The translations under genes were made by a program, and so were the position numbers. A stretch of DNA of 64,000 nt from Mitsuaria sp. GD03876 (GTDB lineage Bacteria; Pseudomonadota; Gammaproteobacteria; Burkholderiales; Burkholderiaceae_C): contig NZ_JAOCCU010000020.1 in NCBI RefSeq assembly GCF_029840635.1, positions 1 through 64,000 on the forward strand. The letters are read 5' to 3'. This document shows positions 1 to 64,000 of this stretch, piece after piece. The notes below the pieces were generated by a model. That model did not search any database, was not told where the DNA came from, and saw only the letters and a program-made list of their open reading frames with translations. The stretch's first letter is position 1, and each line of letters begins with the position of its first letter.

Positions 1-101
1 AGCGCGAGCGCGGGGACGCCGGCCAGCGCGCAGCCACGCGCGAGGGCGCGGCGGCGGTCGGCGCGATGGGGGGTGCCCGGAAGTGCTGCCCTTGTCTCCA
101 T
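1..101 (-). CDS. Exported protein, N-terminal fragment (cut by window edge)
   Basis: Reading leftward from an ATG at 101, the first 33 codons run open to the window edge. They give a polar stretch with an arginine cluster (DRRRALARG), then a small hydrophobic segment ending in alanines (CALAGVPALA). This is the layout of a Tat-type or lipoprotein-like export signal. The gene is divergent from apaG with about 108 bp between the two starts. The mature protein lies outside the window, so no function can be given. The call could be wrong because only a signal-like stretch is visible. Confidence 0.5.
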   Translation of the reverse strand, partial: METRAALPGTPHRADRRRALARGCALAGVPALA

Positions 102-197
102 GACGGATGCGCCGGGGCGGTGCCGGCGGCGGAGTGGTCCGTTCGAGCGGGTTCTGCTTGTGCTGTGTGCGGTACCCAGCATAGCCGAGGCGACGCC

Positions 198-203
198 TAG
201 AAT
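198..203 (+). promoter_or_regulatory. -10-like hexamer of apaG, possible leaderless start
   Basis: TAGAAT matches five of six positions of the sigma-70 -10 consensus. It ends 6 nt before the apaG ATG, and no Shine-Dalgarno sequence lies between them (ATCCCCCG context). A transcript starting the usual 6-8 nt downstream would begin at or very near the start codon. I see no convincing -35. The same arrangement recurs at other genes in this window. Confidence 0.3.
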
Positions 204-209
204 CCCCCG

Positions 210-584
210 ATGGCACATCCGCATTTCCACTGCACCGTGGCCGTCGAGCCCCTCGCGGAGCAGACCGTCCCGGAGCGCGACGAGTTCGCCTTCGCCTACA
301 CGATCACCATCGAGAACCAGGGCGACGTCACCGCCCAGCTGATCGGCCGCCACTGGTCCATCGTCGACGCCACCGGCAAGGTCCAGGAAGTGCACGGGCT
401 GGCCGTCGTCGGCCACCAGCCGCTGCTGCAGCCGGGCGAGCGTTTCCAGTACAGCTCCTGGGCGCAGATCGGCACCCGCCACGGCACGATGAGCGGCCGT
501 TTCCTGTGCGTCACCGAACACGCCGAGGTCTTCTACTCGGAGATCCCCGAGTTCCTGCTGGCCGATTCCGGATCGCTGCATTGA
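210..584 (+). CDS. apaG: ApaG family protein
   Basis: This 124-residue protein has the length and layout of ApaG, a single Fn3-like beta-sandwich (DUF525). N-terminal strands ending in FAYTITIENQG are followed by HWSIVDATGK, a glycine/proline loop near residues 66-76 (VVGHQPLLQPGE) and FQYSSWAQIGTRHGTMSGRF. ApaG is widespread in proteobacteria and was linked to cobalt/magnesium sensitivity through work on the apaGH locus; its biochemical role is not settled. No apaH is adjacent. The stop overlaps the next start (TGATG), so the two genes are probably translationally coupled. The ATG at 210 is chosen because it begins the conserved N-terminus. Confidence 0.93.
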   Translation: MAHPHFHCTVAVEPLAEQTVPERDEFAFAYTITIENQGDVTAQLIGRHWSIVDATGKVQEVHGLAVVGHQPLLQPGERFQYSSWAQIGTRHGTMSGRFLCVTEHAEVFYSEIPEFLLADSGSLH

Positions 585-2593
585 TGTTCCGACGTCAAGG
601 CTGGGATCTCACCGCGCTGCTCAACGCGGCGCATCCGCAGGCCTCGCTGGCCGACCGCAACCTCTGGCTGGTGCGGCTGATCGAATGGCTGCGGCACGCG
701 CCGCTGAAGGACGAACGGGCCGCGGCCCCGTCCGGCGACACCGCCGCCGCGCCCTCCGCGCCGCTGCCGGTGCGGCGGCTGAAGTACCTGCTCCACATGC
801 TGGAGCGCCACCCCGAGCACGCCCGGGCCTTCGCCGAGGTCATCGCCAGCGTCTGGGCCGACGTCGACGCGATCAGCCTGTTCGCCGAGGTCGGCTTCGC
901 GCCGCGCATGGCGCTGTGGAACGAGTTCCTCGGCCGCCTGCGCCGGCGCCTGCTGCCACTGAGCGCCGACACCAAGGACCTGTCCGAGCTGTTCGAGCTG
1001 CTCTTCCCCGAGGAGGACGACGAGCGCTGGATCAACGCCGTCGACGACGACCTGCTGCGGCGGCTGGGATTGCTGTTCGCCGGCGCGCCCGAGGGCGACT
1101 GGCGCGAGGAGATGCGCGCCGCGATCACGGTGCTGGTGAGCGCGGTGCGCTCGGCCGGGCTGTCCGGCGCGCTGCGCGTGCGCATGGACCCGCAGCTGCT
1201 GGCGCGGCGGCCGTTCCGCAACCTCGCCACCGCGTGGGAGCAGGTCGACCATGCGCTGGACGACCACGACACGGCCGGGCTGCCGGGCAAGCTGCAGTAC
1301 CTGCGCGGCCTGCTCGACGAATGCCGCGCGGCGGTGCGCTCGGTGCCGGACCACCTGGAGGAACACGGCGTCTCGGTGGACCTGATGTTCGGCGTCGACC
1401 AGATGCAGGCGCGGCTGCGCCGCGTCGAGGACCTGCTGGCGGTGCTGCTGGCGGACCATCCGCAGCGCGAGCTGCTGCGGCTGGTGGCGAGCCTGGTGTC
1501 GGTCGTGCATGACCGGCGCAGCATCCGCACGCTGTTCGCGCGGCATTACTCGCTGCTGGCGCGCAAGGTCGCCGAACGCAGCGCCGAGACCGGCGAGCAC
1601 TACATCACCCGCAACCGCGAGGAGTACGGCGACATGCTGCGCCGCGCCGGCGGCGGCGGGCTGGTGATCGCGGGCACCACCTTCATGAAGTTCGCGATCA
1701 TGGCGCTGGGGCTGTCGGCGTTCTGGGGCGGCTTCTGGGCCGGCGTGAACTACGCGGTCAGCTTCGTGATCATCCTGCTGCTGCACTGGACGGTCGCGAC
1801 CAAGCAGCCGGCGATGACCGCGCCGGCGCTGGCCGACAAGCTGCGCCACATCGACAGCGACGCCGGGCTGCAGGCCTTCGTCGACGAGGTCGCGCACCTG
1901 TTCCGCTCGCAGACGGCCGGGATCATCGGCAACCTGGCGCTGGCCGCGCCGATGGTGCTGGTGGTGCAGATGGCGGCCTGGCTGGCCCTGGGCAAGCCGC
2001 TGGTGGGCCCGAAGGAGGCCGAGTACGTGCTGCACTCGCTGACGGTGCTGGGGCCGTCGCTGTTCTTCGCGGCCTTCACCGGGGTGCTGCTGTTCGCGGC
2101 GAGCCTGATCGCGGGCTGGGTCGAGAACTGGTTCGTCTTCCACCGGCTGGACAGCGCGATCGCGTGGAACCCGCGCATCGTCGCGCGGCTGGGCGCGAGC
2201 CGCGCGGCCCGCTGGTCGCGCTGGTGGCGGGAGAACATCTCCGGGCTGACCGCCAACATCAGCCTGGGCCTGATGCTCGGGCTGGTGCCGTCGCTGCTGG
2301 GCTTCTTCGGGCTGCCGCTGGAGGTCCGGCACGTGACGCTGTCGACCGGCCAGCTGGCCGCGGCGGCCGGGGCGCTGGGCTGGGACGTGCTGCGGCACTG
2401 GCCGTTCTGGCTGTGCGTGATCAGCATCCTCGGGACCGGGGTGCTGAACGTCGGGGTCAGCTTCCTGCTGGCGTTCCGCGTGGCGCTGCGCTCGCGCGGC
2501 ATCCGGCTGGCCGACCAGCAGCGCGTGCGCGCGGCGATCTGGACGCGGATGCGCCGCCAGCCGCTGAGCTTCCTGGTGCCGCCCAAGGGCTGA
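584..2593 (+). CDS. SpecificRecomb family membrane protein ('site-specific recombinase')
   Basis: A 669-residue protein whose ATG overlaps the apaG stop by one base. The N-terminal half is a helical soluble region rich in leucine, arginine and acidic residues. The conserved block GEHYITRNREEYGDMLRRA near residue 350 precedes a glycine-rich turn and the first of several hydrophobic segments (FAIMALGLSAFWGGFWAGVN; MVLVVQMAAWLALG; SLFFAAFTGVLLFAASLI; LMLGLVPSLLGFFGLPL; the C-terminal ILGTGVLNVGVSFLLAF). This matches the family annotated as 'site-specific recombinase, Gcr-like'. No tyrosine- or serine-recombinase catalytic motif is visible and there are about six membrane spans, so the inherited name is probably misleading. 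Function unknown. Confidence 0.8.
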   Translation: MFRRQGWDLTALLNAAHPQASLADRNLWLVRLIEWLRHAPLKDERAAAPSGDTAAAPSAPLPVRRLKYLLHMLERHPEHARAFAEVIASVWADVDAISLFAEVGFAPRMALWNEFLGRLRRRLLPLSADTKDLSELFELLFPEEDDERWINAVDDDLLRRLGLLFAGAPEGDWREEMRAAITVLVSAVRSAGLSGALRVRMDPQLLARRPFRNLATAWEQVDHALDDHDTAGLPGKLQYLRGLLDECRAAVRSVPDHLEEHGVSVDLMFGVDQMQARLRRVEDLLAVLLADHPQRELLRLVASLVSVVHDRRSIRTLFARHYSLLARKVAERSAETGEHYITRNREEYGDMLRRAGGGGLVIAGTTFMKFAIMALGLSAFWGGFWAGVNYAVSFVIILLLHWTVATKQPAMTAPALADKLRHIDSDAGLQAFVDEVAHLFRSQTAGIIGNLALAAPMVLVVQMAAWLALGKPLVGPKEAEYVLHSLTVLGPSLFFAAFTGVLLFAASLIAGWVENWFVFHRLDSAIAWNPRIVARLGASRAARWSRWWRENISGLTANISLGLMLGLVPSLLGFFGLPLEVRHVTLSTGQLAAAAGALGWDVLRHWPFWLCVISILGTGVLNVGVSFLLAFRVALRSRGIRLADQQRVRAAIWTRMRRQPLSFLVPPKG

Positions 2594-2611
2594 GCGGCGG
2601 GGCCGCGGCGC

Positions 2612-2731
2612 TCAGGCGGCGTCGCGGTCGTCGGGCCGCTCGCCGCCCTTGCGGCCGGAGAACATCGTCCACCAGACGATGAAGATCAGCAGCGCGAGGG
2701 CGCCGAGCGCCTCCAGCAAGATCACGCCCAT
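2612..2731 (-). CDS. Small conserved-type single-span membrane protein (39 aa)
   Basis: An ATG at 2731 opens a 39-codon frame: MGVILLEALGALALLIFIVW, then WTMFSGRKGGERPDD and a short acidic tail. One hydrophobic helix (residues 2-21) is followed by a Trp-Trp interface and a basic GRKGGER stretch, a coherent single-pass design with the tail probably in the cytoplasm. I recall similar 35-45 residue proteins in other Burkholderiales but cannot verify that here. The gene converges on the preceding plus-strand gene with 18 bp between them. No strong ribosome-binding site is seen. Function unknown. Confidence 0.6.
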   Translation of the reverse strand: MGVILLEALGALALLIFIVWWTMFSGRKGGERPDDRDAA

Positions 2732-2805
2732 GATGCGAGGTCCGGTCGGTTGCAGAAGTGCCGCCGGATGGCGGCGCTGGCGATTCTAGGCGGCCCGGCG
2801 GGGGG

Positions 2806-3087
2806 TCACTCGCTGACCTGGACGCCCTTCCAGAAGGCGACGCGGTCCTTGATGTTGGCGGCGGCCTCGGAGGGCTCGGGGTAATACCAGACGGCGTCCG
2901 GGTTCATGTCGCCGTGGACCAGCAGGCTAAAGTAGTGCGCCTGGCCCTTCCACGGGCAGGTCGTGCGGTGGTTGCTGAACGTGGTGAATTCGCGCTTGAG
3001 CGCGTCCATCGGGAAGTAGTGATTCCCTTCGACCACCACGGTGTCGTCGCTCTCGGCGATGACTTCGCCGTTCCAGGTTGCCTTCAT
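2806..3087 (-). CDS. DUF427 family protein
   Basis: A 93-residue protein of the DUF427 (NTP_transf_9) family. Diagnostic parts are MKATWNGEVIAESDDTVVVE at the N-terminus, NHYFPMDALKREF in the middle and TTCPWKGQAHYFSL, with the near-invariant CPWKG, then VWYYPEPSEAAANIKDRVAF. The fold is a small beta-rich domain and its cellular function is unknown. The start at 3087 is supported by a strong upstream GAGGAGATGGA ribosome-binding sequence. It is divergent from the next gene, whose start lies only about 12 bp away, so the two must share or overlap regulatory sequence. Confidence 0.9.
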   Translation of the reverse strand: MKATWNGEVIAESDDTVVVEGNHYFPMDALKREFTTFSNHRTTCPWKGQAHYFSLLVHGDMNPDAVWYYPEPSEAAANIKDRVAFWKGVQVSE

Positions 3088-3098
3088 TCCATCTCCTC

Positions 3099-3368
3099 GT
3101 GCTGAAACGCTATTTCGCCCATCGGGGCAAGGACATCTTCGTCACCGCCGGCTCCGCGCGCGAGCTCGCGCCGGGCAGCTTCGGGATCTGCGCGATCGAG
3201 GGCGGCGCGCAAGGCTGGTCCGTCGTGCACGTCGGTCCCGAAGGCGACGCCGCCGACCTCGGCGGCGAGTACTACTTTGCCACCGCCGAAGAAGCCCTCG
3301 CGTTCCTGCGCGAACTGATCGACCTGATGGTCGACGGCGGCGAGCCGGCCGGGTTGGACGCGGAGTGA
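3099..3368 (+). CDS. Small conserved-looking protein of unknown function
   Basis: Using the GTG at 3099, this encodes 89 residues beginning MLKRYFAHRGKDIFV; an in-frame TTG at 3078 would add seven. The protein reads as a compact alpha/beta domain (FGICAIEGGAQGWSVVHVG, then GGEYYFATAEEALAFLRELI) with an acidic end. Codon use has the strong G/C third-position bias of neighbouring genes, which supports real coding. No ribosome-binding site stands out, perhaps because the start region is squeezed against the oppositely oriented DUF427 gene. I do not recognise the family. Confidence 0.6.
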   Translation: MLKRYFAHRGKDIFVTAGSARELAPGSFGICAIEGGAQGWSVVHVGPEGDAADLGGEYYFATAEEALAFLRELIDLMVDGGEPAGLDAE

Positions 3369-3383
3369 ACGCGCTCGCGTGAG

Positions 3384-3424
3384 GCGATTAGCGCCCATAA
3401 TCGACTCAAATATTGAGTCGATTA
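3384..3424. promoter_or_regulatory. Inverted-repeat operator candidate upstream of fic
   Basis: Positions 3398-3424 form a perfect inverted repeat: arm TAATCGACTCAA (3398-3409), spacer ATA, arm TTGAGTCGATTA (3413-3424). A further half-site-like copy in the orientation of the right arm, GAGGCGATTAGC (3381-3392), lies upstream and matches the right arm and its flank (GAGTCGATTAGC) at 11 of 12 positions. The palindrome ends 13 bp before the Fic start codon, where promoter or initiation region should be. It is A/T-rich in a G/C-rich neighbourhood. I infer an operator, plausibly bound by the winged-helix part of the Fic protein itself. Confidence 0.6.
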
Positions 3425-3437
3425 GCCATCCATTCGC

Positions 3438-4607
3438 ATGACGTACGAGCTTCCTCTCATCTGGAAAGATCCGGCCTGGCCGCATCTGCGTTTCGACATG
3501 GATCGCGTGACCCAGGCGCTGCTGGTAGCGAAGCGGATGCAAGGGATGGTCGAAGGCAAATGGGCTTCCATCAGCCCGCGTCACCGCGCGATCCTGGCGG
3601 CATCGGCATGGAGCGACGAGGCCATCGCGACCGCCGCGATCGAGGGCGAGCGCTACGACCGGATGTCGGTCGAGTCCTCCGTGGCGCGCCGGCTCGGCAT
3701 CGACGAAGGGATCGGACCGCATGTCCCGCGCGACATCGAAGGTCTGCTGGACGTCATGGACGACGCGCTCATCCGCTGCGCCGTGCCGCTGACGCATGAA
3801 CGCCTGTGGTCCTGGCAGGGAGCGCTATTTCCCGAAAGCCGTTCCGGGCTTCGGAAAATCGAGGTGGGGGCCTATCGATCCCATCCGGGACCGATGCAGA
3901 TCGTGAGCGGCCCCGTCGGCAGGGAGAAGGTGCATTACGAGGCGCCCCCGTCCTCGCGGGTCCTGCTGGAGATGGAACGCTTCGTCAAGTGGTTCAACGG
4001 CACGCCGGGCAAGGATCCCCTGGTGATCGCCGCGATCGCTCATGTCTGGTTCGAAAGCATCCATCCGTTCGAGGACGGCAATGGCCGCATCGGCAGGACC
4101 CTGATCGACCTGGTGCTCGCGCGCGAGATGGGTCCCTCGAGTCGCGTGATCCGCATGTCCAAGCAACTGCTGAAGGAGCGCGAGGCGTACTACGAGGGCC
4201 TGCGCGAGTCGCAGGTCGTCGACGTCACGCGGTGGGTGGAGTGGTTCCTCGACCAGGTCTGCGCCTGCTGCCGGGAAGCCTGCCAGGCAATCGACGTGGT
4301 GCTGGAAACGACCAGGTTCTGGATGGAGCACCAAGGCGCCGACCTGTCGACGCGCCAGCGCAAGGTCATGCGCCTGCTGCTCGACGCCGGCCCGAACGGC
4401 TTCGAAGGCGGCATGAGCACCCGCAAGTACGAGAGCATCGGCGCCACCTCGCGCGCGACGGCCTCGCGCGAGTTGCAGCAGCTGGAGGAACTCGGCTTCC
4501 TGCGCCGCGTCGGCGCGGGCCGCTCGACGCGCTATCACGTCGCCATCGACGGCTGGGGCCCGGCGGACGACAAGTCGGCCAAGGACCCGAGCGACACCGC
4601 GGGCTGA
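3438..4607 (+). CDS. Fic family protein (AMPylase type) with C-terminal winged helix
   Basis: A 389-residue Fic protein, likely to transfer AMP or another nucleotide to a protein hydroxyl. The canonical active-site motif HPFEDGNGRIGR is at 209-220, with catalytic His209. Thr65-x-x-x-Glu69-Gly70 fits the inhibitory helix motif (S/T)xxxE(G/N), placed N-terminal to the Fic core as in class II Fic proteins. The first ~80 residues resemble the DUF4172 domain found with Fic. The C-terminus (about 305-375) looks like a winged helix (STRKYESIGATSRATASREL). A palindrome abuts the start, suggesting autoregulation. The stop is one base from the stop of the convergent membrane gene. No separate antitoxin gene is adjacent. 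Confidence 0.9.
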   Translation: MTYELPLIWKDPAWPHLRFDMDRVTQALLVAKRMQGMVEGKWASISPRHRAILAASAWSDEAIATAAIEGERYDRMSVESSVARRLGIDEGIGPHVPRDIEGLLDVMDDALIRCAVPLTHERLWSWQGALFPESRSGLRKIEVGAYRSHPGPMQIVSGPVGREKVHYEAPPSSRVLLEMERFVKWFNGTPGKDPLVIAAIAHVWFESIHPFEDGNGRIGRTLIDLVLAREMGPSSRVIRMSKQLLKEREAYYEGLRESQVVDVTRWVEWFLDQVCACCREACQAIDVVLETTRFWMEHQGADLSTRQRKVMRLLLDAGPNGFEGGMSTRKYESIGATSRATASRELQQLEELGFLRRVGAGRSTRYHVAIDGWGPADDKSAKDPSDTAG

Positions 4608-4608
4608 G

Positions 4609-6261
4609 TCACAACGGCTTCAAGTCTTCCCCCACCACCCGCACCAGCAGGCCCTTGCCGTCGGGTGTCACGCGGAACTCGCCGTACTTCGCCGGCTGCC
4701 AGCGCTGCGCCTCGCCCTCCCTGAAGAACCACGCGTCGGAGACGAAGGTCCAGCCCCCGTCCTTGGGCGTCAGCGTCAGCAGCTGCGCGCCGGCCGGCGG
4801 CGCCTCGCCGGGCGCGAGCAGCCGCGCCGACTGCACCACCCCGCGCGCGTCCAGCGTCGCCGCCACGAGCGGCCGCCGGCCCCACAGCGGTCCGCCGTCG
4901 GGATCGGCGGGGTCTGGCGTGCGCCACCGCGGGCCAACGCCGGGCAGCTCGTAGTTCAGCTGCATGAAGTCGCCCTGCATCAGCGAGCGCGGATCCACCG
5001 GCGCCAGCTTCACGAACACCGGGCGTCCGGTATCGATCAGCCGCTCGCGGCCCGCGATGCCGATGTTCACCACCGCCAGCGCCAGCACGCCCGCGCCGAG
5101 GAGGATCGCGGGAGCGCCGCGCATCGCCAGCACGGCCGACGATCCGCCATCCTCCGGCCGGGCCGGATGCCAGGCGAGCCAGCGCACCCACGCCGCGAGC
5201 ACCGCGCCGGCCACGACCAGCGCGAGCGACTTGTGCGCGAGCGGCATCGCCCATTCGTAGTACAGCGCGCCGAGCGCCCACACCGCCGCGACGCCGGCGA
5301 GCACCGCCAGCCGCCAGCGCCGCGTCGACGCCATCAGCGCCAGCACCAGCAGGATGCCGCCCAGCGCGGGCATCAGCGCGGCGAGCGCCGCCAGCGCGAC
5401 CAGGGGCGGCAACAACCGCGACGCGCTCGCCGGTTGCCAGCGGCGCAGCAGCCAGAGCGCCGCCACGAGCGTCAGCAGCACCGACAGCGCGCGGCTCGCG
5501 CCGAGCAGCACCAGATGCGAGGTCGTCAGCCCGGGACCGACGTCGCGAATGAAGCCACCGCCCAGCACGCCGCCTGCCGCGAAGGACCAGCCGGCCGCCA
5601 CGGCATGCATCACCAGCACCGCGATCCACCAGCCGGTCAGCACCGGCTCGAGCGCGGCCGCCACCTCGGCCGTGCGCCCCTCGCGTCCCAGCCGCGCCTG
5701 CAGCATCGACAGCACGAGCCCCTCCGCCAGCAACAGCGCGGCGGCGGCCAACGACAGGCCGCCGTCGTGCTGGTACCAAGCTCGGGGCGCGATTCCCTCC
5801 AGTGCCAGGTGGCCGAGGAAACCCGCCAGCGCCGCCATCCCGACACCGAGCAGCAAACGCAACCAGCCCTGCCGCAGCAGCACGATCAACGCGGCGCCGA
5901 CGGCCAGGCCAACCCACGCGGCGCCGGCATGCGACAGGTCCCGCGTCAGCCCGAATCCCAGGCAGACGCCGCCGGTCAGCAGCAGCGGCACGGCGGCCTG
6001 CTCGAGGAAGACCGGCGTCGCGCGGCCGCGCAGCAGCAGGACTGCCAGCGCCAGCAGCCCCACGCCCTCGATGTAGGGCATCGGCCCGCGATGCCAGTCC
6101 CCGCCGAACAGCATCGCGAACATCGCGATGAACGGCGGCACCGCCAGCCAGGCGCCCAGCGCCGTCAGCAGCACCACCGGCCAGGGACGCGGCACGGGGC
6201 CGTCGGTGGCGGGCGCCAGGCCTTCGGCCCGGGCGCGGTCGATCCAGTCGGTGTCGCTCAT
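4609..6261 (-). CDS. DUF4401/GDYXXLXY domain membrane protein
   Basis: A 550-residue polytopic membrane protein. After a short cytoplasmic N-terminus (MSDTDWIDRARAEGL) come about ten hydrophobic segments resembling DUF4401. A soluble C-terminal domain carries LMQGDFMQLNYEL near 427-439, matching the GDYxxLxY signature with Phe in place of the first Tyr. This domain is predicted to be extracytoplasmic and its role is unknown. The gene overlaps the end of the upstream DUF2157 gene by four bases (ATGA), so the two are translationally coupled and their products probably work together in the membrane. The ATG at 6261 is chosen for this overlap. Confidence 0.85.
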   Translation of the reverse strand: MSDTDWIDRARAEGLAPATDGPVPRPWPVVLLTALGAWLAVPPFIAMFAMLFGGDWHRGPMPYIEGVGLLALAVLLLRGRATPVFLEQAAVPLLLTGGVCLGFGLTRDLSHAGAAWVGLAVGAALIVLLRQGWLRLLLGVGMAALAGFLGHLALEGIAPRAWYQHDGGLSLAAAALLLAEGLVLSMLQARLGREGRTAEVAAALEPVLTGWWIAVLVMHAVAAGWSFAAGGVLGGGFIRDVGPGLTTSHLVLLGASRALSVLLTLVAALWLLRRWQPASASRLLPPLVALAALAALMPALGGILLVLALMASTRRWRLAVLAGVAAVWALGALYYEWAMPLAHKSLALVVAGAVLAAWVRWLAWHPARPEDGGSSAVLAMRGAPAILLGAGVLALAVVNIGIAGRERLIDTGRPVFVKLAPVDPRSLMQGDFMQLNYELPGVGPRWRTPDPADPDGGPLWGRRPLVAATLDARGVVQSARLLAPGEAPPAGAQLLTLTPKDGGWTFVSDAWFFREGEAQRWQPAKYGEFRVTPDGKGLLVRVVGEDLKPL

Positions 6262-7208
6262 GCCCGTGCCTCCGTCGCGCGCACGCGCCGCATGATCAGG
6301 CTCACGCTGACCGCCAGCAGCCCGCAGGCCACCAGGCCGATCAGGAAAGCGCCGCCGATGTCGCCGCGCGCGTCGATGACCACGCGCGCCAGGCCCGCCA
6401 CCAGCAGGGTGTCGACGGCCAGCGCCAGCGCGCTCAGCGCGTAGACCTCGGCATGCCGCCAGGCCAGCACCAGGCCCACGCCCATCACGCCCAGCGCCAA
6501 ATAGAACTGCGGCGCCACGTGCCGCGCGAACAGCGCGCCCAGTCCCGTGCCGGAGATCGCGATCACCGACGCCAGCACGGCGACGCGCCAGGCCCAGGGC
6601 TGCGCGCGCGCGCCGGGCCGCGCGCCCATGCCCACGCACAACGCGCCGTACGCCACGAACCCCAGCGCATGCACCGGCACGGTCGTCGCGTCGAAGCGCC
6701 ACGCATGTCCGCCGAAGGTCTCCATCCACAGGCCGATCGCCGTCGCCACGACGACCGCCCACGGCGTCCACACCAGGTCCGAGCGCGCGGCCCAGGCGAC
6801 CGGCAGGCCCAACGCCGCCCAGAGCGCGAACAGCTGGTAGGTGTCCGCGCCGGTCTGGTAGGTCTGGCCGAAGTACGCGAGCAGCCCGCCCAGCGTCAGG
6901 AAGCCGGCCAGCGCCAGCGGCGCGCGCCAGGCCGCGAGCAGCGCCGCGGCGACCAGCGCGACGGCCAGCACCGCCTCCAGCAGGCCGAAGCGCAGCGCGC
7001 GGCCGAAGTCGTCCCAGTTGGCGGCGACCCACAGGATCAGCCCGAAGCCGATCAACCCCGCGGCCAGCGTGCCCGCGCCGCGGCGCAGCGGCGTCCAGGC
7101 ATCGGCCGGCGGATCATCGACGCCGGACAGCGCGCGCAAGCGCCGTGCGCTGCTCGCATCCAGGCCCTGGCTGGCCGTCCATTGGTACAAGCGCTCGTGC
7201 AGACTCAC
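6258..7208 (-). CDS. DUF2157 domain membrane protein
   Basis: A 316-residue protein starting at a GTG (7208) preceded by a strong GAGGGAGGAAGCT ribosome-binding sequence. The soluble N-terminus (SLHERLYQWTASQGLDASS) has the helical form typical of DUF2157. About eight transmembrane helices follow, starting with TLAAGLIGFGLILWVAANWD. The family is of unknown function and is very often fused or paired with DUF4401/GDYXXLXY proteins, exactly as here, where the downstream gene overlaps by ATGA. An upstream in-frame ATG at 7238 is possible but lacks a ribosome-binding site. Confidence 0.85.
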   Translation of the reverse strand: MSLHERLYQWTASQGLDASSARRLRALSGVDDPPADAWTPLRRGAGTLAAGLIGFGLILWVAANWDDFGRALRFGLLEAVLAVALVAAALLAAWRAPLALAGFLTLGGLLAYFGQTYQTGADTYQLFALWAALGLPVAWAARSDLVWTPWAVVVATAIGLWMETFGGHAWRFDATTVPVHALGFVAYGALCVGMGARPGARAQPWAWRVAVLASVIAISGTGLGALFARHVAPQFYLALGVMGVGLVLAWRHAEVYALSALALAVDTLLVAGLARVVIDARGDIGGAFLIGLVACGLLAVSVSLIMRRVRATEARA

Positions 7209-7311
7209 AGCTTCCTCCCTCAGGATGCGACCGCCCACCGGGCCGCCCGTGATGTTGTCGTCGAGGGAGCCGATTCTTCCTCATCCTTCGTTCCTCTCAC
7301 CGGGAGTTCCC

Positions 7312-7983
7312 ATGGGACAGATGATCGACTTCGAGCGCCCTGACGGCGCGGTCTCCTCCGGCTACCTGGCCAGCGCCGGCGACGGCGCGCCCGGCATGAT
7401 CCTGATCCAGGAGTGGTGGGGCCTGAAGCCCCACATCAAGGACATCGCCGAACGCCTGGCCTCCGCCGGCATCACGACGCTGGCGCCCGACCTCTTCCGC
7501 GGCCGCATCGCCAGCGACGCCGACGAGGCCAGCCACATGATGAACGGGCTGGACTTCGCGGACGCCACCACGCAGGACCTGCAAGGCGCGCTGGACCACC
7601 TGCGCGAGCACCTGGGCTGCGGCAGCGTCGGCGTGATGGGCTACTGCATGGGCGGCGCGCTGACCATCGCCGCCGGCGTCCACGTCAAGGACCTGCAGGC
7701 GGCGGTCTGCTACTACGGCATCCCGCCGGCCGAGTTCGCCGACCCGGCAAAGATCGCGGCCCCGTTCCTCGGCCACTTCGCCACCCGCGACGACTGGTGC
7801 ACGCCGGAGAAGGTCGACGCGCTGGAGGCCCGCATGCAGGCCGCCGGCAAGCACCCGGTCATCCACCGCTACGTCGCCGACCACGCGTTCTCCAACTCGA
7901 CGCGGCCGGAGGTCTACGACCGCGCCGCCGCGGACCTCGCCTGGACCCGCACGCTGGACTTCCTCCACCAACACCTCGCCTGA
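7312..7983 (+). CDS. Dienelactone hydrolase family protein
   Basis: A 223-residue alpha/beta hydrolase of the dienelactone hydrolase (carboxymethylenebutenolidase) family. The nucleophile is Cys112 in GVMGYCMGG, the acid is Asp160 or Asp161 in FATRDDWCTPE, and the base is His191 in ADHAFSNS, giving the family's Cys-Asp-His triad. LIQEWWGLKPHIKD near residue 31 is the typical oxyanion-side motif. These enzymes open lactones of aromatic degradation or hydrolyse small esters. No other aromatic-catabolism gene is nearby, so the substrate is uncertain. The ATG at 7312 follows CGGGAG, a weak ribosome-binding site. The next gene begins 7 bp after the stop and may be co-transcribed. Confidence 0.9.
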   Translation: MGQMIDFERPDGAVSSGYLASAGDGAPGMILIQEWWGLKPHIKDIAERLASAGITTLAPDLFRGRIASDADEASHMMNGLDFADATTQDLQGALDHLREHLGCGSVGVMGYCMGGALTIAAGVHVKDLQAAVCYYGIPPAEFADPAKIAAPFLGHFATRDDWCTPEKVDALEARMQAAGKHPVIHRYVADHAFSNSTRPEVYDRAAADLAWTRTLDFLHQHLA

Positions 7984-7990
7984 TCCGCCC

Positions 7991-9478
7991 ATGAGCCTGC
8001 CCCGCCTGATCCCCGCCGCCGCCGCTGCCTGGGCGCTCATCGCCGGCGCCGCCTTCGCCCAGACCACGCCGGCCGCCGGGCCCGCGTCGGCGACGGCGCG
8101 CGCGGCATCCGAGACCGCGCCGCCGCCGCTCGACCCGCGCGTGGCGCCGATGCTGGCGGACGTCTCCGCCGAGCGCATCGAGCGGACCATCCGCCGGCTC
8201 GCCGCCTTCGGCACGCGCCACACGGCCTCCGAGACGGCGAGCGACACGCGCGGCATCGGCGCGGCGCGGCGCTGGATCGAGCGCCAGCTCAAGGACTGCG
8301 GCGCGAAGGCCGGCGGGCGGCTGCAGGTGACGATGGACGCGTTCGTCGAGCCGGCCGGCAACCGGCTGTCGGCACCGACGGAGTTGGTGAACGTCGTGGC
8401 CACGCTGCCGGGCGCGTCGGCGGGCACGCCGCGCGAGCGGATCCTGGTGGTGAGCGGGCATTACGACTCGCGCAACAGCGACGTGATGGACGCGCAAGGC
8501 GAGGCGCCCGGCGCCAACGACGATGCCTCCGGCACCGCCGCGGTGATGGAGATGGCCTGCGCGATGGCGAAGCAGCGCTTCGACGCGACGCTCGTGTTCA
8601 TGGCGGTGCCGGGCGAGGAGCAGGGTTTGCTCGGCGCGCGGCACTGGGCGAGGCGGGCGCGGGCGCAGGGGCTCAACGTCGAGGGGATGATCACCAACGA
8701 CATCGTCGGCAGCTCGCGCGGCGACAAGGGCGAGCACGACCCGAAGCGGCTGCGGCTGTTCGCCGACGGCTTCGATCCGCTGCTGCGGCTGCTGGTGAAC
8801 GCCAATGCCAACACGCCGGCCAACGAGGACGAGGCCAAGACCAACGCGGCGATCCGCGCGCAGCTGCAGCCGCTGGCGGTGGCGGGCGGGGGCGAGGACC
8901 TGCCGACGCAGCAGTTCGGCCGGCACCTGCAGGCCGAGGGCGAGCGCTACCTGCCGGGGTTCCGGATCGAGCTGATCCAGCGGCGCGACCGCTACCTGCG
9001 CGGCGGCGATCACCTGCCGTTCCTGGAGCGCGGCTACGCGGCGGTGCGCTTCTCCGAGCCTTTCGAGGATTTCCGTCACCAGCACCAGAACCTGCGCACC
9101 GAGAACGGCGTGGTCTACGGCGACCTGCCGGAGTTCGTCGATTTCGGCTACGTGGCGGATGTCGCCCGGGTCAACCTGGCGGGCCTGGCGACGCTGGCGT
9201 GGGCGCCTTCGCCGGTGAAGGGCGCGCGGATCGACGCGCGCGAGCTGACGAACGACACGACGCTGCTATGGACCGCGAACACCGACCCGGACCTGACGGG
9301 TTACCGGGTGGTCTGGCGCCGCAGCGAGTCGCAGGCCTGGGAAGGCGCGAAGGACGTGGGCAAGGTCACGACGGTGACGTTGCCGCTGTCCAAGGACAAC
9401 CTGATCTTCGGCGTCCAGGCGGTCTCGGCCTCCGGCCACGCGAGCCTGGCGAGTTATCCGTTGCCGCTGTCCCGTTGA
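7991..9478 (+). CDS. Secreted M28 family metallopeptidase with Fn3-like tail
   Basis: A 495-residue exported protein. A signal peptide (hydrophobic core AAAAAWALIAGAAFA) should be cleaved near residue 23. The M28 zinc peptidase core shows VVSGHYDSRN (His157, Asp159), PGANDDASG (bridging Asp177), PGEEQGLLGARH (catalytic Glu209, Glu210), ITNDIVGSS (Asp237) and a final His in RGGDHLPF near 338. These are the ligands and general base of a co-catalytic two-zinc aminopeptidase. The last ~90 residues (TLLWTANTDPDLTGYRVVWR) form a fibronectin-III-like domain. It probably acts on peptides in the periplasm or outside. A hairpin follows the stop. Confidence 0.9.
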   Translation: MSLPRLIPAAAAAWALIAGAAFAQTTPAAGPASATARAASETAPPPLDPRVAPMLADVSAERIERTIRRLAAFGTRHTASETASDTRGIGAARRWIERQLKDCGAKAGGRLQVTMDAFVEPAGNRLSAPTELVNVVATLPGASAGTPRERILVVSGHYDSRNSDVMDAQGEAPGANDDASGTAAVMEMACAMAKQRFDATLVFMAVPGEEQGLLGARHWARRARAQGLNVEGMITNDIVGSSRGDKGEHDPKRLRLFADGFDPLLRLLVNANANTPANEDEAKTNAAIRAQLQPLAVAGGGEDLPTQQFGRHLQAEGERYLPGFRIELIQRRDRYLRGGDHLPFLERGYAAVRFSEPFEDFRHQHQNLRTENGVVYGDLPEFVDFGYVADVARVNLAGLATLAWAPSPVKGARIDARELTNDTTLLWTANTDPDLTGYRVVWRRSESQAWEGAKDVGKVTTVTLPLSKDNLIFGVQAVSASGHASLASYPLPLSR

Positions 9479-9482
9479 GGGC

Positions 9483-9504
9483 ACGGACCTCTCACGAGGT
9501 CCGT
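9483..9504 (+). terminator. Stem-loop just after the M28 peptidase gene
   Basis: A perfect 9-bp stem, ACGGACCTC then TCAC loop then GAGGTCCGT, begins 5 nt after the stop codon. There is no U-run after it, so it is either a Rho-assisted pause/stop or an mRNA 3'-end stabiliser rather than a classic intrinsic terminator. Confidence 0.5.
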
Positions 9505-9541
9505 CCCACCGCCGAATCCGCCGCGATGGCTCGGTGATCTG

Positions 9542-9624
9542 GTCGGCGAAAGACGGGGCACCCCCGAGCGATTTGCGGAGCCTGCGAGGCGTATGAGCGA
9601 GGGGGTGCCCCGGCTTTCGCCGAC
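9542..9624. repeat. Long inverted repeat between convergent genes (24-bp arms)
   Basis: Left arm 9542-9565 (begins GTCGGCGAAAGACGGGGCAC) and right arm 9601-9624 (ends CCCCGGCTTTCGCCGAC) are complementary at 23 of 24 positions. The 35-nt loop begins and ends with GAGCGA. It fills the gap between two convergent genes and could act as a two-way terminator. Its form, a very stable stem with a structured loop, also fits an interspersed REP-like element; two other convergent gaps in this window hold comparably long hairpins with different sequence. Confidence 0.65.
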
Positions 9625-9633
9625 GTGCTCGGT

Positions 9634-10326
9634 CTACCGCAGGACGCCCTTCCCCAACCACTGCGCCCAGATCTTCATGGTGACGCGCTGATCGGAGAGT
9701 CCGGGGTACTCCGCCATCGTCTTGCGCAACGCCGTCTCCTCGGTGCCGCGCATGAAGACGACTTCCCCGACCGGCCCGTCCTCCAGCGAGTACCACGCCC
9801 CGATGACCCCGTCGTCCAGGGCGCGTTGAAGGAAGACCGGCACCGCCTCCTTGTCCTTCTCCTCCGCGCGGCTGAACAGGACGATCCGGTTTTCCTCGAT
9901 CCCGTTGGGATCGATGCCGGTGTGGTGCAGCGCCTGGTGGACCGTCGCCATCTGCGCGTTGACGGTCATGTAGCCCTCGCGGATGTATTCGTCGGATTGG
10001 AAGTAGTTCATCAGCACCTGCCGGTTGGGTGCCTGCACCACGACGATGCCGCGCTTGACCCGCGCGGGGTCGCGCATCGGTCCGGCGGCGAAGAGCTTGC
10101 CTTCGGCGAACAGCCGCTTGAAGTTGTCGAGGTGGCCGCGTTGCATGGCCTCGACGGCGGCCTTGTCGTCGGGCACCGGGCGGCCGGTCTCGAGGAAGAT
10201 GAACCACATCTGCTCGGCCGCCAGCATGCGTGGCGCGGCGCTGCCCGATTGGGCGCGCGCGGCGGGCGCGATCGTCGACAGCGCGCTCAGCGCGGTGGCG
10301 CCGGCGATCAGGGAACGTCGTTGCAT
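9634..10326 (-). CDS. Exported YciI-like family protein
   Basis: A 230-residue protein starting at an ATG with AAGGAGACTCCG upstream. The N-terminus MQRRSLIAGATALSALSTIA with APAARAQ is an export signal with an alanine-rich cleavage site. The mature part contains two YciI-like alpha-beta units: MWFIFLETGRPVPDDKAAVE with HLDNFKRLFAEGKLFAAGPM, and a second after residue 150 (WYSLEDGPVGEVVFMRGTE). YciI-like domains are small ferredoxin-like folds of unclear enzymatic role. An exported two-domain form is less common than the usual ~100-residue cytoplasmic protein. It stands alone between a hairpin element and mgsA. Confidence 0.75.
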   Translation of the reverse strand: MQRRSLIAGATALSALSTIAPAARAQSGSAAPRMLAAEQMWFIFLETGRPVPDDKAAVEAMQRGHLDNFKRLFAEGKLFAAGPMRDPARVKRGIVVVQAPNRQVLMNYFQSDEYIREGYMTVNAQMATVHQALHHTGIDPNGIEENRIVLFSRAEEKDKEAVPVFLQRALDDGVIGAWYSLEDGPVGEVVFMRGTEETALRKTMAEYPGLSDQRVTMKIWAQWLGKGVLR

Positions 10327-10384
10327 CGGAGTCTCCTTGCCGTCCGCCGCGCGATCGGGGGATCGCCGGCGTCGAGCGGGGACT

Positions 10385-10828
10385 CTACTCCCGCGCCGGC
10401 GTGCCCGCGCCGGCTTCGGCCAGCGAGCGCAGCATCAGCCGCGCGCTGGCCACGTTGGTGGCGCAGGCGACGTTGTGCACGTCGCAGGCGCGCACCAGCG
10501 CGTTGATGTCGGGTTCATGCGGCTGCGGCGTCATCGGGTCGCGCAGGAAGACGACGCCGTCGATCAGGCCCACCGCCAGCCGGGCGCCGATCTGCAGGTC
10601 GCCGCCGTGCGGGCCGGACAGCATGCGCTCGACCGTCAGGCCGACCTCGGCCGTCAGCCGCGAGCCCGTCGTCCCGGTCGCGACCAGCTCGCAGCCGCGC
10701 AGGAAGCCGGCGAACTCGGTCGCGAGCATCACCATCTCGTCCTTCTTGCCGTCGTGGGCGATCAAGGCCAGGCGCAGGCGCGCGGGCACGGCGGCGGCCG
10801 TGGCGTCGGGAAGGGTCGAGGCGGTCAT
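10385..10828 (-). CDS. mgsA: Methylglyoxal synthase
   Basis: This 147-residue enzyme converts dihydroxyacetone phosphate to methylglyoxal and phosphate, a bypass of lower glycolysis when phosphate is short. Family blocks are complete: [13 protein letters not shown] (His25), [12 protein letters not shown] for phosphate binding, [12 protein letters not shown] with Asp77 (the catalytic Asp of the family), and [18 protein letters not shown] with Asp97, His104 and Asp107. The length fits the ~150-residue norm. The N-terminus is slightly longer than in E. coli; Met1 is the only good start. It lies between the YciI-like gene and the chitinase gene, 36 bp after the latter, possibly on the same transcript. 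Confidence 0.95.
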
Positions 10829-10864
10829 GGGCGCGATGGTAGGCCGGCGAGGCGGCCGCGCGAG

Positions 10865-12211
10865 TTACCGGCGCGGTTCTTTCTGCGCGGCTTTCGGGGC
10901 CGCGCCGTCCTGCGCCAGCGGCAGGTTGCCGACGCCCCGGTTCATCGCGTTGAGCAGGTCGCCGTTGTCCTGGCTCAGCTCCCAGGCGAAGACGCCGGCC
11001 AGGCCCATGTCGCGGGCAAAGCGCCCCTTGGCCAGCACCGCGCGCGGATCGTCGTAGCCCATCCAGAGCTTGAGCTTCGGGTTGAACAGCGACCACGACT
11101 GCGTCCGCGCGTCCCACACCGACTGGTAGCCCGCGCGGCCGTTGCCCTTGGCGTCCAGGATGCGGCCCGCGATCTCGCGATAGCCCTGCGCGCCCTCGCC
11201 GCCCGGGTAGGCGCCGGTCTTGGCGGCGCCGGCCTTCGTCTCGCTCACGCCGGTGAAGCCGCGGCCGTACATCGCCACGCCGGCGACGAGCTTGCCGCGC
11301 GGCACGCCGGCCGTCTCCAGGTTGCGCACCGCGCGCTCGAGGCTGTCGTCCGCCTGCGGGCCCGAGGACCGCAGCGTCGTGTGATGGCCGGCCACCGGCG
11401 ACCACATGCCGTAGAAGTCGTAGCTCATCATGAAGACGAGGTCGAGCGGCTTGGACGCGTCCTTGAAGTTGATCTTGCCGACGATCGAGTCCATCGGGTT
11501 CACCGCGGTCGTCAGCAGGTAGGGACGGCCGGTCTCGGCGGTCAGCGCGTCCAGCGCCTGGCGCAGGTCGGCCATCAGCTCGGCGTAGGACTGGCCGTCC
11601 TTCGGCGAGCCCAGCTGCACGCCGTTGGCCGCGCCGTTGTTGCCCGGGTGCTCCCAGTCGATGTCGATGCCGTCGAAGGCCGGATGCTCGCGCAGGAAAC
11701 GCTGCGCGGACGCGGCGAACACCGCGCGCTTCGCCGGGTCGCCGGCCAGGTGGAAGATCGGATCGGAGCCGCCCCAGCCGCCGACCGACGCGACGATCTT
11801 CAGGTGCGGCGCGCGCTGCTTGTAGCGCAGGAAGGCGGCGTTGAAGCGCTCGTCGACCGGGCCGGTGCCGATCTCGAAATCCTTCTTGCCGACGCACTTG
11901 GCGGCGTCCTTCTCCAACTGGCCCGGGCCGCACAGCCGCAGGAAGGCATAGAGCACATGCGTCAGGTTCTGCGGCGGCACGCGCTCGATCAGCTCGACCG
12001 GCTCCCAGTTCGGGACGTAGATGCCGACGACCTTCCCGCCGGTGCGTTCGAACTCGACCGGCTTGCCGCCGAAGAGCGCGTAGCCCGGCGCTTCCGCACC
12101 GGTCGCTGCGGCCGCGGAAGCCGCCGGCGCGGGCGACGCCGCGAAGGCGCCGGCCGCGGTCAGCGCGGCGGTCAGGGTGGTCAGGACGCGGGACAGGACT
12201 CGAACGGACAT
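10865..12211 (-). CDS. Secreted glycoside hydrolase family 18 (chitinase-like)
   Basis: A 448-residue exported enzyme. Signal peptide residues 1-24 (VLTTLTAALTAAGAFAA) precede an alanine/proline linker. The GH18 barrel shows SVGGW at 142-146 and the catalytic DxxDxDxE motif as DGIDIDWE, with Asp180, Asp183, Asp185 and acid Glu187. MMSYDFYGMWSP supplies the conserved Met-Tyr-Asp and the C-terminal MGYDDPRAV and GVFAWELSQDNGD complete the barrel. It probably hydrolyses beta-1,4-GlcNAc polymers such as chitin by substrate-assisted catalysis. No chitin-binding module is seen. The start at 12211 has TTTGGAGGCC upstream. A promoter-like sequence is at 12255-12282. Confidence 0.92.
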   Translation of the reverse strand: MSVRVLSRVLTTLTAALTAAGAFAASPAPAASAAAATGAEAPGYALFGGKPVEFERTGGKVVGIYVPNWEPVELIERVPPQNLTHVLYAFLRLCGPGQLEKDAAKCVGKKDFEIGTGPVDERFNAAFLRYKQRAPHLKIVASVGGWGGSDPIFHLAGDPAKRAVFAASAQRFLREHPAFDGIDIDWEHPGNNGAANGVQLGSPKDGQSYAELMADLRQALDALTAETGRPYLLTTAVNPMDSIVGKINFKDASKPLDLVFMMSYDFYGMWSPVAGHHTTLRSSGPQADDSLERAVRNLETAGVPRGKLVAGVAMYGRGFTGVSETKAGAAKTGAYPGGEGAQGYREIAGRILDAKGNGRAGYQSVWDARTQSWSLFNPKLKLWMGYDDPRAVLAKGRFARDMGLAGVFAWELSQDNGDLLNAMNRGVGNLPLAQDGAAPKAAQKEPRR

Positions 12212-12254
12212 GCGGGGCCTCCAAAGGACGCCGCAGCTTAGCGGAACGGTCGGA

Positions 12255-12282
12255 AAAATAACACCAGTCAAATACCAATCAA
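12255..12282 (-). promoter_or_regulatory. Sigma-70-like promoter of the GH18 gene
   Basis: On the minus strand, TTGATT (12282-12277) and TATTTT (12260-12255) are separated by 16 bp. The predicted start leaves about 35-40 nt of leader before the GH18 ATG. Between them TGGT occurs twice as direct repeats (TTGGTATTTGACTGGTGTT), which could be a regulator site overlapping the promoter. The patch is A/T-rich against its surroundings. Confidence 0.4.
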
Positions 12283-12392
12283 GCCCGTCAGCGGGTTCGA
12301 AGGAACCTGTATGGAGCCAGTTCGGCGCGCGTCGCGGGCAGAGGTCCGGCGTGGCTGGACCGGGGGTCGACGCGTGGCGTCAGGGTGCGGCG

Positions 12393-13097
12393 TCAGGGCG
12401 CGACGTCGACCCGCAATTGCAGTTCGCGGAGCTTCTGGACCTCCGCGTCGCGCGTGCTGTAGACGTTGCGGCTCGCGGTGGTGGCGACGCCGCCGGTGCG
12501 CGCGATCGTGACCCACACGCCCAGCGGCGCCTGGACGGTGCTCAGCACATCGGTGCTGGGACGCTGCTGCGCGTCCGGCAGCGAGGTGCCATAGGCGCCG
12601 CCCTGGGGCATCTGCGCCTGGTCCGTCGCGCGGACCTCGACGTTCACCGGACTGCGCCCACCCGGCCAACTCGGCTTGACGACGATGCCCCGCACCCGTT
12701 CGGCCATGCCCTGGCGCGGCACGACGACCACCCGATCGCGGCCATCGCCCTGGCCCTGGCGGCGATCCAGCGCCACGTCGACCCACTGGATCGGCGTCGA
12801 CTCGGTCATCGTGAACGAGGCCTGCGCCCCGTTGAGCACCAGCATCCGGGGGAACAACTGCTGGCGTTGCTCGCGGTTCTCCGTCGACAGCGTCACGCCG
12901 CCACGCGGCGACACGCTGCCGCCGGTGCTGACCACGGTGCTGCCGTCGCGCGATCCGGCCACCGTCGATGCGCTGAGCTCGGATTCCACCCAGCGCAGCT
13001 CGACCTCGAGGTTCTGCTTCGGGCCCTGGGCGTGGGCGCCAACGCCGGTGGCGAGGGCCAGCGCGGCGGCGAGGACATGGCGTCGAGACGAGTTCAT
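12393..13097 (-). CDS. Secreted protein of unknown function
   Basis: A 234-residue protein with a clear signal peptide (HVLAAALALATGVGAHAQ, cleavage near residue 23). The mature part is beta-rich and polar. It opens with NLEVELRWVESELSAS and contains a glycine/serine-rich turn region (STVVSTGGSVSPRGGVTLST), FPRMLVLNGAQASFTM and a C-terminal ATTASRNVYSTRDAEVQKL. The ELRWVE...VLNGAQASF pattern loosely recalls secretin N-domain-like strands, but I cannot assign a family. The next gene on this strand starts 180 bp downstream and has its own promoter-like sequence; the metzincin-like gene ends 25 bp upstream, so co-transcription with it is possible. Confidence 0.7.
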   Translation of the reverse strand: MNSSRRHVLAAALALATGVGAHAQGPKQNLEVELRWVESELSASTVAGSRDGSTVVSTGGSVSPRGGVTLSTENREQRQQLFPRMLVLNGAQASFTMTESTPIQWVDVALDRRQGQGDGRDRVVVVPRQGMAERVRGIVVKPSWPGGRSPVNVEVRATDQAQMPQGGAYGTSLPDAQQRPSTDVLSTVQAPLGVWVTIARTGGVATTASRNVYSTRDAEVQKLRELQLRVDVAP

Positions 13098-13122
13098 CGC
13101 GCCAGCATACGCCGCGACGGCG

Positions 13123-13827
13123 TCAGCGGTTCAGCGCCCGGCAGCGCGCGATGTCGCAGGCGGTGGGCAGCATCGAGCGGTACTCGACCACGCTGCCCCA
13201 GCTCTTCGGATCGCGCAGCGCGCAGCGTTCGCCCTTGCCGTTGTCGTAGTAGGACATCGTGTCGACGCAGCGCTTCGAATGCGCCATCAGGCCGAAGAAG
13301 TGGCCCATCTCGTGCGACAGCACCATCTGCAGCGTCTGCTCTGCGGGGTGCTTCGGATTGCGCTCGCGCAGCAGCGCGAACAGCCCCGGCCCGATCGACA
13401 GGCTGCGCGCGGTCACGTTGGCCAGCGCGAACTGGCCGCGGCTGCCGACGTCGCTCCACAGGATCTGGATCGCGTCCTCCGGCGGCACCTTGCCGCGCGG
13501 GACGGCGAACACCGTGAGACGCAGGCCGCAGTCGGACCAGGCCTCGGCCGAGCGTCGCACCAGCGCCATCACCTGCGGTTCGCTGAACCAGGCGGGCGCG
13601 TTGTCGTGGCGGTAGGCGAAGCGCAGCGAGCGCGTCGCGATCGCCTTGTCCTGGCCGTCGCCCCAGGTCTTGAGCTCGCCGGGCAGGCATTGGGCGATTT
13701 CCTGGTCGCGCACGGACGGGGCCGCGGCGGATGCCGTCTTGTCGGGCGGGACGAACTGCGCGGCGGCGATCGGCGCCAGCACCGCCGCGGCGACGATCGC
13801 CACGAGCCTGGCGAGCGCGCGGCGCAT
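13123..13827 (-). CDS. Secreted metzincin-like zinc metalloprotease
   Basis: A 234-residue exported protein: signal peptide 1-23 (LVAIVAAAVLAPIAAAQ), then a zinc-protease domain. SHEMGHFFGLMAHSKR gives His172, Glu173, His176, Gly179 and His183, and DTMSYYDNG after it looks like a Met-turn (Met191). That is metzincin architecture, except that the Gly-to-third-His spacing is one residue longer than the usual HExxHxxGxxH. Several cysteines could form disulphides. The substrate is unknown. The start lies just 3 bp after the eamA stop, so the two genes are almost surely one transcript. Confidence 0.7.
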   Translation of the reverse strand: MRRALARLVAIVAAAVLAPIAAAQFVPPDKTASAAAPSVRDQEIAQCLPGELKTWGDGQDKAIATRSLRFAYRHDNAPAWFSEPQVMALVRRSAEAWSDCGLRLTVFAVPRGKVPPEDAIQILWSDVGSRGQFALANVTARSLSIGPGLFALLRERNPKHPAEQTLQMVLSHEMGHFFGLMAHSKRCVDTMSYYDNGKGERCALRDPKSWGSVVEYRSMLPTACDIARCRALNR

Positions 13828-13829
13828 CG

Positions 13830-14714
13830 TCAGGCCGCCTTCAGCACGCCGCGCACGCGCGGCCAGAGCAGGTTGATGGCCAGTCCGCTGATCACCAGCG
13901 CGGCGGCCATCAGCTTCCAGGGCGGCAGGCCTTCGCCGAGCAGCAGCGCGGAGCAACTCATGCCGAACACGGGCACCAGCAGCGCCATCGGCACGACGGT
14001 CGCGGCGGGATGGCGCGAGAGCAGCCAGCTCCAGGCGCCGTAGCCGAACAGCGTGTTGCCGAACGACTGCCAGAGCACGGCGGCCCAGGCGCCCAGGCTG
14101 GCGTGGCGCAGCGCCTCGCCCATCTGGGCCGGGCCTTCGACGATGAAGGACAGCGCGAACAGCGGCGGCGCGGCGAAGGCGCTGCTCCAGACGACGTAGG
14201 CCAGCATGTTCACGGCGCCGGCGCGCTTGCCGACGATGTTGCCGCTGGACCAGCTGAGGGCGGCCAGCAGCACCATGGCCAGGCCGAGGACCGTGGTCGA
14301 GCCGTCGGTGTGGGAGGCGATCACGCCGATGCCGGCAGCGGCCATCGCGAGCGCCAGCCACTGGAAGCCCTGGACGCGTTCGCCGCTCATGCGCATGGCC
14401 AGCAGCAGCGTGAAGAACACTTGCGTCTGGATGACGAGGGAGGCCAGCCCCGGCGAGATCTGCGAGCGCATCGCCAGGTAGAGCAGCCCGAACTGGCCGA
14501 CGCCGACGAAGGCGCCATAGGCGGCAAGGTTGCGCCAGCCGACCTTCGGGCGCGGGAGCAGGAACATCGCCGGCACCGCGGCGAGCGTGAAGCGCAACGC
14601 GGCGAACAGCAGCGGCGGGAACGCGTCCAGGCCCCAGCGGATCACGACGAAATTGCTTCCCCAGATGGCCACCACGGCGAGCGCGAGCAGGAAATGTCGG
14701 AGCGGTAGCGTCAT
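13830..14714 (-). CDS. eamA: EamA family exporter (DMT superfamily)
   Basis: A 294-residue inner-membrane protein with ten predicted helices in two EamA repeats. The N-terminus LLALAVVAIWGSNFVVIRWG, followed by PPLLFAALRFTLAAVPAMF, closely parallels E. coli EamA (YdeD), an exporter of O-acetylserine and cysteine. Other shared blocks are SPGLASLVIQTQVFFTLLL and SWSSGNIVGKRA. The similarity is from memory of the E. coli sequence; substrate identity in this organism is inference. The gene is upstream of, and tightly linked to, the secreted metalloprotease gene. About 250 bp separate it from the divergent bacteriocin-like locus. Confidence 0.82.
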   Translation of the reverse strand: MTLPLRHFLLALAVVAIWGSNFVVIRWGLDAFPPLLFAALRFTLAAVPAMFLLPRPKVGWRNLAAYGAFVGVGQFGLLYLAMRSQISPGLASLVIQTQVFFTLLLAMRMSGERVQGFQWLALAMAAAGIGVIASHTDGSTTVLGLAMVLLAALSWSSGNIVGKRAGAVNMLAYVVWSSAFAAPPLFALSFIVEGPAQMGEALRHASLGAWAAVLWQSFGNTLFGYGAWSWLLSRHPAATVVPMALLVPVFGMSCSALLLGEGLPPWKLMAAALVISGLAINLLWPRVRGVLKAA

Positions 14715-14925
14715 GGCGGCCGGGGCGAGCGAGGGGGACCGCCGACTATGCCAGCCGTCCCCCGGATCGATGCGGTACAGGGGCTTGCGAATGCGACCAA
14801 TACAGCAACGCAGATGTCGCGGAGTAGCAGTAATGGGCTAGCGCAAACAGTCGGATACCCAAAACCGAAGAATGCCGCTAGGGTGACGGTGCGATTTGCA
14901 GATGAACTGCGATTCGCGTGATCGT

Positions 14926-14938
14926 CGCCAGTCTGGCG
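14926..14938. promoter_or_regulatory. Palindrome upstream of the bacteriocin-like gene
   Basis: CGCCAG-T-CTGGCG is a perfect 13-bp palindrome with a single central base, lying 26 bp before the ATG of the double-glycine peptide gene. With no room for an RNA loop, it suits a dimeric DNA-binding protein better than an mRNA hairpin. An operator role is inference. Confidence 0.35.
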
Positions 14939-14964
14939 GCATTTCTTTCATTCAAGGAAATCTC

Positions 14965-15228
14965 ATGTCCGCAATCCAAATCTCCGCACCCGGTCTTCAA
15001 GAACTGACGGCGGAGGAAATTGCCATGGTCTCGGGAGGCTGGGACACCCAGTCGGCAGTCAATGGCGCTTACATCGGCGCGGTTGCCGGAGGCATCGGCG
15101 GCGCGGTCACCGGGGCGATCGCCGGCCCCGCCGCTGCCGTCGGGTTCGTCGGTGGTTTCATCGGCGGCGCCGTGACCGGCTTCGTCGCCGGAGGCCTATC
15201 CGATAACAAGAAAACCAAAGAGCAGTAA
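14965..15228 (+). CDS. Double-glycine-leader class II bacteriocin-like peptide precursor
   Basis: An 87-residue precursor. The leader, residues 1-25, ends LTAEEIAMVSGG, the classic double-glycine leader with the conserved Leu/Glu/Ile/Val pattern read by C39-peptidase ABC exporters. Cleavage after Gly25 would release a 62-residue peptide starting WDTQS. It is dominated by small residues with repeated GxxxG-type motifs (GAVAGGIGGAVTGAIAG; GFVGGFIGGAVTGFVAGG), as in pore-forming two-peptide and Blp-type bacteriocins, and ends in a hydrophilic SDNKKTKEQ tail. AAGGAAA precedes the ATG by four bases. The next start follows the stop directly. No C39 exporter is in the window, so secretion would need machinery elsewhere. 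Confidence 0.75.
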   Translation: MSAIQISAPGLQELTAEEIAMVSGGWDTQSAVNGAYIGAVAGGIGGAVTGAIAGPAAAVGFVGGFIGGAVTGFVAGGLSDNKKTKEQ

Positions 15229-15438
15229 GTGCCCTTGCTCAAACCATCGTCGGATGAATTGGGTTGGCGCTGGGTGGCGAGATTCACCCTCACGCTCGCC
15301 GTTATTCACCCCCTCGTCTATCGAACGATATTCGGAGAATGGCCAACCCTTTTATATAGCGCCACTTTCGTGCCGGTGACCACCGCTTTGGTATTTGTGG
15401 TCAATCGAGTTCTGAATCTCGTCCGAAAGCGGGACTGA
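15229..15438 (+). CDS. Two-helix membrane protein, putative bacteriocin immunity protein
   Basis: A 69-residue protein starting at a GTG directly abutting the bacteriocin-like stop (TAAGTG), implying translational coupling. It has two hydrophobic spans, FTLTLAVIHPLVYRTIF and LLYSATFVPVTTALVFVV, and a basic end (LNLVRKRD), so both termini probably face the cytoplasm. Small membrane proteins encoded directly after class II bacteriocins are commonly immunity factors, and the position and coupling fit. I do not recognise the sequence. Codon use is less G/C-biased than in most neighbours, as in the peptide gene, so the pair may have been acquired together. A strong hairpin follows 12 bp after the stop. 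Confidence 0.6.
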   Translation: MPLLKPSSDELGWRWVARFTLTLAVIHPLVYRTIFGEWPTLLYSATFVPVTTALVFVVNRVLNLVRKRD

Positions 15439-15449
15439 CCGCTCCCAAA

Positions 15450-15471
15450 GGCCGCCGGGGAACCGGCGGCC
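15450..15471. terminator. Strong stem-loop between convergent genes
   Basis: GGCCGCCGG, loop GGAA, CCGGCGGCC: a perfect 9-bp G/C stem on a GNRA tetraloop, lying between the bacteriocin-like locus and the convergent helicase gene. The downstream bases ATTCACGTC lack a U-run. It probably ends transcripts from both sides with help from Rho. Confidence 0.6.
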
Positions 15472-15490
15472 ATTCACGTCCTGGGTGGCG

Positions 15491-18400
15491 TCAGCGCAGC
15501 GGTGGCGCGGCCGACATGCGGCGCAGGAACTCCCGCGGCGAGATGCGCGGCAATCGCTGCTCGTCCGCCTTGTCGAAGTGGGGCAGGCCTCCCCACAACT
15601 CGTCGTCCCCGATGAGGAAGCAGCGATGCTTCGCCCGCGTCAACGCGACGTTCAGCAGGTTGGGCTGGCTCGAGGCCCAGGACGCCGCGCCCGCCGTCCG
15701 CGCGTCGCAGCCCAGCACGAACCAGACCACGCTCTCCTCCTTCCCCTGGAAGGTGTGCACCGTGCCGATCCGCGCCTTGCACCAGGCCTTCAGCGCCTGC
15801 TTGTCCGGTGGCGGCGTTCCTTCCGGCAGCAGCGCTTCCCAACGCTTGCGGTCCGACAGCGCATCGGCCAGCGCGCCCTTGATCCGCTTGAAAGGCGAGA
15901 TCAGGTAGATCGGCGGCAGGGCGCCGATCGCCGCGTAGAGCCGGATCAGCGCCTCCGCGACCAGGGCGATCTGGTCCGGCACCACCTGCTTGTCGCCGGT
16001 CGGGCCGGCGGATCGCACCCACGCGCTCGGTCCGAGGTCCAGCGTGCCCGGCGGCGGCTGGCGCTTGGCGGGATCGTGCGGCGCGAAGAACACCATCTTC
16101 TTGTCGTAGGCGATCTCGTTGGCGATCGAGAACATCGGATCGACGCAGCGCCGGTGCACCCGCAACGGACTGCCGATCCACGTCTGGCGACCGCCCGCGG
16201 CGACCTGCGTGCCGACCGGATTGGCCTGGTCCGCCACGCCCTGCACCGAGGTCCTCGCGGGCGAGACCTCCAGGTCCGCCGGCAGCGCGCTGACCTTCGC
16301 CAGCGCGTCGATCAGCGGCAGCGGCACGGTGAAGACGGGCTCGATCTGCAAGGGGTCGCCGACCACCACCGCGCGCTTGGCCCGCCACAGCGCCCCCACC
16401 GCCGACTGCGGCACCGCCTGCCCCGCCTCGTCGATGTACAGCCAGCCCAGCGACGCCGGGCCGAGGTCGCGGAACTGGTTGGCGATCGACGCGAAGGTGC
16501 TCGAGATCACCGGCACGACCATGAACAGGCTGCGCCACACCGCCAGCGCCGCCTCGGGATCGGGCAGCCGCTTGCCGTCGAGCAACTGGCTGATCGCGAA
16601 CACGTTGAACTTGAAGTCCGTGCCCATCGCCTCGAACAGCCAGCTCTCGTGCAAGCCCAGCGCGGCCGCGAACAACGCGCTGCGCCGACGATTGATCAGC
16701 GCGCTGCGCCACAGGCCCGAGATCTGCCAGTCGTCGCTCTCCAGGTCGTCGAGGTTCGGCGGGCAACCTGCCTGGGCGAACGCGCGGTCCAGGCGCCGAT
16801 GGCGTCGCTCCAGCGCCTGCCATTCGGCGAGCCGCTCGGCCAGCGCGAGGTTGGCCACGTCTTCGGTCTTCGCCGCATCGCTTCTGTGCTCGATCGCGGC
16901 TGTCAGCGCCTTCACGATGCCGGCTCGCTTGTCATGGGCCTTGCACAGCAGCGCATGAATGGCGCGACGCTTGTTCCGATGGCGCTGCCGAGCCCTCCAT
17001 GAGAGGACGGACAGGCCTTGAGGCTGGGTCGCCTTGATCGCCTGCTTCCTAGCCACCAGCGCACGCTGCCGAGTCGTGCAGACGGCGAGCCGGCCGCGGC
17101 AATCCCGCTCGACCTGCTCCGCCTCGGCGAGCGCGCGCGCGGTGCGATCCCAGGCCAGGGCCTGCGCCGCGACGAAGCCCTCGACGCCCTGCGCCTGAAG
17201 ACCGGTGTGCCACCGCGCATGCGCCTGCAACGCTTCCATCGCCCGGTCGACGCGGTGGCGGACTCGCAGGAACGCCGCCTTCGACTCCGCGAAGGCGAGA
17301 GCCGGTCCGCCCTGGCGGAGCCAGGTCCACAGCGACTGGTGCTCCTGCTTGTCGAAGTTGGCCGGCGGCGGCGCGTTGCGGCTCGGTCCCGCCCACCGCA
17401 GGCCGGCCATCACCCGCTCCCGATTCGCCTTCTTGCCCAGCGCGCAGGAGATCAAGCCCCAGGGGTCGTCGTCGACATCGAACCGCGCATAGCCCTTCGG
17501 ACCGCGCGCCAGCAGGTTCCTGGCCACCGTCCGCAGGTAACCCACGCGCGGACGACCCGCCGGATCCCGCCAGGCCTCGCCCAGCGACCTGGTCTTCGGC
17601 AGATCCCCCGAGATGTTCTCCACCGCCGCGTTGTTGGAGGACGCCACCACCATCTCGTAGCCGCACAGCGACTCGTGCAGGACCTGGATCTCATGCGCCT
17701 CCCCGCCCTGGAACGCCGCGGTCATAGTCTGCCCGGTGAATGCGTCGGCCACCTTGGCGCACGCCGCCAGCGCATCGGCGCGGCGCACGATGTTGTCGGC
17801 GAACAGGTCGCGCAGCAGCGTCGTCTTGCCTGTGCCGGGCGGCCCGTTGACGGAGAAGATCCCGCCGTCCCGCAGCCGCTCCCGCACGCTGTTGATCGCG
17901 AACTGCTGCATCAAGCTCATCGCATGGTCGGGCTGGTCCAGCCAATGCCCGGCGTTCATGGCCGAAGGCGACAGCGTCCTGGCCATCAGCACGCGTCCGT
18001 CCGGGCCATACAGGTCGATCCGCGAGGACGGATCGCCCGGCGTCAGGTAGGCCTGCAGGGCCGCGCTCGTCTGGCCGGCCGACAGCCCCGCGATCGCGCG
18101 AGCCAAGTCCTGCGCGTAGAAGCTGTTGAGGATGCCGACCTCGGTCTCGGCGTCGTCGTCATCGTCCTCGTCGCCCTCCTCCGCCTTGGCGTTCGCGGAC
18201 GACGGGTTCGCAGGCTCGGTCGGCGCATCACCCGCCGCACCGGCGGGTGCCTCCCCAGGCGGGTCGCCGGGCTCATCGTCCTTCTTCTTCCTGGGCGGCG
18301 CGATGCGCGCGCGCATCGCGATGACCGGCGCGGCGGGATCGCCCGGCGCCGCCTCGAAGTCCGCCCATCGCGAGAGGACGTCGAGCAAGGCCAGCAGCTC

Positions 18401-18982
18401 CGCCGGCGTCATCCGGCCGGAGCCATCGCCGAGCGCGGCGCCGCGTTCCGCGCGGAAGGTCTGCAGCGCCTGCTTCAAGTCGGCCAGCCCGAGCTGGAAC
18501 GCGTCGAAGTCCAGCCCCTTCATCCCGTGCCGACGGAGCCGGCCCAGCGCCCAAGGGGCCGTCGAGACGCTGATCTCGTCGAGCCGGGGCGCGCCCTCGG
18601 GGCTCAGCCGGATGCGCGCCAGGCAGGTCAGTCCCTCCAGGTCGCCGCGCGCCTCCTCGGCCAGGACCTCCGCTTCCGTGGCCACGACCTTCAGGGCACG
18701 CCGCACCTCGGTCGACAACTCGGACTTGTCGAAGACGCCCAGGTAGACCTCGTAGCCGGTCAGGCGTTCCTCGGTGCCGGGGAAGTAATCCCACGGCCAT
18801 TCCCACGAGGGATCGGCCCCGGCCAGCGCCTGCCGCGACAGCGTCCGCACCGTCCACTCGGCGTCGGTCGCCTCCATGACCTGCCCCTGCAGGTCGAAGG
18901 GAATGAAGAACTCGATCTTGTGCCAGAACTTCAGCACGCTCGCGTGCCGGTCCTGGCGTTCTTGTTCGCTCGTCAACGTCAT
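15491..18982 (-). CDS. Large SF1 (UPF1-like) helicase/ATPase with helical insertion
   Basis: A 1163-residue protein. The N-terminal ~290 residues are a unique region ending in an acidic, low-complexity stretch (EEGDEDDDDDAETEVG). Helicase parts follow: Walker A GPPGTGKTTLLRD near 379, SSNNAAVENI near 450 (motif Ia), Walker B WLYIDEAGQAVPQ near 846 (DEAG instead of DEAD), VVVGDPLQIEPV (motif III) and TVHTFQGKEESVV near 1070 with LLNVALTRAKHRC (motifs V/VI). About 400 residues rich in Arg, Ala and Glu, with coiled-coil character, separate Walker A from Walker B. It resembles stand-alone 'AAA domain' SF1 ATPases. The start has GGAGGTCAGGGAGGC inside the end of the upstream lrp gene, so the two are co-expressed. 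Function unknown; RNA/DNA repair or defence are guesses. Confidence 0.85.
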   Translation of the reverse strand: MTLTSEQERQDRHASVLKFWHKIEFFIPFDLQGQVMEATDAEWTVRTLSRQALAGADPSWEWPWDYFPGTEERLTGYEVYLGVFDKSELSTEVRRALKVVATEAEVLAEEARGDLEGLTCLARIRLSPEGAPRLDEISVSTAPWALGRLRRHGMKGLDFDAFQLGLADLKQALQTFRAERGAALGDGSGRMTPAELLALLDVLSRWADFEAAPGDPAAPVIAMRARIAPPRKKKDDEPGDPPGEAPAGAAGDAPTEPANPSSANAKAEEGDEDDDDDAETEVGILNSFYAQDLARAIAGLSAGQTSAALQAYLTPGDPSSRIDLYGPDGRVLMARTLSPSAMNAGHWLDQPDHAMSLMQQFAINSVRERLRDGGIFSVNGPPGTGKTTLLRDLFADNIVRRADALAACAKVADAFTGQTMTAAFQGGEAHEIQVLHESLCGYEMVVASSNNAAVENISGDLPKTRSLGEAWRDPAGRPRVGYLRTVARNLLARGPKGYARFDVDDDPWGLISCALGKKANRERVMAGLRWAGPSRNAPPPANFDKQEHQSLWTWLRQGGPALAFAESKAAFLRVRHRVDRAMEALQAHARWHTGLQAQGVEGFVAAQALAWDRTARALAEAEQVERDCRGRLAVCTTRQRALVARKQAIKATQPQGLSVLSWRARQRHRNKRRAIHALLCKAHDKRAGIVKALTAAIEHRSDAAKTEDVANLALAERLAEWQALERRHRRLDRAFAQAGCPPNLDDLESDDWQISGLWRSALINRRRSALFAAALGLHESWLFEAMGTDFKFNVFAISQLLDGKRLPDPEAALAVWRSLFMVVPVISSTFASIANQFRDLGPASLGWLYIDEAGQAVPQSAVGALWRAKRAVVVGDPLQIEPVFTVPLPLIDALAKVSALPADLEVSPARTSVQGVADQANPVGTQVAAGGRQTWIGSPLRVHRRCVDPMFSIANEIAYDKKMVFFAPHDPAKRQPPPGTLDLGPSAWVRSAGPTGDKQVVPDQIALVAEALIRLYAAIGALPPIYLISPFKRIKGALADALSDRKRWEALLPEGTPPPDKQALKAWCKARIGTVHTFQGKEESVVWFVLGCDARTAGAASWASSQPNLLNVALTRAKHRCFLIGDDELWGGLPHFDKADEQRLPRISPREFLRRMSAAPPLR

Positions 18983-18998
18983 GCCTCCCTGACCTCCT

Positions 18999-19580
18999 TC
19001 ATGCCTTCGGTTTCAGATGCCCCAACGGCAACGCCCCACCAGCCTTCACTTCTCCGAGCGAGAAGCTGGTGTGGATGTCCTTCACGTTGGGCAGGTTCAG
19101 CAGCGTGTCGATCGAGAACCGGCTGAACGCATCGAGGTCGGTGGCCATCACCTCGAGTTCGAAGGTCCCCGCGCCGCTGATGTAGTGGCAGGCGATCACC
19201 TCGGGCAGTTGCCGGATCGCCTCCTCCAGCTGCTTCGTCGCCGCGCCGTTGTTGCGGTCCGCGTCCACCCGCACGAAGGCCAGCACCCCCAGGCCCAGCC
19301 GGCGCCGATCGATCTCCGCCCGGTAGCCGGTGATGAAGCCCTGCTCTTCCAGCCATCGCACCCGCCGCCAGGTCGGCGCCGGCGACAGCCCGATCCGCGC
19401 CGCCAGCTCGGCATTCGACAGCCGCGCCTCGCGCTGCAGCTCCGCCAGGATCGCCACGTGATACCGGTCCAGTTCGCCGCTGGCCGAACCGCCGGCGCCG
19501 CCCGCGTCCTCCTCGTCGGCGCCCGCCGATGTCGCTGTCGCCCTCATGGTTTTCCCTGATGCCGCATTTTTCGATGCCAT
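18999..19580 (-). CDS. Lrp/AsnC family transcriptional regulator
   Basis: A 193-residue regulator. After a ~35-residue low-complexity extension (SAGADEEDAGGAGGSASGEL) comes the Lrp helix-turn-helix: LDRYHVAILAELQREARLSN, then ELAARIGLSPAPTWRRVRWLE. The RAM effector domain follows: LAFVRVDADRNNGAATKQLE, VIACHYISGAGTFELEVMATD and LPNVKDIHTSFSLGEVK. It is divergent from the indolepyruvate:ferredoxin oxidoreductase gene, the classical position for an Lrp regulator of amino-acid catabolism, and so probably responds to an aromatic or branched amino acid. GGAAGGGATTCGA precedes the ATG at 19580. The helicase gene starts 16 bp after its stop. Confidence 0.9.
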   Translation of the reverse strand: MASKNAASGKTMRATATSAGADEEDAGGAGGSASGELDRYHVAILAELQREARLSNAELAARIGLSPAPTWRRVRWLEEQGFITGYRAEIDRRRLGLGVLAFVRVDADRNNGAATKQLEEAIRQLPEVIACHYISGAGTFELEVMATDLDAFSRFSIDTLLNLPNVKDIHTSFSLGEVKAGGALPLGHLKPKA

Positions 19581-19729
19581 TCGAATCCCTTCCGACGTTT
19601 CGGGAAAGATTCTTGCTCAACCCAGGCCCGTCCGGGCACAACGAGAAAACACTCGCCGGGCATTGTTTCCTACACTGATCGCTGTGCTTTGCACGCGCCA
19701 ACATACTGGGCGCGCCGGCAGCTCAGGCA

Positions 19730-19758
19730 CTCGGACTCGCCACAAGCGGGGAGCCGAG
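19730..19758 (+). promoter_or_regulatory. Leader stem-loop upstream of indolepyruvate oxidoreductase
   Basis: CTCGG...CCGAG closes an inner stem CTCGC-CACAA-GCGGG, giving a roughly 29-nt hairpin that ends 29 bp before the start codon. It lies in the 207-bp region shared with the divergent lrp gene. It could be an mRNA structure or part of a regulator-binding region. I cannot match it to any riboswitch class I know. Confidence 0.25.
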
Positions 19759-19787
19759 GTCAGCCACCCCTCAGGAGACATCCCCCC

Positions 19788-22700
19788 ATGAACGCCCCCT
19801 TGCCCGAACACATCCTGCGTGCGCTAGAGAAAGTCACGCTGGACGACAAGTACGCACTCGACGAGGGCCGCGCCTTCATGAGCGGCGTCCAGGCCCTGGT
19901 CCGCCTGCCGATGCTGCAGCGCACCCGCGACGCCCTGGCCGGCCTGAACACCGCCGGCTTCATCTCCGGCTACCGCGGCTCGCCGCTGGGCGGCTACGAC
20001 CAGGCCCTGATGGCCGCCAGGAAGCACCTGGCCAAGCAGCACATCGTCTTCCAGCCCGGCGTGAACGAGGAACTCGGCGCCACCGCCGTCTGGGGCACCC
20101 AGCAGCTCGACCTCTTCCCCGAGAAGAAGAAGTTCGATGGTGTCTTCGGCATGTGGTACGGCAAGGGCCCCGGCGTGGACCGCTCCATCGACGTGTTCAA
20201 GCACGCCAACATGGCCGGCACCTCGAAGCACGGCGGCGTGATCGCGATCGCCGCGGACGACCACATCGCCAAGAGCTCCACCGCCGCCCACCAGAGCGAC
20301 CACGTCTTCAAGGCGGTCGGCTTCCCGGTGTTCTTCCCCAGCAGCGTCCAGGAGATCCTGGACATGGGCCTGCACGCGTTCGCGATGAGCCGCTTCTCCG
20401 GCCTGTGGTCCGGCATGAAGACCATCCAGGAGATCGTCGAGTCCTCCAGCAGCGTCAGCGTCGATCCGGACCGCGTCCAGATCCTGATGCCCGAGGACTT
20501 CGAGATGCCTCCGGGCGGCCTGCACATCCGCTGGCCCGATCCGCCGCTGGACCAGGAGGCGCGGATGATGGACCACAAGTGGTACGCCGCGCTCGCCTAC
20601 GTGCGCGCCAACCGGCTCAACCACAACGTCATCTCCACCCCCAACGACCGCATCGGCCTGATCGCCTCGGGCAAGGCCTGGAACGACACCCGCCAGGCGC
20701 TGCACGACCTGGGCCTGGACGACGACGCCTGCCGGCGCCTGGGCATCCGGCTGCACAAGGTCAACGTCGTGTGGCCGCTGGAGGCCACCATCACCCGCGA
20801 CTTCGCGCAGGGCCTGCAGGAGATCCTCGTCATCGAGGAGAAGCGCCAGATGATCGAGTACCAGCTCAAGGAGGAGCTGTACAACTGGCGTCCGGACGTG
20901 CGTCCCAACGTGCTGGGCAAGTTCGACGAGGTCGAGGGCGACCAGAGCGGCGGCGAGTGGAGCCGCCCCAACCCCAGCAACAACTGGCTGCTGCGCCCGC
21001 AGGCCGACCTGACGCCGGCCATCATCGCCCGCGCGATCGCCAAGCGGCTCAAGAAGCTCGGCGTGGACGCCGACACCGCCGCGCGCCTGGACACCCGCGT
21101 CGCGCTGATCGACGCCAAGGAGCAGTCGCTCAAGTCGGAAGAGAAGACCGCCGGCGGCGCCGACCGCACGCCGTGGTTCTGCTCCGGCTGCCCGCACAAC
21201 ACCAGCACCCGCGTGCCTGAGGGCTCGCGCGCCGTCGGCGGCATCGGCTGCCACTACATGGTCACCTGGATGCCGGGCCGCAACACCGCGACCTTCACCC
21301 AGATGGGCGGCGAGGGCGTGCCCTGGGTCGGCCAGGCGCCGTTCACCGACGAGAAGCACATCTTCAGCAACCTCGGCGACGGCACCTACTTCCACAGCGG
21401 CATCCTGGCGATCCGCCAGTCCATCGCCGCCGGCGTGAACATCACCTACAAGGTGCTCTACAACGACGCCGTCGCGATGACCGGCGGCCAGCAGGTCGGC
21501 GAGCGGCCCGAGGGCCACAGCGTCACGCAGATCATGAACAGCCTGGTCAGCGAAGGCGTCGCCAAGCTGGTCATCGTCACCGACGAGCCCGAGAAGTACG
21601 ACGGCAAGCCGCTGGCCGCCGGCGTCACCGTCCACCACCGCGACGAGCTCGACGCGCTGCAGCGCCAGTTCCGCGAGATCCCCGGCACCACGGTCATCAT
21701 CTACGACCAGACCTGCGCGACCGAGAAGCGCCGCCGCCGCAAGCGCGGCAAGCTGGTCGACCCGGCCAAGCGCACCGTCATCAACGAGCTGGTCTGCGAA
21801 GGCTGCGGCGACTGCTCGGTGCAGTCCAACTGCCTGTCGGTCGAGCCGCTGGAGACCGAGTTCGGCCGCAAGCGCCAGATCAACCAGAACACCTGCAACA
21901 AGGACTTCTCCTGCGTGAAGGGCTTCTGCCCGAGCTTCGTCACCATCGAGGGCGGCGAGCTCAGGAAGCCCAAGAAGGACAAGCGCGTCAGCCCGTTCGA
22001 CGCGTCGCTGCCGGCGATCCCGCAGCCGCTGATCCCCAACCCGGTCGAGGCCTGGGGCATCGTCGTGGCCGGCGTCGGCGGCACCGGCGTGATCACCATC
22101 GGCCAGCTGCTGGGCATGGCCGCCCACCTCGAGGGCAAGGGGATCATCACGCAGGACGCCGCGGGCCTGGCCCAGAAGGGCGGCGCGACCTGGAGCCACA
22201 TCCAGATCGCCAACAGCCCCGAGGCGATCTACTGCACCAAGGTCGGCACGGCCGAGGCGGACCTCGTCATCGCCTGCGACTCCATCGTCGCGGCCAACAA
22301 GACGACGCTGGCCGTGATGCGCGAGGGCCGCAGCTTCGTCGCGCTGAACACGCACGGCTCGCCCACCGCCACGCTGGTCAACAACGCCGACTGGTCCTTC
22401 CCGGGCCAGGCCTGCGAAGCCGCCATCGCCAAGGCCGTCGGCCCGGCCCACCTGGGCCTGTTCGACGCCGAGGAAGTCGCGGTCAAGCTGCTGGGCGACT
22501 CGCTGTACACCAACCCGCTGATGCTGGGCTACGCGTGGCAGAAGGGCCGCGTGCCGCTGAGCCACGCCGCGCTGATGCGCGCCATCGAGCTCAACGGCGT
22601 GCAGGTCGACAACAACAAGGCCGCCTTCGAATGGGGCCGCCGCTGCGCCCACGACCTGGCGGCCGTGCAGTCGCTGTTCGCCGCGCAGCAGGTCATCAAC

Positions 22701-23348
22701 TTCGTCAAGCGCCAGGGCGTCGAGGAGCTGATCGCCAAGCGCGTCGAATTCCTGACCGACTACCAGAACGCGGCCTACGCCGAGCAGTACCGCGCCTTCG
22801 TCGAGAAGGTCCGCCAGGCTGAAGCCCCGGTCGGCGGCACGCGGCTGACCGAGGCGGTGGCCCGCTATCTGTTCAAGCTGATGGCCTACAAGGACGAGTA
22901 CGAGGTCGCGCGGCTGCACACCGACACCAAGTTCCTGGACAAGATCAAGGGCCAGTTCGAAGGCGACTTCAAGGTCGTCCACCACCTGGCACCCCCGATG
23001 CTCGCCAAGAAGGACGACCAGGGCCGGCTGCTCAAGCGCCCGTTCGGCGGATGGGTTCGCCCTGCCATGGGCGTCCTGGCCAAGATGAAGGGCCTGCGCG
23101 GCACCGCCTTCGATCCGTTCGGCCACACCGAGGAACGCAAGATGGAACGCCAGCTGATCGCCGACTACCGCGCGACCATCGACGCCATCCTCGCCAAGGG
23201 CCTCACGACCGAACGCCTGCCGGTGGCGGTCGACCTGGCCCGCATCCCGGAAGACATCCGGGGGTATGGCCACGTCAAGGAACGCCACGTCAAGGCGGCG
23301 CGGATCAAGTGGGACCAGCTGACGAAGCAGTGGCAGGCGGCGGCCTGA
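19788..23348 (+). CDS. Indolepyruvate:ferredoxin oxidoreductase, fused subunits
   Basis: This 1186-residue enzyme oxidatively decarboxylates aryl- or branched-chain 2-oxo acids to acyl-CoA with ferredoxin, an amino-acid catabolic step. The order is: N-terminal pyrimidine-type domain (TAGFISGYRGSPLGGYD); a TPP-binding domain with FCSGCPHNTST near 465, NLGDGTYFHSGILAIRQ and YNDAVAMTGGQ; a cysteine-rich region CEGCGDCSVQSNCLS near 670 with CNKDFSCVKGFCPSF; and a C-terminal gamma domain (GVGGTGVITIGQLLGMAAHL). Archaeal enzymes split these into two subunits; a single chain is normal in betaproteobacteria. CAGGAGACAT lies before the ATG at 19788. It is divergent from an Lrp regulator that probably controls it. 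Confidence 0.93.
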   Translation: MNAPLPEHILRALEKVTLDDKYALDEGRAFMSGVQALVRLPMLQRTRDALAGLNTAGFISGYRGSPLGGYDQALMAARKHLAKQHIVFQPGVNEELGATAVWGTQQLDLFPEKKKFDGVFGMWYGKGPGVDRSIDVFKHANMAGTSKHGGVIAIAADDHIAKSSTAAHQSDHVFKAVGFPVFFPSSVQEILDMGLHAFAMSRFSGLWSGMKTIQEIVESSSSVSVDPDRVQILMPEDFEMPPGGLHIRWPDPPLDQEARMMDHKWYAALAYVRANRLNHNVISTPNDRIGLIASGKAWNDTRQALHDLGLDDDACRRLGIRLHKVNVVWPLEATITRDFAQGLQEILVIEEKRQMIEYQLKEELYNWRPDVRPNVLGKFDEVEGDQSGGEWSRPNPSNNWLLRPQADLTPAIIARAIAKRLKKLGVDADTAARLDTRVALIDAKEQSLKSEEKTAGGADRTPWFCSGCPHNTSTRVPEGSRAVGGIGCHYMVTWMPGRNTATFTQMGGEGVPWVGQAPFTDEKHIFSNLGDGTYFHSGILAIRQSIAAGVNITYKVLYNDAVAMTGGQQVGERPEGHSVTQIMNSLVSEGVAKLVIVTDEPEKYDGKPLAAGVTVHHRDELDALQRQFREIPGTTVIIYDQTCATEKRRRRKRGKLVDPAKRTVINELVCEGCGDCSVQSNCLSVEPLETEFGRKRQINQNTCNKDFSCVKGFCPSFVTIEGGELRKPKKDKRVSPFDASLPAIPQPLIPNPVEAWGIVVAGVGGTGVITIGQLLGMAAHLEGKGIITQDAAGLAQKGGATWSHIQIANSPEAIYCTKVGTAEADLVIACDSIVAANKTTLAVMREGRSFVALNTHGSPTATLVNNADWSFPGQACEAAIAKAVGPAHLGLFDAEEVAVKLLGDSLYTNPLMLGYAWQKGRVPLSHAALMRAIELNGVQVDNNKAAFEWGRRCAHDLAAVQSLFAAQQVINFVKRQGVEELIAKRVEFLTDYQNAAYAEQYRAFVEKVRQAEAPVGGTRLTEAVARYLFKLMAYKDEYEVARLHTDTKFLDKIKGQFEGDFKVVHHLAPPMLAKKDDQGRLLKRPFGGWVRPAMGVLAKMKGLRGTAFDPFGHTEERKMERQLIADYRATIDAILAKGLTTERLPVAVDLARIPEDIRGYGHVKERHVKAARIKWDQLTKQWQAAA

Positions 23349-23541
23349 ACCTCGGGAGGCCGAGCGCGGGCTCTTCACGACGCGGGGGGCCCGGGCGGGC
23401 CGTGTGTCTTTCGTCACCGAGGGCGGGATGTGACGCCCCCTGATGGGGGTGGTGCGGCTTTCTCGATTGGCGGGATCGATAGACTCGCACCCTTCGGCCC
23501 GTCAGAGGCCGGACCGCCACACCGTTTCGAGGGAGCCTCCC

Positions 23542-24471
23542 ATGTCCGTTTTCCCCTTCGCCCGCCCGCTGCGGGTCCTGCTGGGCGCCCTGCTCGGCGC
23601 CCTGTCCATCGCCGCCTCGCCCGTGTCGGCCCAGGGCCAGGATGAATTCACCCAGGTCCTCGCCGCCGCCAAGGACGACATCGTCAAGGGCCCGCAGGAC
23701 GTCAAGCTGTCCAGCCAGGCCGTGCTGCACCTGCCCGAAGGCAAGGTCTACGTGCCGCAGCCGCACGCGGCCAAGCTGATGCACGCGATGGGCAACCCCG
23801 GCGACTACAGCCACCTCGAAGGCGTGGTGTTCCCCCGCGGCGAGGGCGACTGGTTCGCGACGCTGCGCTTCGAGAAGTCGGGCTACATCAAGGACGACGA
23901 CGCCAAGCACTGGGACGCCGCCGACATGCTCAAGAGCTTCAAGGAAGGCACCGAGGCCAGCAACGAGGAGCGCCGCAAGATGGGCGGCCGCGGGCTGGAG
24001 ATCACCGGCTGGGCCCAGGAGCCGACCTACGCCGCCGAGACGCACCGCCTCGTGTGGGCGATGAAGTCCAAGGAAGTCGGCGCGCCCGCCGACGAGCCGC
24101 AGGGCGTCAACTACAACACCTACGCGCTGGGCCGCGAGGGCTACATGTCGCTGAACCTGGTCACCGGGCTGAACGACCTGCCCAAGTACAAGGCCGATGC
24201 CCAGCAACTGCTCGGCGCGCTCGAGTTCAACGACGGCAAGCGCTACGCCGACTTCAACAGCAGCACCGACAAGGTCGCCGAGTACGGCCTGGCCGCGCTG
24301 GTGCTGGGCGTCGGCGCGAAGAAGTTGGGCCTGCTCGCGGTGATCGGCGCGTTCTTCCTGAAGTTCGCCAAGATCATCCTGCTGGCGGTCGCCGGCCTGG
24401 GCGGCGTGGTGATGAAGCTGTTCGGCCGCAAGAAGCCGCAAGCCGATTCCGGCGAGGCCACCGGCACCTGA
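23542..24471 (+). CDS. DUF2167 family exported membrane protein
   Basis: A 309-residue protein. The signal peptide RVLLGALLGALSIAASPVSA is followed by a soluble extracytoplasmic region typical of DUF2167 (VLHLPEGKVYVPQPHAAKLM; HLEGVVFPRGEGDWFATLRF; GYIKDDDAKHWDAADML; GLEITGWAQEPTYAAETHRL). Two hydrophobic helices near the C-terminus (YGLAALVLGVGAKKLGLLAV; IILLAVAGLGGVVMKLF) lead to a short basic tail. The function of the family is unknown. GAGGGAGC precedes the ATG. A site-2-type protease gene starts 4 bp after the stop, so the pair is an operon and the protease may act on or with this protein. Confidence 0.88.
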   Translation: MSVFPFARPLRVLLGALLGALSIAASPVSAQGQDEFTQVLAAAKDDIVKGPQDVKLSSQAVLHLPEGKVYVPQPHAAKLMHAMGNPGDYSHLEGVVFPRGEGDWFATLRFEKSGYIKDDDAKHWDAADMLKSFKEGTEASNEERRKMGGRGLEITGWAQEPTYAAETHRLVWAMKSKEVGAPADEPQGVNYNTYALGREGYMSLNLVTGLNDLPKYKADAQQLLGALEFNDGKRYADFNSSTDKVAEYGLAALVLGVGAKKLGLLAVIGAFFLKFAKIILLAVAGLGGVVMKLFGRKKPQADSGEATGT

Positions 24472-24475
24472 TCCG

Positions 24476-25216
24476 ATGATCAAGCTGCTGTTGCTGCTGC
24501 TGTCGGGCGCGAAGCTGGGCAAGCTGCTGTTCAGCGGCGGCACGATGCTGCTGTCGGTGCTGCTGTATGCGTGGGTCTTCGGCTGGCGCTACGCGGTGGG
24601 CTTCATCGCGCTGCTGTTCGTGCACGAGATGGGCCACTACATCGCCGCCCGGCAGAAGGGCCTGAACGTCGGCCTGCCGACCTTCATCCCCTTCGTGGGC
24701 GCGTGGATCGAGCTCAAGCAGATGCCCCACGACGCGCAGACCGAGGCCTATGTCGGCCTCGGCGGGCCGCTGCTGGGCACCGTCGGCGCGACGGTCTGCT
24801 ACCTGCTCGCCCGCAGCTGGGACCTCGACTGGCTGCTGGCGGTGGCCTACGCCGGCTTCTTCCTGAACCTGTTCAACCTGATCCCGATGTCGCCGTTCGA
24901 CGGCGGCCGCATCACCGCGGTGCTGTCGCCGCGGATCTGGTTCGCGGGAGTGCCGGTGCTGGTCGCGCTGTTCCTGTACCGGCCCAGCCCGATGCTGCTG
25001 CTGATCGCGCTGCTGGCCGGCCCGCAGCTGGTGAAGGCCTGGAAGTACCGCGCCGACAGCGAGGAAGGCCGCACCTACTACGCGGTGCCGACGCGGGTGA
25101 AGTGGGAGTACGCCGCGTACTACATCGGCCTGGCCGCCTTCCTGGCGGTGATGACGCACGACGTGCACGAGATGCTGGGCGCGGCGCGCCACGTCGGGGG
25201 CGGCGGCGCGGTCTGA
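24476..25216 (+). CDS. Site-2 protease family (M50) intramembrane metallopeptidase
   Basis: A 246-residue polytopic protein. FVHEMGHYIAARQKG gives the M50 zinc motif HExxH (His50, Glu51, His54) inside a membrane helix, and NLFNLIPMSPFDGGR provides the second motif with Asp142. About six hydrophobic segments place the active site within the bilayer. There is no PDZ domain, so it is a minimal type unlike RseP. The gene follows the DUF2167 gene by 4 bp. Substrates may include that protein or an anti-sigma factor elsewhere; none is encoded nearby. Confidence 0.88.
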   Translation: MIKLLLLLLSGAKLGKLLFSGGTMLLSVLLYAWVFGWRYAVGFIALLFVHEMGHYIAARQKGLNVGLPTFIPFVGAWIELKQMPHDAQTEAYVGLGGPLLGTVGATVCYLLARSWDLDWLLAVAYAGFFLNLFNLIPMSPFDGGRITAVLSPRIWFAGVPVLVALFLYRPSPMLLLIALLAGPQLVKAWKYRADSEEGRTYYAVPTRVKWEYAAYYIGLAAFLAVMTHDVHEMLGAARHVGGGGAV

Positions 25217-25280
25217 GGCCGCTCGCCGACGGTCCGCCCGCAGGTCGGAAGGTCCGTCCGCCGACTGCCGGCCCGCGTCG

Positions 25281-25769
25281 TCAGGGCGAAGGCGGCGGGC
25301 GATAGAACATCGTCGTCGGCGTCTTGCCGCCCTGGGCGCTGGCCCAGCGGAAATGCGGGTACGCCGCCTGGTTGTCGACGACGACCATTTCGTCGTCGTT
25401 GACCCGGCGCACCACCAGGTAGACATGGTCCTCGCCGTGATGCGGCGACTCACCGCAGGTGCTGCCGATGTCGCCGGCGCGCTGGCCGCCGGGCGGCACC
25501 TCGATCCAGCCGCGCGCGAGCAGCGCCGCCGGCACGTCGATCGCCCAGAACAGCTCCGGCAGGTCGAAACCGGCGCCCTGCATCAGCAGCGACAGCGTGA
25601 TCGCGCAGCCGTCGGCCGGCGCGGCCTCGCCGTCGCGGGTGAGCAGCCGGCGCGCGGCGAGCGCCTGGGCGGCGCGGAGTTGATCGGCGTCGAGCGCGTT
25701 CGCCAGCAGCGACGCGATCCGTTGGTGGTCCGAGCGATCGCCGGGACGGGAAAAGACTCTGAGGGACAT
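25281..25769 (-). CDS. Papain-like fold protein, possible cell-wall hydrolase
   Basis: A 162-residue protein I could not place in a named family. It has an ordered Cys-His-Asn set in the arrangement of papain-like enzymes: Cys55 in ADGCAITLSLLMQGAGFD at the start of a helix, His115 in GEDHVYLVVRRVN on a strand, and Asn133 in VVVDNQAAYPHF. ARGWIEVPPGGQRAGDIG before the His resembles the loop before the catalytic His in NlpC/P60 and CHAP amidases. There is no signal peptide, so it is either cytoplasmic or an effector/endolysin-like protein exported another way. No cognate immunity or secretion gene is adjacent. Catalysis is inference. Confidence 0.55.
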   Translation of the reverse strand: MSLRVFSRPGDRSDHQRIASLLANALDADQLRAAQALAARRLLTRDGEAAPADGCAITLSLLMQGAGFDLPELFWAIDVPAALLARGWIEVPPGGQRAGDIGSTCGESPHHGEDHVYLVVRRVNDDEMVVVDNQAAYPHFRWASAQGGKTPTTMFYRPPPSP

Positions 25770-25866
25770 GTCGACCTCGGGCTGACTTGAAGGTGGGATC
25801 GCGCCCGATCGCCTCGGCAGGAGACGGTGGGCGCGCGCCTCAGTGAAGCCAGTCGATCGACGCGCC

Positions 25867-27513
25867 TCAGTTCGACTGGTCGGCGGTCGACGCCTCGGCG
25901 GACGGGGTCGCCTCGGGGGTGGATTTGACGGGCTTGGCCGCCTTGACGGGTTTGGCCGCCTTGACGGCCTTCGCCTGCGGGACGGCCCCGACCGCCTTGG
26001 CCGCCTTCTCCAGCGCCTGCTTCTGGCGCGGCCGCAGCCAGCCCAGCGAGAACCCCGCGCGCGCCGCCGCCGGGACGTCGCCGCTGGCCATCGCCATCGC
26101 CAGCGCCTCGCGGGCTTCGGACAGGCCGACCTCCAGGTCGTTCAGCGCGCCCAGCTTCTGCGCCGCCTCGTGGATGCGGCCGAGCAGCTTGCCGCGGGCC
26201 TCGAGTTCCTTCTTCGACAGCCGCCGGCCGTCGGCGCCGCCGGGCACCGCGAAGGCCAGTTCCATCGCCAGCCGCAGCCGGCGCAAGCGCCGGCGCAGGT
26301 GATGGCGCCCTTCGCTATCGAGGCGCTCGAAGCGCTTGATCTGCTTGTCCGCGGCGGCATGCCAGTGGGCGATGCGCCGATGGATGGCCGCGAGGTCCTG
26401 CTCGTCCTCGGGCGCGTGTTCCGCGGCCGGCCGGGCGAGCCAGCCGATGAGCGCGAGCATCCAGCCCTGGACCTCGCGCGTGAGCAGCAGCCCGGCGACA
26501 TCGATGGGCGACGGCGGCGCGTCGACCGCCGCAGCGGACGGACGCTCGGCGCGCCAGGCGGCGAGCATGGCCACGCGCCAGGAGGCCTCGGCCTGCGCGT
26601 CGGCATCGCGCGCCGGCGCGAGCCGCCGGGACAGCTGGCCGGCGCCCTCGGCCAGCGCGTGCAGGGCGACGTCGTCGTCCTCGGCCAGCAGGCGCAGGCC
26701 GGACCGCAGCCGACGCAGACCGACGCGCAGCTGATGCAGGTGCTCGGGCCGGTGCCGTCCGCTGGCGATCTGCGAGGCATTGCCGATGACCGGCTCCAGG
26801 CATTCGCGCAGCAGCACGTGCAGCGCGTCGTCGCGGGTCATGTCGCCGGTCCAGTGGATGCCGTGCGACTCGGCGACCGGCGCGCAGTCGAGGTTGCGCG
26901 CGAGCAGGTCGCCGCGCAGCGCCTTCGTGCGCAGCTCCAGCGACAGGCCGAAGCGCTCGACGGCCCATTGCCGCGCGACCTCGAGCACCGCGCGCGCCTG
27001 GCCGCTCTTGAGCTCGATCTCGAGTTCCGCGACCGGCGTCGAGCGCAGCGACTCGCCCTCGCCGGCGAGCAGCGCGCCGTGGTCGAGCGCCAGTTCGACC
27101 AGGCCGTGACGCGTGCGCAGCGGCCGGGTGAGGCGGGTGATGTCGGTGCGGAACAGCGCCTGCAGCGCATCCGCGGGCAGCGTGGCGAGCAGCTGCTGCA
27201 GCGCCTGCCCGGCGGGATGGTCCGCGTGCCGGGCGACATCGAGCGTCGGGGTGTCGGCGCCGAGCGGGACGTTGTGCTCCAGGCGGGTCATGCCGTCGGG
27301 CGCGGCGCCCTTGAGCGTCTGCACCCAGACCTCGCCTTCACGGCGAAGCCGCAGCGCGAAGCCGGCGCGCGCGAGGTCGCGCTCGGCGGTGTCGAAGTAG
27401 GCGGCCTGCAGGCGTTCCTCGGCGGCGGGGGACTTGGCCGTGCCCTCGACCCAGCGGCGCACCGCCGACCATTGCGATTCGGGGATCTGGAAGCGGAGCT
27501 CGATTTCGTTCAT
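25867..27513 (-). CDS. CYTH-CHAD domain protein (triphosphate tunnel type)
   Basis: A 548-residue protein. The N-terminal CYTH domain begins MNEIELRFQIP; the usual tunnel motif ExExK appears as E3-x-E5-x-R7. Other CYTH blocks are AAYFDTAERDLARAGFALRL and VWVQTLKG. The CHAD domain (about 215-500) carries the expected conserved histidines (HQLRVGLRRLRSGLRLL; HHLRRRLRRLRLAMELAF). CYTH domains hydrolyse inorganic triphosphate or bind triphosphates, and CHAD binds polyphosphate. The C-terminus has a lysine/alanine repeat (KAVKAAKPVKAAKPVK). The start at 27513 is preferred over the ATG 15 bp upstream because the family begins at this motif. It stands alone. Confidence 0.9.
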   Translation of the reverse strand: MNEIELRFQIPESQWSAVRRWVEGTAKSPAAEERLQAAYFDTAERDLARAGFALRLRREGEVWVQTLKGAAPDGMTRLEHNVPLGADTPTLDVARHADHPAGQALQQLLATLPADALQALFRTDITRLTRPLRTRHGLVELALDHGALLAGEGESLRSTPVAELEIELKSGQARAVLEVARQWAVERFGLSLELRTKALRGDLLARNLDCAPVAESHGIHWTGDMTRDDALHVLLRECLEPVIGNASQIASGRHRPEHLHQLRVGLRRLRSGLRLLAEDDDVALHALAEGAGQLSRRLAPARDADAQAEASWRVAMLAAWRAERPSAAAVDAPPSPIDVAGLLLTREVQGWMLALIGWLARPAAEHAPEDEQDLAAIHRRIAHWHAAADKQIKRFERLDSEGRHHLRRRLRRLRLAMELAFAVPGGADGRRLSKKELEARGKLLGRIHEAAQKLGALNDLEVGLSEAREALAMAMASGDVPAAARAGFSLGWLRPRQKQALEKAAKAVGAVPQAKAVKAAKPVKAAKPVKSTPEATPSAEASTADQSN

Positions 27514-27725
27514 GGGGCAGTGTCGCATGTGAGGTTCAACAGCAAGTAGGGAGCCGCCAGCAGGTCGCGGTGAACACGGACCGAAACCTTACTTGTCGAT
27601 GGTCTCCAGATTGCGACGAAGCACGCAAGCCCTGCTTGACCGACGGCAGGGTTGACGAGGCGCAAGGCGCGCAGGGAACCGAATCGGAAACATGACCGCC
27701 CTCCCATTTCCGAGGGCCTCCCGTC

Positions 27726-28370
27726 ATGGGCATTTCCACGCTGGAGAGCGAGCCAGACCCCGAAGTCCGGTCCGCCGAAATCACCGAGATTCCTGTTGTC
27801 GATCATCTGGATGCTGTCGCCTCGATCCATCGGCGTCGACGCGTCGTGCGTAACGGTCAGCCGTGGGACATGAGCCACCTCGAACCGTTCGCCTTTCGCG
27901 TTGACCCGGGGCTGGGTTTCGACGTCGTCGTGGTCGTCTACTTTTCGAGCCACTGTTTCACGCGCTCTCTCAATTGGGACGGCAGGTCCCCGTCGTCGAT
28001 TCCGTCCAGCGAGCTCTTCTTCGACGGGCAAGACACCCGCGTGCTTTGCGAGCAGCGCCATGCACTGTCGCTGAGTCATCTCCCTCGCTTGATTCGGGAT
28101 CTACCGCGACGCGTGATCCGGTTCGCTCGCGACCTCCCTCAGAACTTCATCACCGTCGAACCCGTCGACGGAGAAGGCGGGGCGGCGCCTCGTCACTACG
28201 TGGTGTTCTTCGACATCAGCCGCGATCCGAAGCGCAAGCGACGCCTGCTGTTGAAGGTCCAATCGGCCTATCTCAAGGAATCGCTCGAGCCGCGCCTGAT
28301 CAAGGGACGCAGGATCAGCCTCTCGACGCTGCTGAAAGCCGTTTGCATGCGACAACGGCTGAACAGTTGA
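27726..28370 (+). CDS. Protein of unknown function, atypical base composition
   Basis: A 214-residue protein with no signal or membrane segment. Readable blocks are VVRNGQPWDMSHLEPFAFRV, VVVVYFSSHCFTRSLNW, a Cys/Arg/His patch RVLCEQRHALSLSHLPRLIR, and HYVVFFDISRDPKRKRRLLL ending KVQSAYLKESL. The periodic strands and the clustered Cys and His make an invented frame unlikely, and it vaguely recalls small proteins labelled 'stationary phase growth adaptation', which I cannot confirm. Codons use A/T in third position far more than in flanking genes, hinting at horizontal origin. It is divergent from the CYTH-CHAD gene. A strong palindromic terminator lies 25 bp after the stop. Confidence 0.6.
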   Translation: MGISTLESEPDPEVRSAEITEIPVVDHLDAVASIHRRRRVVRNGQPWDMSHLEPFAFRVDPGLGFDVVVVVYFSSHCFTRSLNWDGRSPSSIPSSELFFDGQDTRVLCEQRHALSLSHLPRLIRDLPRRVIRFARDLPQNFITVEPVDGEGGAAPRHYVVFFDISRDPKRKRRLLLKVQSAYLKESLEPRLIKGRRISLSTLLKAVCMRQRLNS

Positions 28371-28389
28371 GACGCGCGGTCACCTCAGA

Positions 28390-28419
28390 AAAACTGACGG
28401 CCACCCGAGGGTGGCCGTC
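28390..28419 (-). terminator. Intrinsic terminator of the GMC/PhoD operon (possibly two-way)
   Basis: GACGGCCACCC (28396-28406) and GGGTGGCCGTC (28409-28419) form a perfect 11-bp stem. Read on the minus strand it is followed by AGTTTTTCTG, so it is a proper Rho-independent terminator for the operon ending at 28550, about 130 bp upstream. It also sits 25 bp after the plus-strand unknown gene and may stop that transcript too. Confidence 0.75.
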
Positions 28420-28549
28420 GCACGCAAAGCTCTCTATCGCGTTGCCGCGAACTCCCATTCCAGCTGGGACCCGATCACTCGGGCGGCGCTACCTCTTTCA
28501 CTTTGCAGAAGGGTAGGTCTTGGAGCGCGGAGTCTAGGCGCGCGTCCGT

Positions 28550-30417
28550 TCAACCGTCAAGATTGGCCGGCGACAACAACGCGTCCGGCGCATCGGCGGT
28601 TCGACCGGCCCGATCGAACCACAGCGCCACCTCGCCGCCCCGCGCACGCAGCACCGCGAAGCCGTCGCCCGGATGGTCCGTCCAGGCGCTGACGACGCAT
28701 CGCAGCCGCCGTCCGTCCGGGCCGTCGAACTCGAACGCGTCCGGCGCGGCCAGCTCCTCCACCGCCGTGATCGCGAACGGGAACGGCGCGTACAGCGCCG
28801 AGCTGTGCACCGAGTGAATCCGCACCGGCGCCCGGTGCTCGCCGCCATCGCCGTCGCCGTCGCCGTCGACCGCGCTGATCTCCGCGCTCACCCAGCCCGA
28901 GCGATGCTCGTCGCCCGACAGGAACACCAGGCCCGACGCGCGCTGCCGCCACACCGCGCCCAGCAGTTCATGCAGGCTGTGCGGGTAACCGTCCCAGGCG
29001 TCCGAGCGCAGGCAACTCGCCGCGTGCTCGACGGTCGTGCGACGGCGCGGCAGCGGCAGCGATCCGCTCAGCACGAACCGCGGCCGGCCCGCCTCGCGCG
29101 CCAGCCACGCGTCGAAGGCGTCGCGCTGCGCCACCGACCACAGCCGCGCCGTCGACCAGTTGGCCACGCGGCGCGCCTCGCGCTCGCAGCGCGCGTCGGC
29201 GATGAAGAACGAAGCGCCGCGCCAGGTGAACTCGTGCCACAGCAGTCCCGGTCCGCCGATCCGCGCGCCCGCTTCCCAGCGGTGATCCCAGGCCGCCTGC
29301 CGCGCGACCTCGAACCAGGGGCCGTTGCCGTCGTGGCTCGCGCCCGGGCTCGGTTCCCAGTTGTCGACGATCTCGTGATCGTCCACGCCATGCACCACGC
29401 GGGCGACCGTCGGCGGCAGCAGCCGTGCCGGCCCGGCCTTGAACTCGCCGTAGCCGCGCGCGTAGCGCTCGAGGCCGCTGCGCGAATCGGCCAGGCCGCC
29501 GCTGGCGTCCGCGTAGATCTGGTCGCCGGCGAACAGCACCAGCGAACACGCCCGCCCGCGCGCCGTCGAGCGCGTGAAGCGATGCAGCCGCGCCAGCGAC
29601 GCCAGGCCCGGCCCCGCCTGCGAGGCGTCGCGCTCCCAGCCCGGGCTGGTGTCGAGCATGCCCGGCGGGTACTGGCACGCGGCGAGCGCGAAGCACACGT
29701 CCGCCTCGCCCGCGGAGGCGGCCACCGCCTCGGCCTCGCCCGGCGAAGGCACGAAGCCATGCGCCCAGCGCGATGCCGGCAGGTCCAGCAGCTCCTCGAG
29801 CGCCCCCTCGACCTGCGCGTGCAGTTCCTCCTCGCCGAGCTCGTGCATCACGCCGCGATGCTCGCCCTCCATCGCCAGCGCGCGAGGCTCCAGGTACAGC
29901 GCCAGCAGCAGCAGGCCATGCATCGCGACGTCGGATTCCGGATCGGCATCGGCATCGGCGTCGGCATCGGCATCGGCATCGGCGTCGGCATCGGCATCGG
30001 CATCGGCATCGGCATCGGCATCGGCATCGGCATCGGCATCACCGTACTCGCGTTCTTGCTCGTTGCCTTCGCGGGGATGGTGACGAAGGTCGCCGCCGCC
30101 GGGTTCTCCTCCCTCGCGCGTCGCGGGCGGCGGAAACGCCTCCACCGCCTGCGAGACGCGCCACGGCGCGCCCGGCTGCCCGATCCCCGGCGGCACGAAG
30201 GCCTCGAGGCGCCAGGGCATCGACAGGCGCTCGTAGTCCCATCCGCCGCGCCACCGCATCGGCACCCACACCAGCCAGTGGGGCCAGCCGAGCTCCGGCC
30301 GCAGCGCCGACAGCAGCGGCACGCGGCCGTGCTCCGGCGCCGCGTGCTCGACGCGATGCCCCGGCGCTTCCGCGCTGACCAGCAACGCGTCCGGCGCGAG
30401 CCGTCGGATCCGCGCGT

Positions 30418-30421
<4 letters not shown>
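28550..30421 (-). CDS. PhoD-like metallophosphatase with Asp-Ala repeat
   Basis: A 623-residue protein. The phosphatase core shows PhoD/alkaline-phosphatase-D motifs: LVLFAGDQIYADASGG, VVHGVDDHEIVDNWEPSPG with the DDHEIxDNW signature, and LVFLSGDEHRSGWVSAEI. These supply the Asp, His and Asn metal ligands. The N-terminal third is unrelated and includes a (DA)16 dipeptide run near 127-160 and an acidic glycine/aspartate patch near the end (DGDGDGDGG). No signal peptide is seen, unlike classical secreted PhoD. The start overlaps the stop of the upstream GMC-fusion gene (ATGA), so the two proteins are made together. The substrate is unknown; a phosphoester product of the fusion enzyme's pathway is a guess. 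Confidence 0.82.
29942..30040. repeat. Hexanucleotide microsatellite (GGCATC)n
   Basis: About 16.5 tandem copies of a 6-bp unit lie inside the PhoD-like gene and encode (Asp-Ala)16-Asp on the minus strand. Two units read GGCGTC (a synonymous Asp codon). The rest are identical at the DNA level, which suggests recent slippage expansion rather than selection on the protein alone. Copy-number change keeps the reading frame. Confidence 0.95.
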
Positions 30422-34632
<4,211 letters not shown>

Positions 34633-36403
34633 CGACAACCTCCCTGCGGTATTCGGCCAGCGCGGCCTGCATCGCGTTGATGAGCAGCTCCTCGGTGACG
34701 GGCTTGTGCAGCAACGTCAGCCCGGCCTCGTGCGCCTCGCGCAGCCGCTCGGGCGCGGTGTCGCCGCTGACGATCAGCGCCGGCAGGCCCGGGAACGCGC
34801 TGCGCAGCGAGCGCACGGCGCTGATGCCGTCCTCGCCGCCGCGCAGGCGGAAATCGGTCAGCAGCAGATCGGGCTGCTGACCCATGCTCTTGAGCAGGCC
34901 CTCGCGCGTGCTGCCGGCCAGCAGCACCTGGCAGCCATGCGCGCTCAGCAGCGCCTGCATCGCGACGCGGACCGGCTCCTCGTCGTCGATCACCAGCACC
35001 CGCATCGGCGGCAGCGCCGGCCCGCGTCCCGGCGTCGCGTCGGGACGCACCAGTGCGATGTCCGCCGCGGTCACGTGCAGCATGAAGCTCGAGCCATGGC
35101 CCGGCGCCGAGCGCAGCCCCAAGTGCAGGTCCAGCAGGTCCACCAGGCGCGTCACGATCGACAGCCCCAGGCCCAGGCCCTTGGCGCGGTCCCGCTCCGG
35201 ATTCCCGACCTGGTAGAACTCCTCGAAGATCCGCTGCTGCTCGTGCTCCGGGATGCCCATGCCGGTGTCGCGCACCGACAGGCGCCAGACTTCCTCGTCC
35301 TGGCCGCGGTGGACCTCGATCGCGACCTCGCCGCGCATCGTGTACTTCAGCGCGTTGTCGATCAGGTTGCGGACCACGCGCTCCAGCAGCACCGGGTCGC
35401 TCTCGACGCAGGCCTCGGGCGGGCAGTCCAGCCGCAGCAGCAGGTGCTTGCGCATCGCCGCGGGCTGAAACTCCCGCTGCAGCCGCGCCAGCCAGGGCTG
35501 CAGCGCGAAGACCTGGTTGTTCACCGGCACGACGTTGGCGTCCAGCTTGGAGATGTCCAGCAGCGCGTCCATCTGCGACGACAGCGACTGCAGCGCCAGG
35601 TTCATCTGCGTGACGATGACGCGGCCCTCGTCGTCCATCGGCCGCTTGTCCAGCGCCGCGCCGAACAGCGACAGCGTGTGCATCGGCTGGCGCAGGTCGT
35701 GACTGGCGGACGCGAGGAAACGCGTCTTGGCCGCCATCGCCGATTCCGCCTGCGACAGCGCCTGGCGCAGTTGCTGGTTGCTCTTGACCTGCTGCAGCCG
35801 GATCAGCACCGACTCGGCGAAGACGCGGTAGGTGTCGCGCGCCAGGCCCATCAGGATCAGGCCGAAGAAGACGATCAGCGCCGACAGCACCCAGTCCAGC
35901 CAGCGGTGCTCGCCGCCCTGGTGGAACAGGCCCCAGGCCAGCGCGTTGGCGAGCGTCACCGGCCACAGGAAGACCTGCAGCACGGTGCGGTGCCCGGCGG
36001 TCGTCGCGACCGCGCCGGCGCACAGCCCCAGCAGCACGATGGTCTGCACCATCCGCTGGAAATCGCTCAGGTGGGGCGCCGCGACCAGCGACGCGCTGAA
36101 GACCAGCCCGTTGACCAGGCTCAGCCCGACGGCCCAGCGCATGCGCTGCTCCAGGGGGCGTTCGTGCATCTCGGGCAGCCGGCCCAGCACAGCCCAGCGC
36201 AGCGCCAGCACCAGGTACACGACCGCCAGCCAGCCGTAGGCCCAGGCGGGCGACATCACGTTGGCCGCCATCACCGCCATCGCCAGCGCGGCGATGCTCA
36301 CCGGATACGGCACGCGCCGGCCCTGCTTGCCGATCAGGCGCAGCAGTTCGAGCTCGACGCTGGCCTGCTCGGGGCTGCGCTCACCCGCCATGACCGCCGC
36401 CAT

Positions 36404-36833
36404 GACCGGAGGAGGCAGCGCCTGGCCGCTGCCGCGAGGGGAGATGCATGGGTGTGTAAGGCTTGTTCTGGGGCGGCAATATAGCTTGCCGATCCTCACC
36501 GCCCAAGGACCGCGGCCTAGGCGCGCCTGCCCATTGCGACGGGCCTGTCGCCGTGGCCGGCGCAAAGCGCAAAACCGGGTCCGCGAGTGCTACCGAATCG
36601 CTAAAAAGCGAAGCCCGGATAAAACTATGCCGACCACCGCCGCCCCATCGGGCTTTGGTAGGTCGGCATAGCACTCCTCCCCTTGATCACGACGCTGAGG
36701 TCCAGGCAGCGCGCGATCGGTGCCCAGTATGCAAAGCGGTCGCGGGGTCTGATATCCCCCTCAAGTGGGAGAGATGCGAAGTTCATGGAACCGTTTCGAA
36801 GATGCTCATGCGATTCGCGCTTCCCGCATCGCT
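36404..36833. other. Intergenic region (430 bp) with nested inverted repeats
   Basis: No convincing gene. It holds a small perfect hairpin TCGCT-AAAA-AGCGA (36598-36611), interleaved stems between 36611 and 36671, and an imperfect inverted repeat TCCCCCTCAAGTGGGAGA near 36756-36773. The end next to the kinase gene should hold its promoter, but I see no clear -35/-10 pair. Confidence 0.6.
36625..36671 (-). terminator. Terminator of the PhnZ-like gene (large-loop stem)
   Basis: CTATGCCGACC (36625-36635) and GGTCGGCATAG (36661-36671) are perfect 11-bp complements around a 25-nt loop. On the minus strand the second arm runs directly into TTTTATCC, the pattern of an intrinsic terminator, about 160 bp after the PhnZ-like stop. 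Part of the loop can also pair with bases beyond the stem, which would give a pseudoknot or a competing fold. Confidence 0.55.
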
Positions 36834-37412
36834 TCAGGCGATGCGCAGCCGCTGCGGCGCATGGTCGTCGCGCAGCAGTTCCTCGAGCAGCGCGAGGTAG
36901 TACTCCAGCGGCGGCGTGCGCATGCCCGGCCGCTTGGCCAGGTCGTCCCAGCGGCGCAGCTGCAGCGCGGCGCTCGCGTGCGGGTGGGACATGAAGAGCA
37001 GCCGCTCCTCCGCGTTCATCGCCCCGCCCTGCAGGGCCAGGCTGTGCCGGGACGCGTCCGACAGCGCCGGCCCGTAGGCCGGGTCGGTGCTGACCAGGTA
37101 GCGCTTGGCCGCGACATGCAGCCGGATCGGCTCCAGCACGTCCGGCCCGAGCCCGCCGGCGCGCAGCAGCGGCAACGCGTGCAGCTCGTGCTGGTCGTCG
37201 CTCAGCGGGTCGGACGGGCTGCCGTCCATCAGCTGCCCGATGTCGTGCAGCAAGGCGGCGGCCACGAGGCTATGCTCCGCGTGCGCCCATTCGGCGAGTT
37301 GGGCGCATTGGAGCGCGTGCTCCAGCGCGGTGACGGGTTCCCGGCGCTCGTCGCCGTACTGCAGATGCCCGCGGCGTTGAAACACCGCCTCGATCTTGGC
37401 GATCAGGTCCAT
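36834..37412 (-). CDS. PhnZ-like HD-domain protein (di-iron oxygenase type)
   Basis: A 192-residue HD-domain protein of the type associated with phosphonate degradation (PhnZ and relatives). Candidate iron ligands in order are His32 (LEHALQCA), His56-Asp57 (LLHDIGQL), His75 or His78 (DDQHELHALPLL), His99 (IRLHVAAKRYL) and Asp156 or Asp157 (RRWDDLAK). Tyr19 and Glu22 in LQYGDERRE match the spacing of the Tyr-x-x-Glu pair that PhnZ uses around substrate, so an oxygenase rather than a phosphohydrolase is likely. No other phosphonate gene is nearby. AAGGAGTCGCC precedes the ATG. It is divergent from the cytochrome b561 operon. Confidence 0.78.
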   Translation of the reverse strand: MDLIAKIEAVFQRRGHLQYGDERREPVTALEHALQCAQLAEWAHAEHSLVAAALLHDIGQLMDGSPSDPLSDDQHELHALPLLRAGGLGPDVLEPIRLHVAAKRYLVSTDPAYGPALSDASRHSLALQGGAMNAEERLLFMSHPHASAALQLRRWDDLAKRPGMRTPPLEYYLALLEELLRDDHAPQRLRIA

Positions 37413-37628
37413 GGCGACTCCTTGACGTCGCTCCAGGGGTGGAGCGGTCGCAAGTCTCGACCGCGCCGATGACGGATCTATGAAGCGTCGCCGGGGTCTC
37501 GTTCAAATTGACTGAACAGTGGCCTCAGTTCGGATGAATCGACGGTGTACGGCGCACGCGGACACTTCGATCCATTCCGGACGCGCCGACGTCCCACCGC
37601 CCCAGGCCCTCCCAGGACGCGAGCCCCC

Positions 37629-38273
37629 ATGACCACGATCGACGACAGCCCTCACGACCCCGACAGCGCGCCGACGCAGCCGGCCGACACGACGCCGGCC
37701 GAGGTGCCCGAGCCCGCGCCGGCGCCGCTGCCGATGCCCGCGGTCCGCACGCGCTACGACGGCGTGGCGATGCTGTTCCACTGGGTCCTGGCCCTGGCGA
37801 TCATCGGCACCTTCTCGGTGGGCTGGTACATGGCCGACCTGCCGTTCTCGCTGACGCGGCTCAAGCTCTTCAACTGGCACAAGTGGGCCGGCGTGACCAT
37901 CCTGGCGCTGTCGGCGCTGCGGCTGCTGTGGCGCCTGACGCATCGCCCGCCGGCAGACCTGCCCATGCCCGCCTGGCAAAAGCTGGGCGCGCACGCGGTG
38001 CACGGGCTGCTGTATGCCGCCTTCTTCGCGGTGCCGCTCAGTGGCTGGGCCTACAGCTCGGCCGCGGGTTTCCCGATCGTGTGGTTCGGCGTGCTGGCGC
38101 TGCCCGACTTCGTCGGCAAGGACAAGGCGCTGGCCGAATCGCTGAAGCAGGTCCACCAGTTTTTCGCCTACGGGCTCGGCCTGCTGGTGCTTGCCCACCT
38201 TGGCGCCGTGGTCAAGCACGTCGCGCTCGACAAGGACGGCCTGTTGCGACGCATGCTCCCGGGCCGCGGCTGA
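37629..38273 (+). CDS. Cytochrome b561 family protein
   Basis: A 214-residue inner-membrane cytochrome b561 (YceJ-like). A proline-rich N-terminal tail of ~42 residues precedes four helices: VAMLFHWVLALAIIGTFSVG, WHKWAGVTILALSALRLLW, VHGLLYAAFFAVPLSGWAYS and VHQFFAYGLGLLVLAHLGAV. Histidines at equivalent positions (FHW, WHKW, VHG, VHQF, AHL) can ligate two hemes b. It probably passes electrons from the quinone pool to a periplasmic acceptor. Two YceI-family genes follow on the same strand, matching the yceJ-yceI pairing of E. coli, so it may act with these isoprenoid-binding proteins. The ATG at 37629 begins the cytoplasmic tail. Confidence 0.92.
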   Translation: MTTIDDSPHDPDSAPTQPADTTPAEVPEPAPAPLPMPAVRTRYDGVAMLFHWVLALAIIGTFSVGWYMADLPFSLTRLKLFNWHKWAGVTILALSALRLLWRLTHRPPADLPMPAWQKLGAHAVHGLLYAAFFAVPLSGWAYSSAAGFPIVWFGVLALPDFVGKDKALAESLKQVHQFFAYGLGLLVLAHLGAVVKHVALDKDGLLRRMLPGRG

Positions 38274-38343
38274 GCGGCGCGCCGCGCCGGCGACCTGGAC
38301 AACACCTGACCCCCGTCGATTCCCCGATTCCGCAGAGGACCCC

Positions 38344-38970
38344 ATGACCGCACGAGCCCTTTCCCTGTCGATCACCGCGCTGTCGGTGCTGAGCGCCGCG
38401 CTGATGCTGGCCGCGCCGGCGATGGCGCAGACCAAGCCGGCCGCCGCGCCCGCCGCCGCCGCGGCGCCCGCGACCAAGCTGGTGCCCGCGCAGAGCGACA
38501 TCGCCTTCACCTTCCGCCAGATGGGCGTGCCGGTGGACGGCCACTTCAAGAAATTCGACGCCCAGCTGGCCTTCGATCCGAAGAACGCCGCCGCGGGCAA
38601 GGTGACGCTGTCGATCGAGCTGGGCAGCGCCACCATCGGCGACGCCGCCACCGACGCCGAGCTGGTGAAGCCGGAGTGGTTCGACACCAAGAAGATCCCG
38701 ACCGCCACCTTCCAGAGCACGTCGATCAAGACGCTGGGCGGCGGCAAGTTCGAGGTCGCCGGCAAGCTGACCATCAAGGGCCAGGTGCGCGACGCCGTGG
38801 TGCCGGTGGCGCTGGCGCAGGCCGGCGGCACGACCACCGCCACCGGCGCCTTCGCGATGAAGCGCCTGGACTTCAAGATCGGCGAGGGCGAATGGAAGGA
38901 CACCTCCATCGTCGCCAACGACGTGCAGGTCAAGTTCAAGCTGGCCATCGCCGGCATGGCGCCGCTGTAA
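38344..38970 (+). CDS. YceI family periplasmic protein (first copy)
   Basis: A 208-residue protein. A signal peptide (SITALSVLSAALMLAAPAMA) and an alanine-rich linker precede a YceI lipocalin-like barrel: LVPAQSDIAFTFRQMGVPVD, GHFKKFDAQLAFDPKN, WFDTKKIPTATFQSTSIKTL, FEVAGKLTIKGQVRD and FAMKRLDFKIGEGEWKD. YceI proteins bind long isoprenoids such as ubiquinone precursors in the periplasm. Gene order cytochrome b561-YceI-YceI suggests a shared redox or quinone-related task. It differs strongly in sequence from the second copy, so the two are old duplicates rather than a recent tandem. GCAGAGGACCCC precedes the ATG. Confidence 0.92.
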   Translation: MTARALSLSITALSVLSAALMLAAPAMAQTKPAAAPAAAAAPATKLVPAQSDIAFTFRQMGVPVDGHFKKFDAQLAFDPKNAAAGKVTLSIELGSATIGDAATDAELVKPEWFDTKKIPTATFQSTSIKTLGGGKFEVAGKLTIKGQVRDAVVPVALAQAGGTTTATGAFAMKRLDFKIGEGEWKDTSIVANDVQVKFKLAIAGMAPL

Positions 38971-39059
38971 GCCGGCCCGCCCTGCCGATCCCCACGAGTT
39001 TTTCCAACCGGTCCGGGTCCTCGCCCGGTGCCTTCCCTCACTGTTGACAGGACCCCACC

Positions 39060-39632
39060 ATGATGAAGAAAGCCCTGCTGCTGGCCTCCCTGATCGCCGT
39101 CGCCGGCCTGGCCCAAGCCGAGTCCGCCACCTACGCGATCGACCCGACGCACACCTACGCGACCTTCGAGATGCGCCACTTCGGCACCTCGACCAACCGC
39201 GGCCGCTTCGACAAGAAGGAAGGTTCCGTGCAGCTGGACAAGGCGGCCAAGACCGGCAAGGTCGAGATCACCATCGACATGAACAGCATCGACACCGGCT
39301 TCTCCAAGTTCGACAGCCACCTGAAGAGCGCCGAGATCTTCGACGCCGCCAAGTTCCCGAGCGCCAAGTTCGTCAGCACCAAGTTCAACTTCGCCGGCGA
39401 CAAGGTCGCCTCGATCGACGGCGACCTGACCCTCAAGGGCAAGACCGCGCCGGTCACGCTCAAGGCGGTGAACTTCAACTGCTACGACAACCCGATGCTC
39501 AAGCGCGAAGTCTGCGGCGGCGACTTCGAGACCACCTTCGACCGCACCCAGTTCGGCGCCGACTACGGTGTCCAGTACGGCTTCCCGAAGGACGTGAAGG
39601 TCGTCATCCAGGTCGAGGCGATCAAGCAGTAA
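39060..39632 (+). CDS. YceI family periplasmic protein (second copy)
   Basis: A 190-residue protein with a short signal peptide (MMKKALLLASLIAVAGLAQA) and a canonical YceI barrel: TYAIDPTHTYATFEMRHFGT, TNRGRFDKKEGSVQLDKAAK, FDSHLKSAEIFDAAKFPSAK, GDLTLKGKTAPVTLKAVNFN and DRTQFGADYGVQYGFPKDV. It is closer to the E. coli YceI layout than the first copy and has two cysteines (NCYDN, REVCGG) that could pair. It binds an isoprenoid-like ligand in the periplasm by family knowledge. It is the last gene of the operon; an intrinsic-type terminator follows 31 bp after the stop. Confidence 0.93.
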   Translation: MMKKALLLASLIAVAGLAQAESATYAIDPTHTYATFEMRHFGTSTNRGRFDKKEGSVQLDKAAKTGKVEITIDMNSIDTGFSKFDSHLKSAEIFDAAKFPSAKFVSTKFNFAGDKVASIDGDLTLKGKTAPVTLKAVNFNCYDNPMLKREVCGGDFETTFDRTQFGADYGVQYGFPKDVKVVIQVEAIKQ

Positions 39633-39663
39633 TCCCCCCGGGAATCCATCACGATTCCCCCGG

Positions 39664-39686
39664 AAGGCCCGCGAAAGCGGGCCTTT
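39664..39686 (+). terminator. Terminator after the YceI operon
   Basis: AAGGCCCGC, loop GAAA, GCGGGCCTT, then TCCCATT: a perfect 9-bp stem on a GNRA loop with a short T stretch. An imperfect stem (GGGAATC/GATTCCC) lies just before it. This marks the end of the b561-YceI-YceI transcript. Confidence 0.8.
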
Positions 39687-39798
39687 CCCATTGGGGCGGA
39701 CCGCCGCGCGGGTGGCCCGCGAGCCCCGTTCGGTTCCCCGGCCTGTCGCGGGCCGATGCAGTCCATCCCCCCCTCCGGACGGTGCGTCGTCCGGCTCC

Positions 39799-39826
39799 CT
39801 GACGGGCCAGGGGACTTGCGTACAGT
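39799..39826 (+). promoter_or_regulatory. Promoter candidate for the LytS/LytTR operon
   Basis: CTGACG (39799-39804) and TACAGT (39821-39826), 16 bp apart, each match the sigma-70 consensus at four of six positions. The predicted start gives a leader of about 17 nt before the ATG at 39851. It is the only reasonable pair between the preceding terminator and the kinase gene. Confidence 0.4.
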
Positions 39827-39850
39827 GCGCCCCATACGACAGGTCCCCCC

Positions 39851-41389
39851 ATGAACGCGCCGTCCCCCGCTTCCCCCACCCCGCGCCAGCGCTGGCAGAG
39901 CTTCCGCCAGTCCGCCGAGCAAGGCTTCCACGCCTACGGCAGCTGGCTGGTGTCGATCACCTGGAAGCGCTTCGCGCTGCTGTCGGTGATGCTGATCATC
40001 GGCGCCAACATCCTGCAGACGCTGCCGCCGTTCTCGTTCAGCTGGCAGCTGCCGGTCGAAACCACCGAGATCATCCATCCGCCCAAGGACCTGCGCCGCG
40101 ACCGCGACCGTGACCGCGAGAAGGCCGACAAGGAGAAGGCGAAAGCGAAGGCCAAGGAGCAGGCCCGGGTCGAGGCGGAGAAGGCCCGGCAGGCCGACAA
40201 GGGGTCCGAGGAAGAACACGCGGACGGCGAGCATGCCGCCTCCGCCGCCAGCGGCGTCCGCGCCGATGAGCTCGAGGGCCTGCGCTACGAGGTCCAGATC
40301 GACAAGAACGGCGTGCGCATCGTGCCGCGCAAGCCGCTGGCCGCGGCCAGCGCGCCCGCCGGCGGCGCGTCCGAGGCCGAGACCACCGACACGACGCTCC
40401 CGTCGGTCGACATCCGCATCCCCAACGAGAAGCAGCGCGAGGCCGTCGGCGAGGCGGTGCGCGTGGCCGTCGACAAGGCCAAGCAGGCCCTGGAGGAGGC
40501 GGCCGAGGAAGCCCGCCAGGCCAAGGCCGACGCCGAGGAGGCGCGCGACGAGCTCGAGCAGGCCCAGCGCGAGACCTCCCGCAAGACCCGTTACCGCACC
40601 GTCCACCTGGGCGACTTCCTGGACAAGCTGGCGCTGCTGATCGTGTTCGCGTCGGCGCTGCTGAAGGCGACCTACAAGGGCCGGCTGCAGGCCGAGGTCA
40701 AGGCCGCCAAAGCCACCGAGACCGCCGAGGCCGAATCGCTGCGCCGCCAGGTCGTCGAAGCCCGCATGGCCGCGATGCAGGCGCAGGTCGAGCCCCACTT
40801 CCTGTTCAACACCCTGGCCTCGATCGACCACCTGATCGAGACCGACCCGCCGCGCGCCTCGCAGATGCAGCGCAACCTGATCGCGCTGCTGCGGGCCTCG
40901 ATGCCGACGATGCGCGAGGCCAACGCCAACGGCGGCGTGCGCGACCTGGGCCGCGAGATGGCCGTGATCCGGCCCTACCTGGAGATCCTGCAGGTGCGCA
41001 TGGAAGAGCGGCTGCAGACCCGCATCGAAGTGCCCGAGGGCCTGCTCTCGGCCGAGTTCCCGCCGATGATGATCCAGAGCCTGGTCGAGAACGCCATCAA
41101 GCATGGCCTGGAGCCCAAGGCCGAGGGGGGCAGCCTCGCCCTCAAGGCGGAGATCGTGCACGGCAAGCTGCAGGTCACCGTCGCCGACACCGGCCTGGGC
41201 TTCGGCCGCGCCGCGACCTCGGGCACCGGCGTCGGCCTGGCCAACATCCGCGAGCGGCTGTCGCTGCTCTACGGCAAGGCCGCCAGCCTGACCGTGGCCG
41301 AGAACGCGCCCAGCGGCACCGTCGTCACCATCACCGTCCCCTATCGGACGTCCGCCCACCACGCCCCGGAACAAGGAGCACACGCATGA
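39851..41389 (+). CDS. LytS/YehU-type sensor histidine kinase with charged sensor region
   Basis: A 512-residue kinase of the His_kinase/LytS class. TM1 (about 39-58, RFALLSVMLIIGANILQ) and TM2 (about 258-274, DKLALLIVFASALLKATYKG) enclose ~200 residues that are extremely charged and coiled-coil-like (LRRDRDRDREKADKEKAKAK; EEARQAKADAEEARDELEQA). The kinase part has MQAQVEPHFLFNTLASIDHL with phospho-acceptor His316, IQSLVENAIKHGLEP (N box) and DTGLGFG...GTGVGLANIRERL. It passes phosphate to the LytTR regulator two genes downstream. The gene overlaps the next by ATGA. The sensor region is unlike any named domain I know and could respond to envelope charge or ions. Confidence 0.9.
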   Translation: MNAPSPASPTPRQRWQSFRQSAEQGFHAYGSWLVSITWKRFALLSVMLIIGANILQTLPPFSFSWQLPVETTEIIHPPKDLRRDRDRDREKADKEKAKAKAKEQARVEAEKARQADKGSEEEHADGEHAASAASGVRADELEGLRYEVQIDKNGVRIVPRKPLAAASAPAGGASEAETTDTTLPSVDIRIPNEKQREAVGEAVRVAVDKAKQALEEAAEEARQAKADAEEARDELEQAQRETSRKTRYRTVHLGDFLDKLALLIVFASALLKATYKGRLQAEVKAAKATETAEAESLRRQVVEARMAAMQAQVEPHFLFNTLASIDHLIETDPPRASQMQRNLIALLRASMPTMREANANGGVRDLGREMAVIRPYLEILQVRMEERLQTRIEVPEGLLSAEFPPMMIQSLVENAIKHGLEPKAEGGSLALKAEIVHGKLQVTVADTGLGFGRAATSGTGVGLANIRERLSLLYGKAASLTVAENAPSGTVVTITVPYRTSAHHAPEQGAHA

Positions 41390-41844
41390 AGACGCTGTTC
41401 AAGACCCTGTTGATCCTCGGCCTGGTGCTGGTGCTGGGCGCGACGCTGCTCGGCTGGGGCGTCGTCCACCTGGTCGGCGACGTGCCCGGCGTGCACCTGA
41501 CCATCGACGGCGACGAGGTGATCTGGTCCGGCCTGGGCCTGGCCGACGCGTTCGGCGCCGGGCTCGGCATGATCATCGCGATCGGCGTGATGTGCCTGGT
41601 CGTGCCGCTGATCCTGCTGCTGGGCCTGGGCCTGCCGCTGCTGATCCTGGGCGCGCTGGCGCTGGCCGGCATCGCGGCGCTGCTGGGCGTGGGCGCGGTG
41701 GTGGGCTCGCCGCTGATCCTGATCGGCTTCATCGTCTGGCTGCTGGTGCGGGACAAGCCGCGCAAGTCGCGCGCCGCGGCGTCCCCCGTCGCGCCGCCCG
41801 CCCCGCTGCCCGCGGCGCCCGCCGAGCCCTCGCTGCACGCCTGA
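41386..41844 (+). CDS. Membrane protein encoded between LytS-type kinase and LytTR regulator
   Basis: A 152-residue protein overlapping the kinase stop by ATGA. There is one hydrophobic segment at the N-terminus (LLILGLVLVLGATLLGWGVV), an extracytoplasmic loop (GDVPGVHLTIDGDEVIWSGL), then three closely spaced helices (GLGMIIAIGVMCLVVPLILL to PLILIGFIVWLLVRD) and an Ala/Pro-rich tail. No family is recognised. Its position inside a two-component operon suggests an accessory sensor or modulator of the kinase, or a target. The regulator gene begins 16 bp after its stop and has its own -10-like hexamer. Confidence 0.75.
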   Translation: MKTLFKTLLILGLVLVLGATLLGWGVVHLVGDVPGVHLTIDGDEVIWSGLGLADAFGAGLGMIIAIGVMCLVVPLILLLGLGLPLLILGALALAGIAALLGVGAVVGSPLILIGFIVWLLVRDKPRKSRAAASPVAPPAPLPAAPAEPSLHA

Positions 41845-41860
41845 CCTAACATCGCCCCTC

Positions 41861-42685
41861 ATGAGCGACACCCCCACCGCCCCCCGCGCCGTCCTGGCCG
41901 ACGATGAACGCCTGATGCGCGAGCAGCTGCGCGCCCGCATCACCGAGGTCTGGCCCGAGCTGCAGATCGTCGGCGAGGCCAAGAACGGCCTCGAGGCGGT
42001 CGAGCTGGTCAAGGAACACAAGCCCGACCTGGTCTTCCTGGACATCCGCATGCCGGGCCTGACCGGCGTCGAGGCCGCCAAGCAGATCGCGCAGCTGCCC
42101 GACGACGAGGACTGGGCGCTGCCCGAGATCGTCTTCATCACCGCCTACGACCAGTACGCGGTCGAGGCCTTCGAGCAGGGCGTCTGCGACTACGTCCTCA
42201 AGCCCGCGGAGCGCGACCGGCTGCAGGTCACCGTCGAGCGCATCAAGAAGCGCCTGGCCCAGCGCAGCGGCGAGGCCGAGCCCGACGGCCCCAGCACCGG
42301 CACGCTGCAGCAGCTGCTGCACTCGCTGACCGCGCGGGTCAATCCGGGCGGCGCGCCGAAGTATTTGCAGTGGATCCAGGCCTCGGTCGGCCAGACGATC
42401 CAGATGATCCCGGTGGAAGAGGTGCTGTTCTTCATCAGCGACGAGAAGTACACCCGGGTGCAGACGCCGACCGTCGAGGCGCTGATCCGCAAGCCGATCA
42501 AGGAGCTGGTCGAGGAACTCGATCCGCAGCTGTTCTGGCAGATCCACCGCTCGACGCTGGTCAACGTCAAGGCCATCAACGGCATCAGCCGCGACTTCCG
42601 CGGCCGCCAGCTGGTCGGCGTGCGCGGCCTCGATGAAAAGCTGGAAGTCAGCCGCTCCTACACCCACCTCTTCAAAGGCATGTAA
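41861..42685 (+). CDS. LytTR family response regulator
   Basis: A 274-residue regulator. The receiver (1-~125) has acidic pocket Asp14/Asp15, acceptor Asp61 in PDLVFLDIRMPGLTG, Thr in VFITAYDQYA and Lys114 in CDYVLKPAERD. The LytTR DNA-binding domain (about 170-270) shows VEEVLFFISDEKYTRVQTPT, LVEELDPQLFWQIHRSTLVN and VSRSYTHLFKGM. LytTR proteins bind paired direct repeats, usually activating a few surface or metabolic genes. The cognate kinase is encoded upstream in the same operon. TAACAT (41847-41852) ends 8 nt before the ATG with no ribosome-binding site, so an internal leaderless transcript is possible. Confidence 0.93.
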   Translation: MSDTPTAPRAVLADDERLMREQLRARITEVWPELQIVGEAKNGLEAVELVKEHKPDLVFLDIRMPGLTGVEAAKQIAQLPDDEDWALPEIVFITAYDQYAVEAFEQGVCDYVLKPAERDRLQVTVERIKKRLAQRSGEAEPDGPSTGTLQQLLHSLTARVNPGGAPKYLQWIQASVGQTIQMIPVEEVLFFISDEKYTRVQTPTVEALIRKPIKELVEELDPQLFWQIHRSTLVNVKAINGISRDFRGRQLVGVRGLDEKLEVSRSYTHLFKGM

Positions 42686-42691
42686 CGAGCA

Positions 42692-42779
42692 CCCGAGGCG
42701 GGCGCCGCGCGTTGTTGCAAATCCTCGCCATAGCGCTGCTATGGCTGCGGTTTGCGCCTAGCGCGGCACCCGCCTCGGG
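42692..42779. repeat. Three-tier inverted repeat between convergent genes
   Basis: Outer arms 42692-42710 and 42761-42779 (CCCGAGGCGGGCGCCGCGC against its complement) pair at 18 of 19 positions. Inside, GCAAATCC pairs with GGTTTGC (one bulge), and within that CCATAGC-GCT-GCTATGG forms the tip. The whole 88-bp element can fold into one long rod and fills the gap between the LytTR gene and the convergent polymerase gene. It may be a two-way terminator or a copy of an interspersed hairpin family. Confidence 0.7.
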
Positions 42780-42790
42780 CCCTCGTTCGT

Positions 42791-45451
42791 TTAGCGCAGC
42801 GGGCCCTTGAGCTTCACGCCCGCCGCCGCCATCGCGCGGCGCACCTCGGGCGCGTCCTCGAAGTCGGAATCGAGTTCCGGCAACTCCGTCTCCATGCCCA
42901 GCCCCGAGTCGTCGTCGCCCGGGCGGCGCGGTCTGCGCGACGGCGTGCGCAGGCCCAGGCCCAACGCCATCAGCGCGTAGAACAGGAAGGCGATCCGCGG
43001 CGCGTCGATGAGACTGTCGAACAGTCCGACGACGACGAACGCCGCCAACCCGCCCACCACCGCCGGCGCCAGCGGATGACGCCGGCCCGCCCCGAAGGTG
43101 CAGCGCCACAGCACCGTCACCAGCAGGCTGGTCCACAGCGCCAGCCCGAACAGGCCCTGCTCGAACAGCACGTGCGCCGGCAGGCTCTTCATGTGGAAGG
43201 GCATGTGATACCGGTCGCTGGTGAAGAACCAGCGCGCCAGGCCCTCGCTGAAATCGCCGTTGCGCAGCAGCGGGCCATGCACGCTGTCGGCGATCGACAC
43301 CGACGCGATCTCCAGCACCCCGCCGCGCCAGTTCTGCGTCACCGACGCCACCAGCCGCCGCGGCGCCCACGACGGGCCGCCGAAGTCCGGCGGCGCCACG
43401 CCCAGCTTCAGCGGCAGCGTCTGCCAGGCGCCGTTCATCGGCTGGACCTCGGTCTCGCGGTCGACGCAGCGCAGCGGATAAAGCAGGAACTTCTCGCAGA
43501 TCTCCACGCGCAGCCGGGTCTTGAACTGCGTGCGCAGGACCACCGTCGCCGCCACCTCCCCGGCCACCGCCGGCACCCGCTGGCTCAGCCGGAACATCTC
43601 GCCGTTGCCCACCTGGTGCAGGCCGCTGGTCAGCGTCACCGTGGGTCCGGGGAACGCCTCGGTGCCCGGCAGGCCGGAGGCCGGCAGCTCGTCGCGGGGC
43701 GCGTTCAGGTGGTAGTCGCCGACCCGTTCGTCGAAGGGCCCGCCGTTGGCGAAGCTCGCCGGGAAGCGGCCGCTGCCCTTGCCCAGCAGCCATTCGTCCA
43801 TCGACTTGAGCAGGCCCAGGCCGACGCGCCAATGCTCGAGCCGGCCTTCGAAGTCCTGCTGCCCGGTCGACATCCGCTGCCCGATGTAGGCGCCGCCGCC
43901 CAGCGCCGCGACCACCGCGCAGGCGAGCAGGCAGGCCGTCCACACCAGTCCGCGCACGCGCCAGCCGGCGGTGCGCAGGTCCGCGCCGACACGCGGCGAC
44001 CATTGCGTCGCGATCCAGGCGACGGCCAGCACCGCCAGCACGCTCGCGATCGGCCCGAGATCGCGGCCGCCGCCCCACTGCGCGGCGACCAGCCCGGCGC
44101 CCGCCAGCGTCGCCATCCAGACCACGGCGAGCGCGAAGGCCTGCGCCGGTTGCGTCAGCCCGCCGCGCCAGAGCCAGCCCAGGCCGAGCCCGAGCAGCAC
44201 CACCGCGCCGTCGATCAGGTAGGCGCCCTTGGGCAGCAACTCGATCAGCAGCCCGCCACCGAGCGCCAGCAGCACCGCCGGCAGCGGCGACAGCATCAGC
44301 AGCGCGCGCTGCTGCCCGCGCGGCCAGGCGGCGCGCGAGGCCGGCATCGCCAGCAGCACGGCGACGCTGCCGGCCAGCGCCAGCAGCGCGCGGTACCCGC
44401 CCGCGCCGAACAGCACCCAGGCCGCGACGGCGGTGCCGCCGACCACGCCGACGGACCAGCCCAGCGGCACCGAGCCGCTGGCACCGGGGAAGACATAGGA
44501 CGGCGACTCGTCGGCGCGCGGCGCGTCCAGGCCCTCGCGACGCTGCACCGCCCAGAGCAGCGCGCACAGGCCCAGGCCGGCCGGCACCGCGAGGTAGACG
44601 CCGCGCGAGAAGGTAGTCAGCGACGCGTACGACGCCAGCAGCAGCACCGCCAGCGCGGCGGCGAAGCGCAGCGGGCGGCGCTCCCGCAGCGCCCACAGCA
44701 GCGCGAACGGCAGGCTCAGCGCCAGCGCGCCGTCCAGCGACGCGCCGCCGACGTTCATCTCCCAGTACAGCGAGGTGGTCCGGTAGTCGGTCGAGAAGTC
44801 GAGCAGCCCGGTGTAGACCCAGCGCTCCCACAGCGCGCCGAGCGAGGTCAGCAGCAGCACCAGCACCCAGGCCGTGCGCGACAGGCGCTGCACCGAGGTG
44901 GGCCGCAGGTCCGACGCCTTCTGCCACAGCGGCAGCAGCAACAGCACCAGCGCGAAGCTCTTGCCGGCGCGCAGGCTGTTCATCGGCTCCTGGAAGCCTT
45001 GCCAGAAACCGAACTGCAGGCCGCCGGCGCTCTCGAAACCGCGCCACACCGCGATGCCGACCGACAGCCCGAACACCGCCATCAGCACCCGCACCGCGGC
45101 GCGCCAGCGCAGCGTGCGGTAGCGCCAGGGTACCGGCTTCACCGCCGGCACCGTCAGCGCGATCGCCGCGTAGCCGCCGGCGGCGACCGCGAGCACGAGC
45201 AGGTCCAGTTCCTCGAAAGTGATCCAGCCGGTCCAGGGCGCGAAGCCGATCACCGGCACCAGCGCCGGCAGCAGCAGCGGCAGCACGCGCCAGCCGAAGA
45301 AGGCGGCGACCGCGATCGCGGCCCACAGCGCGGTCGCGGCGACCGGCTCGACAGGATAGTGATGGGCCAGCCAGCCGCCGGCGGCGGCGCAGGCCGCGCC
45401 GATGGCCAGCGCGGCCAGGGACGAGGAGCGCCTGGGCAGGACGAACTTCAT
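42791..45451 (-). CDS. O-antigen ligase/polymerase-like membrane protein
   Basis: An 886-residue polytopic protein with about 14-16 hydrophobic segments. YASLTTFSRGVYLAVPAGLG is the helix typical of Wzy_C/O-antigen-ligase proteins, followed by a large extracytoplasmic loop with GRLEHWRVGLGLLKSMDEWL (WaaL/Wzy style) and LLGKGSGRFP. A ~150-residue beta-rich insertion follows (HQVGNGEMFRLSQRVPAVAG; LLRNGDFSEGLARWFFTSDR), resembling a carbohydrate-binding sandwich before the last helices. It probably joins or polymerises surface glycan units in the periplasmic leaflet. No glycosyltransferase cluster is nearby. The start overlaps the lysoplasmalogenase stop (ATGA). Confidence 0.8.
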   Translation of the reverse strand: MKFVLPRRSSSLAALAIGAACAAAGGWLAHHYPVEPVAATALWAAIAVAAFFGWRVLPLLLPALVPVIGFAPWTGWITFEELDLLVLAVAAGGYAAIALTVPAVKPVPWRYRTLRWRAAVRVLMAVFGLSVGIAVWRGFESAGGLQFGFWQGFQEPMNSLRAGKSFALVLLLLPLWQKASDLRPTSVQRLSRTAWVLVLLLTSLGALWERWVYTGLLDFSTDYRTTSLYWEMNVGGASLDGALALSLPFALLWALRERRPLRFAAALAVLLLASYASLTTFSRGVYLAVPAGLGLCALLWAVQRREGLDAPRADESPSYVFPGASGSVPLGWSVGVVGGTAVAAWVLFGAGGYRALLALAGSVAVLLAMPASRAAWPRGQQRALLMLSPLPAVLLALGGGLLIELLPKGAYLIDGAVVLLGLGLGWLWRGGLTQPAQAFALAVVWMATLAGAGLVAAQWGGGRDLGPIASVLAVLAVAWIATQWSPRVGADLRTAGWRVRGLVWTACLLACAVVAALGGGAYIGQRMSTGQQDFEGRLEHWRVGLGLLKSMDEWLLGKGSGRFPASFANGGPFDERVGDYHLNAPRDELPASGLPGTEAFPGPTVTLTSGLHQVGNGEMFRLSQRVPAVAGEVAATVVLRTQFKTRLRVEICEKFLLYPLRCVDRETEVQPMNGAWQTLPLKLGVAPPDFGGPSWAPRRLVASVTQNWRGGVLEIASVSIADSVHGPLLRNGDFSEGLARWFFTSDRYHMPFHMKSLPAHVLFEQGLFGLALWTSLLVTVLWRCTFGAGRRHPLAPAVVGGLAAFVVVGLFDSLIDAPRIAFLFYALMALGLGLRTPSRRPRRPGDDDSGLGMETELPELDSDFEDAPEVRRAMAAAGVKLKGPLR

Positions 45452-46134
45452 GCGCGTGGCCGTCCCAGGCTGCTGGCGATGCACCATTGCGCCGGCCAGT
45501 AGCTGGCGAGCACCCAGAAGCTGGCCATGTCCAGCGGGCCGGCGAACTTGTTGATCGCCAGCATCGCGTCCGACAGCACGAACAGCGTGCCGCCCCAGGC
45601 GGCCCAGCGCGCCAGCGGCTCGTCGGGCTGGCCGACGCTGCCGCGCCACCAGGCCCAGGCCTGCGCGGCCATCGCCGCCAGGCACACGACGTAGACCACC
45701 ACCGGCGCCTGCAGCGCGGCCGGGATGTTCGGCCAGAGCCGGCCCAGCACCGCCGCGGCGATCACGCCGAACATCAGGAAGGGCCAGCGCACCGCGCCCA
45801 GCCGCTTGCGGGTGCAGAAGCCGGCGATGTAGCAGACATGCGCGACGAGGAAGCTCACCAGGCCGGGCAGGAAGCCTTGCTCGGGCCACAGCAGCGCGAT
45901 GTCGCCCACCAGCGAGCACAGCAGCCCCGCGCGCAGCCAGCGCGCCAGGCGCGGCTCGGCGGCGCCGCGGCGCCAGGCGTAGGCCAGGATCAGGATCGTC
46001 GTCAGCGGCTTGAACACGAACCCCAGCGCCGGCGGCAGCTGCGCGGGCTGGGACAGCGCCAGGATGGCGACGGCGGCGCTGAGGACGGCCAGCAGGGACA
46101 GGACGGCGGTGGACTTGGCGGGGGAGGCGCTCAT
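45448..46134 (-). CDS. Lysoplasmalogenase (YhhN family)
   Basis: A 228-residue membrane protein of the YhhN/TMEM86 family with about eight helices. Conserved acidic motifs are FKPLTTILILAYAWR near residue 41, SLVGDIALLWPEQGFLPGLV (Asp in helix 3) and FVLSDAMLAINKF (Asp in a later helix). Family members hydrolyse the vinyl-ether bond of lysoplasmalogens; whether that lipid exists here is unknown, so another lipid ether may be the substrate. The stop overlaps the next gene's ATG. CAGAAT (46144-46149 on the minus strand) ends 9 nt before the ATG with no ribosome-binding site, which hints at a near-leaderless start. Confidence 0.85.
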   Translation of the reverse strand: MSASPAKSTAVLSLLAVLSAAVAILALSQPAQLPPALGFVFKPLTTILILAYAWRRGAAEPRLARWLRAGLLCSLVGDIALLWPEQGFLPGLVSFLVAHVCYIAGFCTRKRLGAVRWPFLMFGVIAAAVLGRLWPNIPAALQAPVVVYVVCLAAMAAQAWAWWRGSVGQPDEPLARWAAWGGTLFVLSDAMLAINKFAGPLDMASFWVLASYWPAQWCIASSLGRPRA

Positions 46135-46244
46135 AGCGCCCGCATTCTGCCGGTTGCCGCTGACGCCCATCGCCCCGGACCCGGTGACATGGCAGACCTT
46201 ACAGGTTCGACACGAATCGGCCGGACCGGCCTGCGCCGGGTGCC

Positions 46245-46928
46245 TCAGAGGTAGCCGCACTTGGTCTCCAGCGTCTGCAGCCGGGCGTGGATCGCGGCTT
46301 CGGGGACGAAGAACTTCTGCGCCAGCTTGCGGGCGCTGACCATGCCGTGATTCATCAGCCGGTAGAGAGCGAAGTCGGGCATCAGCAGTTCCAGCGCGAA
46401 GTGGTTGGCTTCCTGCTCGATGCGCCGCGGGTGCTGCATCGACAGCGTGGGCAGGGTCTCGGGCGGCACGGGGCCGTGGTCCAGCAGGTGGTGGCCCAGC
46501 GCATGGGCCAGCACCAGGCGGCGGCGCATCGGTTCCACGGCCAGGTTGAGCTCGATCACCGGGCGGTCGTCCAGCATCAGCAGCCGGCCGCGATAGGGAT
46601 ACATCGGCTCGTCGGGACCGCCGCGGGCGCGGACCTCGACGCCGGCGCCCTCGGCCAGGTCCCGCGCGCACACCGGCAGCGTGGCCTGGTCCCAGTGCGC
46701 GCGGCGCAGCCGGTCGGCGACCTCGTCGATCTCGCGGTGCCGCGCGGCGATCTCGGCCGGGGTCCGGAAGTCGCTGAACGGACGCGACCTGACGACAGGG
46801 GGACCCGACGGCTCGGGCCCGGACCCCTCCGAGCCGGGCGCCTCCGAAACGAACGCATCGGCACCGGACGGTTCGGGCCCGGACGGGTGGCGCGTGGGCG
46901 GGTGGGGATTGGACGGGACGGCGGACAT
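46245..46928 (-). CDS. ImmA/IrrE-like protein with altered HExxH motif
   Basis: A 227-residue protein. The first ~50 residues are proline/serine-rich and probably disordered (PSGPEPSGADAFVSEAPGS). The remainder follows the ImmA/IrrE (M78) layout: IDEVADRLRRAHW, a strand-rich region, MRRRLVLAHALGHHLLDHG and IEQEANHFALELLMPD with the third-ligand Glu. In the zinc motif the catalytic Glu is replaced by Ala (His142-Ala-Leu-Gly-His146), so zinc might still bind but peptide hydrolysis should be lost. A C-terminal helical part (MVSARKLAQKFFVPEAAIHA) resembles the usual HTH-like end. GAGGAGACCGTCC precedes the ATG at 46928. No XRE repressor partner is adjacent. Confidence 0.78.
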   Translation of the reverse strand: MSAVPSNPHPPTRHPSGPEPSGADAFVSEAPGSEGSGPEPSGPPVVRSRPFSDFRTPAEIAARHREIDEVADRLRRAHWDQATLPVCARDLAEGAGVEVRARGGPDEPMYPYRGRLLMLDDRPVIELNLAVEPMRRRLVLAHALGHHLLDHGPVPPETLPTLSMQHPRRIEQEANHFALELLMPDFALYRLMNHGMVSARKLAQKFFVPEAAIHARLQTLETKCGYL

Positions 46929-47052
46929 GGACGGTCTCCTCGGCGAGGCGCTGAGGGACCGGATGCTAGGAATGCGCAAGCCGCCGGGAAATGACTCGAA
47001 CCAGTAGGAAACGTTCGTCCACGCCTGGGATCCGCTGTTCGGGTGACCGGCT

Positions 47053-49122
47053 TCAGCGATCGTCCCGGGCGGCCTGCGCCTGCTTCTCCGCGGAGGCGGC
47101 GGCCTTGGCCGCGAACTGCTCGCGCATGCGCTTGAGCTTCTCGCGCGGGTCCTCCTTGAGGCCGCCCTCGTCGAGCTTCATTTCGGCGATGAACCGCGAG
47201 GGCACGCCGACGACGGTCTCGCGGTTCTTCTTGCGCCGGCGCAGCGTGGACACCGCCAGCGTGCGGCGCGCCCGCGTGATGCCGACGTACATCAGCCGGC
47301 GCTCCTCCTCGACGCGCGCGGGCGTGAGGTCCTCGTTGTCGGCCTTGAACGGGAGCAGGCCCTCGTTGACGCCGGCCAGCAGCACGTGCGGCCATTCCAG
47401 GCCCTTGGACGCGTGCAGCGTCGTCAGCACGACCTGGTCCTGCTCCTCCTGGCGCTCGGCCAGCGACAGGATCACGCTGATGGTCTGCGCCACGTCCAGC
47501 AGCGACTGGCGCGGGCTCTCGGTGGTGATGCCGCCGTCGGTGGTGATCTCGCCGCCGCAGCGCTTGGCGACCCAGTCGACGAAGTCCAGCACGTTGCCCC
47601 AGCGGGCCTGCGCGACCTTCTCGTTGTCCTCCTGGTCGACGAGGTACTGCTCGTAGCCGATGTCCTTGAGCCACTCCATCATCAGCGCCTTGCCCTCCTC
47701 GCCGCCGACGGCGTGGCGGGCGCGGTACTCGAGGTCGACGACGTAGCGGCCGAACTCGTGCAGCCCGTGCAGCGCCTTGCTCGACAGCGTCGCCTTGAGC
47801 GACTCGGCGAACAGCGACTCGAACATCGACAGCTTCCACTTGGCCGAGAAGTCGCTGAGGTGGCCCAGCGTCTGGTGGCCGATGCCGCGCTTGGGCGTTG
47901 TCACCGCGCGCAGGAACGCGGGGTCGTCGTCCTGGTTCACCAGCAGGCGCAGCCAGGCGCACAGGTCCTTGATCTCGGTGCGGTCGAAGAAGCTCTGGCC
48001 GCCGGAGACCTTGTAGGGGATCTCGGCGCGGCGCAGCGCCTGCTCGAAGATCCGCGCCTGGTGGTTGGCGCGGTACAGGATCGCGAAGTCGGAGAACTGC
48101 GTCGTCGGGTGGTTGGCGCGGATCGACTGGATGCGGGCGACGGCGCGCTCGGCCTCGTGCTCCTCGCCGTCGGCCTCGATCAGCACGATCGGGTCGCCTT
48201 CGCCGAACTCGCTCCACAGCGTCTTCTGGAACAGCTTCGGGTTGGAGCCGATGACGTTGTTGGCGGCGCGCAGGATCGCGCTGGTCGAGCGGTAGTTCTG
48301 CTCCAGCGGAATGATCTTGAGCTGCGGGAAGTCGACCGGCAGCTTCTTGAGGTTCTCGATCGTCGCGCCGCGCCAGCCGTAGATCGACTGGTCGTCGTCG
48401 CCGACGGCGGTGAACATCGCGCGCTCGCCGACCAGGCATTTCAGCAGCTCGTACTGGACCGCGTTGGTGTCCTGGTACTCGTCGACCAGCACGTAGCGCA
48501 GCGTCTCCTGCCACTTGCCGCGCGCTTCCTCGTTGGTCTGCAGCAGCTTGAGCGGCATGCCGATCAGGTCGTCGAAGTCGACGGCCTGGTACGCGGTCAG
48601 CCGCTCCTGGTAACGCTGCATCACCACGGCGGCGGCGCGTTCCATGTCGTCCTTGGCGTAGGCCAGCGCCTGCTGCGGGCTCAGGTTCTGGTTCTTCCAC
48701 AGCGAGATCGTCCACTGCCAGGACTTGGCGGTCGCCGCGTCGGTCGTGCCGCCGGCGTCGCGCAGCACGGACAGCACGTCGTCCGAGTCCATGATCGAGA
48801 ACTGCTCCTTGAGCCCGAGGTGGCGGCCGTCCTCGCGCAGGATGCGCACGCCCAGCGAGTGGAAGGTCGAGATCACCAGCTCCGACCCCGCCTTGTTGCC
48901 CACCAGGTGCCTGGCGCGCTCGCGCATTTCCTGCGACGCCTTGTTCGTGAAGGTGATCGCGGCGATGTTCTTCGGCCGGTAGCCCTCGGACATCAGCTTG
49001 GCGATCTTCTGCGTGATGACGCTGGTCTTGCCCGAGCCCGCGCCCGCGATCACCAGGCAGGGTCCCGCCAGGTGATGCACGGCCGCCAACTGGGCCGGGT
49101 TGAGCGTGGCTGCTTTGGACAT
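47053..49122 (-). CDS. rep: ATP-dependent DNA helicase Rep
   Basis: A 689-residue SF1A helicase. Motifs in order: LNPAQLAAVHHLAGPC (Q motif), VIAGAGSGKTSVITQKI (Walker A), AAITFTNKASQEM (Ia), YVLVDEYQDTNAVQ (II), VGDDDQSIYGWRGA (III), IIPLEQNYRST (IV), LTTLHASKGLEWPHV (V) and RRLMYVGITRARR (VI). Length, the ISTFHSLG block and the N-terminus resemble E. coli Rep more than UvrD. Rep moves 3' to 5' and helps the replisome past protein roadblocks. The C-terminal tail (KAAASAEKQAQAARD) is the variable region. The ATG at 49122 begins the Q-motif region. It is divergent from a DUF1304 gene. Confidence 0.9.
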   Translation of the reverse strand: MSKAATLNPAQLAAVHHLAGPCLVIAGAGSGKTSVITQKIAKLMSEGYRPKNIAAITFTNKASQEMRERARHLVGNKAGSELVISTFHSLGVRILREDGRHLGLKEQFSIMDSDDVLSVLRDAGGTTDAATAKSWQWTISLWKNQNLSPQQALAYAKDDMERAAAVVMQRYQERLTAYQAVDFDDLIGMPLKLLQTNEEARGKWQETLRYVLVDEYQDTNAVQYELLKCLVGERAMFTAVGDDDQSIYGWRGATIENLKKLPVDFPQLKIIPLEQNYRSTSAILRAANNVIGSNPKLFQKTLWSEFGEGDPIVLIEADGEEHEAERAVARIQSIRANHPTTQFSDFAILYRANHQARIFEQALRRAEIPYKVSGGQSFFDRTEIKDLCAWLRLLVNQDDDPAFLRAVTTPKRGIGHQTLGHLSDFSAKWKLSMFESLFAESLKATLSSKALHGLHEFGRYVVDLEYRARHAVGGEEGKALMMEWLKDIGYEQYLVDQEDNEKVAQARWGNVLDFVDWVAKRCGGEITTDGGITTESPRQSLLDVAQTISVILSLAERQEEQDQVVLTTLHASKGLEWPHVLLAGVNEGLLPFKADNEDLTPARVEEERRLMYVGITRARRTLAVSTLRRRKKNRETVVGVPSRFIAEMKLDEGGLKEDPREKLKRMREQFAAKAAASAEKQAQAARDDR

Positions 49123-49176
49123 GGTGGAACGTGCGGGACAGGGAACGGCAAGGGGGCCGAGGATGATAGCGGGACG

Positions 49177-49182
49177 TACAGT
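49177..49182 (+). promoter_or_regulatory. -10-like hexamer before the DUF1304 gene
   Basis: TACAGT ends 7 nt before the ATG at 49190. No Shine-Dalgarno sequence fits in GCGAACC. A start of transcription at or within a base or two of the ATG would make this mRNA leaderless. A -35 match is not evident. Confidence 0.3.
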
Positions 49183-49189
49183 GCGAACC

Positions 49190-49555
49190 ATGAACACCAC
49201 CGCCCTCGCCGCCAACATCGTCGTCGCCCTCGTGGCGCTGATCCACGTCTACATTCTCATCCTGGAGATGTTCCTCTGGACCACGCCCAAGGGGCGCAAG
49301 GCGTTCGGGCTCACCCCCGAGTTCGCCGAGGCCAGCAAGGTGCTCGCCGCCAACCAGGGGCTCTACAACGGCTTCCTCGCCGCGGGCCTGATCTGGGGCC
49401 TCGTGATGGGCGCGGCGGGTGGACCCGTGAAGGTCTTCTTCCTGGCCTGCGTGCTGGTGGCGGGGCTGTACGGCGCGGCCACCGCGAGCCGCAAGATCCT
49501 CTACATCCAGGCGATCCCCGCGGCGATCGGCCTGGCGCTGCTGCTGTTGAGCTGA
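49190..49555 (+). CDS. DUF1304 family membrane protein
   Basis: A 121-residue protein with four predicted helices. LAANIVVALVALIHVYILIL with EMFLWTTPKGRKAFGL is the signature start of DUF1304 proteins. EASKVLAANQGLYNGFLAAG, containing the conserved NQGLYNG, and ILYIQAIPAAIGLALLLL complete the family pattern. The function is unknown. It is divergent from rep and converges on the next gene. In-frame upstream codons exist, but the conserved N-terminus begins at 49190. Confidence 0.88.
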   Translation: MNTTALAANIVVALVALIHVYILILEMFLWTTPKGRKAFGLTPEFAEASKVLAANQGLYNGFLAAGLIWGLVMGAAGGPVKVFFLACVLVAGLYGAATASRKILYIQAIPAAIGLALLLLS

Positions 49556-49609
49556 GCGCTTCCCGCGCCAGAAGCGGGCTACGACCGGCGCCGCCGGTCC
49601 GGCGCTCGC

Positions 49610-50440
49610 TCAGTCCGGCAGCGCGACGCCGCGCCGGGCGGCCATCTGCTGCAGCTCACCGCTGGCGCGCAGGCGCTGCATGCCGGCGTCGATCAGCGCG
49701 GCCCAGGGCTCGCCGGCCGGATCCCGGCTGAACGCGAAATGGCCCTTGAGCTGCGCGAACGGCGGCGCGCACAGCGTCACCTGGTCGCCCATGCCGAGCT
49801 CCTGGATCACCGGTTCCGAATTGCGCTGGTTGGCCGCGATCAGGTCCAGCCGGCCCAGCTGCAGCATCCGCAGCGCGGTCGCGAGGTCGCGCACGGCGGT
49901 CACGTTCAGCGCGGCGCGCGCCTGCTCGAAGCGCTCGCCGTAGACCCAGCCCTGCACCGAGCCGATCCGCAGCGGCTGCAGCGCCTGGAAGTCGCCCCAC
50001 CACAGCCCTTCCTCGCGACGGCGCGCGTAGAAGACCAGCGCGTCCTCGTAGAAGGCCTGGCGGGAGAAACGCATCACCCGCTCGCGCTCCGGCGTCCGGT
50101 ACGGGCCGACGAGGATCTGCGCGGGGCCGTGCTCGATCATCGATTGCGCCCGCAGCCAGGGATAGAACTCGTAGCGCGGCTGGTGGCCGGCGGGCAGCAG
50201 GATCGCGTCGAGCAGGTCGACCGCCAGCCCGCGCGGCCGGCCGCCGTCGGTGGCGGGCTCGAACAGCCGGGCGAAGGTGGTGCCGGCGATCAGCACCTGC
50301 GCCGAGCGCGGCCGGCCCGGGCCGGCGGGCGAGCCGCCGAGTGCGGGCAGCGCCACCGCGCGGCCCGTCGCGCCGAGCGTCGTCGCGCCCAGCGCGCCCC
50401 ACGCGGCATGTCGAAGCAGATGGCGGCGAAGGGCGTTCAT
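49610..50440 (-). CDS. Periplasmic solute-binding protein (family 3-like)
   Basis: A 276-residue protein. The N-terminus LRRHLLRHAAWGALGATTLG is a signal peptide with an Arg pair, so Sec or Tat export is possible. The body has the two-lobe type 3 binding-protein pattern: RGLAVDLLDAILLPAGHQPR, AQILVGPYRTPERERVMRFS, LQPLRIGSVQGWVYGERFEQ and LGRLDLIAANQRNSEPVI. No transporter permease or ATPase is adjacent, so it may be an orphan receptor or part of a system encoded elsewhere. TATCAT (minus strand, 50451-50456) lies 10 nt before the ATG. It ends 55 bp from the convergent DUF1304 gene. Confidence 0.8.
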   Translation of the reverse strand: MNALRRHLLRHAAWGALGATTLGATGRAVALPALGGSPAGPGRPRSAQVLIAGTTFARLFEPATDGGRPRGLAVDLLDAILLPAGHQPRYEFYPWLRAQSMIEHGPAQILVGPYRTPERERVMRFSRQAFYEDALVFYARRREEGLWWGDFQALQPLRIGSVQGWVYGERFEQARAALNVTAVRDLATALRMLQLGRLDLIAANQRNSEPVIQELGMGDQVTLCAPPFAQLKGHFAFSRDPAGEPWAALIDAGMQRLRASGELQQMAARRGVALPD

Positions 50441-50544
50441 GTGAGCGTCGATGATAGGCGCGGGCCCCTCGCGCTGGCAGCCCCGCGACGCGGGGTTGCG
50501 CGCCCGCCCCGACCGCGGCGCGCGGTCCGACGCGCGGTCCGATG

Positions 50545-51024
50545 TCAGTAGCCGCGGGTCGCGGCGGCGAGTTCCTCGGGCATCAGCGCGCCGGGGATGA
50601 AGACGGGCTCGCGGATCGGGTCGCGGCCGATGTCCTCGGCATAGGACCCATGGACGCCGAAGGCGGCGGTGAGCACCGCGTGGACCTGCGCCATCGTCTC
50701 GTACGGCGGCGACGAGCCGCCGGCGAAGAACACCTTGGGATCGCCGACGCCCAGGCCGCAGAGGCCGTAGAGCCGCTCGCCGACGCGGGCGCAGAACTGG
50801 TCGGTGATCTGCCGGCCGATCAGCGACGGCAGGCGGACCAGGTAGTCGCCGGTCACCGCGTCCACGGCCCAGCGCACCGGCAACCGGATCCAGTGCGCGT
50901 TCTTGGCGTCGATGCAGCTGTCGAGGACGCCGCGCAGCCACGGCGAGCATTCGGGATCGGTGACCGCGTCCCGCCAGCAGGACCGCCAGTCCGTGACCGA
51001 CATCGGCCGGATTTGGAAACTCAC
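50545..51024 (-). CDS. Protein of unknown function
   Basis: A 159-residue cytoplasmic protein starting at a GTG with a good CGAGGAGAAGTGC sequence upstream. It begins MSFQIRPMSVTDWRSCW and has several tryptophans and cysteines (DSCIDAKNAHWIRLPVRW; GERLYGLCGLGVGDPKVFFA). The second half (GRDPIREPVFIPGALMPEEL) looks beta-rich. There is no signal or membrane segment. Codon use matches the neighbours. I recognise no family. It precedes the solute-binding protein gene on the same strand by about 100 bp, with a separate promoter-like hexamer between. Confidence 0.65.
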   Translation of the reverse strand: MSFQIRPMSVTDWRSCWRDAVTDPECSPWLRGVLDSCIDAKNAHWIRLPVRWAVDAVTGDYLVRLPSLIGRQITDQFCARVGERLYGLCGLGVGDPKVFFAGGSSPPYETMAQVHAVLTAAFGVHGSYAEDIGRDPIREPVFIPGALMPEELAAATRGY

Positions 51025-51330
51025 GCACTTCTCCTCGCGCCGCCCTCATGGCGGCAGACAAGGATCGTAGGCAGAGGCCCCCGGCCCGGACAATTCGCCT
51101 CCATCGGCCTGCGCGTGACTCGTCGAGGTCGATCGGCGCCGCGAAGTTGTCGATTCGCCAGGGTGTTTCTCGGGCCCCTCCGCCGACCTGCGTGAGGGAA
51201 CTAGCTCATCGAGGCCGGTCCGCGACCGATGGCCGCGGCGGTGCGTCCGTCTCGCACCTGCGGGGCATGGCGACGCGCGGCGGCGCCTGGGCTCGCGCCG
51301 ACCGCGGCGGATGCCAGCGAAGTCGGGCGT
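51025..51330. other. Intergenic region without recognisable gene
   Basis: About 305 bp between a minus-strand unknown gene and the end of the pseudokinase gene. The frames here are short and have no family features, and I see no strong hairpin or promoter. Confidence 0.5.
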
Positions 51331-52470
51331 TCAGTTCGAACGCAGCAGCAGCCAGGCGACGAGCGCCGCCAGCGCCAGCACCAGCGCGAGGCCGGCCAAC
51401 CGTTCCGCCAGCGGCGTGCCGGGCGCGGGGACGCGCTCGTCGGCGTCGGCCTCCAGCGGCGGGGGCGGCGGCAGCAGGGGCATCGGCGCCGAGGCCGGTC
51501 CCTGCGCGCCCGCGGCCGCGCCGGGCCGCGCGGGCGCCGGCGGTTCGACCTCGATCCAGTCGCGCACCGCCTGCGCGAGCAGCTCGCGGTCGGTGAACGA
51601 GCGGCCGTCCATCATGGCCCGGTCGAGCAACTGGTCCAGGCTCTCGCGCTGCGCCGCCGTCAGCGACAGCCACGATTGCAGCGAGGCCACCGGCGTCGCG
51701 CCGGGCTCGGGCGCCTCGTCGACCGCGTCCTCCGCCGCGTCGCGGCGCGGCAGGCGGCCGTTGACCAGCAGGCCCAGCAGGCGGCCGAGCGCGTGGGTCT
51801 CGCTGTTGGCGTCGGGGCGGCCGCCGGCGCGCTGGCGCGCGTTGGCCAGCGGCTCGGCGGCGCGGACCAGCGCGGCGGGCGCCTGGCTGTCGCGGGGCGC
51901 GAGGCCCTGGCCCAGCCAGTGCAGCTGCTGGGCGGGGCTCAGCCACAGCGTGCCGGGATCGAGCTCATGCAGCACCAGGCCCTGCGCGTGCGCGGCGTCC
52001 AGCATCTCGACCAGGTCCAGGAGCAGCTGCATGCGCCGCTTCAGCGGCAGCGCCATCGCCACGCGCAGCAGCGGCGCGCCTTCCATCGCCGGCACGATCA
52101 GGTAGGGCAATCCGACCGGGCTGAGGCCGCTGTCCAGCGGCGCGCCGTAGGTCGGGTGCTGGAAACGCGCAAGCGCTTCCGAGTCCTCGGCGAAGCGCAT
52201 CAGCACCGCCTGCGCATCCGCCTCGTGCCGGTAGACCAGCGCGAGCCCGACCTGCGCGGCCGCCTTGCCGTGCTCGACGCGGAACCAGAAGCCGGAAGCG
52301 CATTCGAACAGCTCGGCGGCGACGCGCCAGACGCCCAGCCGCTCGCCCACGGCGGGCAGCGTCGGCACGGCGCGGCCCGGCCCGCCGCCGCCCGCGGCGC
52401 CGTCATGCGCGGCGAGCGGGTCGTGCGGCGCCCGGAAGTCAGACGCGTGCGGGGCGGGCGGCTCGATCAT
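51331..52470 (-). CDS. Tail-anchored protein kinase-like pseudokinase
   Basis: A 379-residue protein with a kinase-like layout but missing catalytic residues. VGERLGVWRVAAELFECASG resembles the N-lobe start, but the beta-3 lysine is absent (VGLALVYRHEADAQ). The catalytic loop HRDLKPxN appears as HELDPGTLW (His168-Glu-Leu-Asp), so the catalytic Asp and the metal-binding Asn are gone. No DFG follows. A Pro/Ala linker leads to a single C-terminal helix (RLAGLALVLALAALVAWLLL) that would anchor the domain facing the cytoplasm. It probably scaffolds or binds rather than phosphorylates. It is divergent from the S9 peptidase gene 35 bp away with back-to-back -10 hexamers. Confidence 0.65.
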   Translation of the reverse strand: MIEPPAPHASDFRAPHDPLAAHDGAAGGGGPGRAVPTLPAVGERLGVWRVAAELFECASGFWFRVEHGKAAAQVGLALVYRHEADAQAVLMRFAEDSEALARFQHPTYGAPLDSGLSPVGLPYLIVPAMEGAPLLRVAMALPLKRRMQLLLDLVEMLDAAHAQGLVLHELDPGTLWLSPAQQLHWLGQGLAPRDSQAPAALVRAAEPLANARQRAGGRPDANSETHALGRLLGLLVNGRLPRRDAAEDAVDEAPEPGATPVASLQSWLSLTAAQRESLDQLLDRAMMDGRSFTDRELLAQAVRDWIEVEPPAPARPGAAAGAQGPASAPMPLLPPPPPLEADADERVPAPGTPLAERLAGLALVLALAALVAWLLLRSN

Positions 52471-52478
52471 GGGCGCGA

Positions 52479-52497
52479 ATCCTAGCGCAGCGATACT
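52479..52497. promoter_or_regulatory. Back-to-back -10 hexamers for pseudokinase and S9 peptidase genes
   Basis: On the minus strand TAGGAT (52484-52479) ends 8 nt before the pseudokinase ATG. On the plus strand GATACT (52492-52497) ends 8 nt before the peptidase ATG. Neither start has a Shine-Dalgarno sequence. Only 35 bp separate the genes, so two transcripts would start within about 30 bp of each other, both leaderless or nearly so. Confidence 0.35.
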
Positions 52498-52505
52498 TCG
52501 GCCCC

Positions 52506-54989
52506 ATGTCCTCGCGCGTCCCCTCCGTCGGCCAGAGCCGCCCGCCCGTCGCCGCCCGCGCGGCGCTTGCCGCCGCCGCGGCGGTCACGCTGCTGGGGGC
52601 GCTGACGGCAGCCCCCGCGCCGGCACGAGCGACGCCGTCGCCGTACAAGCAGCCGTCCGCGGCGATCCGCGAGCTGCTGGACGCCCCCGCCCTGCCCCGG
52701 CTGCTGCCGTCGCCGGACCGGCAGTCGCTGGCGCTGGTCGAGCAGCGCCGCTACACGCCGCTCGAGGAACTCGCCCGGCCGGGCCTGCGCCTGGCCGGCG
52801 CCCGCTTCGATCCGCGCAACGCCAGCCAGCAGAACCTGGTCGCGGTGCAGCGCGTGCGGCTGCGCTCGCTGCTCGAGCCGGAGGCGACCGAACGCGAGGT
52901 CGAGCTGCCGGCCGGCGGCACCTGGCACAACTTCGTCTGGGCACCGGACGGGCAACGCTTCCTGCTGTCGCGGCGCACGGACACGGCCGACGAGCTGTGG
53001 GCCGGCGCGGCGTCCAACGGCCAACTCTGGCGCATCTACAACGTGCGGCTCAACAACGCCGTCGATGCCGACGACATCGCGTGGCTCAACCCGCGCGAGG
53101 CGATCGTGCTGACGGTGCCCGACGGGCGCGGCCCGGCGCCCAGCCGCCACCAGGCGGGCCCGTCGATCCAGGAGACGCATGGCAAGGCGTCGCCGGAACG
53201 GACCTATCCGGACCTGCTGCGCAACCCGCGCGACGAGGACCTGTTCGAGTACTACGCGCGCTCGCAGCTGACGCTGATCGACATCGCCAGCGGCCAGAGC
53301 AAGGACATCGGCACGCCGGGGCTGTTCACCAGCGTGACCAGCGTCGGCAATGGCCAGGCGCTGCTCACCGAGCGGCTGGCGCGCCCCTTCAGCTACAACC
53401 TGACCTTCGACGACTTCCCGACCGTGGTCGAGGTGCGCCAGCGCGACGGCAAGGTGATCCGCGAGCTGGCGAAGATGCCGCTCAAGCAGGGCGTGGCGAT
53501 CGACGGCGCGCTGCCGGGACCGCGGGTGTTCTATCCGTCGCCGACGAAGGACGCGTCGATCTACTGGGTCGAGGCGCTGGACGGCGGCAATCCGGCGACG
53601 CGCGCGGCGTTCCGCGATCGCGTGATGCGACTGGATCCGCCCTACACCGGCGAGCCCTTCGAGGTGCAGCGCATGCCCTACCGCTTCACCCGGCTGCGTT
53701 TCCTCGACGACGGCGTGCACGGTCTGCTGACCGAGGAGGACCGCTCGCGCGGCTGGACGCGGACCTACCTGCTGCCGCTGCGCGGCACGCAGAGCCGGCC
53801 GTTGTTCGAGCACTCGGTGCGCGAGCGCTACCGGCATCCGGGCTTCCCGTTCATGCGGACGCTGCCCAACGGGCACCAGGTGGCGCAGACGCTCAATGGG
53901 GACCTGCTGCTGTCGGGCCAGGGCGCGAGCCCGAAGGGGGACCGACCGTTCCTGGACAAGCTGTCGCTGAAGGACCTGAGCGTGCAGCGGCTGTTTCAGT
54001 CGGCGGAGGGGGTCTACGAGGCGCCGGTGGCGCTGCTGGAGGATCGGCGGCTGGTGACGCAGCGCGAGACGGAGCACGAGCCGCCGAACCTGGTGCTGCG
54101 CGAGAACGGCAAGGCGACGCCGCTGACGCGGATCAAGGACCCGACGCCGCAGCTCAAGGCGGTGCGCCGGGAGCTGGTGACGTTCAAGCGGGCCGACGGC
54201 GTGGAGATGTCGTTCTGGATGTACCTGCCGCCGGACCAGCGGGAGGGTGAGAAGCGGCCGGCGCTGGTGTGGGCGTATCCGCTGGAGTTCAACGATGCGG
54301 CGATCGCCGGGCAGTTGAGCGGGTCGCCGGGCCGGTACATGAGTTTCTCGGGCATCAGCGCGTTGAATTTGCTGATGGATGGGTATGTGGTGCTGATGGA
54401 CGCGACGATGCCGGTGGTGGGGGACTCGCGGAACATGAACGACAGTTTCGTCGAGCAGATCACGGCGAATGCGCGGGCGATCGTGGACAAGGCGGAGGAG
54501 TTGGGCACGGTGGATCCGAGGCGGATCGCGATTGGCGGTCACAGCTACGGGGCCTTCATGGCGGTGAACCTGATGGCGCACACGAAGCTTTTCCGATGCG
54601 GCATTGCCCGCAGTGGTGCCTACAACCGCACGCTGACGCCGTTTGGATTCCAGAGCGAGCGTCGTTCCCTCTGGGATGCGAAGGATGTCTACCTGAAGCT
54701 GTCCCCTTTCCTCTTCGCGAACCAGATCAAGGATCCGTTGTTGTTGATTCATGGCGAGGCCGACAACAACTCGGGCACGTTCCCGATGCAAAGCGAGCGC
54801 CTGTACCAGGCCATGGCGGGCCTGGGCGGCACTGCCCGCTATGTGTTGTTGCCTTTCGAGGCCCACGGCTACACCTCCCGCGAGTCCTCGGGCCAGGTGC
54901 AATGGGAGATGAGCCAGTGGTTGAAGGGATGCGTGGGCGACCCTCGTGCCGAGGCCAAGCCTCGCCAGCCTGCCGGCTCCTCGCCGTGA
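52506..54989 (+). CDS. Secreted S9 family (prolyl oligopeptidase-type) peptidase
   Basis: An 827-residue exported serine peptidase. The signal region (LAAAAAVTLLGALTAAPAPA) precedes a beta-propeller (about 60-560) with repeats such as VWAPDGQRFLLSRRTDTADE. The C-terminal alpha/beta hydrolase holds the triad Ser680 (IGGHSYGAFMA), Asp753 (IHGEADNNSGTFPMQ) and His787 (PFEAHGYTSRESSG). The pattern is closest to the S9 glutamyl-endopeptidase-like group. It may process peptides in the periplasm or outside. The last ~900 bp use G/T-ending codons more than the first part. A very long inverted repeat follows the stop. Confidence 0.9.
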   Translation: MSSRVPSVGQSRPPVAARAALAAAAAVTLLGALTAAPAPARATPSPYKQPSAAIRELLDAPALPRLLPSPDRQSLALVEQRRYTPLEELARPGLRLAGARFDPRNASQQNLVAVQRVRLRSLLEPEATEREVELPAGGTWHNFVWAPDGQRFLLSRRTDTADELWAGAASNGQLWRIYNVRLNNAVDADDIAWLNPREAIVLTVPDGRGPAPSRHQAGPSIQETHGKASPERTYPDLLRNPRDEDLFEYYARSQLTLIDIASGQSKDIGTPGLFTSVTSVGNGQALLTERLARPFSYNLTFDDFPTVVEVRQRDGKVIRELAKMPLKQGVAIDGALPGPRVFYPSPTKDASIYWVEALDGGNPATRAAFRDRVMRLDPPYTGEPFEVQRMPYRFTRLRFLDDGVHGLLTEEDRSRGWTRTYLLPLRGTQSRPLFEHSVRERYRHPGFPFMRTLPNGHQVAQTLNGDLLLSGQGASPKGDRPFLDKLSLKDLSVQRLFQSAEGVYEAPVALLEDRRLVTQRETEHEPPNLVLRENGKATPLTRIKDPTPQLKAVRRELVTFKRADGVEMSFWMYLPPDQREGEKRPALVWAYPLEFNDAAIAGQLSGSPGRYMSFSGISALNLLMDGYVVLMDATMPVVGDSRNMNDSFVEQITANARAIVDKAEELGTVDPRRIAIGGHSYGAFMAVNLMAHTKLFRCGIARSGAYNRTLTPFGFQSERRSLWDAKDVYLKLSPFLFANQIKDPLLLIHGEADNNSGTFPMQSERLYQAMAGLGGTARYVLLPFEAHGYTSRESSGQVQWEMSQWLKGCVGDPRAEAKPRQPAGSSP

Positions 54990-55002
54990 GGGAGCCTCTC
55001 GG

Positions 55003-55150
55003 GCCGTCGATTGGCCGGGGCCGCCGGCGATGCCGAAGCCTTCAATGACTGACCAGGCGCGTTCTGTCTGAGGGTAGCGAGCCGAAGGTGAGCGGCCCGA
55101 GTTGAGCGCCGGGGCTTCGGCGTCGCCGGCGGCCCCGGTCAATTGACGGC
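55003..55150. repeat. Very long inverted repeat (38-bp arms) between convergent genes
   Basis: Arms 55003-55040 (begins GCCGTCGATTGGCCGGGGCC) and 55113-55150 are complementary at 35 of 38 positions. The 72-nt loop can form a further GGCGC/GCGCC stem and contains GCGAGCCGAAGGTGAGCGGC. The element fills the gap between the S9 and zinc peptidase genes. It could stop transcription from both sides, extrude as a cruciform, or be a copy of a dispersed repeat family. Confidence 0.75.
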
Positions 55151-55171
55151 TTGCTCGTTGAAGGCGGGGAT

Positions 55172-56059
55172 TCAGAGCGGTTTCGCCGAGAACGTATCGC
55201 AGTCTCTCAGGTCTCCTTGGGCCATCCCCCGCTTGAACCATCGTTGACGCTGTTCCGAGGTGCCGTGGGTGAAGCTTTCCGGCACGACGCCGCGCCCTGC
55301 GTTGCGTTGGAGGGTGTCGTCGCCGATCTGGGCGGCGGCATTGAGGGCTTCCTCGATATCGCCGGCTTCCAGCCAGCCCTTGCCTTGTTGCGAGTGATGC
55401 GCCCAGACCCCGGCGAAGCAATCGGCCTGGAGTTCAACGCGCACGCTGGTCGCGTTGGCCGCTTGTTCGGATTGACGACGGCGAGCCGCGTCGACCTTCT
55501 CGGTGATGCCGAGGAGGTGCTGAACGTGGTGGCCGACTTCGTGCGCGATGACGTAGGCCTGGGCGAAGTCGCCGGGTGCGCCGAGGCGCTCCCGGAGGGT
55601 TTGATAGAAGCTGAGGTCGATGTAGACCTTGCTGTCGCCGGGGCAATAGAAGGGTCCCATGGCGGATTGACCCATGCCGCAGGCGGTGGGTTCGCGGCCT
55701 TCGAAGAGTCGGAGCTTGGGGGCTTGGTAGGTTTTGCCGCCGGCTTGGAAGAGCTTGGTCCAGACGTCTTCGGTGTCGGCGAGGACGACGCTGACGAACT
55801 TGGCGGGGGTGTCCTGCGGGTGGGTGGGGGCGACGTCGCGTTGTTGCGGGTTGCCGGTCTGGACGGTGGAGCCGTCGAGCACGCCGAGGACGGTGAGCGG
55901 GTTGATGCCGAAGGCCCAGGAGGCGAGCAGCGCGATGACGATGCCGCCGATGCCGATGCCGCGTCCGCCGAGCATCGGCAGGCCGCCGCCGCCTCCTCCG
56001 CCGCCACCGCCGCGTGCATCCTCGACGTTGTCGCTCTCGCGCTGACCTTCCCACTTCAT
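55172..56059 (-). CDS. Neutral zinc metallopeptidase, YpfJ/KPN_02809 type
   Basis: A 295-residue membrane-anchored protein. The N-terminus MKWEGQRESDNVEDARG is the family's signature, followed by a polyglycine run of ten, one membrane helix (GIGGIVIALLASWAFGINPL) and an extracytoplasmic peptidase domain. YVIAHEVGHHVQHLLGI gives HExxH (His173, Glu174, His177); VELQADCFAGVWAHHSQ supplies the third ligand region. Also typical are CGMGQSAMGPFYCPGDSKVY and a cysteine near the end (LRDCDTF). Function in vivo is unknown. AAGGAGCACACC precedes the ATG. It converges on the S9 peptidase gene. Confidence 0.92.
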   Translation of the reverse strand: MKWEGQRESDNVEDARGGGGGGGGGGLPMLGGRGIGIGGIVIALLASWAFGINPLTVLGVLDGSTVQTGNPQQRDVAPTHPQDTPAKFVSVVLADTEDVWTKLFQAGGKTYQAPKLRLFEGREPTACGMGQSAMGPFYCPGDSKVYIDLSFYQTLRERLGAPGDFAQAYVIAHEVGHHVQHLLGITEKVDAARRRQSEQAANATSVRVELQADCFAGVWAHHSQQGKGWLEAGDIEEALNAAAQIGDDTLQRNAGRGVVPESFTHGTSEQRQRWFKRGMAQGDLRDCDTFSAKPL

Positions 56060-56192
56060 GGTGTGCTCCTTTGGCAGCCGGGAGTCCGGCTCGAACATCC
56101 GCTGAGCATGGCACAGCGCGCGTGACGGTGGTGTCGGACGGCGCCGCGCGTGCGCGTGTTCCCCCACGATCGAGGGACAGGAAGGCGGCGCG

Positions 56193-58367
56193 TCAGTCGG
56201 CCGCCTGGGCCTCGCCGTCCATGTCGGCGGCGGGGAGGATCAGGTGGAATTCGGCGCCGCCGCCCTCGCGGTTGGCCGCATAGAGGCGGCCGCCATGCAT
56301 CTCGACGATCCGGCGGCTGATCGGCAGGCCGAGTCCCGTCCCGCCGGAGCCGTCCTTGGTCGCGGTCGATTGGACGAAGGGGTCGAAGATGCGTTCGAGC
56401 TCGTCGACCGGGATGCCGGGACCGCGATCGGCCACGCGCAGATGCAGCGTCCCGTCGGACACGCGATCGCCGATCAGCTCGATGGTGCCGCCCTGCGGCG
56501 CGAACTTGATCGCGTTGGCCAGCACGTTGCGCACCGCCTGCTGGATGCGCAGCGGATCCAGGCGCGCCGGCATCGACGCGGGCAACTCGGCGCTGACCAT
56601 CAGCTGGCGCTTGGCGATCAGCGGCGCGAGCTCGCGCAACACCGCGCTGACCGGCTCGCGGAGGTCCTGCATCCGGAGTTCCAGCGCGCCGACGGTGCTC
56701 TCGAGCTTGGAAGCGTCCAGCAGGTCGTTGACCAGCGCCAGCATCCGCTGCCCCGAGCCGTGGATGTCGGCGAACATCGCCTGCAGCCGTTCCTGCCCGC
56801 CGCTGCGCGCGATGCCGAGTTCCGAGAAGCCGAGGATGGACTGCAGCGGCGTGCGCAGCTCGTGGCTGATGTTGGCGAGGAATTCGGTCTTGGTGCGCGA
56901 GGCTTCCTCCGCCGCGTCTCGCGCCTGGCGGGTCAGGCGCTCGGCGGCGGCGCGTTCGGTGATGTCGACGGCGCTGCCGGCGTAGCCGAGCAACTCGCCA
57001 TCGCGGCGCAGCGGCACCGTCGCGATCTGGTAGCGACGCGGCGCGCCCTCGCCGTTGCGGATCGTGGCCTCGACGCTGCGCACGCCCTCGTCGCCATCGA
57101 ACAGGCCGGCCACCGCCTCGCGATCCGCGGGTTCCGCGAGGTCCGCGAGGCGGCGCCCCACCGCCTCGTCCGGCCGGCCGCGATGCAGCGTCGTCCAACG
57201 TGCGTTCACGAAGGTCAGCGTCCCCGCCGGATTGGTCCGGAAGATCACTTCCTGGACGCTCTTGAGCAGCACGCGCATGTCGCGCTCGCGATCGGCGAGC
57301 TGCTCGTGCGCGCCTTCCAGCGCCTCCATCGCCTCGGCCCGCGCCTGCAGGCTGCGCCGCACCGTCGCGGTGGCCAGCGCGATCACCGCGAGCGCCAGCG
57401 CGCCGATCAACAGCAGCCAGCGCAGCCCGGCATGCCAGCGCGCGAGCACTTCCTCCATCGACTGCTCGACGCCGACGATCAGCGGCCGCCGCTGCGCCGC
57501 GCGGTAGGCCACGATCACCTCGCCGGGCAAGGCGCCCGCGCCGATGTAGGTGCCATGCTCGCGCCCGCGACGCAGCGCGTCGAAGGCGGGATGGCCGTCC
57601 AGCCGCTGCCCGGGCAGTTGATGCAGGGACTCCATCGCGGCGAGCAACTGGCCGTCGGTCGAGGCCAGCCAGGCGGCGCTGTGCCCCGTGGGCAGCGCGC
57701 GTTGCTGGACCTGCGTCAGCGCATCCGGATTGATCAGCGCCAGCAGCCAGCGCGGCTCCTTGTCGCGCGTGCCAGGCGCCGTGCCGGCCGGCGCGGACGG
57801 GGCACTCGCCGGCGCGTCCGGCGGCAAGGGCAGTTGCAGCAGCAGCGGCAGCATGCCGACCGGCGATCCCCGCGCCCCGCGCCCCTTCGCCAGGTCCGCC
57901 AGCCCGCGCCCGGATTGGAGCGGCATCAGCAGGTCGCGATCGGGCCCGGGCAGCCGGCCGAAGTCGTCGAGCGACACCTCCAGCCCGACCTCGTCGCGAT
58001 CGGTGCTGATCAGCACCCGGCCGCGCATGTCGAGCAGCGAGACGCTGCGGATGAACGGCAGCCCCACCAGCACGTGGCTGAAATGGTCGCCGAGGTGCAG
58101 CACCTCGTCCTCGTCGTCGACCGAGCGCATCAGCCCGTCCCCGATCGCATGCAGCGACAGCGAGGCGGTCTCGATCGTGCGGCTCGCGTCGCTCTCCAGC
58201 ACCTGCGCCAGCAGCGCGCCGCGGGTGCGGGCCTCGTCGATCGCCTCCTGGCGGCCGACCCAGGCCGGACCGATCAGCCCGGCCAGCGTCCCCGCCGCCA
58301 CGGCGATGCCCGCCCACAGCGCGGCGCGGCGCAGGCGCTGGAGGGACCGGACGGCGGGACCGAGCAT
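56193..58367 (-). CDS. PAS-containing sensor histidine kinase
   Basis: A 724-residue membrane kinase. TM1 (about 14-36) and TM2 (about 315-335, LRWLLLIGALALAVIALATA) enclose a ~280-residue periplasmic sensor that looks like a double Cache domain (SVSLLDMRGRVLISTDRDEV). After a PAS domain (VIFRTNPAGTLTFVNARWTT) and its PAC (YAGSAVDITERAAAE) come HisKA with His502 in FLANISHELRTPLQSILGF, then VRNVLANAIKFAPQGG, DRGPGIP and GTGLGLPISRRIVEMHGG. There is no receiver. It starts 15 bp after a solute-binding protein gene, so that periplasmic protein may present the ligand to the sensor. Two response regulators are encoded divergently nearby. Confidence 0.9.
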   Translation of the reverse strand: MLGPAVRSLQRLRRAALWAGIAVAAGTLAGLIGPAWVGRQEAIDEARTRGALLAQVLESDASRTIETASLSLHAIGDGLMRSVDDEDEVLHLGDHFSHVLVGLPFIRSVSLLDMRGRVLISTDRDEVGLEVSLDDFGRLPGPDRDLLMPLQSGRGLADLAKGRGARGSPVGMLPLLLQLPLPPDAPASAPSAPAGTAPGTRDKEPRWLLALINPDALTQVQQRALPTGHSAAWLASTDGQLLAAMESLHQLPGQRLDGHPAFDALRRGREHGTYIGAGALPGEVIVAYRAAQRRPLIVGVEQSMEEVLARWHAGLRWLLLIGALALAVIALATATVRRSLQARAEAMEALEGAHEQLADRERDMRVLLKSVQEVIFRTNPAGTLTFVNARWTTLHRGRPDEAVGRRLADLAEPADREAVAGLFDGDEGVRSVEATIRNGEGAPRRYQIATVPLRRDGELLGYAGSAVDITERAAAERLTRQARDAAEEASRTKTEFLANISHELRTPLQSILGFSELGIARSGGQERLQAMFADIHGSGQRMLALVNDLLDASKLESTVGALELRMQDLREPVSAVLRELAPLIAKRQLMVSAELPASMPARLDPLRIQQAVRNVLANAIKFAPQGGTIELIGDRVSDGTLHLRVADRGPGIPVDELERIFDPFVQSTATKDGSGGTGLGLPISRRIVEMHGGRLYAANREGGGAEFHLILPAADMDGEAQAAD

Positions 58368-58382
58368 CGTGGCGGCTCCGCG

Positions 58383-59222
58383 TCAGGGCACGACGATCGC
58401 GCCGAGGCCGTGGCGCTCGGCGGCGGCGCGCAACCGGCCGTCGCGCTTGATCCGCGCGACGAAGTCGTCCAGCCGCGCCAGCCAGGCGGTGTCGCCGCGC
58501 TTGACCGCGTAGGCGTACGGCAGGATGTGGAAGGGCCGCGGCGGCGCGATCAGCTGCGCCCAGTCGGCGTTGTCGAGCAGCCGGCGGCTGTAGGGGTAGT
58601 CGGTCATGAAGACATCGGCGCGGCCGGACTCGAGTTCGCGCTCGCGCGTCGCCGGCGGTTCCACCACCCGCAGCCGCGCGCGCTTGAGCGCGTCGCGCAT
58701 CACCGGCTCCATGAAGGTCCCAGCTTGCACCGCCACCACGACGCCGGGCTGGTCGATGTCCTCCCAGCGCTTGACCACGCGGCTGGCGCGGCTGGCGATC
58801 GCGTAGATGTCGCTCTGCAGGTAAGGCTGCGTGAAGGCGAGCGTCGCGCGCCGCTGCGGCAGCACGGCCACCGCGAACATCGCCACGTCGCAGCGCTCCG
58901 ATTCCAGGTCCGCGGTCAGCCGCTGGAACGAGGACTCGACATACCGCAGCCGCGCGCCCAGGTCCTTGGCGAGTTCGTTGGACAGGTCGATGTCCAGGCC
59001 GCTCAGCGTCTCGTCGCGCGGGTGGCGGTAGGTGATGCCGTAGTACTCGGGCCAGATGCAGACCCGCAGCACGCCGGACGACGCGACGCGGCGCAGCACC
59101 GACCCGTCCGGGGCGGACGCCGGGCCGGCCGGGGCGCCGCGCACGGGCAGCGCGAGCGACGCCGCGACGGCCATGGCGGCTGCCGCGGCCCAGGCGCCAG
59201 GTCCGCTGTTTCGCTTCGTCAT
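58383..59222 (-). CDS. Periplasmic solute-binding protein linked to sensor kinase
   Basis: A 279-residue exported protein (signal WAAAAAMAVAASLALPVRGA). It has the family 3 binding-protein pattern: VLRRVASSGVLRVCIWPEYY, TLSGLDIDLSNELAKDLGAR, VAVLPQRRATLAFTQPYLQS, VVVAVQAGTFMEPVMRDALK and ESGRADVFMTDYPYSRRLLD. Such proteins bind amino acids or organic acids. No ABC transporter gene is nearby; the next gene is a sensor kinase, so a signalling role rather than uptake is likely. GCGAGGAGACGTG precedes the ATG at 59222. The 156 bp to the divergent regulator gene carry two small palindromes. Confidence 0.88.
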   Translation of the reverse strand: MTKRNSGPGAWAAAAAMAVAASLALPVRGAPAGPASAPDGSVLRRVASSGVLRVCIWPEYYGITYRHPRDETLSGLDIDLSNELAKDLGARLRYVESSFQRLTADLESERCDVAMFAVAVLPQRRATLAFTQPYLQSDIYAIASRASRVVKRWEDIDQPGVVVAVQAGTFMEPVMRDALKRARLRVVEPPATRERELESGRADVFMTDYPYSRRLLDNADWAQLIAPPRPFHILPYAYAVKRGDTAWLARLDDFVARIKRDGRLRAAAERHGLGAIVVP

Positions 59223-59328
59223 CACGTCTCCTCGCACCCGGATTGCACCAGAGTTCCCCCGCCCGATCGCGAGGGAAGCCCCGATCCCCAAACGAAGTCA
59301 CATCGAATATCAGTTTTATCGCTTATAA

Positions 59329-59358
59329 GTGGGGATATTGCCCACCTAAACATTTAGG
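59329..59358. promoter_or_regulatory. Paired palindromes between the divergent signalling genes
   Basis: GTGGG-GATATTG-CCCAC (59329-59345) and CCTAAA-CA-TTTAGG (59345-59358) share one base, end about 20 bp before the Xis-type regulator's ATG and lie in an unusually A/T-rich stretch. The position suggests operators for that regulator, controlling both divergent transcripts. This is inference. Confidence 0.4.
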
Positions 59359-59378
59359 AAATTCGGCAAAATCGACTT

Positions 59379-60026
59379 ATGACAGCCATTGCCCGGACCC
59401 CTGACGATATGCAAGAGGACTTCAGCACGCGCGAAGTCGCGCAGCGCCTCGGCATGGCGGTCCGCTCGGTGCAGCTGATGGTCGACCGCGGCGAGTTGCA
59501 GGCGTGGCGCACGCCCGGCGGCCACCGCCGGATCCTGCGCAGTTCGCTCGACGCCTGGCTGACCGGCCGGGGCCTCGCGCCGACCAAGCCCGCCGACCTG
59601 GCGCCCGCCGACGGCGCGCCGCAGCGGCTGAAGGCGCCGCTGATCGAGGACTCCGTTCATTACCAGAACCTGGTCATGCTGCTCGCGCAGCAGGAGTTCC
59701 CCGACCTGGACCTGCACACCGCCAACGACGGCATCGGCGGCCTGGTGATGTACGGGCAGCTGCAGCCGGAAATCCTGCTGGTCGACATCCTGCTGCCCGG
59801 CATCGACGGCGCGGCGCTGGTGACCAGCCTGCGCTCGCAGCCGCAGTTCGCCAGCAGCGAACTCATCTTCGTCACCGCGCTCGACGAGCAGCAACGCGCG
59901 CCGTATGCCTTCGCGCTCGCCGGCCTGCCGCTGGTGCACAAGCCGCGCCTCGTGACCGACCTGCCGCCGCTGCTCGGCGCCGCCGTCCAGCGCATTCGCG
60001 CCCGTCAGCCGCAATTCGCCGGCTGA
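59379..60026 (+). CDS. Excisionase/MerR-type HTH plus receiver response regulator
   Basis: A 215-residue regulator with an uncommon order: DNA-binding domain first, receiver second. Residues 14-62 (FSTREVAQRLGMAVRSVQLM, then TPGGHRRILRSSLDAWL) are a winged HTH of the excisionase/BldC type, with the RTPGGHRR wing. The receiver (about 87-205) has acceptor Asp136 in PEILLVDILLPGIDG and Thr/Lys positions in LIFVTALDEQQ and LPLVHKPRL. The N-terminal acidic pocket is atypical (LIEDSVHYQ). No clear ribosome-binding site is seen; Met11 (59409) is an alternative start. The next gene, a REC-Hpt protein, follows by 2 bp, making a two-gene operon. Confidence 0.85.
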   Translation: MTAIARTPDDMQEDFSTREVAQRLGMAVRSVQLMVDRGELQAWRTPGGHRRILRSSLDAWLTGRGLAPTKPADLAPADGAPQRLKAPLIEDSVHYQNLVMLLAQQEFPDLDLHTANDGIGGLVMYGQLQPEILLVDILLPGIDGAALVTSLRSQPQFASSELIFVTALDEQQRAPYAFALAGLPLVHKPRLVTDLPPLLGAAVQRIRARQPQFAG

Positions 60027-60028
60027 GC

Positions 60029-60748
60029 ATGGCGGCCCGCGTCCGGGTCCTCCTGGTGGAGGACGATCCGACCCTGCAACGTTTCGTCGCCATGGCCCTG
60101 GAGGACGACGAGGTGCGCCTGCAGGCGTGCATCTCCGTCGACGAGGCGCTGCTGGCGCTGGCGACGCAGAGCTTCGACCTCGTCATCAGCGACCTGATGC
60201 TGCCGGGCCGCCATGGCCTGGACCTGCTGCAGACGCTCAAGCAGCGGCCGCAACTGCGCGGCCACGCCCGGCTGGCCGTGTTCAGCGCGGGGCTCAATCC
60301 GGCGGTGCGCGAGCAGCTCGAGGCGCTGGGCGTCACCCGCTTCCTGTCCAAGCCGTGCTCGCTGGCGGACCTGCAGTCCTGCCTGGACGGCCTGAGCGGC
60401 GCATCGGCGGCCAGCGCGATGCCGTCGATCCACCAGGCCGCGATCGAGCAGTACTTCGGCGGCAACGCCGCGCTGTACCAGGCCTTCCTGGCGCGCTGCC
60501 GGGTGCAGTTCCCGCTCGACATCGCCGCCGGCCGCGTCGCCTGCGAGCAAGGGGAGCACGTCAAGCTGCGGCACCTCGCGCACAGCCTCAAGAGCGTGCT
60601 GCTGACGCTGGGCCATGCCGAGGCCGCGGGCGTCGCGCGACAGCTGGAACAGGACGCGCAACTGGCGGCCGCGGGCTCGGAAGACGCCCTGGCGGCGGTG
60701 CGCGCCGCCTGGCCGGTGCTGGAGGACGCGCTCGCGCAGTTGCTCTGA
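60029..60748 (+). CDS. Response regulator with C-terminal Hpt domain
   Basis: A 239-residue signalling protein. The receiver (1-~125) has VRVLLVEDDPTLQRF, acceptor Asp55 in DLVISDLMLPGRHG and Lys107 in RFLSKPCS. The Hpt domain (about 135-239) has the phosphotransfer His185 in LRHLAHSLKSVLLTLG. It has no output domain, so it is a relay protein: kinase to Asp55 and His185 to another receiver. The partner is plausibly the Xis-type regulator encoded 2 bp upstream, and the donor the PAS kinase in the divergent operon. It ends 9 bp from the convergent priA stop. Confidence 0.88.
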   Translation: MAARVRVLLVEDDPTLQRFVAMALEDDEVRLQACISVDEALLALATQSFDLVISDLMLPGRHGLDLLQTLKQRPQLRGHARLAVFSAGLNPAVREQLEALGVTRFLSKPCSLADLQSCLDGLSGASAASAMPSIHQAAIEQYFGGNAALYQAFLARCRVQFPLDIAAGRVACEQGEHVKLRHLAHSLKSVLLTLGHAEAAGVARQLEQDAQLAAAGSEDALAAVRAAWPVLEDALAQLL

Positions 60749-60757
60749 CGCGCCGCG

Positions 60758-62860
60758 TCAGATCGCCAGCGGATCCACGTCGACCGCCCAGCGCGTCAGG
60801 CCCTTCTGGCGCCGCTTGAGCGCATGCAGCTCCGGCAGCCAGGCGCGCAGGAAGCGCTGCAGCTGCGCGCGGCTGCCGGCCTCGATCAGCATCTGGAAGC
60901 GCTCGGTGTCGGCGATCCGCGCCACCGCCATCGGCACAGGCGGATACAGCATCAAGCCGAGCGACAACGGCAGCGCCTGCGCCGCCTCCTGCGCCGCGAC
61001 CAGGAAATCGCGCGCCGCCTCGACGGTCCGGCCTTCCGAGCGCACCAGCGCCAGGTGCGCGAACGGCGGCAGGTTGGCCGACATCCGCTCATGCAGCTGG
61101 TTCGCGGCGAAGGCCTCGTAGTCGTGCCCGCGCAGCGACTGGTACAGCGCGTGCTCGGGATACCAGGTCTGCACCCACATCTCGCTCGCGGCCGCCTGCG
61201 CCGCGTCGCGCCCCGCGCGGCCGCCGGCCTGCATCAGCAGCGAGAACAGCCGTTCCGGCGCGCGGAAGTCGCTGCTGAACAGCGCGCCGTCCGGGTTCAC
61301 CGCCGCCACCAGCGTGATGCGCCGGAAGTCGTGGCCCTTGGCCACCATCTGCGTGCCCACGAGGATGTCCACCTCGCCCTCGTGCACCGCCGCGAGCTGC
61401 TCTTCCAGGCTGCCCTTGAGCCGCGTGGTGTCGGCGTCGATGCGCGCCACCCGCGCGCCCGGCAGCGCCTGCGCGAGCTGCTCCTCCAGCCGCTCGGTGC
61501 CGCGGCCCAGCGGCGCGATGTCCGGGTTGCCGCAGGACGGGCAGGCGCGCGGCACCCGCGTCGTCACGCCGCAGTGGTGGCAGCGCAGCGTGCGGTCCTC
61601 CTTGTGGAAGACCTGGTGCGCGCTGCAATGCGGGCAGTCGCTCTTCCAGTTGCACTGGTCGCAGTGCAGAACCGGCGCGTAGCCGCGACGGTTCAGGAAC
61701 ACGAGGCTCTGCTCGCCGCGCTCGAGCCGCTTGCGCAGCGCGTCGACCAGCGGCGTCGACAAGGCCGTCGTCACGCCCTTCTTGCGCTCGAGCCGGTTCA
61801 TGTCGAACAGCCGCACCTGCGGGAGCGCGCCGCCGCCGATGCGCTCGGTCAGGTCGATGCGGCGATAGCGGCCGCCGAGCGCGTGCTGCCAGCTCTCCAG
61901 CGACGGCGTCGCCGAGCCGAGCACCACCGGCACCTTCTCCAGGTGGCCGCGATAGACGGCGAGGTCGCGGGCCGAGTAACGCGCGCCGTCCTGCTGCTTG
62001 TAGGAGGGGTCGTGTTCCTCGTCGACGACGATCAGCCCGAGCCGCGGCATCGACGCGAACACCGCCAGCCGCGTGCCCAGCACCAGCTGCGCGCGGCCCA
62101 GGTGGGCGGCGAGCCAGTGGCGCAGCCGCTGCGCCGGCGTCAGCGCGCTGTGCAGCGAGACGATCGAATGGCCGGCGAAGCGCTCGGCGAAGCGCGCCTC
62201 GAGCTGCGGCGTCAGGTTGATCTCGGGCACCAGCACCAGCACCTGCTGGCCGCGCTCGAGCGCCGCTTCGGCGGCGCGCAGGTAGATCTCGGTCTTGCCG
62301 CTGCCGGTGAGGCCCCACAGCAGCGCGGGCGGCGGCGCGGCGCGGCCGGCCAGCTCGAGGATCGCGTCCAGCGCCGATTGCTGCTGCGCGGTCAACGCGG
62401 GGCGGACGGCGTCCGCGGGCGGCGCCTCGGCGGCGGCCTTCGCGGCCTCGGCATCGGCCTTGTCGAGCTTCTTCAGCCGCGCCTGCAGCTGCTTGGCGTC
62501 GAGGTCGCGGAGCTGCGGCGGCAGCACCGCCAGGGCGAGCTCGCCGACGCTGCGCTGGTAGTAGCCGGCCGCGAAGTCCAGCAGGCGGCGCCAGCGGTGG
62601 GACAGCGGCGGCAGCGCGTCGAGCGCCTCGCCGACGGCGCGCAGCTCGGACTCGGGCAGGCGGTCGGCGTCGGGCAAGTCCTGGCCCTCGGCGGGGTCAT
62701 CCCAGACCAGTCCCATCACGTCGCGGCGTCCCAGCGTCACATGAACGAGGGTCCCCGGGGTCAAGTCTTGCGGCCCGAGGTAGTCGAGCGGCCCGGTCAA
62801 CCCGCTGTGTTGGGGGGCCTCCACGGCCACCCGCACGCGACGCAACGGCAGCTCGCTCAT
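60758..62860 (-). CDS. priA: Primosomal protein N' (replication restart helicase PriA)
   Basis: A 700-residue 3'-to-5' helicase that reloads the replisome at stalled forks. The N-terminal 3'-DNA-binding part starts LPLRRVRVAVEAPQHSGLTG. Walker A is LLWGLTGSGKTEIYLRA, motif II VVDEEHDPSYKQQDGARYSA, followed by VVLGSATPSLES. The two zinc sites are formed by CDQCNWKSDCPHC and CHHCGVTTRVPRACPSCG, and motifs V/VI by ILVGTQMVAKGHDF and LLMQAGGRAGRD. Length is normal for the family (~730). The ATG at 62860 is chosen as the first in the conserved N-terminus. It lies between the REC-Hpt gene (convergent) and hemE (same strand). Confidence 0.97.
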   Translation of the reverse strand: MSELPLRRVRVAVEAPQHSGLTGPLDYLGPQDLTPGTLVHVTLGRRDVMGLVWDDPAEGQDLPDADRLPESELRAVGEALDALPPLSHRWRRLLDFAAGYYQRSVGELALAVLPPQLRDLDAKQLQARLKKLDKADAEAAKAAAEAPPADAVRPALTAQQQSALDAILELAGRAAPPPALLWGLTGSGKTEIYLRAAEAALERGQQVLVLVPEINLTPQLEARFAERFAGHSIVSLHSALTPAQRLRHWLAAHLGRAQLVLGTRLAVFASMPRLGLIVVDEEHDPSYKQQDGARYSARDLAVYRGHLEKVPVVLGSATPSLESWQHALGGRYRRIDLTERIGGGALPQVRLFDMNRLERKKGVTTALSTPLVDALRKRLERGEQSLVFLNRRGYAPVLHCDQCNWKSDCPHCSAHQVFHKEDRTLRCHHCGVTTRVPRACPSCGNPDIAPLGRGTERLEEQLAQALPGARVARIDADTTRLKGSLEEQLAAVHEGEVDILVGTQMVAKGHDFRRITLVAAVNPDGALFSSDFRAPERLFSLLMQAGGRAGRDAAQAAASEMWVQTWYPEHALYQSLRGHDYEAFAANQLHERMSANLPPFAHLALVRSEGRTVEAARDFLVAAQEAAQALPLSLGLMLYPPVPMAVARIADTERFQMLIEAGSRAQLQRFLRAWLPELHALKRRQKGLTRWAVDVDPLAI

Positions 62861-63324
62861 CTGGCGAGGCGCCCGGACCCGCGGGCAGCGAGTGGTGCTG
62901 GGGCCGGAATAGGGCTTGGGGTTCCCGGAGGGAGGCCCCATGCCCTGTGGCGTGCCCGCGCTGGACCTCTCGCATGCACGAACCGCGCGGCCTCCCCCCC
63001 CTCAAGGAACCATGAGGAAAGCGCGCCAAGTGCCTGATTTCCAAGGGTGTTCACAACGGGGTCGAAAGCCTGTGGATAACTTTGTGGGAAACGGCCCGGG
63101 TTTTCCGCCCCGGCCGGGATTGCCGCCCGGAGCGCCTCGCGGCGTCAAATTTCGCGGACCGCGTGAGCTTCCTTTGAAATCAACGACTTAGCCGCCCATC
63201 GGGGAAAGCCCTAGCCCGGGCCGCGCGCATGTGCTGCGTTTTGGTGACATGCACGAATTTGGGGATAACTGAAGCGCCGGGTTCATGCCAGGGACCGCGG
63301 CGCGACCCCTTTCGGCCGGCTGAT
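62861..63324. other. Intergenic region between hemE and priA
   Basis: About 464 bp with no supported gene. It holds a perfect DnaA-box-like nonamer at 63071-63079 and a one-mismatch copy at 63260-63268 in the same orientation. No clear terminator for hemE is seen. Confidence 0.5.
63071..63079 (-). promoter_or_regulatory. DnaA-box-like site
   Basis: TGTGGATAA is the exact complement of the strong DnaA box TTATCCACA. It is followed by TTTGTGGG, and TGGGGATAA at 63260-63268 differs by one base. Two such sites upstream of priA suggest DnaA-responsive expression. There is no AT-rich unwinding element or box cluster of an origin. Confidence 0.4.
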
Positions 63325-64000
63325 TCAGGTGGGTTTCGACGCGCCGGCGGCGCGCAGCGCGCGCGAGTGCCGATGCACCTCGTCGACGAGTTCGGCCACG
63401 CTCTCCGGCGGCGTGAACTGGCTGATGCCGTGGCCCAGGTTGAACACGTGGCCGCCCCAGCCGCCATCGGCGCGCTGCGGGGGACCGAAGCTGTCGAGCA
63501 CCCGGCGCGCCTGCTCGCGCACGGCGGCCGGCGGCGCGAACAGCACGTTCGGATCGAGGTTGCCTTGCAGCGCGACGCGGTCCTGCAACTGCGCGCGCGC
63601 GCGGCCGAGGTTCATCGTCCAGTCCAGGCCGACGACGTCGGCGCCGGCGCCGGAGATCTCGTCCAGCCACAGCCCGCCGCCCTTGGTGAACAGCAGCTTG
63701 GGGATGCGGCGGCCGTCGTGCTCGCCCTTCACCTGCGCGAGCACGCGGCGCGAGTAGGCCAGGCTGAATTGCTGGAACTGGCCGTCGGCCAGCACGCCGC
63801 CCCAGGAGTCGAAGACCATCACCGCCTGCGCGCCGGCCTCGATCTGCGCGTTCAGGTAGGCGGCCACCGCGTCGGCGTTGATCTCGAGGATGCGGTGCAT
63901 CAGGTCCGGACGCGCGTACATCAGGCTCTTGACGTGGCGGTAGTCGTCGGAGCCGCCGCCCTCGACCATGTAGCAGGCCAGCGTCCACGGGCTGCCCGAG
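63325..64000 (-). CDS. hemE: Uroporphyrinogen decarboxylase, C-terminal part (cut by window edge)
   Basis: The frame is open to the right edge; 224 C-terminal residues are visible. HemE decarboxylates the four acetate side chains of uroporphyrinogen III to give coproporphyrinogen III in heme synthesis. Visible family blocks are [19 protein letters not shown] at the edge, [48 protein letters not shown] and [15 protein letters not shown], then [20 protein letters not shown] with the conserved C-terminal His. The stop is at 63325. About 130 N-terminal residues lie outside the window. priA follows on the same strand after 464 bp. Confidence 0.96.

Follow-up and report, generated by a model that had tools for sequence, protein, structure and literature searches.

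Class II microcins such as MccV are among the closest described systems; in these a glycine-rich small peptide is made with a double-glycine (GG) leader, which is cut by a C39 ABC exporter acting with HlyD and TolC, and a small membrane gene adjoins as candidate for immunity. According to the part of PMC11494933 that was available, the class II microcin leader contains conserved positions at -4, -7 and -12, which were taken here as hydrophobic, the Gly content is 12-26%, the genes are described as encoded near exporters, and it was suggested that microcin searches be restricted to ORFs close to exporter genes. The survey of E. coli microcins required only an exporter in the source assembly, and verified microcin immunity proteins were found to have no obvious mutual similarity (both from the available sections of PMC9746304). 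In the pneumococcal blp system the bacteriocin and immunity genes vary at one locus (PMC4860687, available part), and the Neisseria nap peptides were described as cationic GG peptides with microcin features, a putative immunity gene and a C39 peptidase gene being present in the same island; in N. gonorrhoeae the Nap peptides did not kill competitors and promoted autolysis (PMC11798529, available part).

The window analysed here, a whole stretch of DNA of 64,000 nucleotides, was found to contain two adjoining genes at 14965-15438 on the plus strand. With a probability of about 0.7 they are explained as a class-II-microcin-like bacteriocin precursor followed by a self-immunity protein, exported in trans, for which killing, immunity and processing are the predicted roles. 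They were named class-II-microcin-like, and not proven class II microcin, because no bacteriocin model cut-off was passed. The locus was not found to be described in the open literature on Roseateles/Mitsuaria or on Burkholderiales bacteriocins, at the level of titles and abstract openings among the matches listed, nor in the available parts of PMC13174018, PMC11494933, PMC9746304, PMC11798529 and PMC4860687.

The peptide precursor was found to contain 87 aa in the ORF reading of the window, starting with ATG 14965 and ending with the TAA stop at 15226-15228 (plus strand), and a ribosome-binding-like AAGGAAA was read before the ATG at 14954-14960 (plus strand). The start at TTG 14896, which would give 110 aa, was rejected since the ATGs of the homologues align with ATG 14965. 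The earlier note had placed a GG leader before a 62-residue GxxxG-rich peptide, and both were recovered. The leader of 25 aa (14965-15039, plus strand) ends in ELTAEEIAMVSGG, with residues 14-25 reading LTAEEIAMVSGG, and contains V/I/L at -4/-7/-12 from the cleavage site as in the class II microcin leaders, the hydrophobic residue type being our own reading; it was intact and conserved in three species in the alignment with two homologues. This was followed by the predicted mature peptide of 62 aa (WDTQS...KEQ; 15040-15228 with the stop, plus strand). The mature tail contained 25.8% Gly, no Cys, a net K/R minus D/E charge of 0 and ten overlapping GxxxG motifs, and the Gly share of the whole precursor was 21.8%, both Gly values lying within the range of the class II microcins.

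With a strict pattern drawn up in knowledge of this leader, L[ST]x[EDQ]E[ILMV]xx[VIL]xGG, one match was obtained among the window ORFs of 30-200 aa and none when the window was simulated 30 times by a first-order Markov model, and a loose leader motif was uninformative (one real match vs a mean of 3.4 in the simulated windows). The AlphaFold2 model of the peptide, built on a 3-row alignment, contained helices at 28-52 and 57-86 (mean pLDDT 72) in the form of a glycine-zipper helical hairpin. The fold search with this model returned 22 matches, none at E<=0.001, and the best match of the PDB sequence-profile search was a segment of an Rhs-protein at E 0.0038. The stretch 14700-15560 yielded no promoter-like site. 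A T-rich-tailed terminator-like hairpin was observed at 14922-14940, about 25 bases 5' of the peptide ATG, which may belong to a leader RNA or have arisen by chance.

The partner gene was found to start with GTG 15229, directly after the TAA of the peptide gene, and to run to the stop at 15438 (plus strand), as had been claimed for a two-helix membrane protein beginning on the base after the stop. It encodes a putative immunity protein of 69 aa with a [FY]G[ED]WP motif common to both orthologues, and its AlphaFold2 model, based on only 3 aligned sequences, contained helices at 8-35 and 41-68 (mean pLDDT 78). No family match was obtained for the partner in the domain-model searches; its place beside the peptide gene is that of the small candidate immunity gene of the class II microcins. 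The claim that both genes use more A/T-ending codons than their neighbours also stood, with a GC3 of 0.727 for the peptide and 0.614 for the partner vs 0.866-0.969 in six neighbours. The GC3 row for 13094-13690 (0.518) was dropped because that ORF was out of frame.

When compared with bacteriocin models, the peptide scored 14.6 of 27 bits for the MccV model PF17508, 15.1 of 27.1 bits for PF10439 (Bacteriocin_IIc; below the gathering threshold) and 16.6 of 21.5 bits for TIGR03949 (class IIb, lactobin A/cerein 7B; below the curated cut-off). The weak TIGR03949 match covers residues 12-53, where the leader and a glycine-rich helix start are shared with that family, whereas no second GG peptide as in the two-peptide class IIb was found in the unit. 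A second GG-leader candidate of the leader-pattern scan, the 235-aa ORF at 46287-46994 of the window, was rejected as a chance GA-type match. The locus differs from the class II microcins in that the exporter is not adjacent and the host is Roseateles and not a member of the Enterobacterales. Variation at one locus is shared with blp, whereas the site found here is a small cargo site without an exporter, and the comparison was between species and not between strains. The nap island likewise has a putative immunity gene alongside GG peptides of microcin character, but its peptides are cationic and promote autolysis and its C39 peptidase gene lies in the island, in contrast to the window peptide with no net charge.

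The pairing of the two genes, which the earlier note proposed to check across Burkholderiales genomes, was confirmed within the genus; close homologues turned up in no more than three species, all of this genus. A peptide match at E<=1e-6 was found in 3 of 149 related genomes, all of the window's genus and including the window genome (G000), and the peptide was absent at this threshold from 13 of the 16 genomes of the genus Roseateles/Mitsuaria. The pair was complete in all three peptide-bearing genomes (G000, G006, G002) and always at the same place; the partner GTG overlaps the peptide TGA in G006, and seven bases lie between the two genes in G002. The homologue peptides were 52% (G006) and 48% (G002) identical to the window peptide, and the homologue partners 35% and 21% identical to the window partner. 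The partners of G006 and G002 matched each other at E 8e-5 in a single BLASTP comparison. In the partner search G006 was found at 4.6e-6 and G002 was unmatched at E<=1e-3, its partner being recognised from position. A partner match in G141 was taken as chance, since two stops interrupt its frame and no ORF there is plausible, and a partner profile run across the genus gave below E 0.03 only its own three source sequences.

In wider draws, the peptide profile was matched at E<=1e-5 by at least 1 of 299 genomes of the family (the window's own) and by at least 3 of 399 genomes of the order (its own and two at about 1e-6 from other families); these figures are lower bounds that may miss weak relatives, with the first-look candidates scored in part in many genomes (17 of 34 and 13 of 34, for example, in the window genome). 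A small hydrophobic ORF was found close to the peptide match, upstream, in G588 and downstream at both peptide matches in G595, one of which contained an in-frame stop. The single-peptide search of wider genome contigs gave no relative, and the 3-row peptide profile gave there the two Roseateles/Mitsuaria orthologues and a match in Candidimonas; the latter was set aside, as it covers residues 11-37 only and the short peptide concerned is a different one, followed by an ORF that is HlyD-like by eye. No match was found in plasmid sequences at E<=0.01.

The pair was found to lie in a variable interval bordered on the left by an EamA-type transporter gene (13830-14714, minus strand) and on the right by an Lrp/AsnC regulator gene (18999-19580, minus strand). 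The statement that the window contains no regulator did not hold as worded, given this Lrp/AsnC gene; the gene was, however, present in 16 of 16 genus genomes and is taken as backbone. The interval was comparable in 10 of the 16 genus genomes, in which an EamA match was found near Lrp/AsnC in the fetched stretch; the other six, in whose fetched 7-8 kb no EamA was seen, were not counted, among them G007, with no EamA beside Lrp. The peptide/partner pair occupies the interval in three of the ten (G000, G006, G002), and a further three (G005, G008, G004) were nearly empty, with 108, 215 and 337 bp between the matches and no evident gene. The interval of G010 contained a different 68-aa GG peptide together with a 95-aa membrane protein and a 60-aa membrane ORF, that of G011 contained HipA with an HTH partner (HipAB), and those of G014 and G015 contained one main candidate ORF each, with no Pfam match at E<=0.05 (the end of G014 excluded). 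Parts of about 100 bp upstream of EamA were common to all ten by eye. The contents of the interval thus differ among the genomes, and the pair would be cargo that can be swapped at the site flanked by EamA and Lrp, exchange being the presumed process.

Further cargo of the same interval in the window is an SF1 helicase gene of 1163 aa (15491-18982, minus strand), which was matched in none of the stretches fetched from the nine remaining comparable genomes and probably lies outside the bacteriocin unit. Its residues 352-1129 matched the PADLOC model MkoC at E 3.5e-56, and it is possibly a defence gene.

The 60-aa ORF of G010 hints at an immunity gene that may have been kept after replacement of its peptide. 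Its hhalign comparison with the partner profile gave a probability of 27.8% and a score of 21.7 over 53 columns; four other partner proteins scored 9.5-12.4, and the highest score among 150 hydropathy-preserving shuffles was 19.3. BLASTP of the partner against this ORF gave nothing. The ORF is kept as suggestive only, because a GxWP resemblance noticed by eye had led to its choice; the hint is weak and post hoc.

The absence of a C39 exporter from the window was upheld by the genome-wide search, in which PF03412 (C39) gave six matches and none on the window's contig C13; the peptide lies 15 kb from the start of C13, where the linkage view leftward ends. The full genome, named in the earlier note as the place to look for a C39-peptidase ABC transporter, was found to contain two long ABC exporters (on C1 and C23) with C39 Cys/His/Asp motifs, the triad being read by eye, each with an HlyD gene upstream, as in the microcin systems with their exporter and membrane-fusion protein. 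The other four C39 matches were without the catalytic Cys by eye (L003, L005, L006) or contained the Cys in an open frame without the LSGGQ ABC signature (L004). Against the nearest NCBIfam exporter model, whose curated cut-off is 853.3 bits, the two exporters reached 472.7 and 499.6 bits and so did not pass. For the TolC part, PF02321 (OEP/TolC-type) gave 53 domain matches at E<=1e-10, a single protein often accounting for two of them. A 49-aa GG peptide was found shortly before the C23 exporter, with the leader ELTQDEIDQVHGG, which is similar to the window leader. A C39 match at E<=1e-15 was present in 16 of 16 genus genomes, and in G006 the nearest listed C39 lies about 440 kb from the peptide on the same contig. 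The components for export in trans thus exist in the genome, and their use by this peptide is plausible because the homologues are paired in three of three genomes and two C39 exporters are present. Two of the refuting conditions of the earlier note, homologues never paired and a genome devoid of a GG-leader exporter, were checked and did not apply, and its interpretation is supported in part. Downstream of the C23 exporter (L020, 11833-15996), Abi_2-like and SIR2/AAA genes were also seen, possible phage-defence genes.

GG peptides with a small membrane gene beside them were found as 11 pairs in six genus genomes, most of the partners being sequence-distinct. Beyond the window pair and its two orthologues these were C43 and C44 of the window genome, L057, L059, L066, L069, L070 and L085. 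A partner was defined as a protein of <=200 aa with a maximum 19-residue hydropathy >=1.8; the G002 partner, at 1.78 just below this threshold, was counted in the eleven as an orthologue. Among 30 TIGR03949 loci a GG-leader ORF was found by script in 15, and a partner stood beside 8 of these 15 vs 19 of 623 control ORFs, where the threshold and the leader patterns were set after the data were known and the controls were mostly non-coding frames, with the window pair among them. An additional ORF on the opposite strand of L069 and of L070, where the motif occurs by chance, was ignored. L058, whose leader is located beyond residue 110, escaped the script for that reason and was found paired when read by eye. 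The seven without a partner were L068 (a short-peptide array), L071 and L082 (membrane proteins, the leader motif judged as chance), L074 (a chance ORF of 205 aa, beyond the control size range), L075 and L083 (adjoining exporter-type genes) and L079 (partner scoring 1.65). The partners beside the GG peptides of L059 (808-1347, minus strand) and L066 (1671-2189, plus strand), of 179 and 172 aa, are by eye presumably similar to multi-helix CPBP/Abi-type immunity proteins. No Pfam match above cut-off was found for these two or for the partners of L057, L069, L070 and L085, which fits the dissimilarity among microcin immunity proteins and is no proof alone.

For the class-II-microcin-like bacteriocin with self-immunity speaks that the pair was kept together in all three genomes although the partner has diverged so far, and that the C23 exporter stands beside a GG peptide of similar leader, along with the leader intact in three species, the catalytic motifs and HlyD neighbours of the two C39 exporters, the OEP/TolC-type proteins, the eleven pairs, the partners beside 8 of 15 GG-leader ORFs vs 19 of 623 controls, and the differing and near-empty sites among the ten genomes. 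Against it stand the bacteriocin models that were not passed, the familyless partner, the contig without an exporter, the net charge of 0, the lack of a fold match and of a promoter-like site, the 13 of 16 genomes without the peptide and the exporters below the NCBIfam cut-off, as well as the post hoc choice of hydropathy threshold and leader patterns and the mostly non-coding control frames. The main rival, which we consider unlikely, is that the peptide is exported through its GG leader and acts on the producer's own population by autolysis or signalling, the membrane protein being a brake or a receptor. The Nap peptides show that class II microcin features can go together with autolysis and the sparing of competitors (PMC11798529, available part), and the sequence here is equally compatible with action on the own population and with killing, but the patchy pairs, the differing partners and the differing site contents are more in keeping with diversification of toxin and immunity than with a conserved self-signal.

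Small glycine-zipper peptides can act as toxins within the cell, and HipAB in the same interval of G011 and the helicase with its defence-model match beside the window pair would suit a non-secreted, toxin/antitoxin-like membrane pair in which the GG leader is incidental. Such a pair is quite improbable, as three species share the conserved leader with its hydrophobic -4/-7/-12 positions, and this leader resembles that of the exporter-linked peptide. The contig without an exporter and the interval nearly empty in three of ten genomes could also be taken as signs of a decaying relic, a former bacteriocin locus now unused after loss of its exporter, but both frames stayed open in three species despite their divergence and exporters with catalytic motifs are encoded in the genome; of the explanations considered we give this one the least credence.

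For the bacteriocin with self-immunity, the following course is proposed. The precursor would be made and its partner translated by coupling from the same message, as suggested by the abutting, overlapping or closely spaced genes of the three species. A C39 ABC exporter with HlyD encoded elsewhere would cut after GG and export the 62-aa peptide through a TolC-type channel. From its composition and model, the glycine-zipper peptide may insert into the membrane of close competitors and damage it, and in the producer the two-helix partner, lying in the inner membrane, would block the peptide.

More tentatively, and at slightly less than even odds, Roseateles may keep a dispersed arsenal of GG bacteriocins exported in trans, in which common C39 exporters serve scattered pairs, the EamA-Lrp interval is a recurrent plug-in swap site and an immunity gene may outlast its peptide. 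If this is true, the leader-recognition rules of a shared exporter could be read from natural variation. The peptide is sequence-distinct but of a known molecule type, and of greater interest is the presumed exchange at one site; the differing and near-empty states of the site give test material for peptide/immunity specificity in a non-enteric genus. The C39 matches of the genome being on other contigs, a search rule limited to ORFs near exporters, as in the available part of PMC11494933, would miss the pair, because it occurs as an open-frame pair in three species away from C39 exporters.

Other short GG peptides were also observed. A GG-leader ORF with the leader LTPDEIDLVYGG and a polar tail was found at the end of a fetched stretch of the window genome (L026, 15601-15996, on C57). 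In a set of very short peptides with GG leaders, mostly arrayed and encoded by ORFs of 41-117 aa, the tail after GG was found to be P-[QE]-[VIL]-x-N-[DS]; nothing was found in the literature on the PQVTND core. L137 contained a kinase and a C39 match with no such core. A total of 33 cores was found in six genomes (1-12 each), with up to four leader-core units per ORF. These peptides, at L131-L136 of G015, G003, G009, G004, G014 and G013, respectively, adjoin a C39 exporter, and a protein of Ser/Thr kinase type also lies beside them, as checked by Pfam in L131, L132, L134 and L136.
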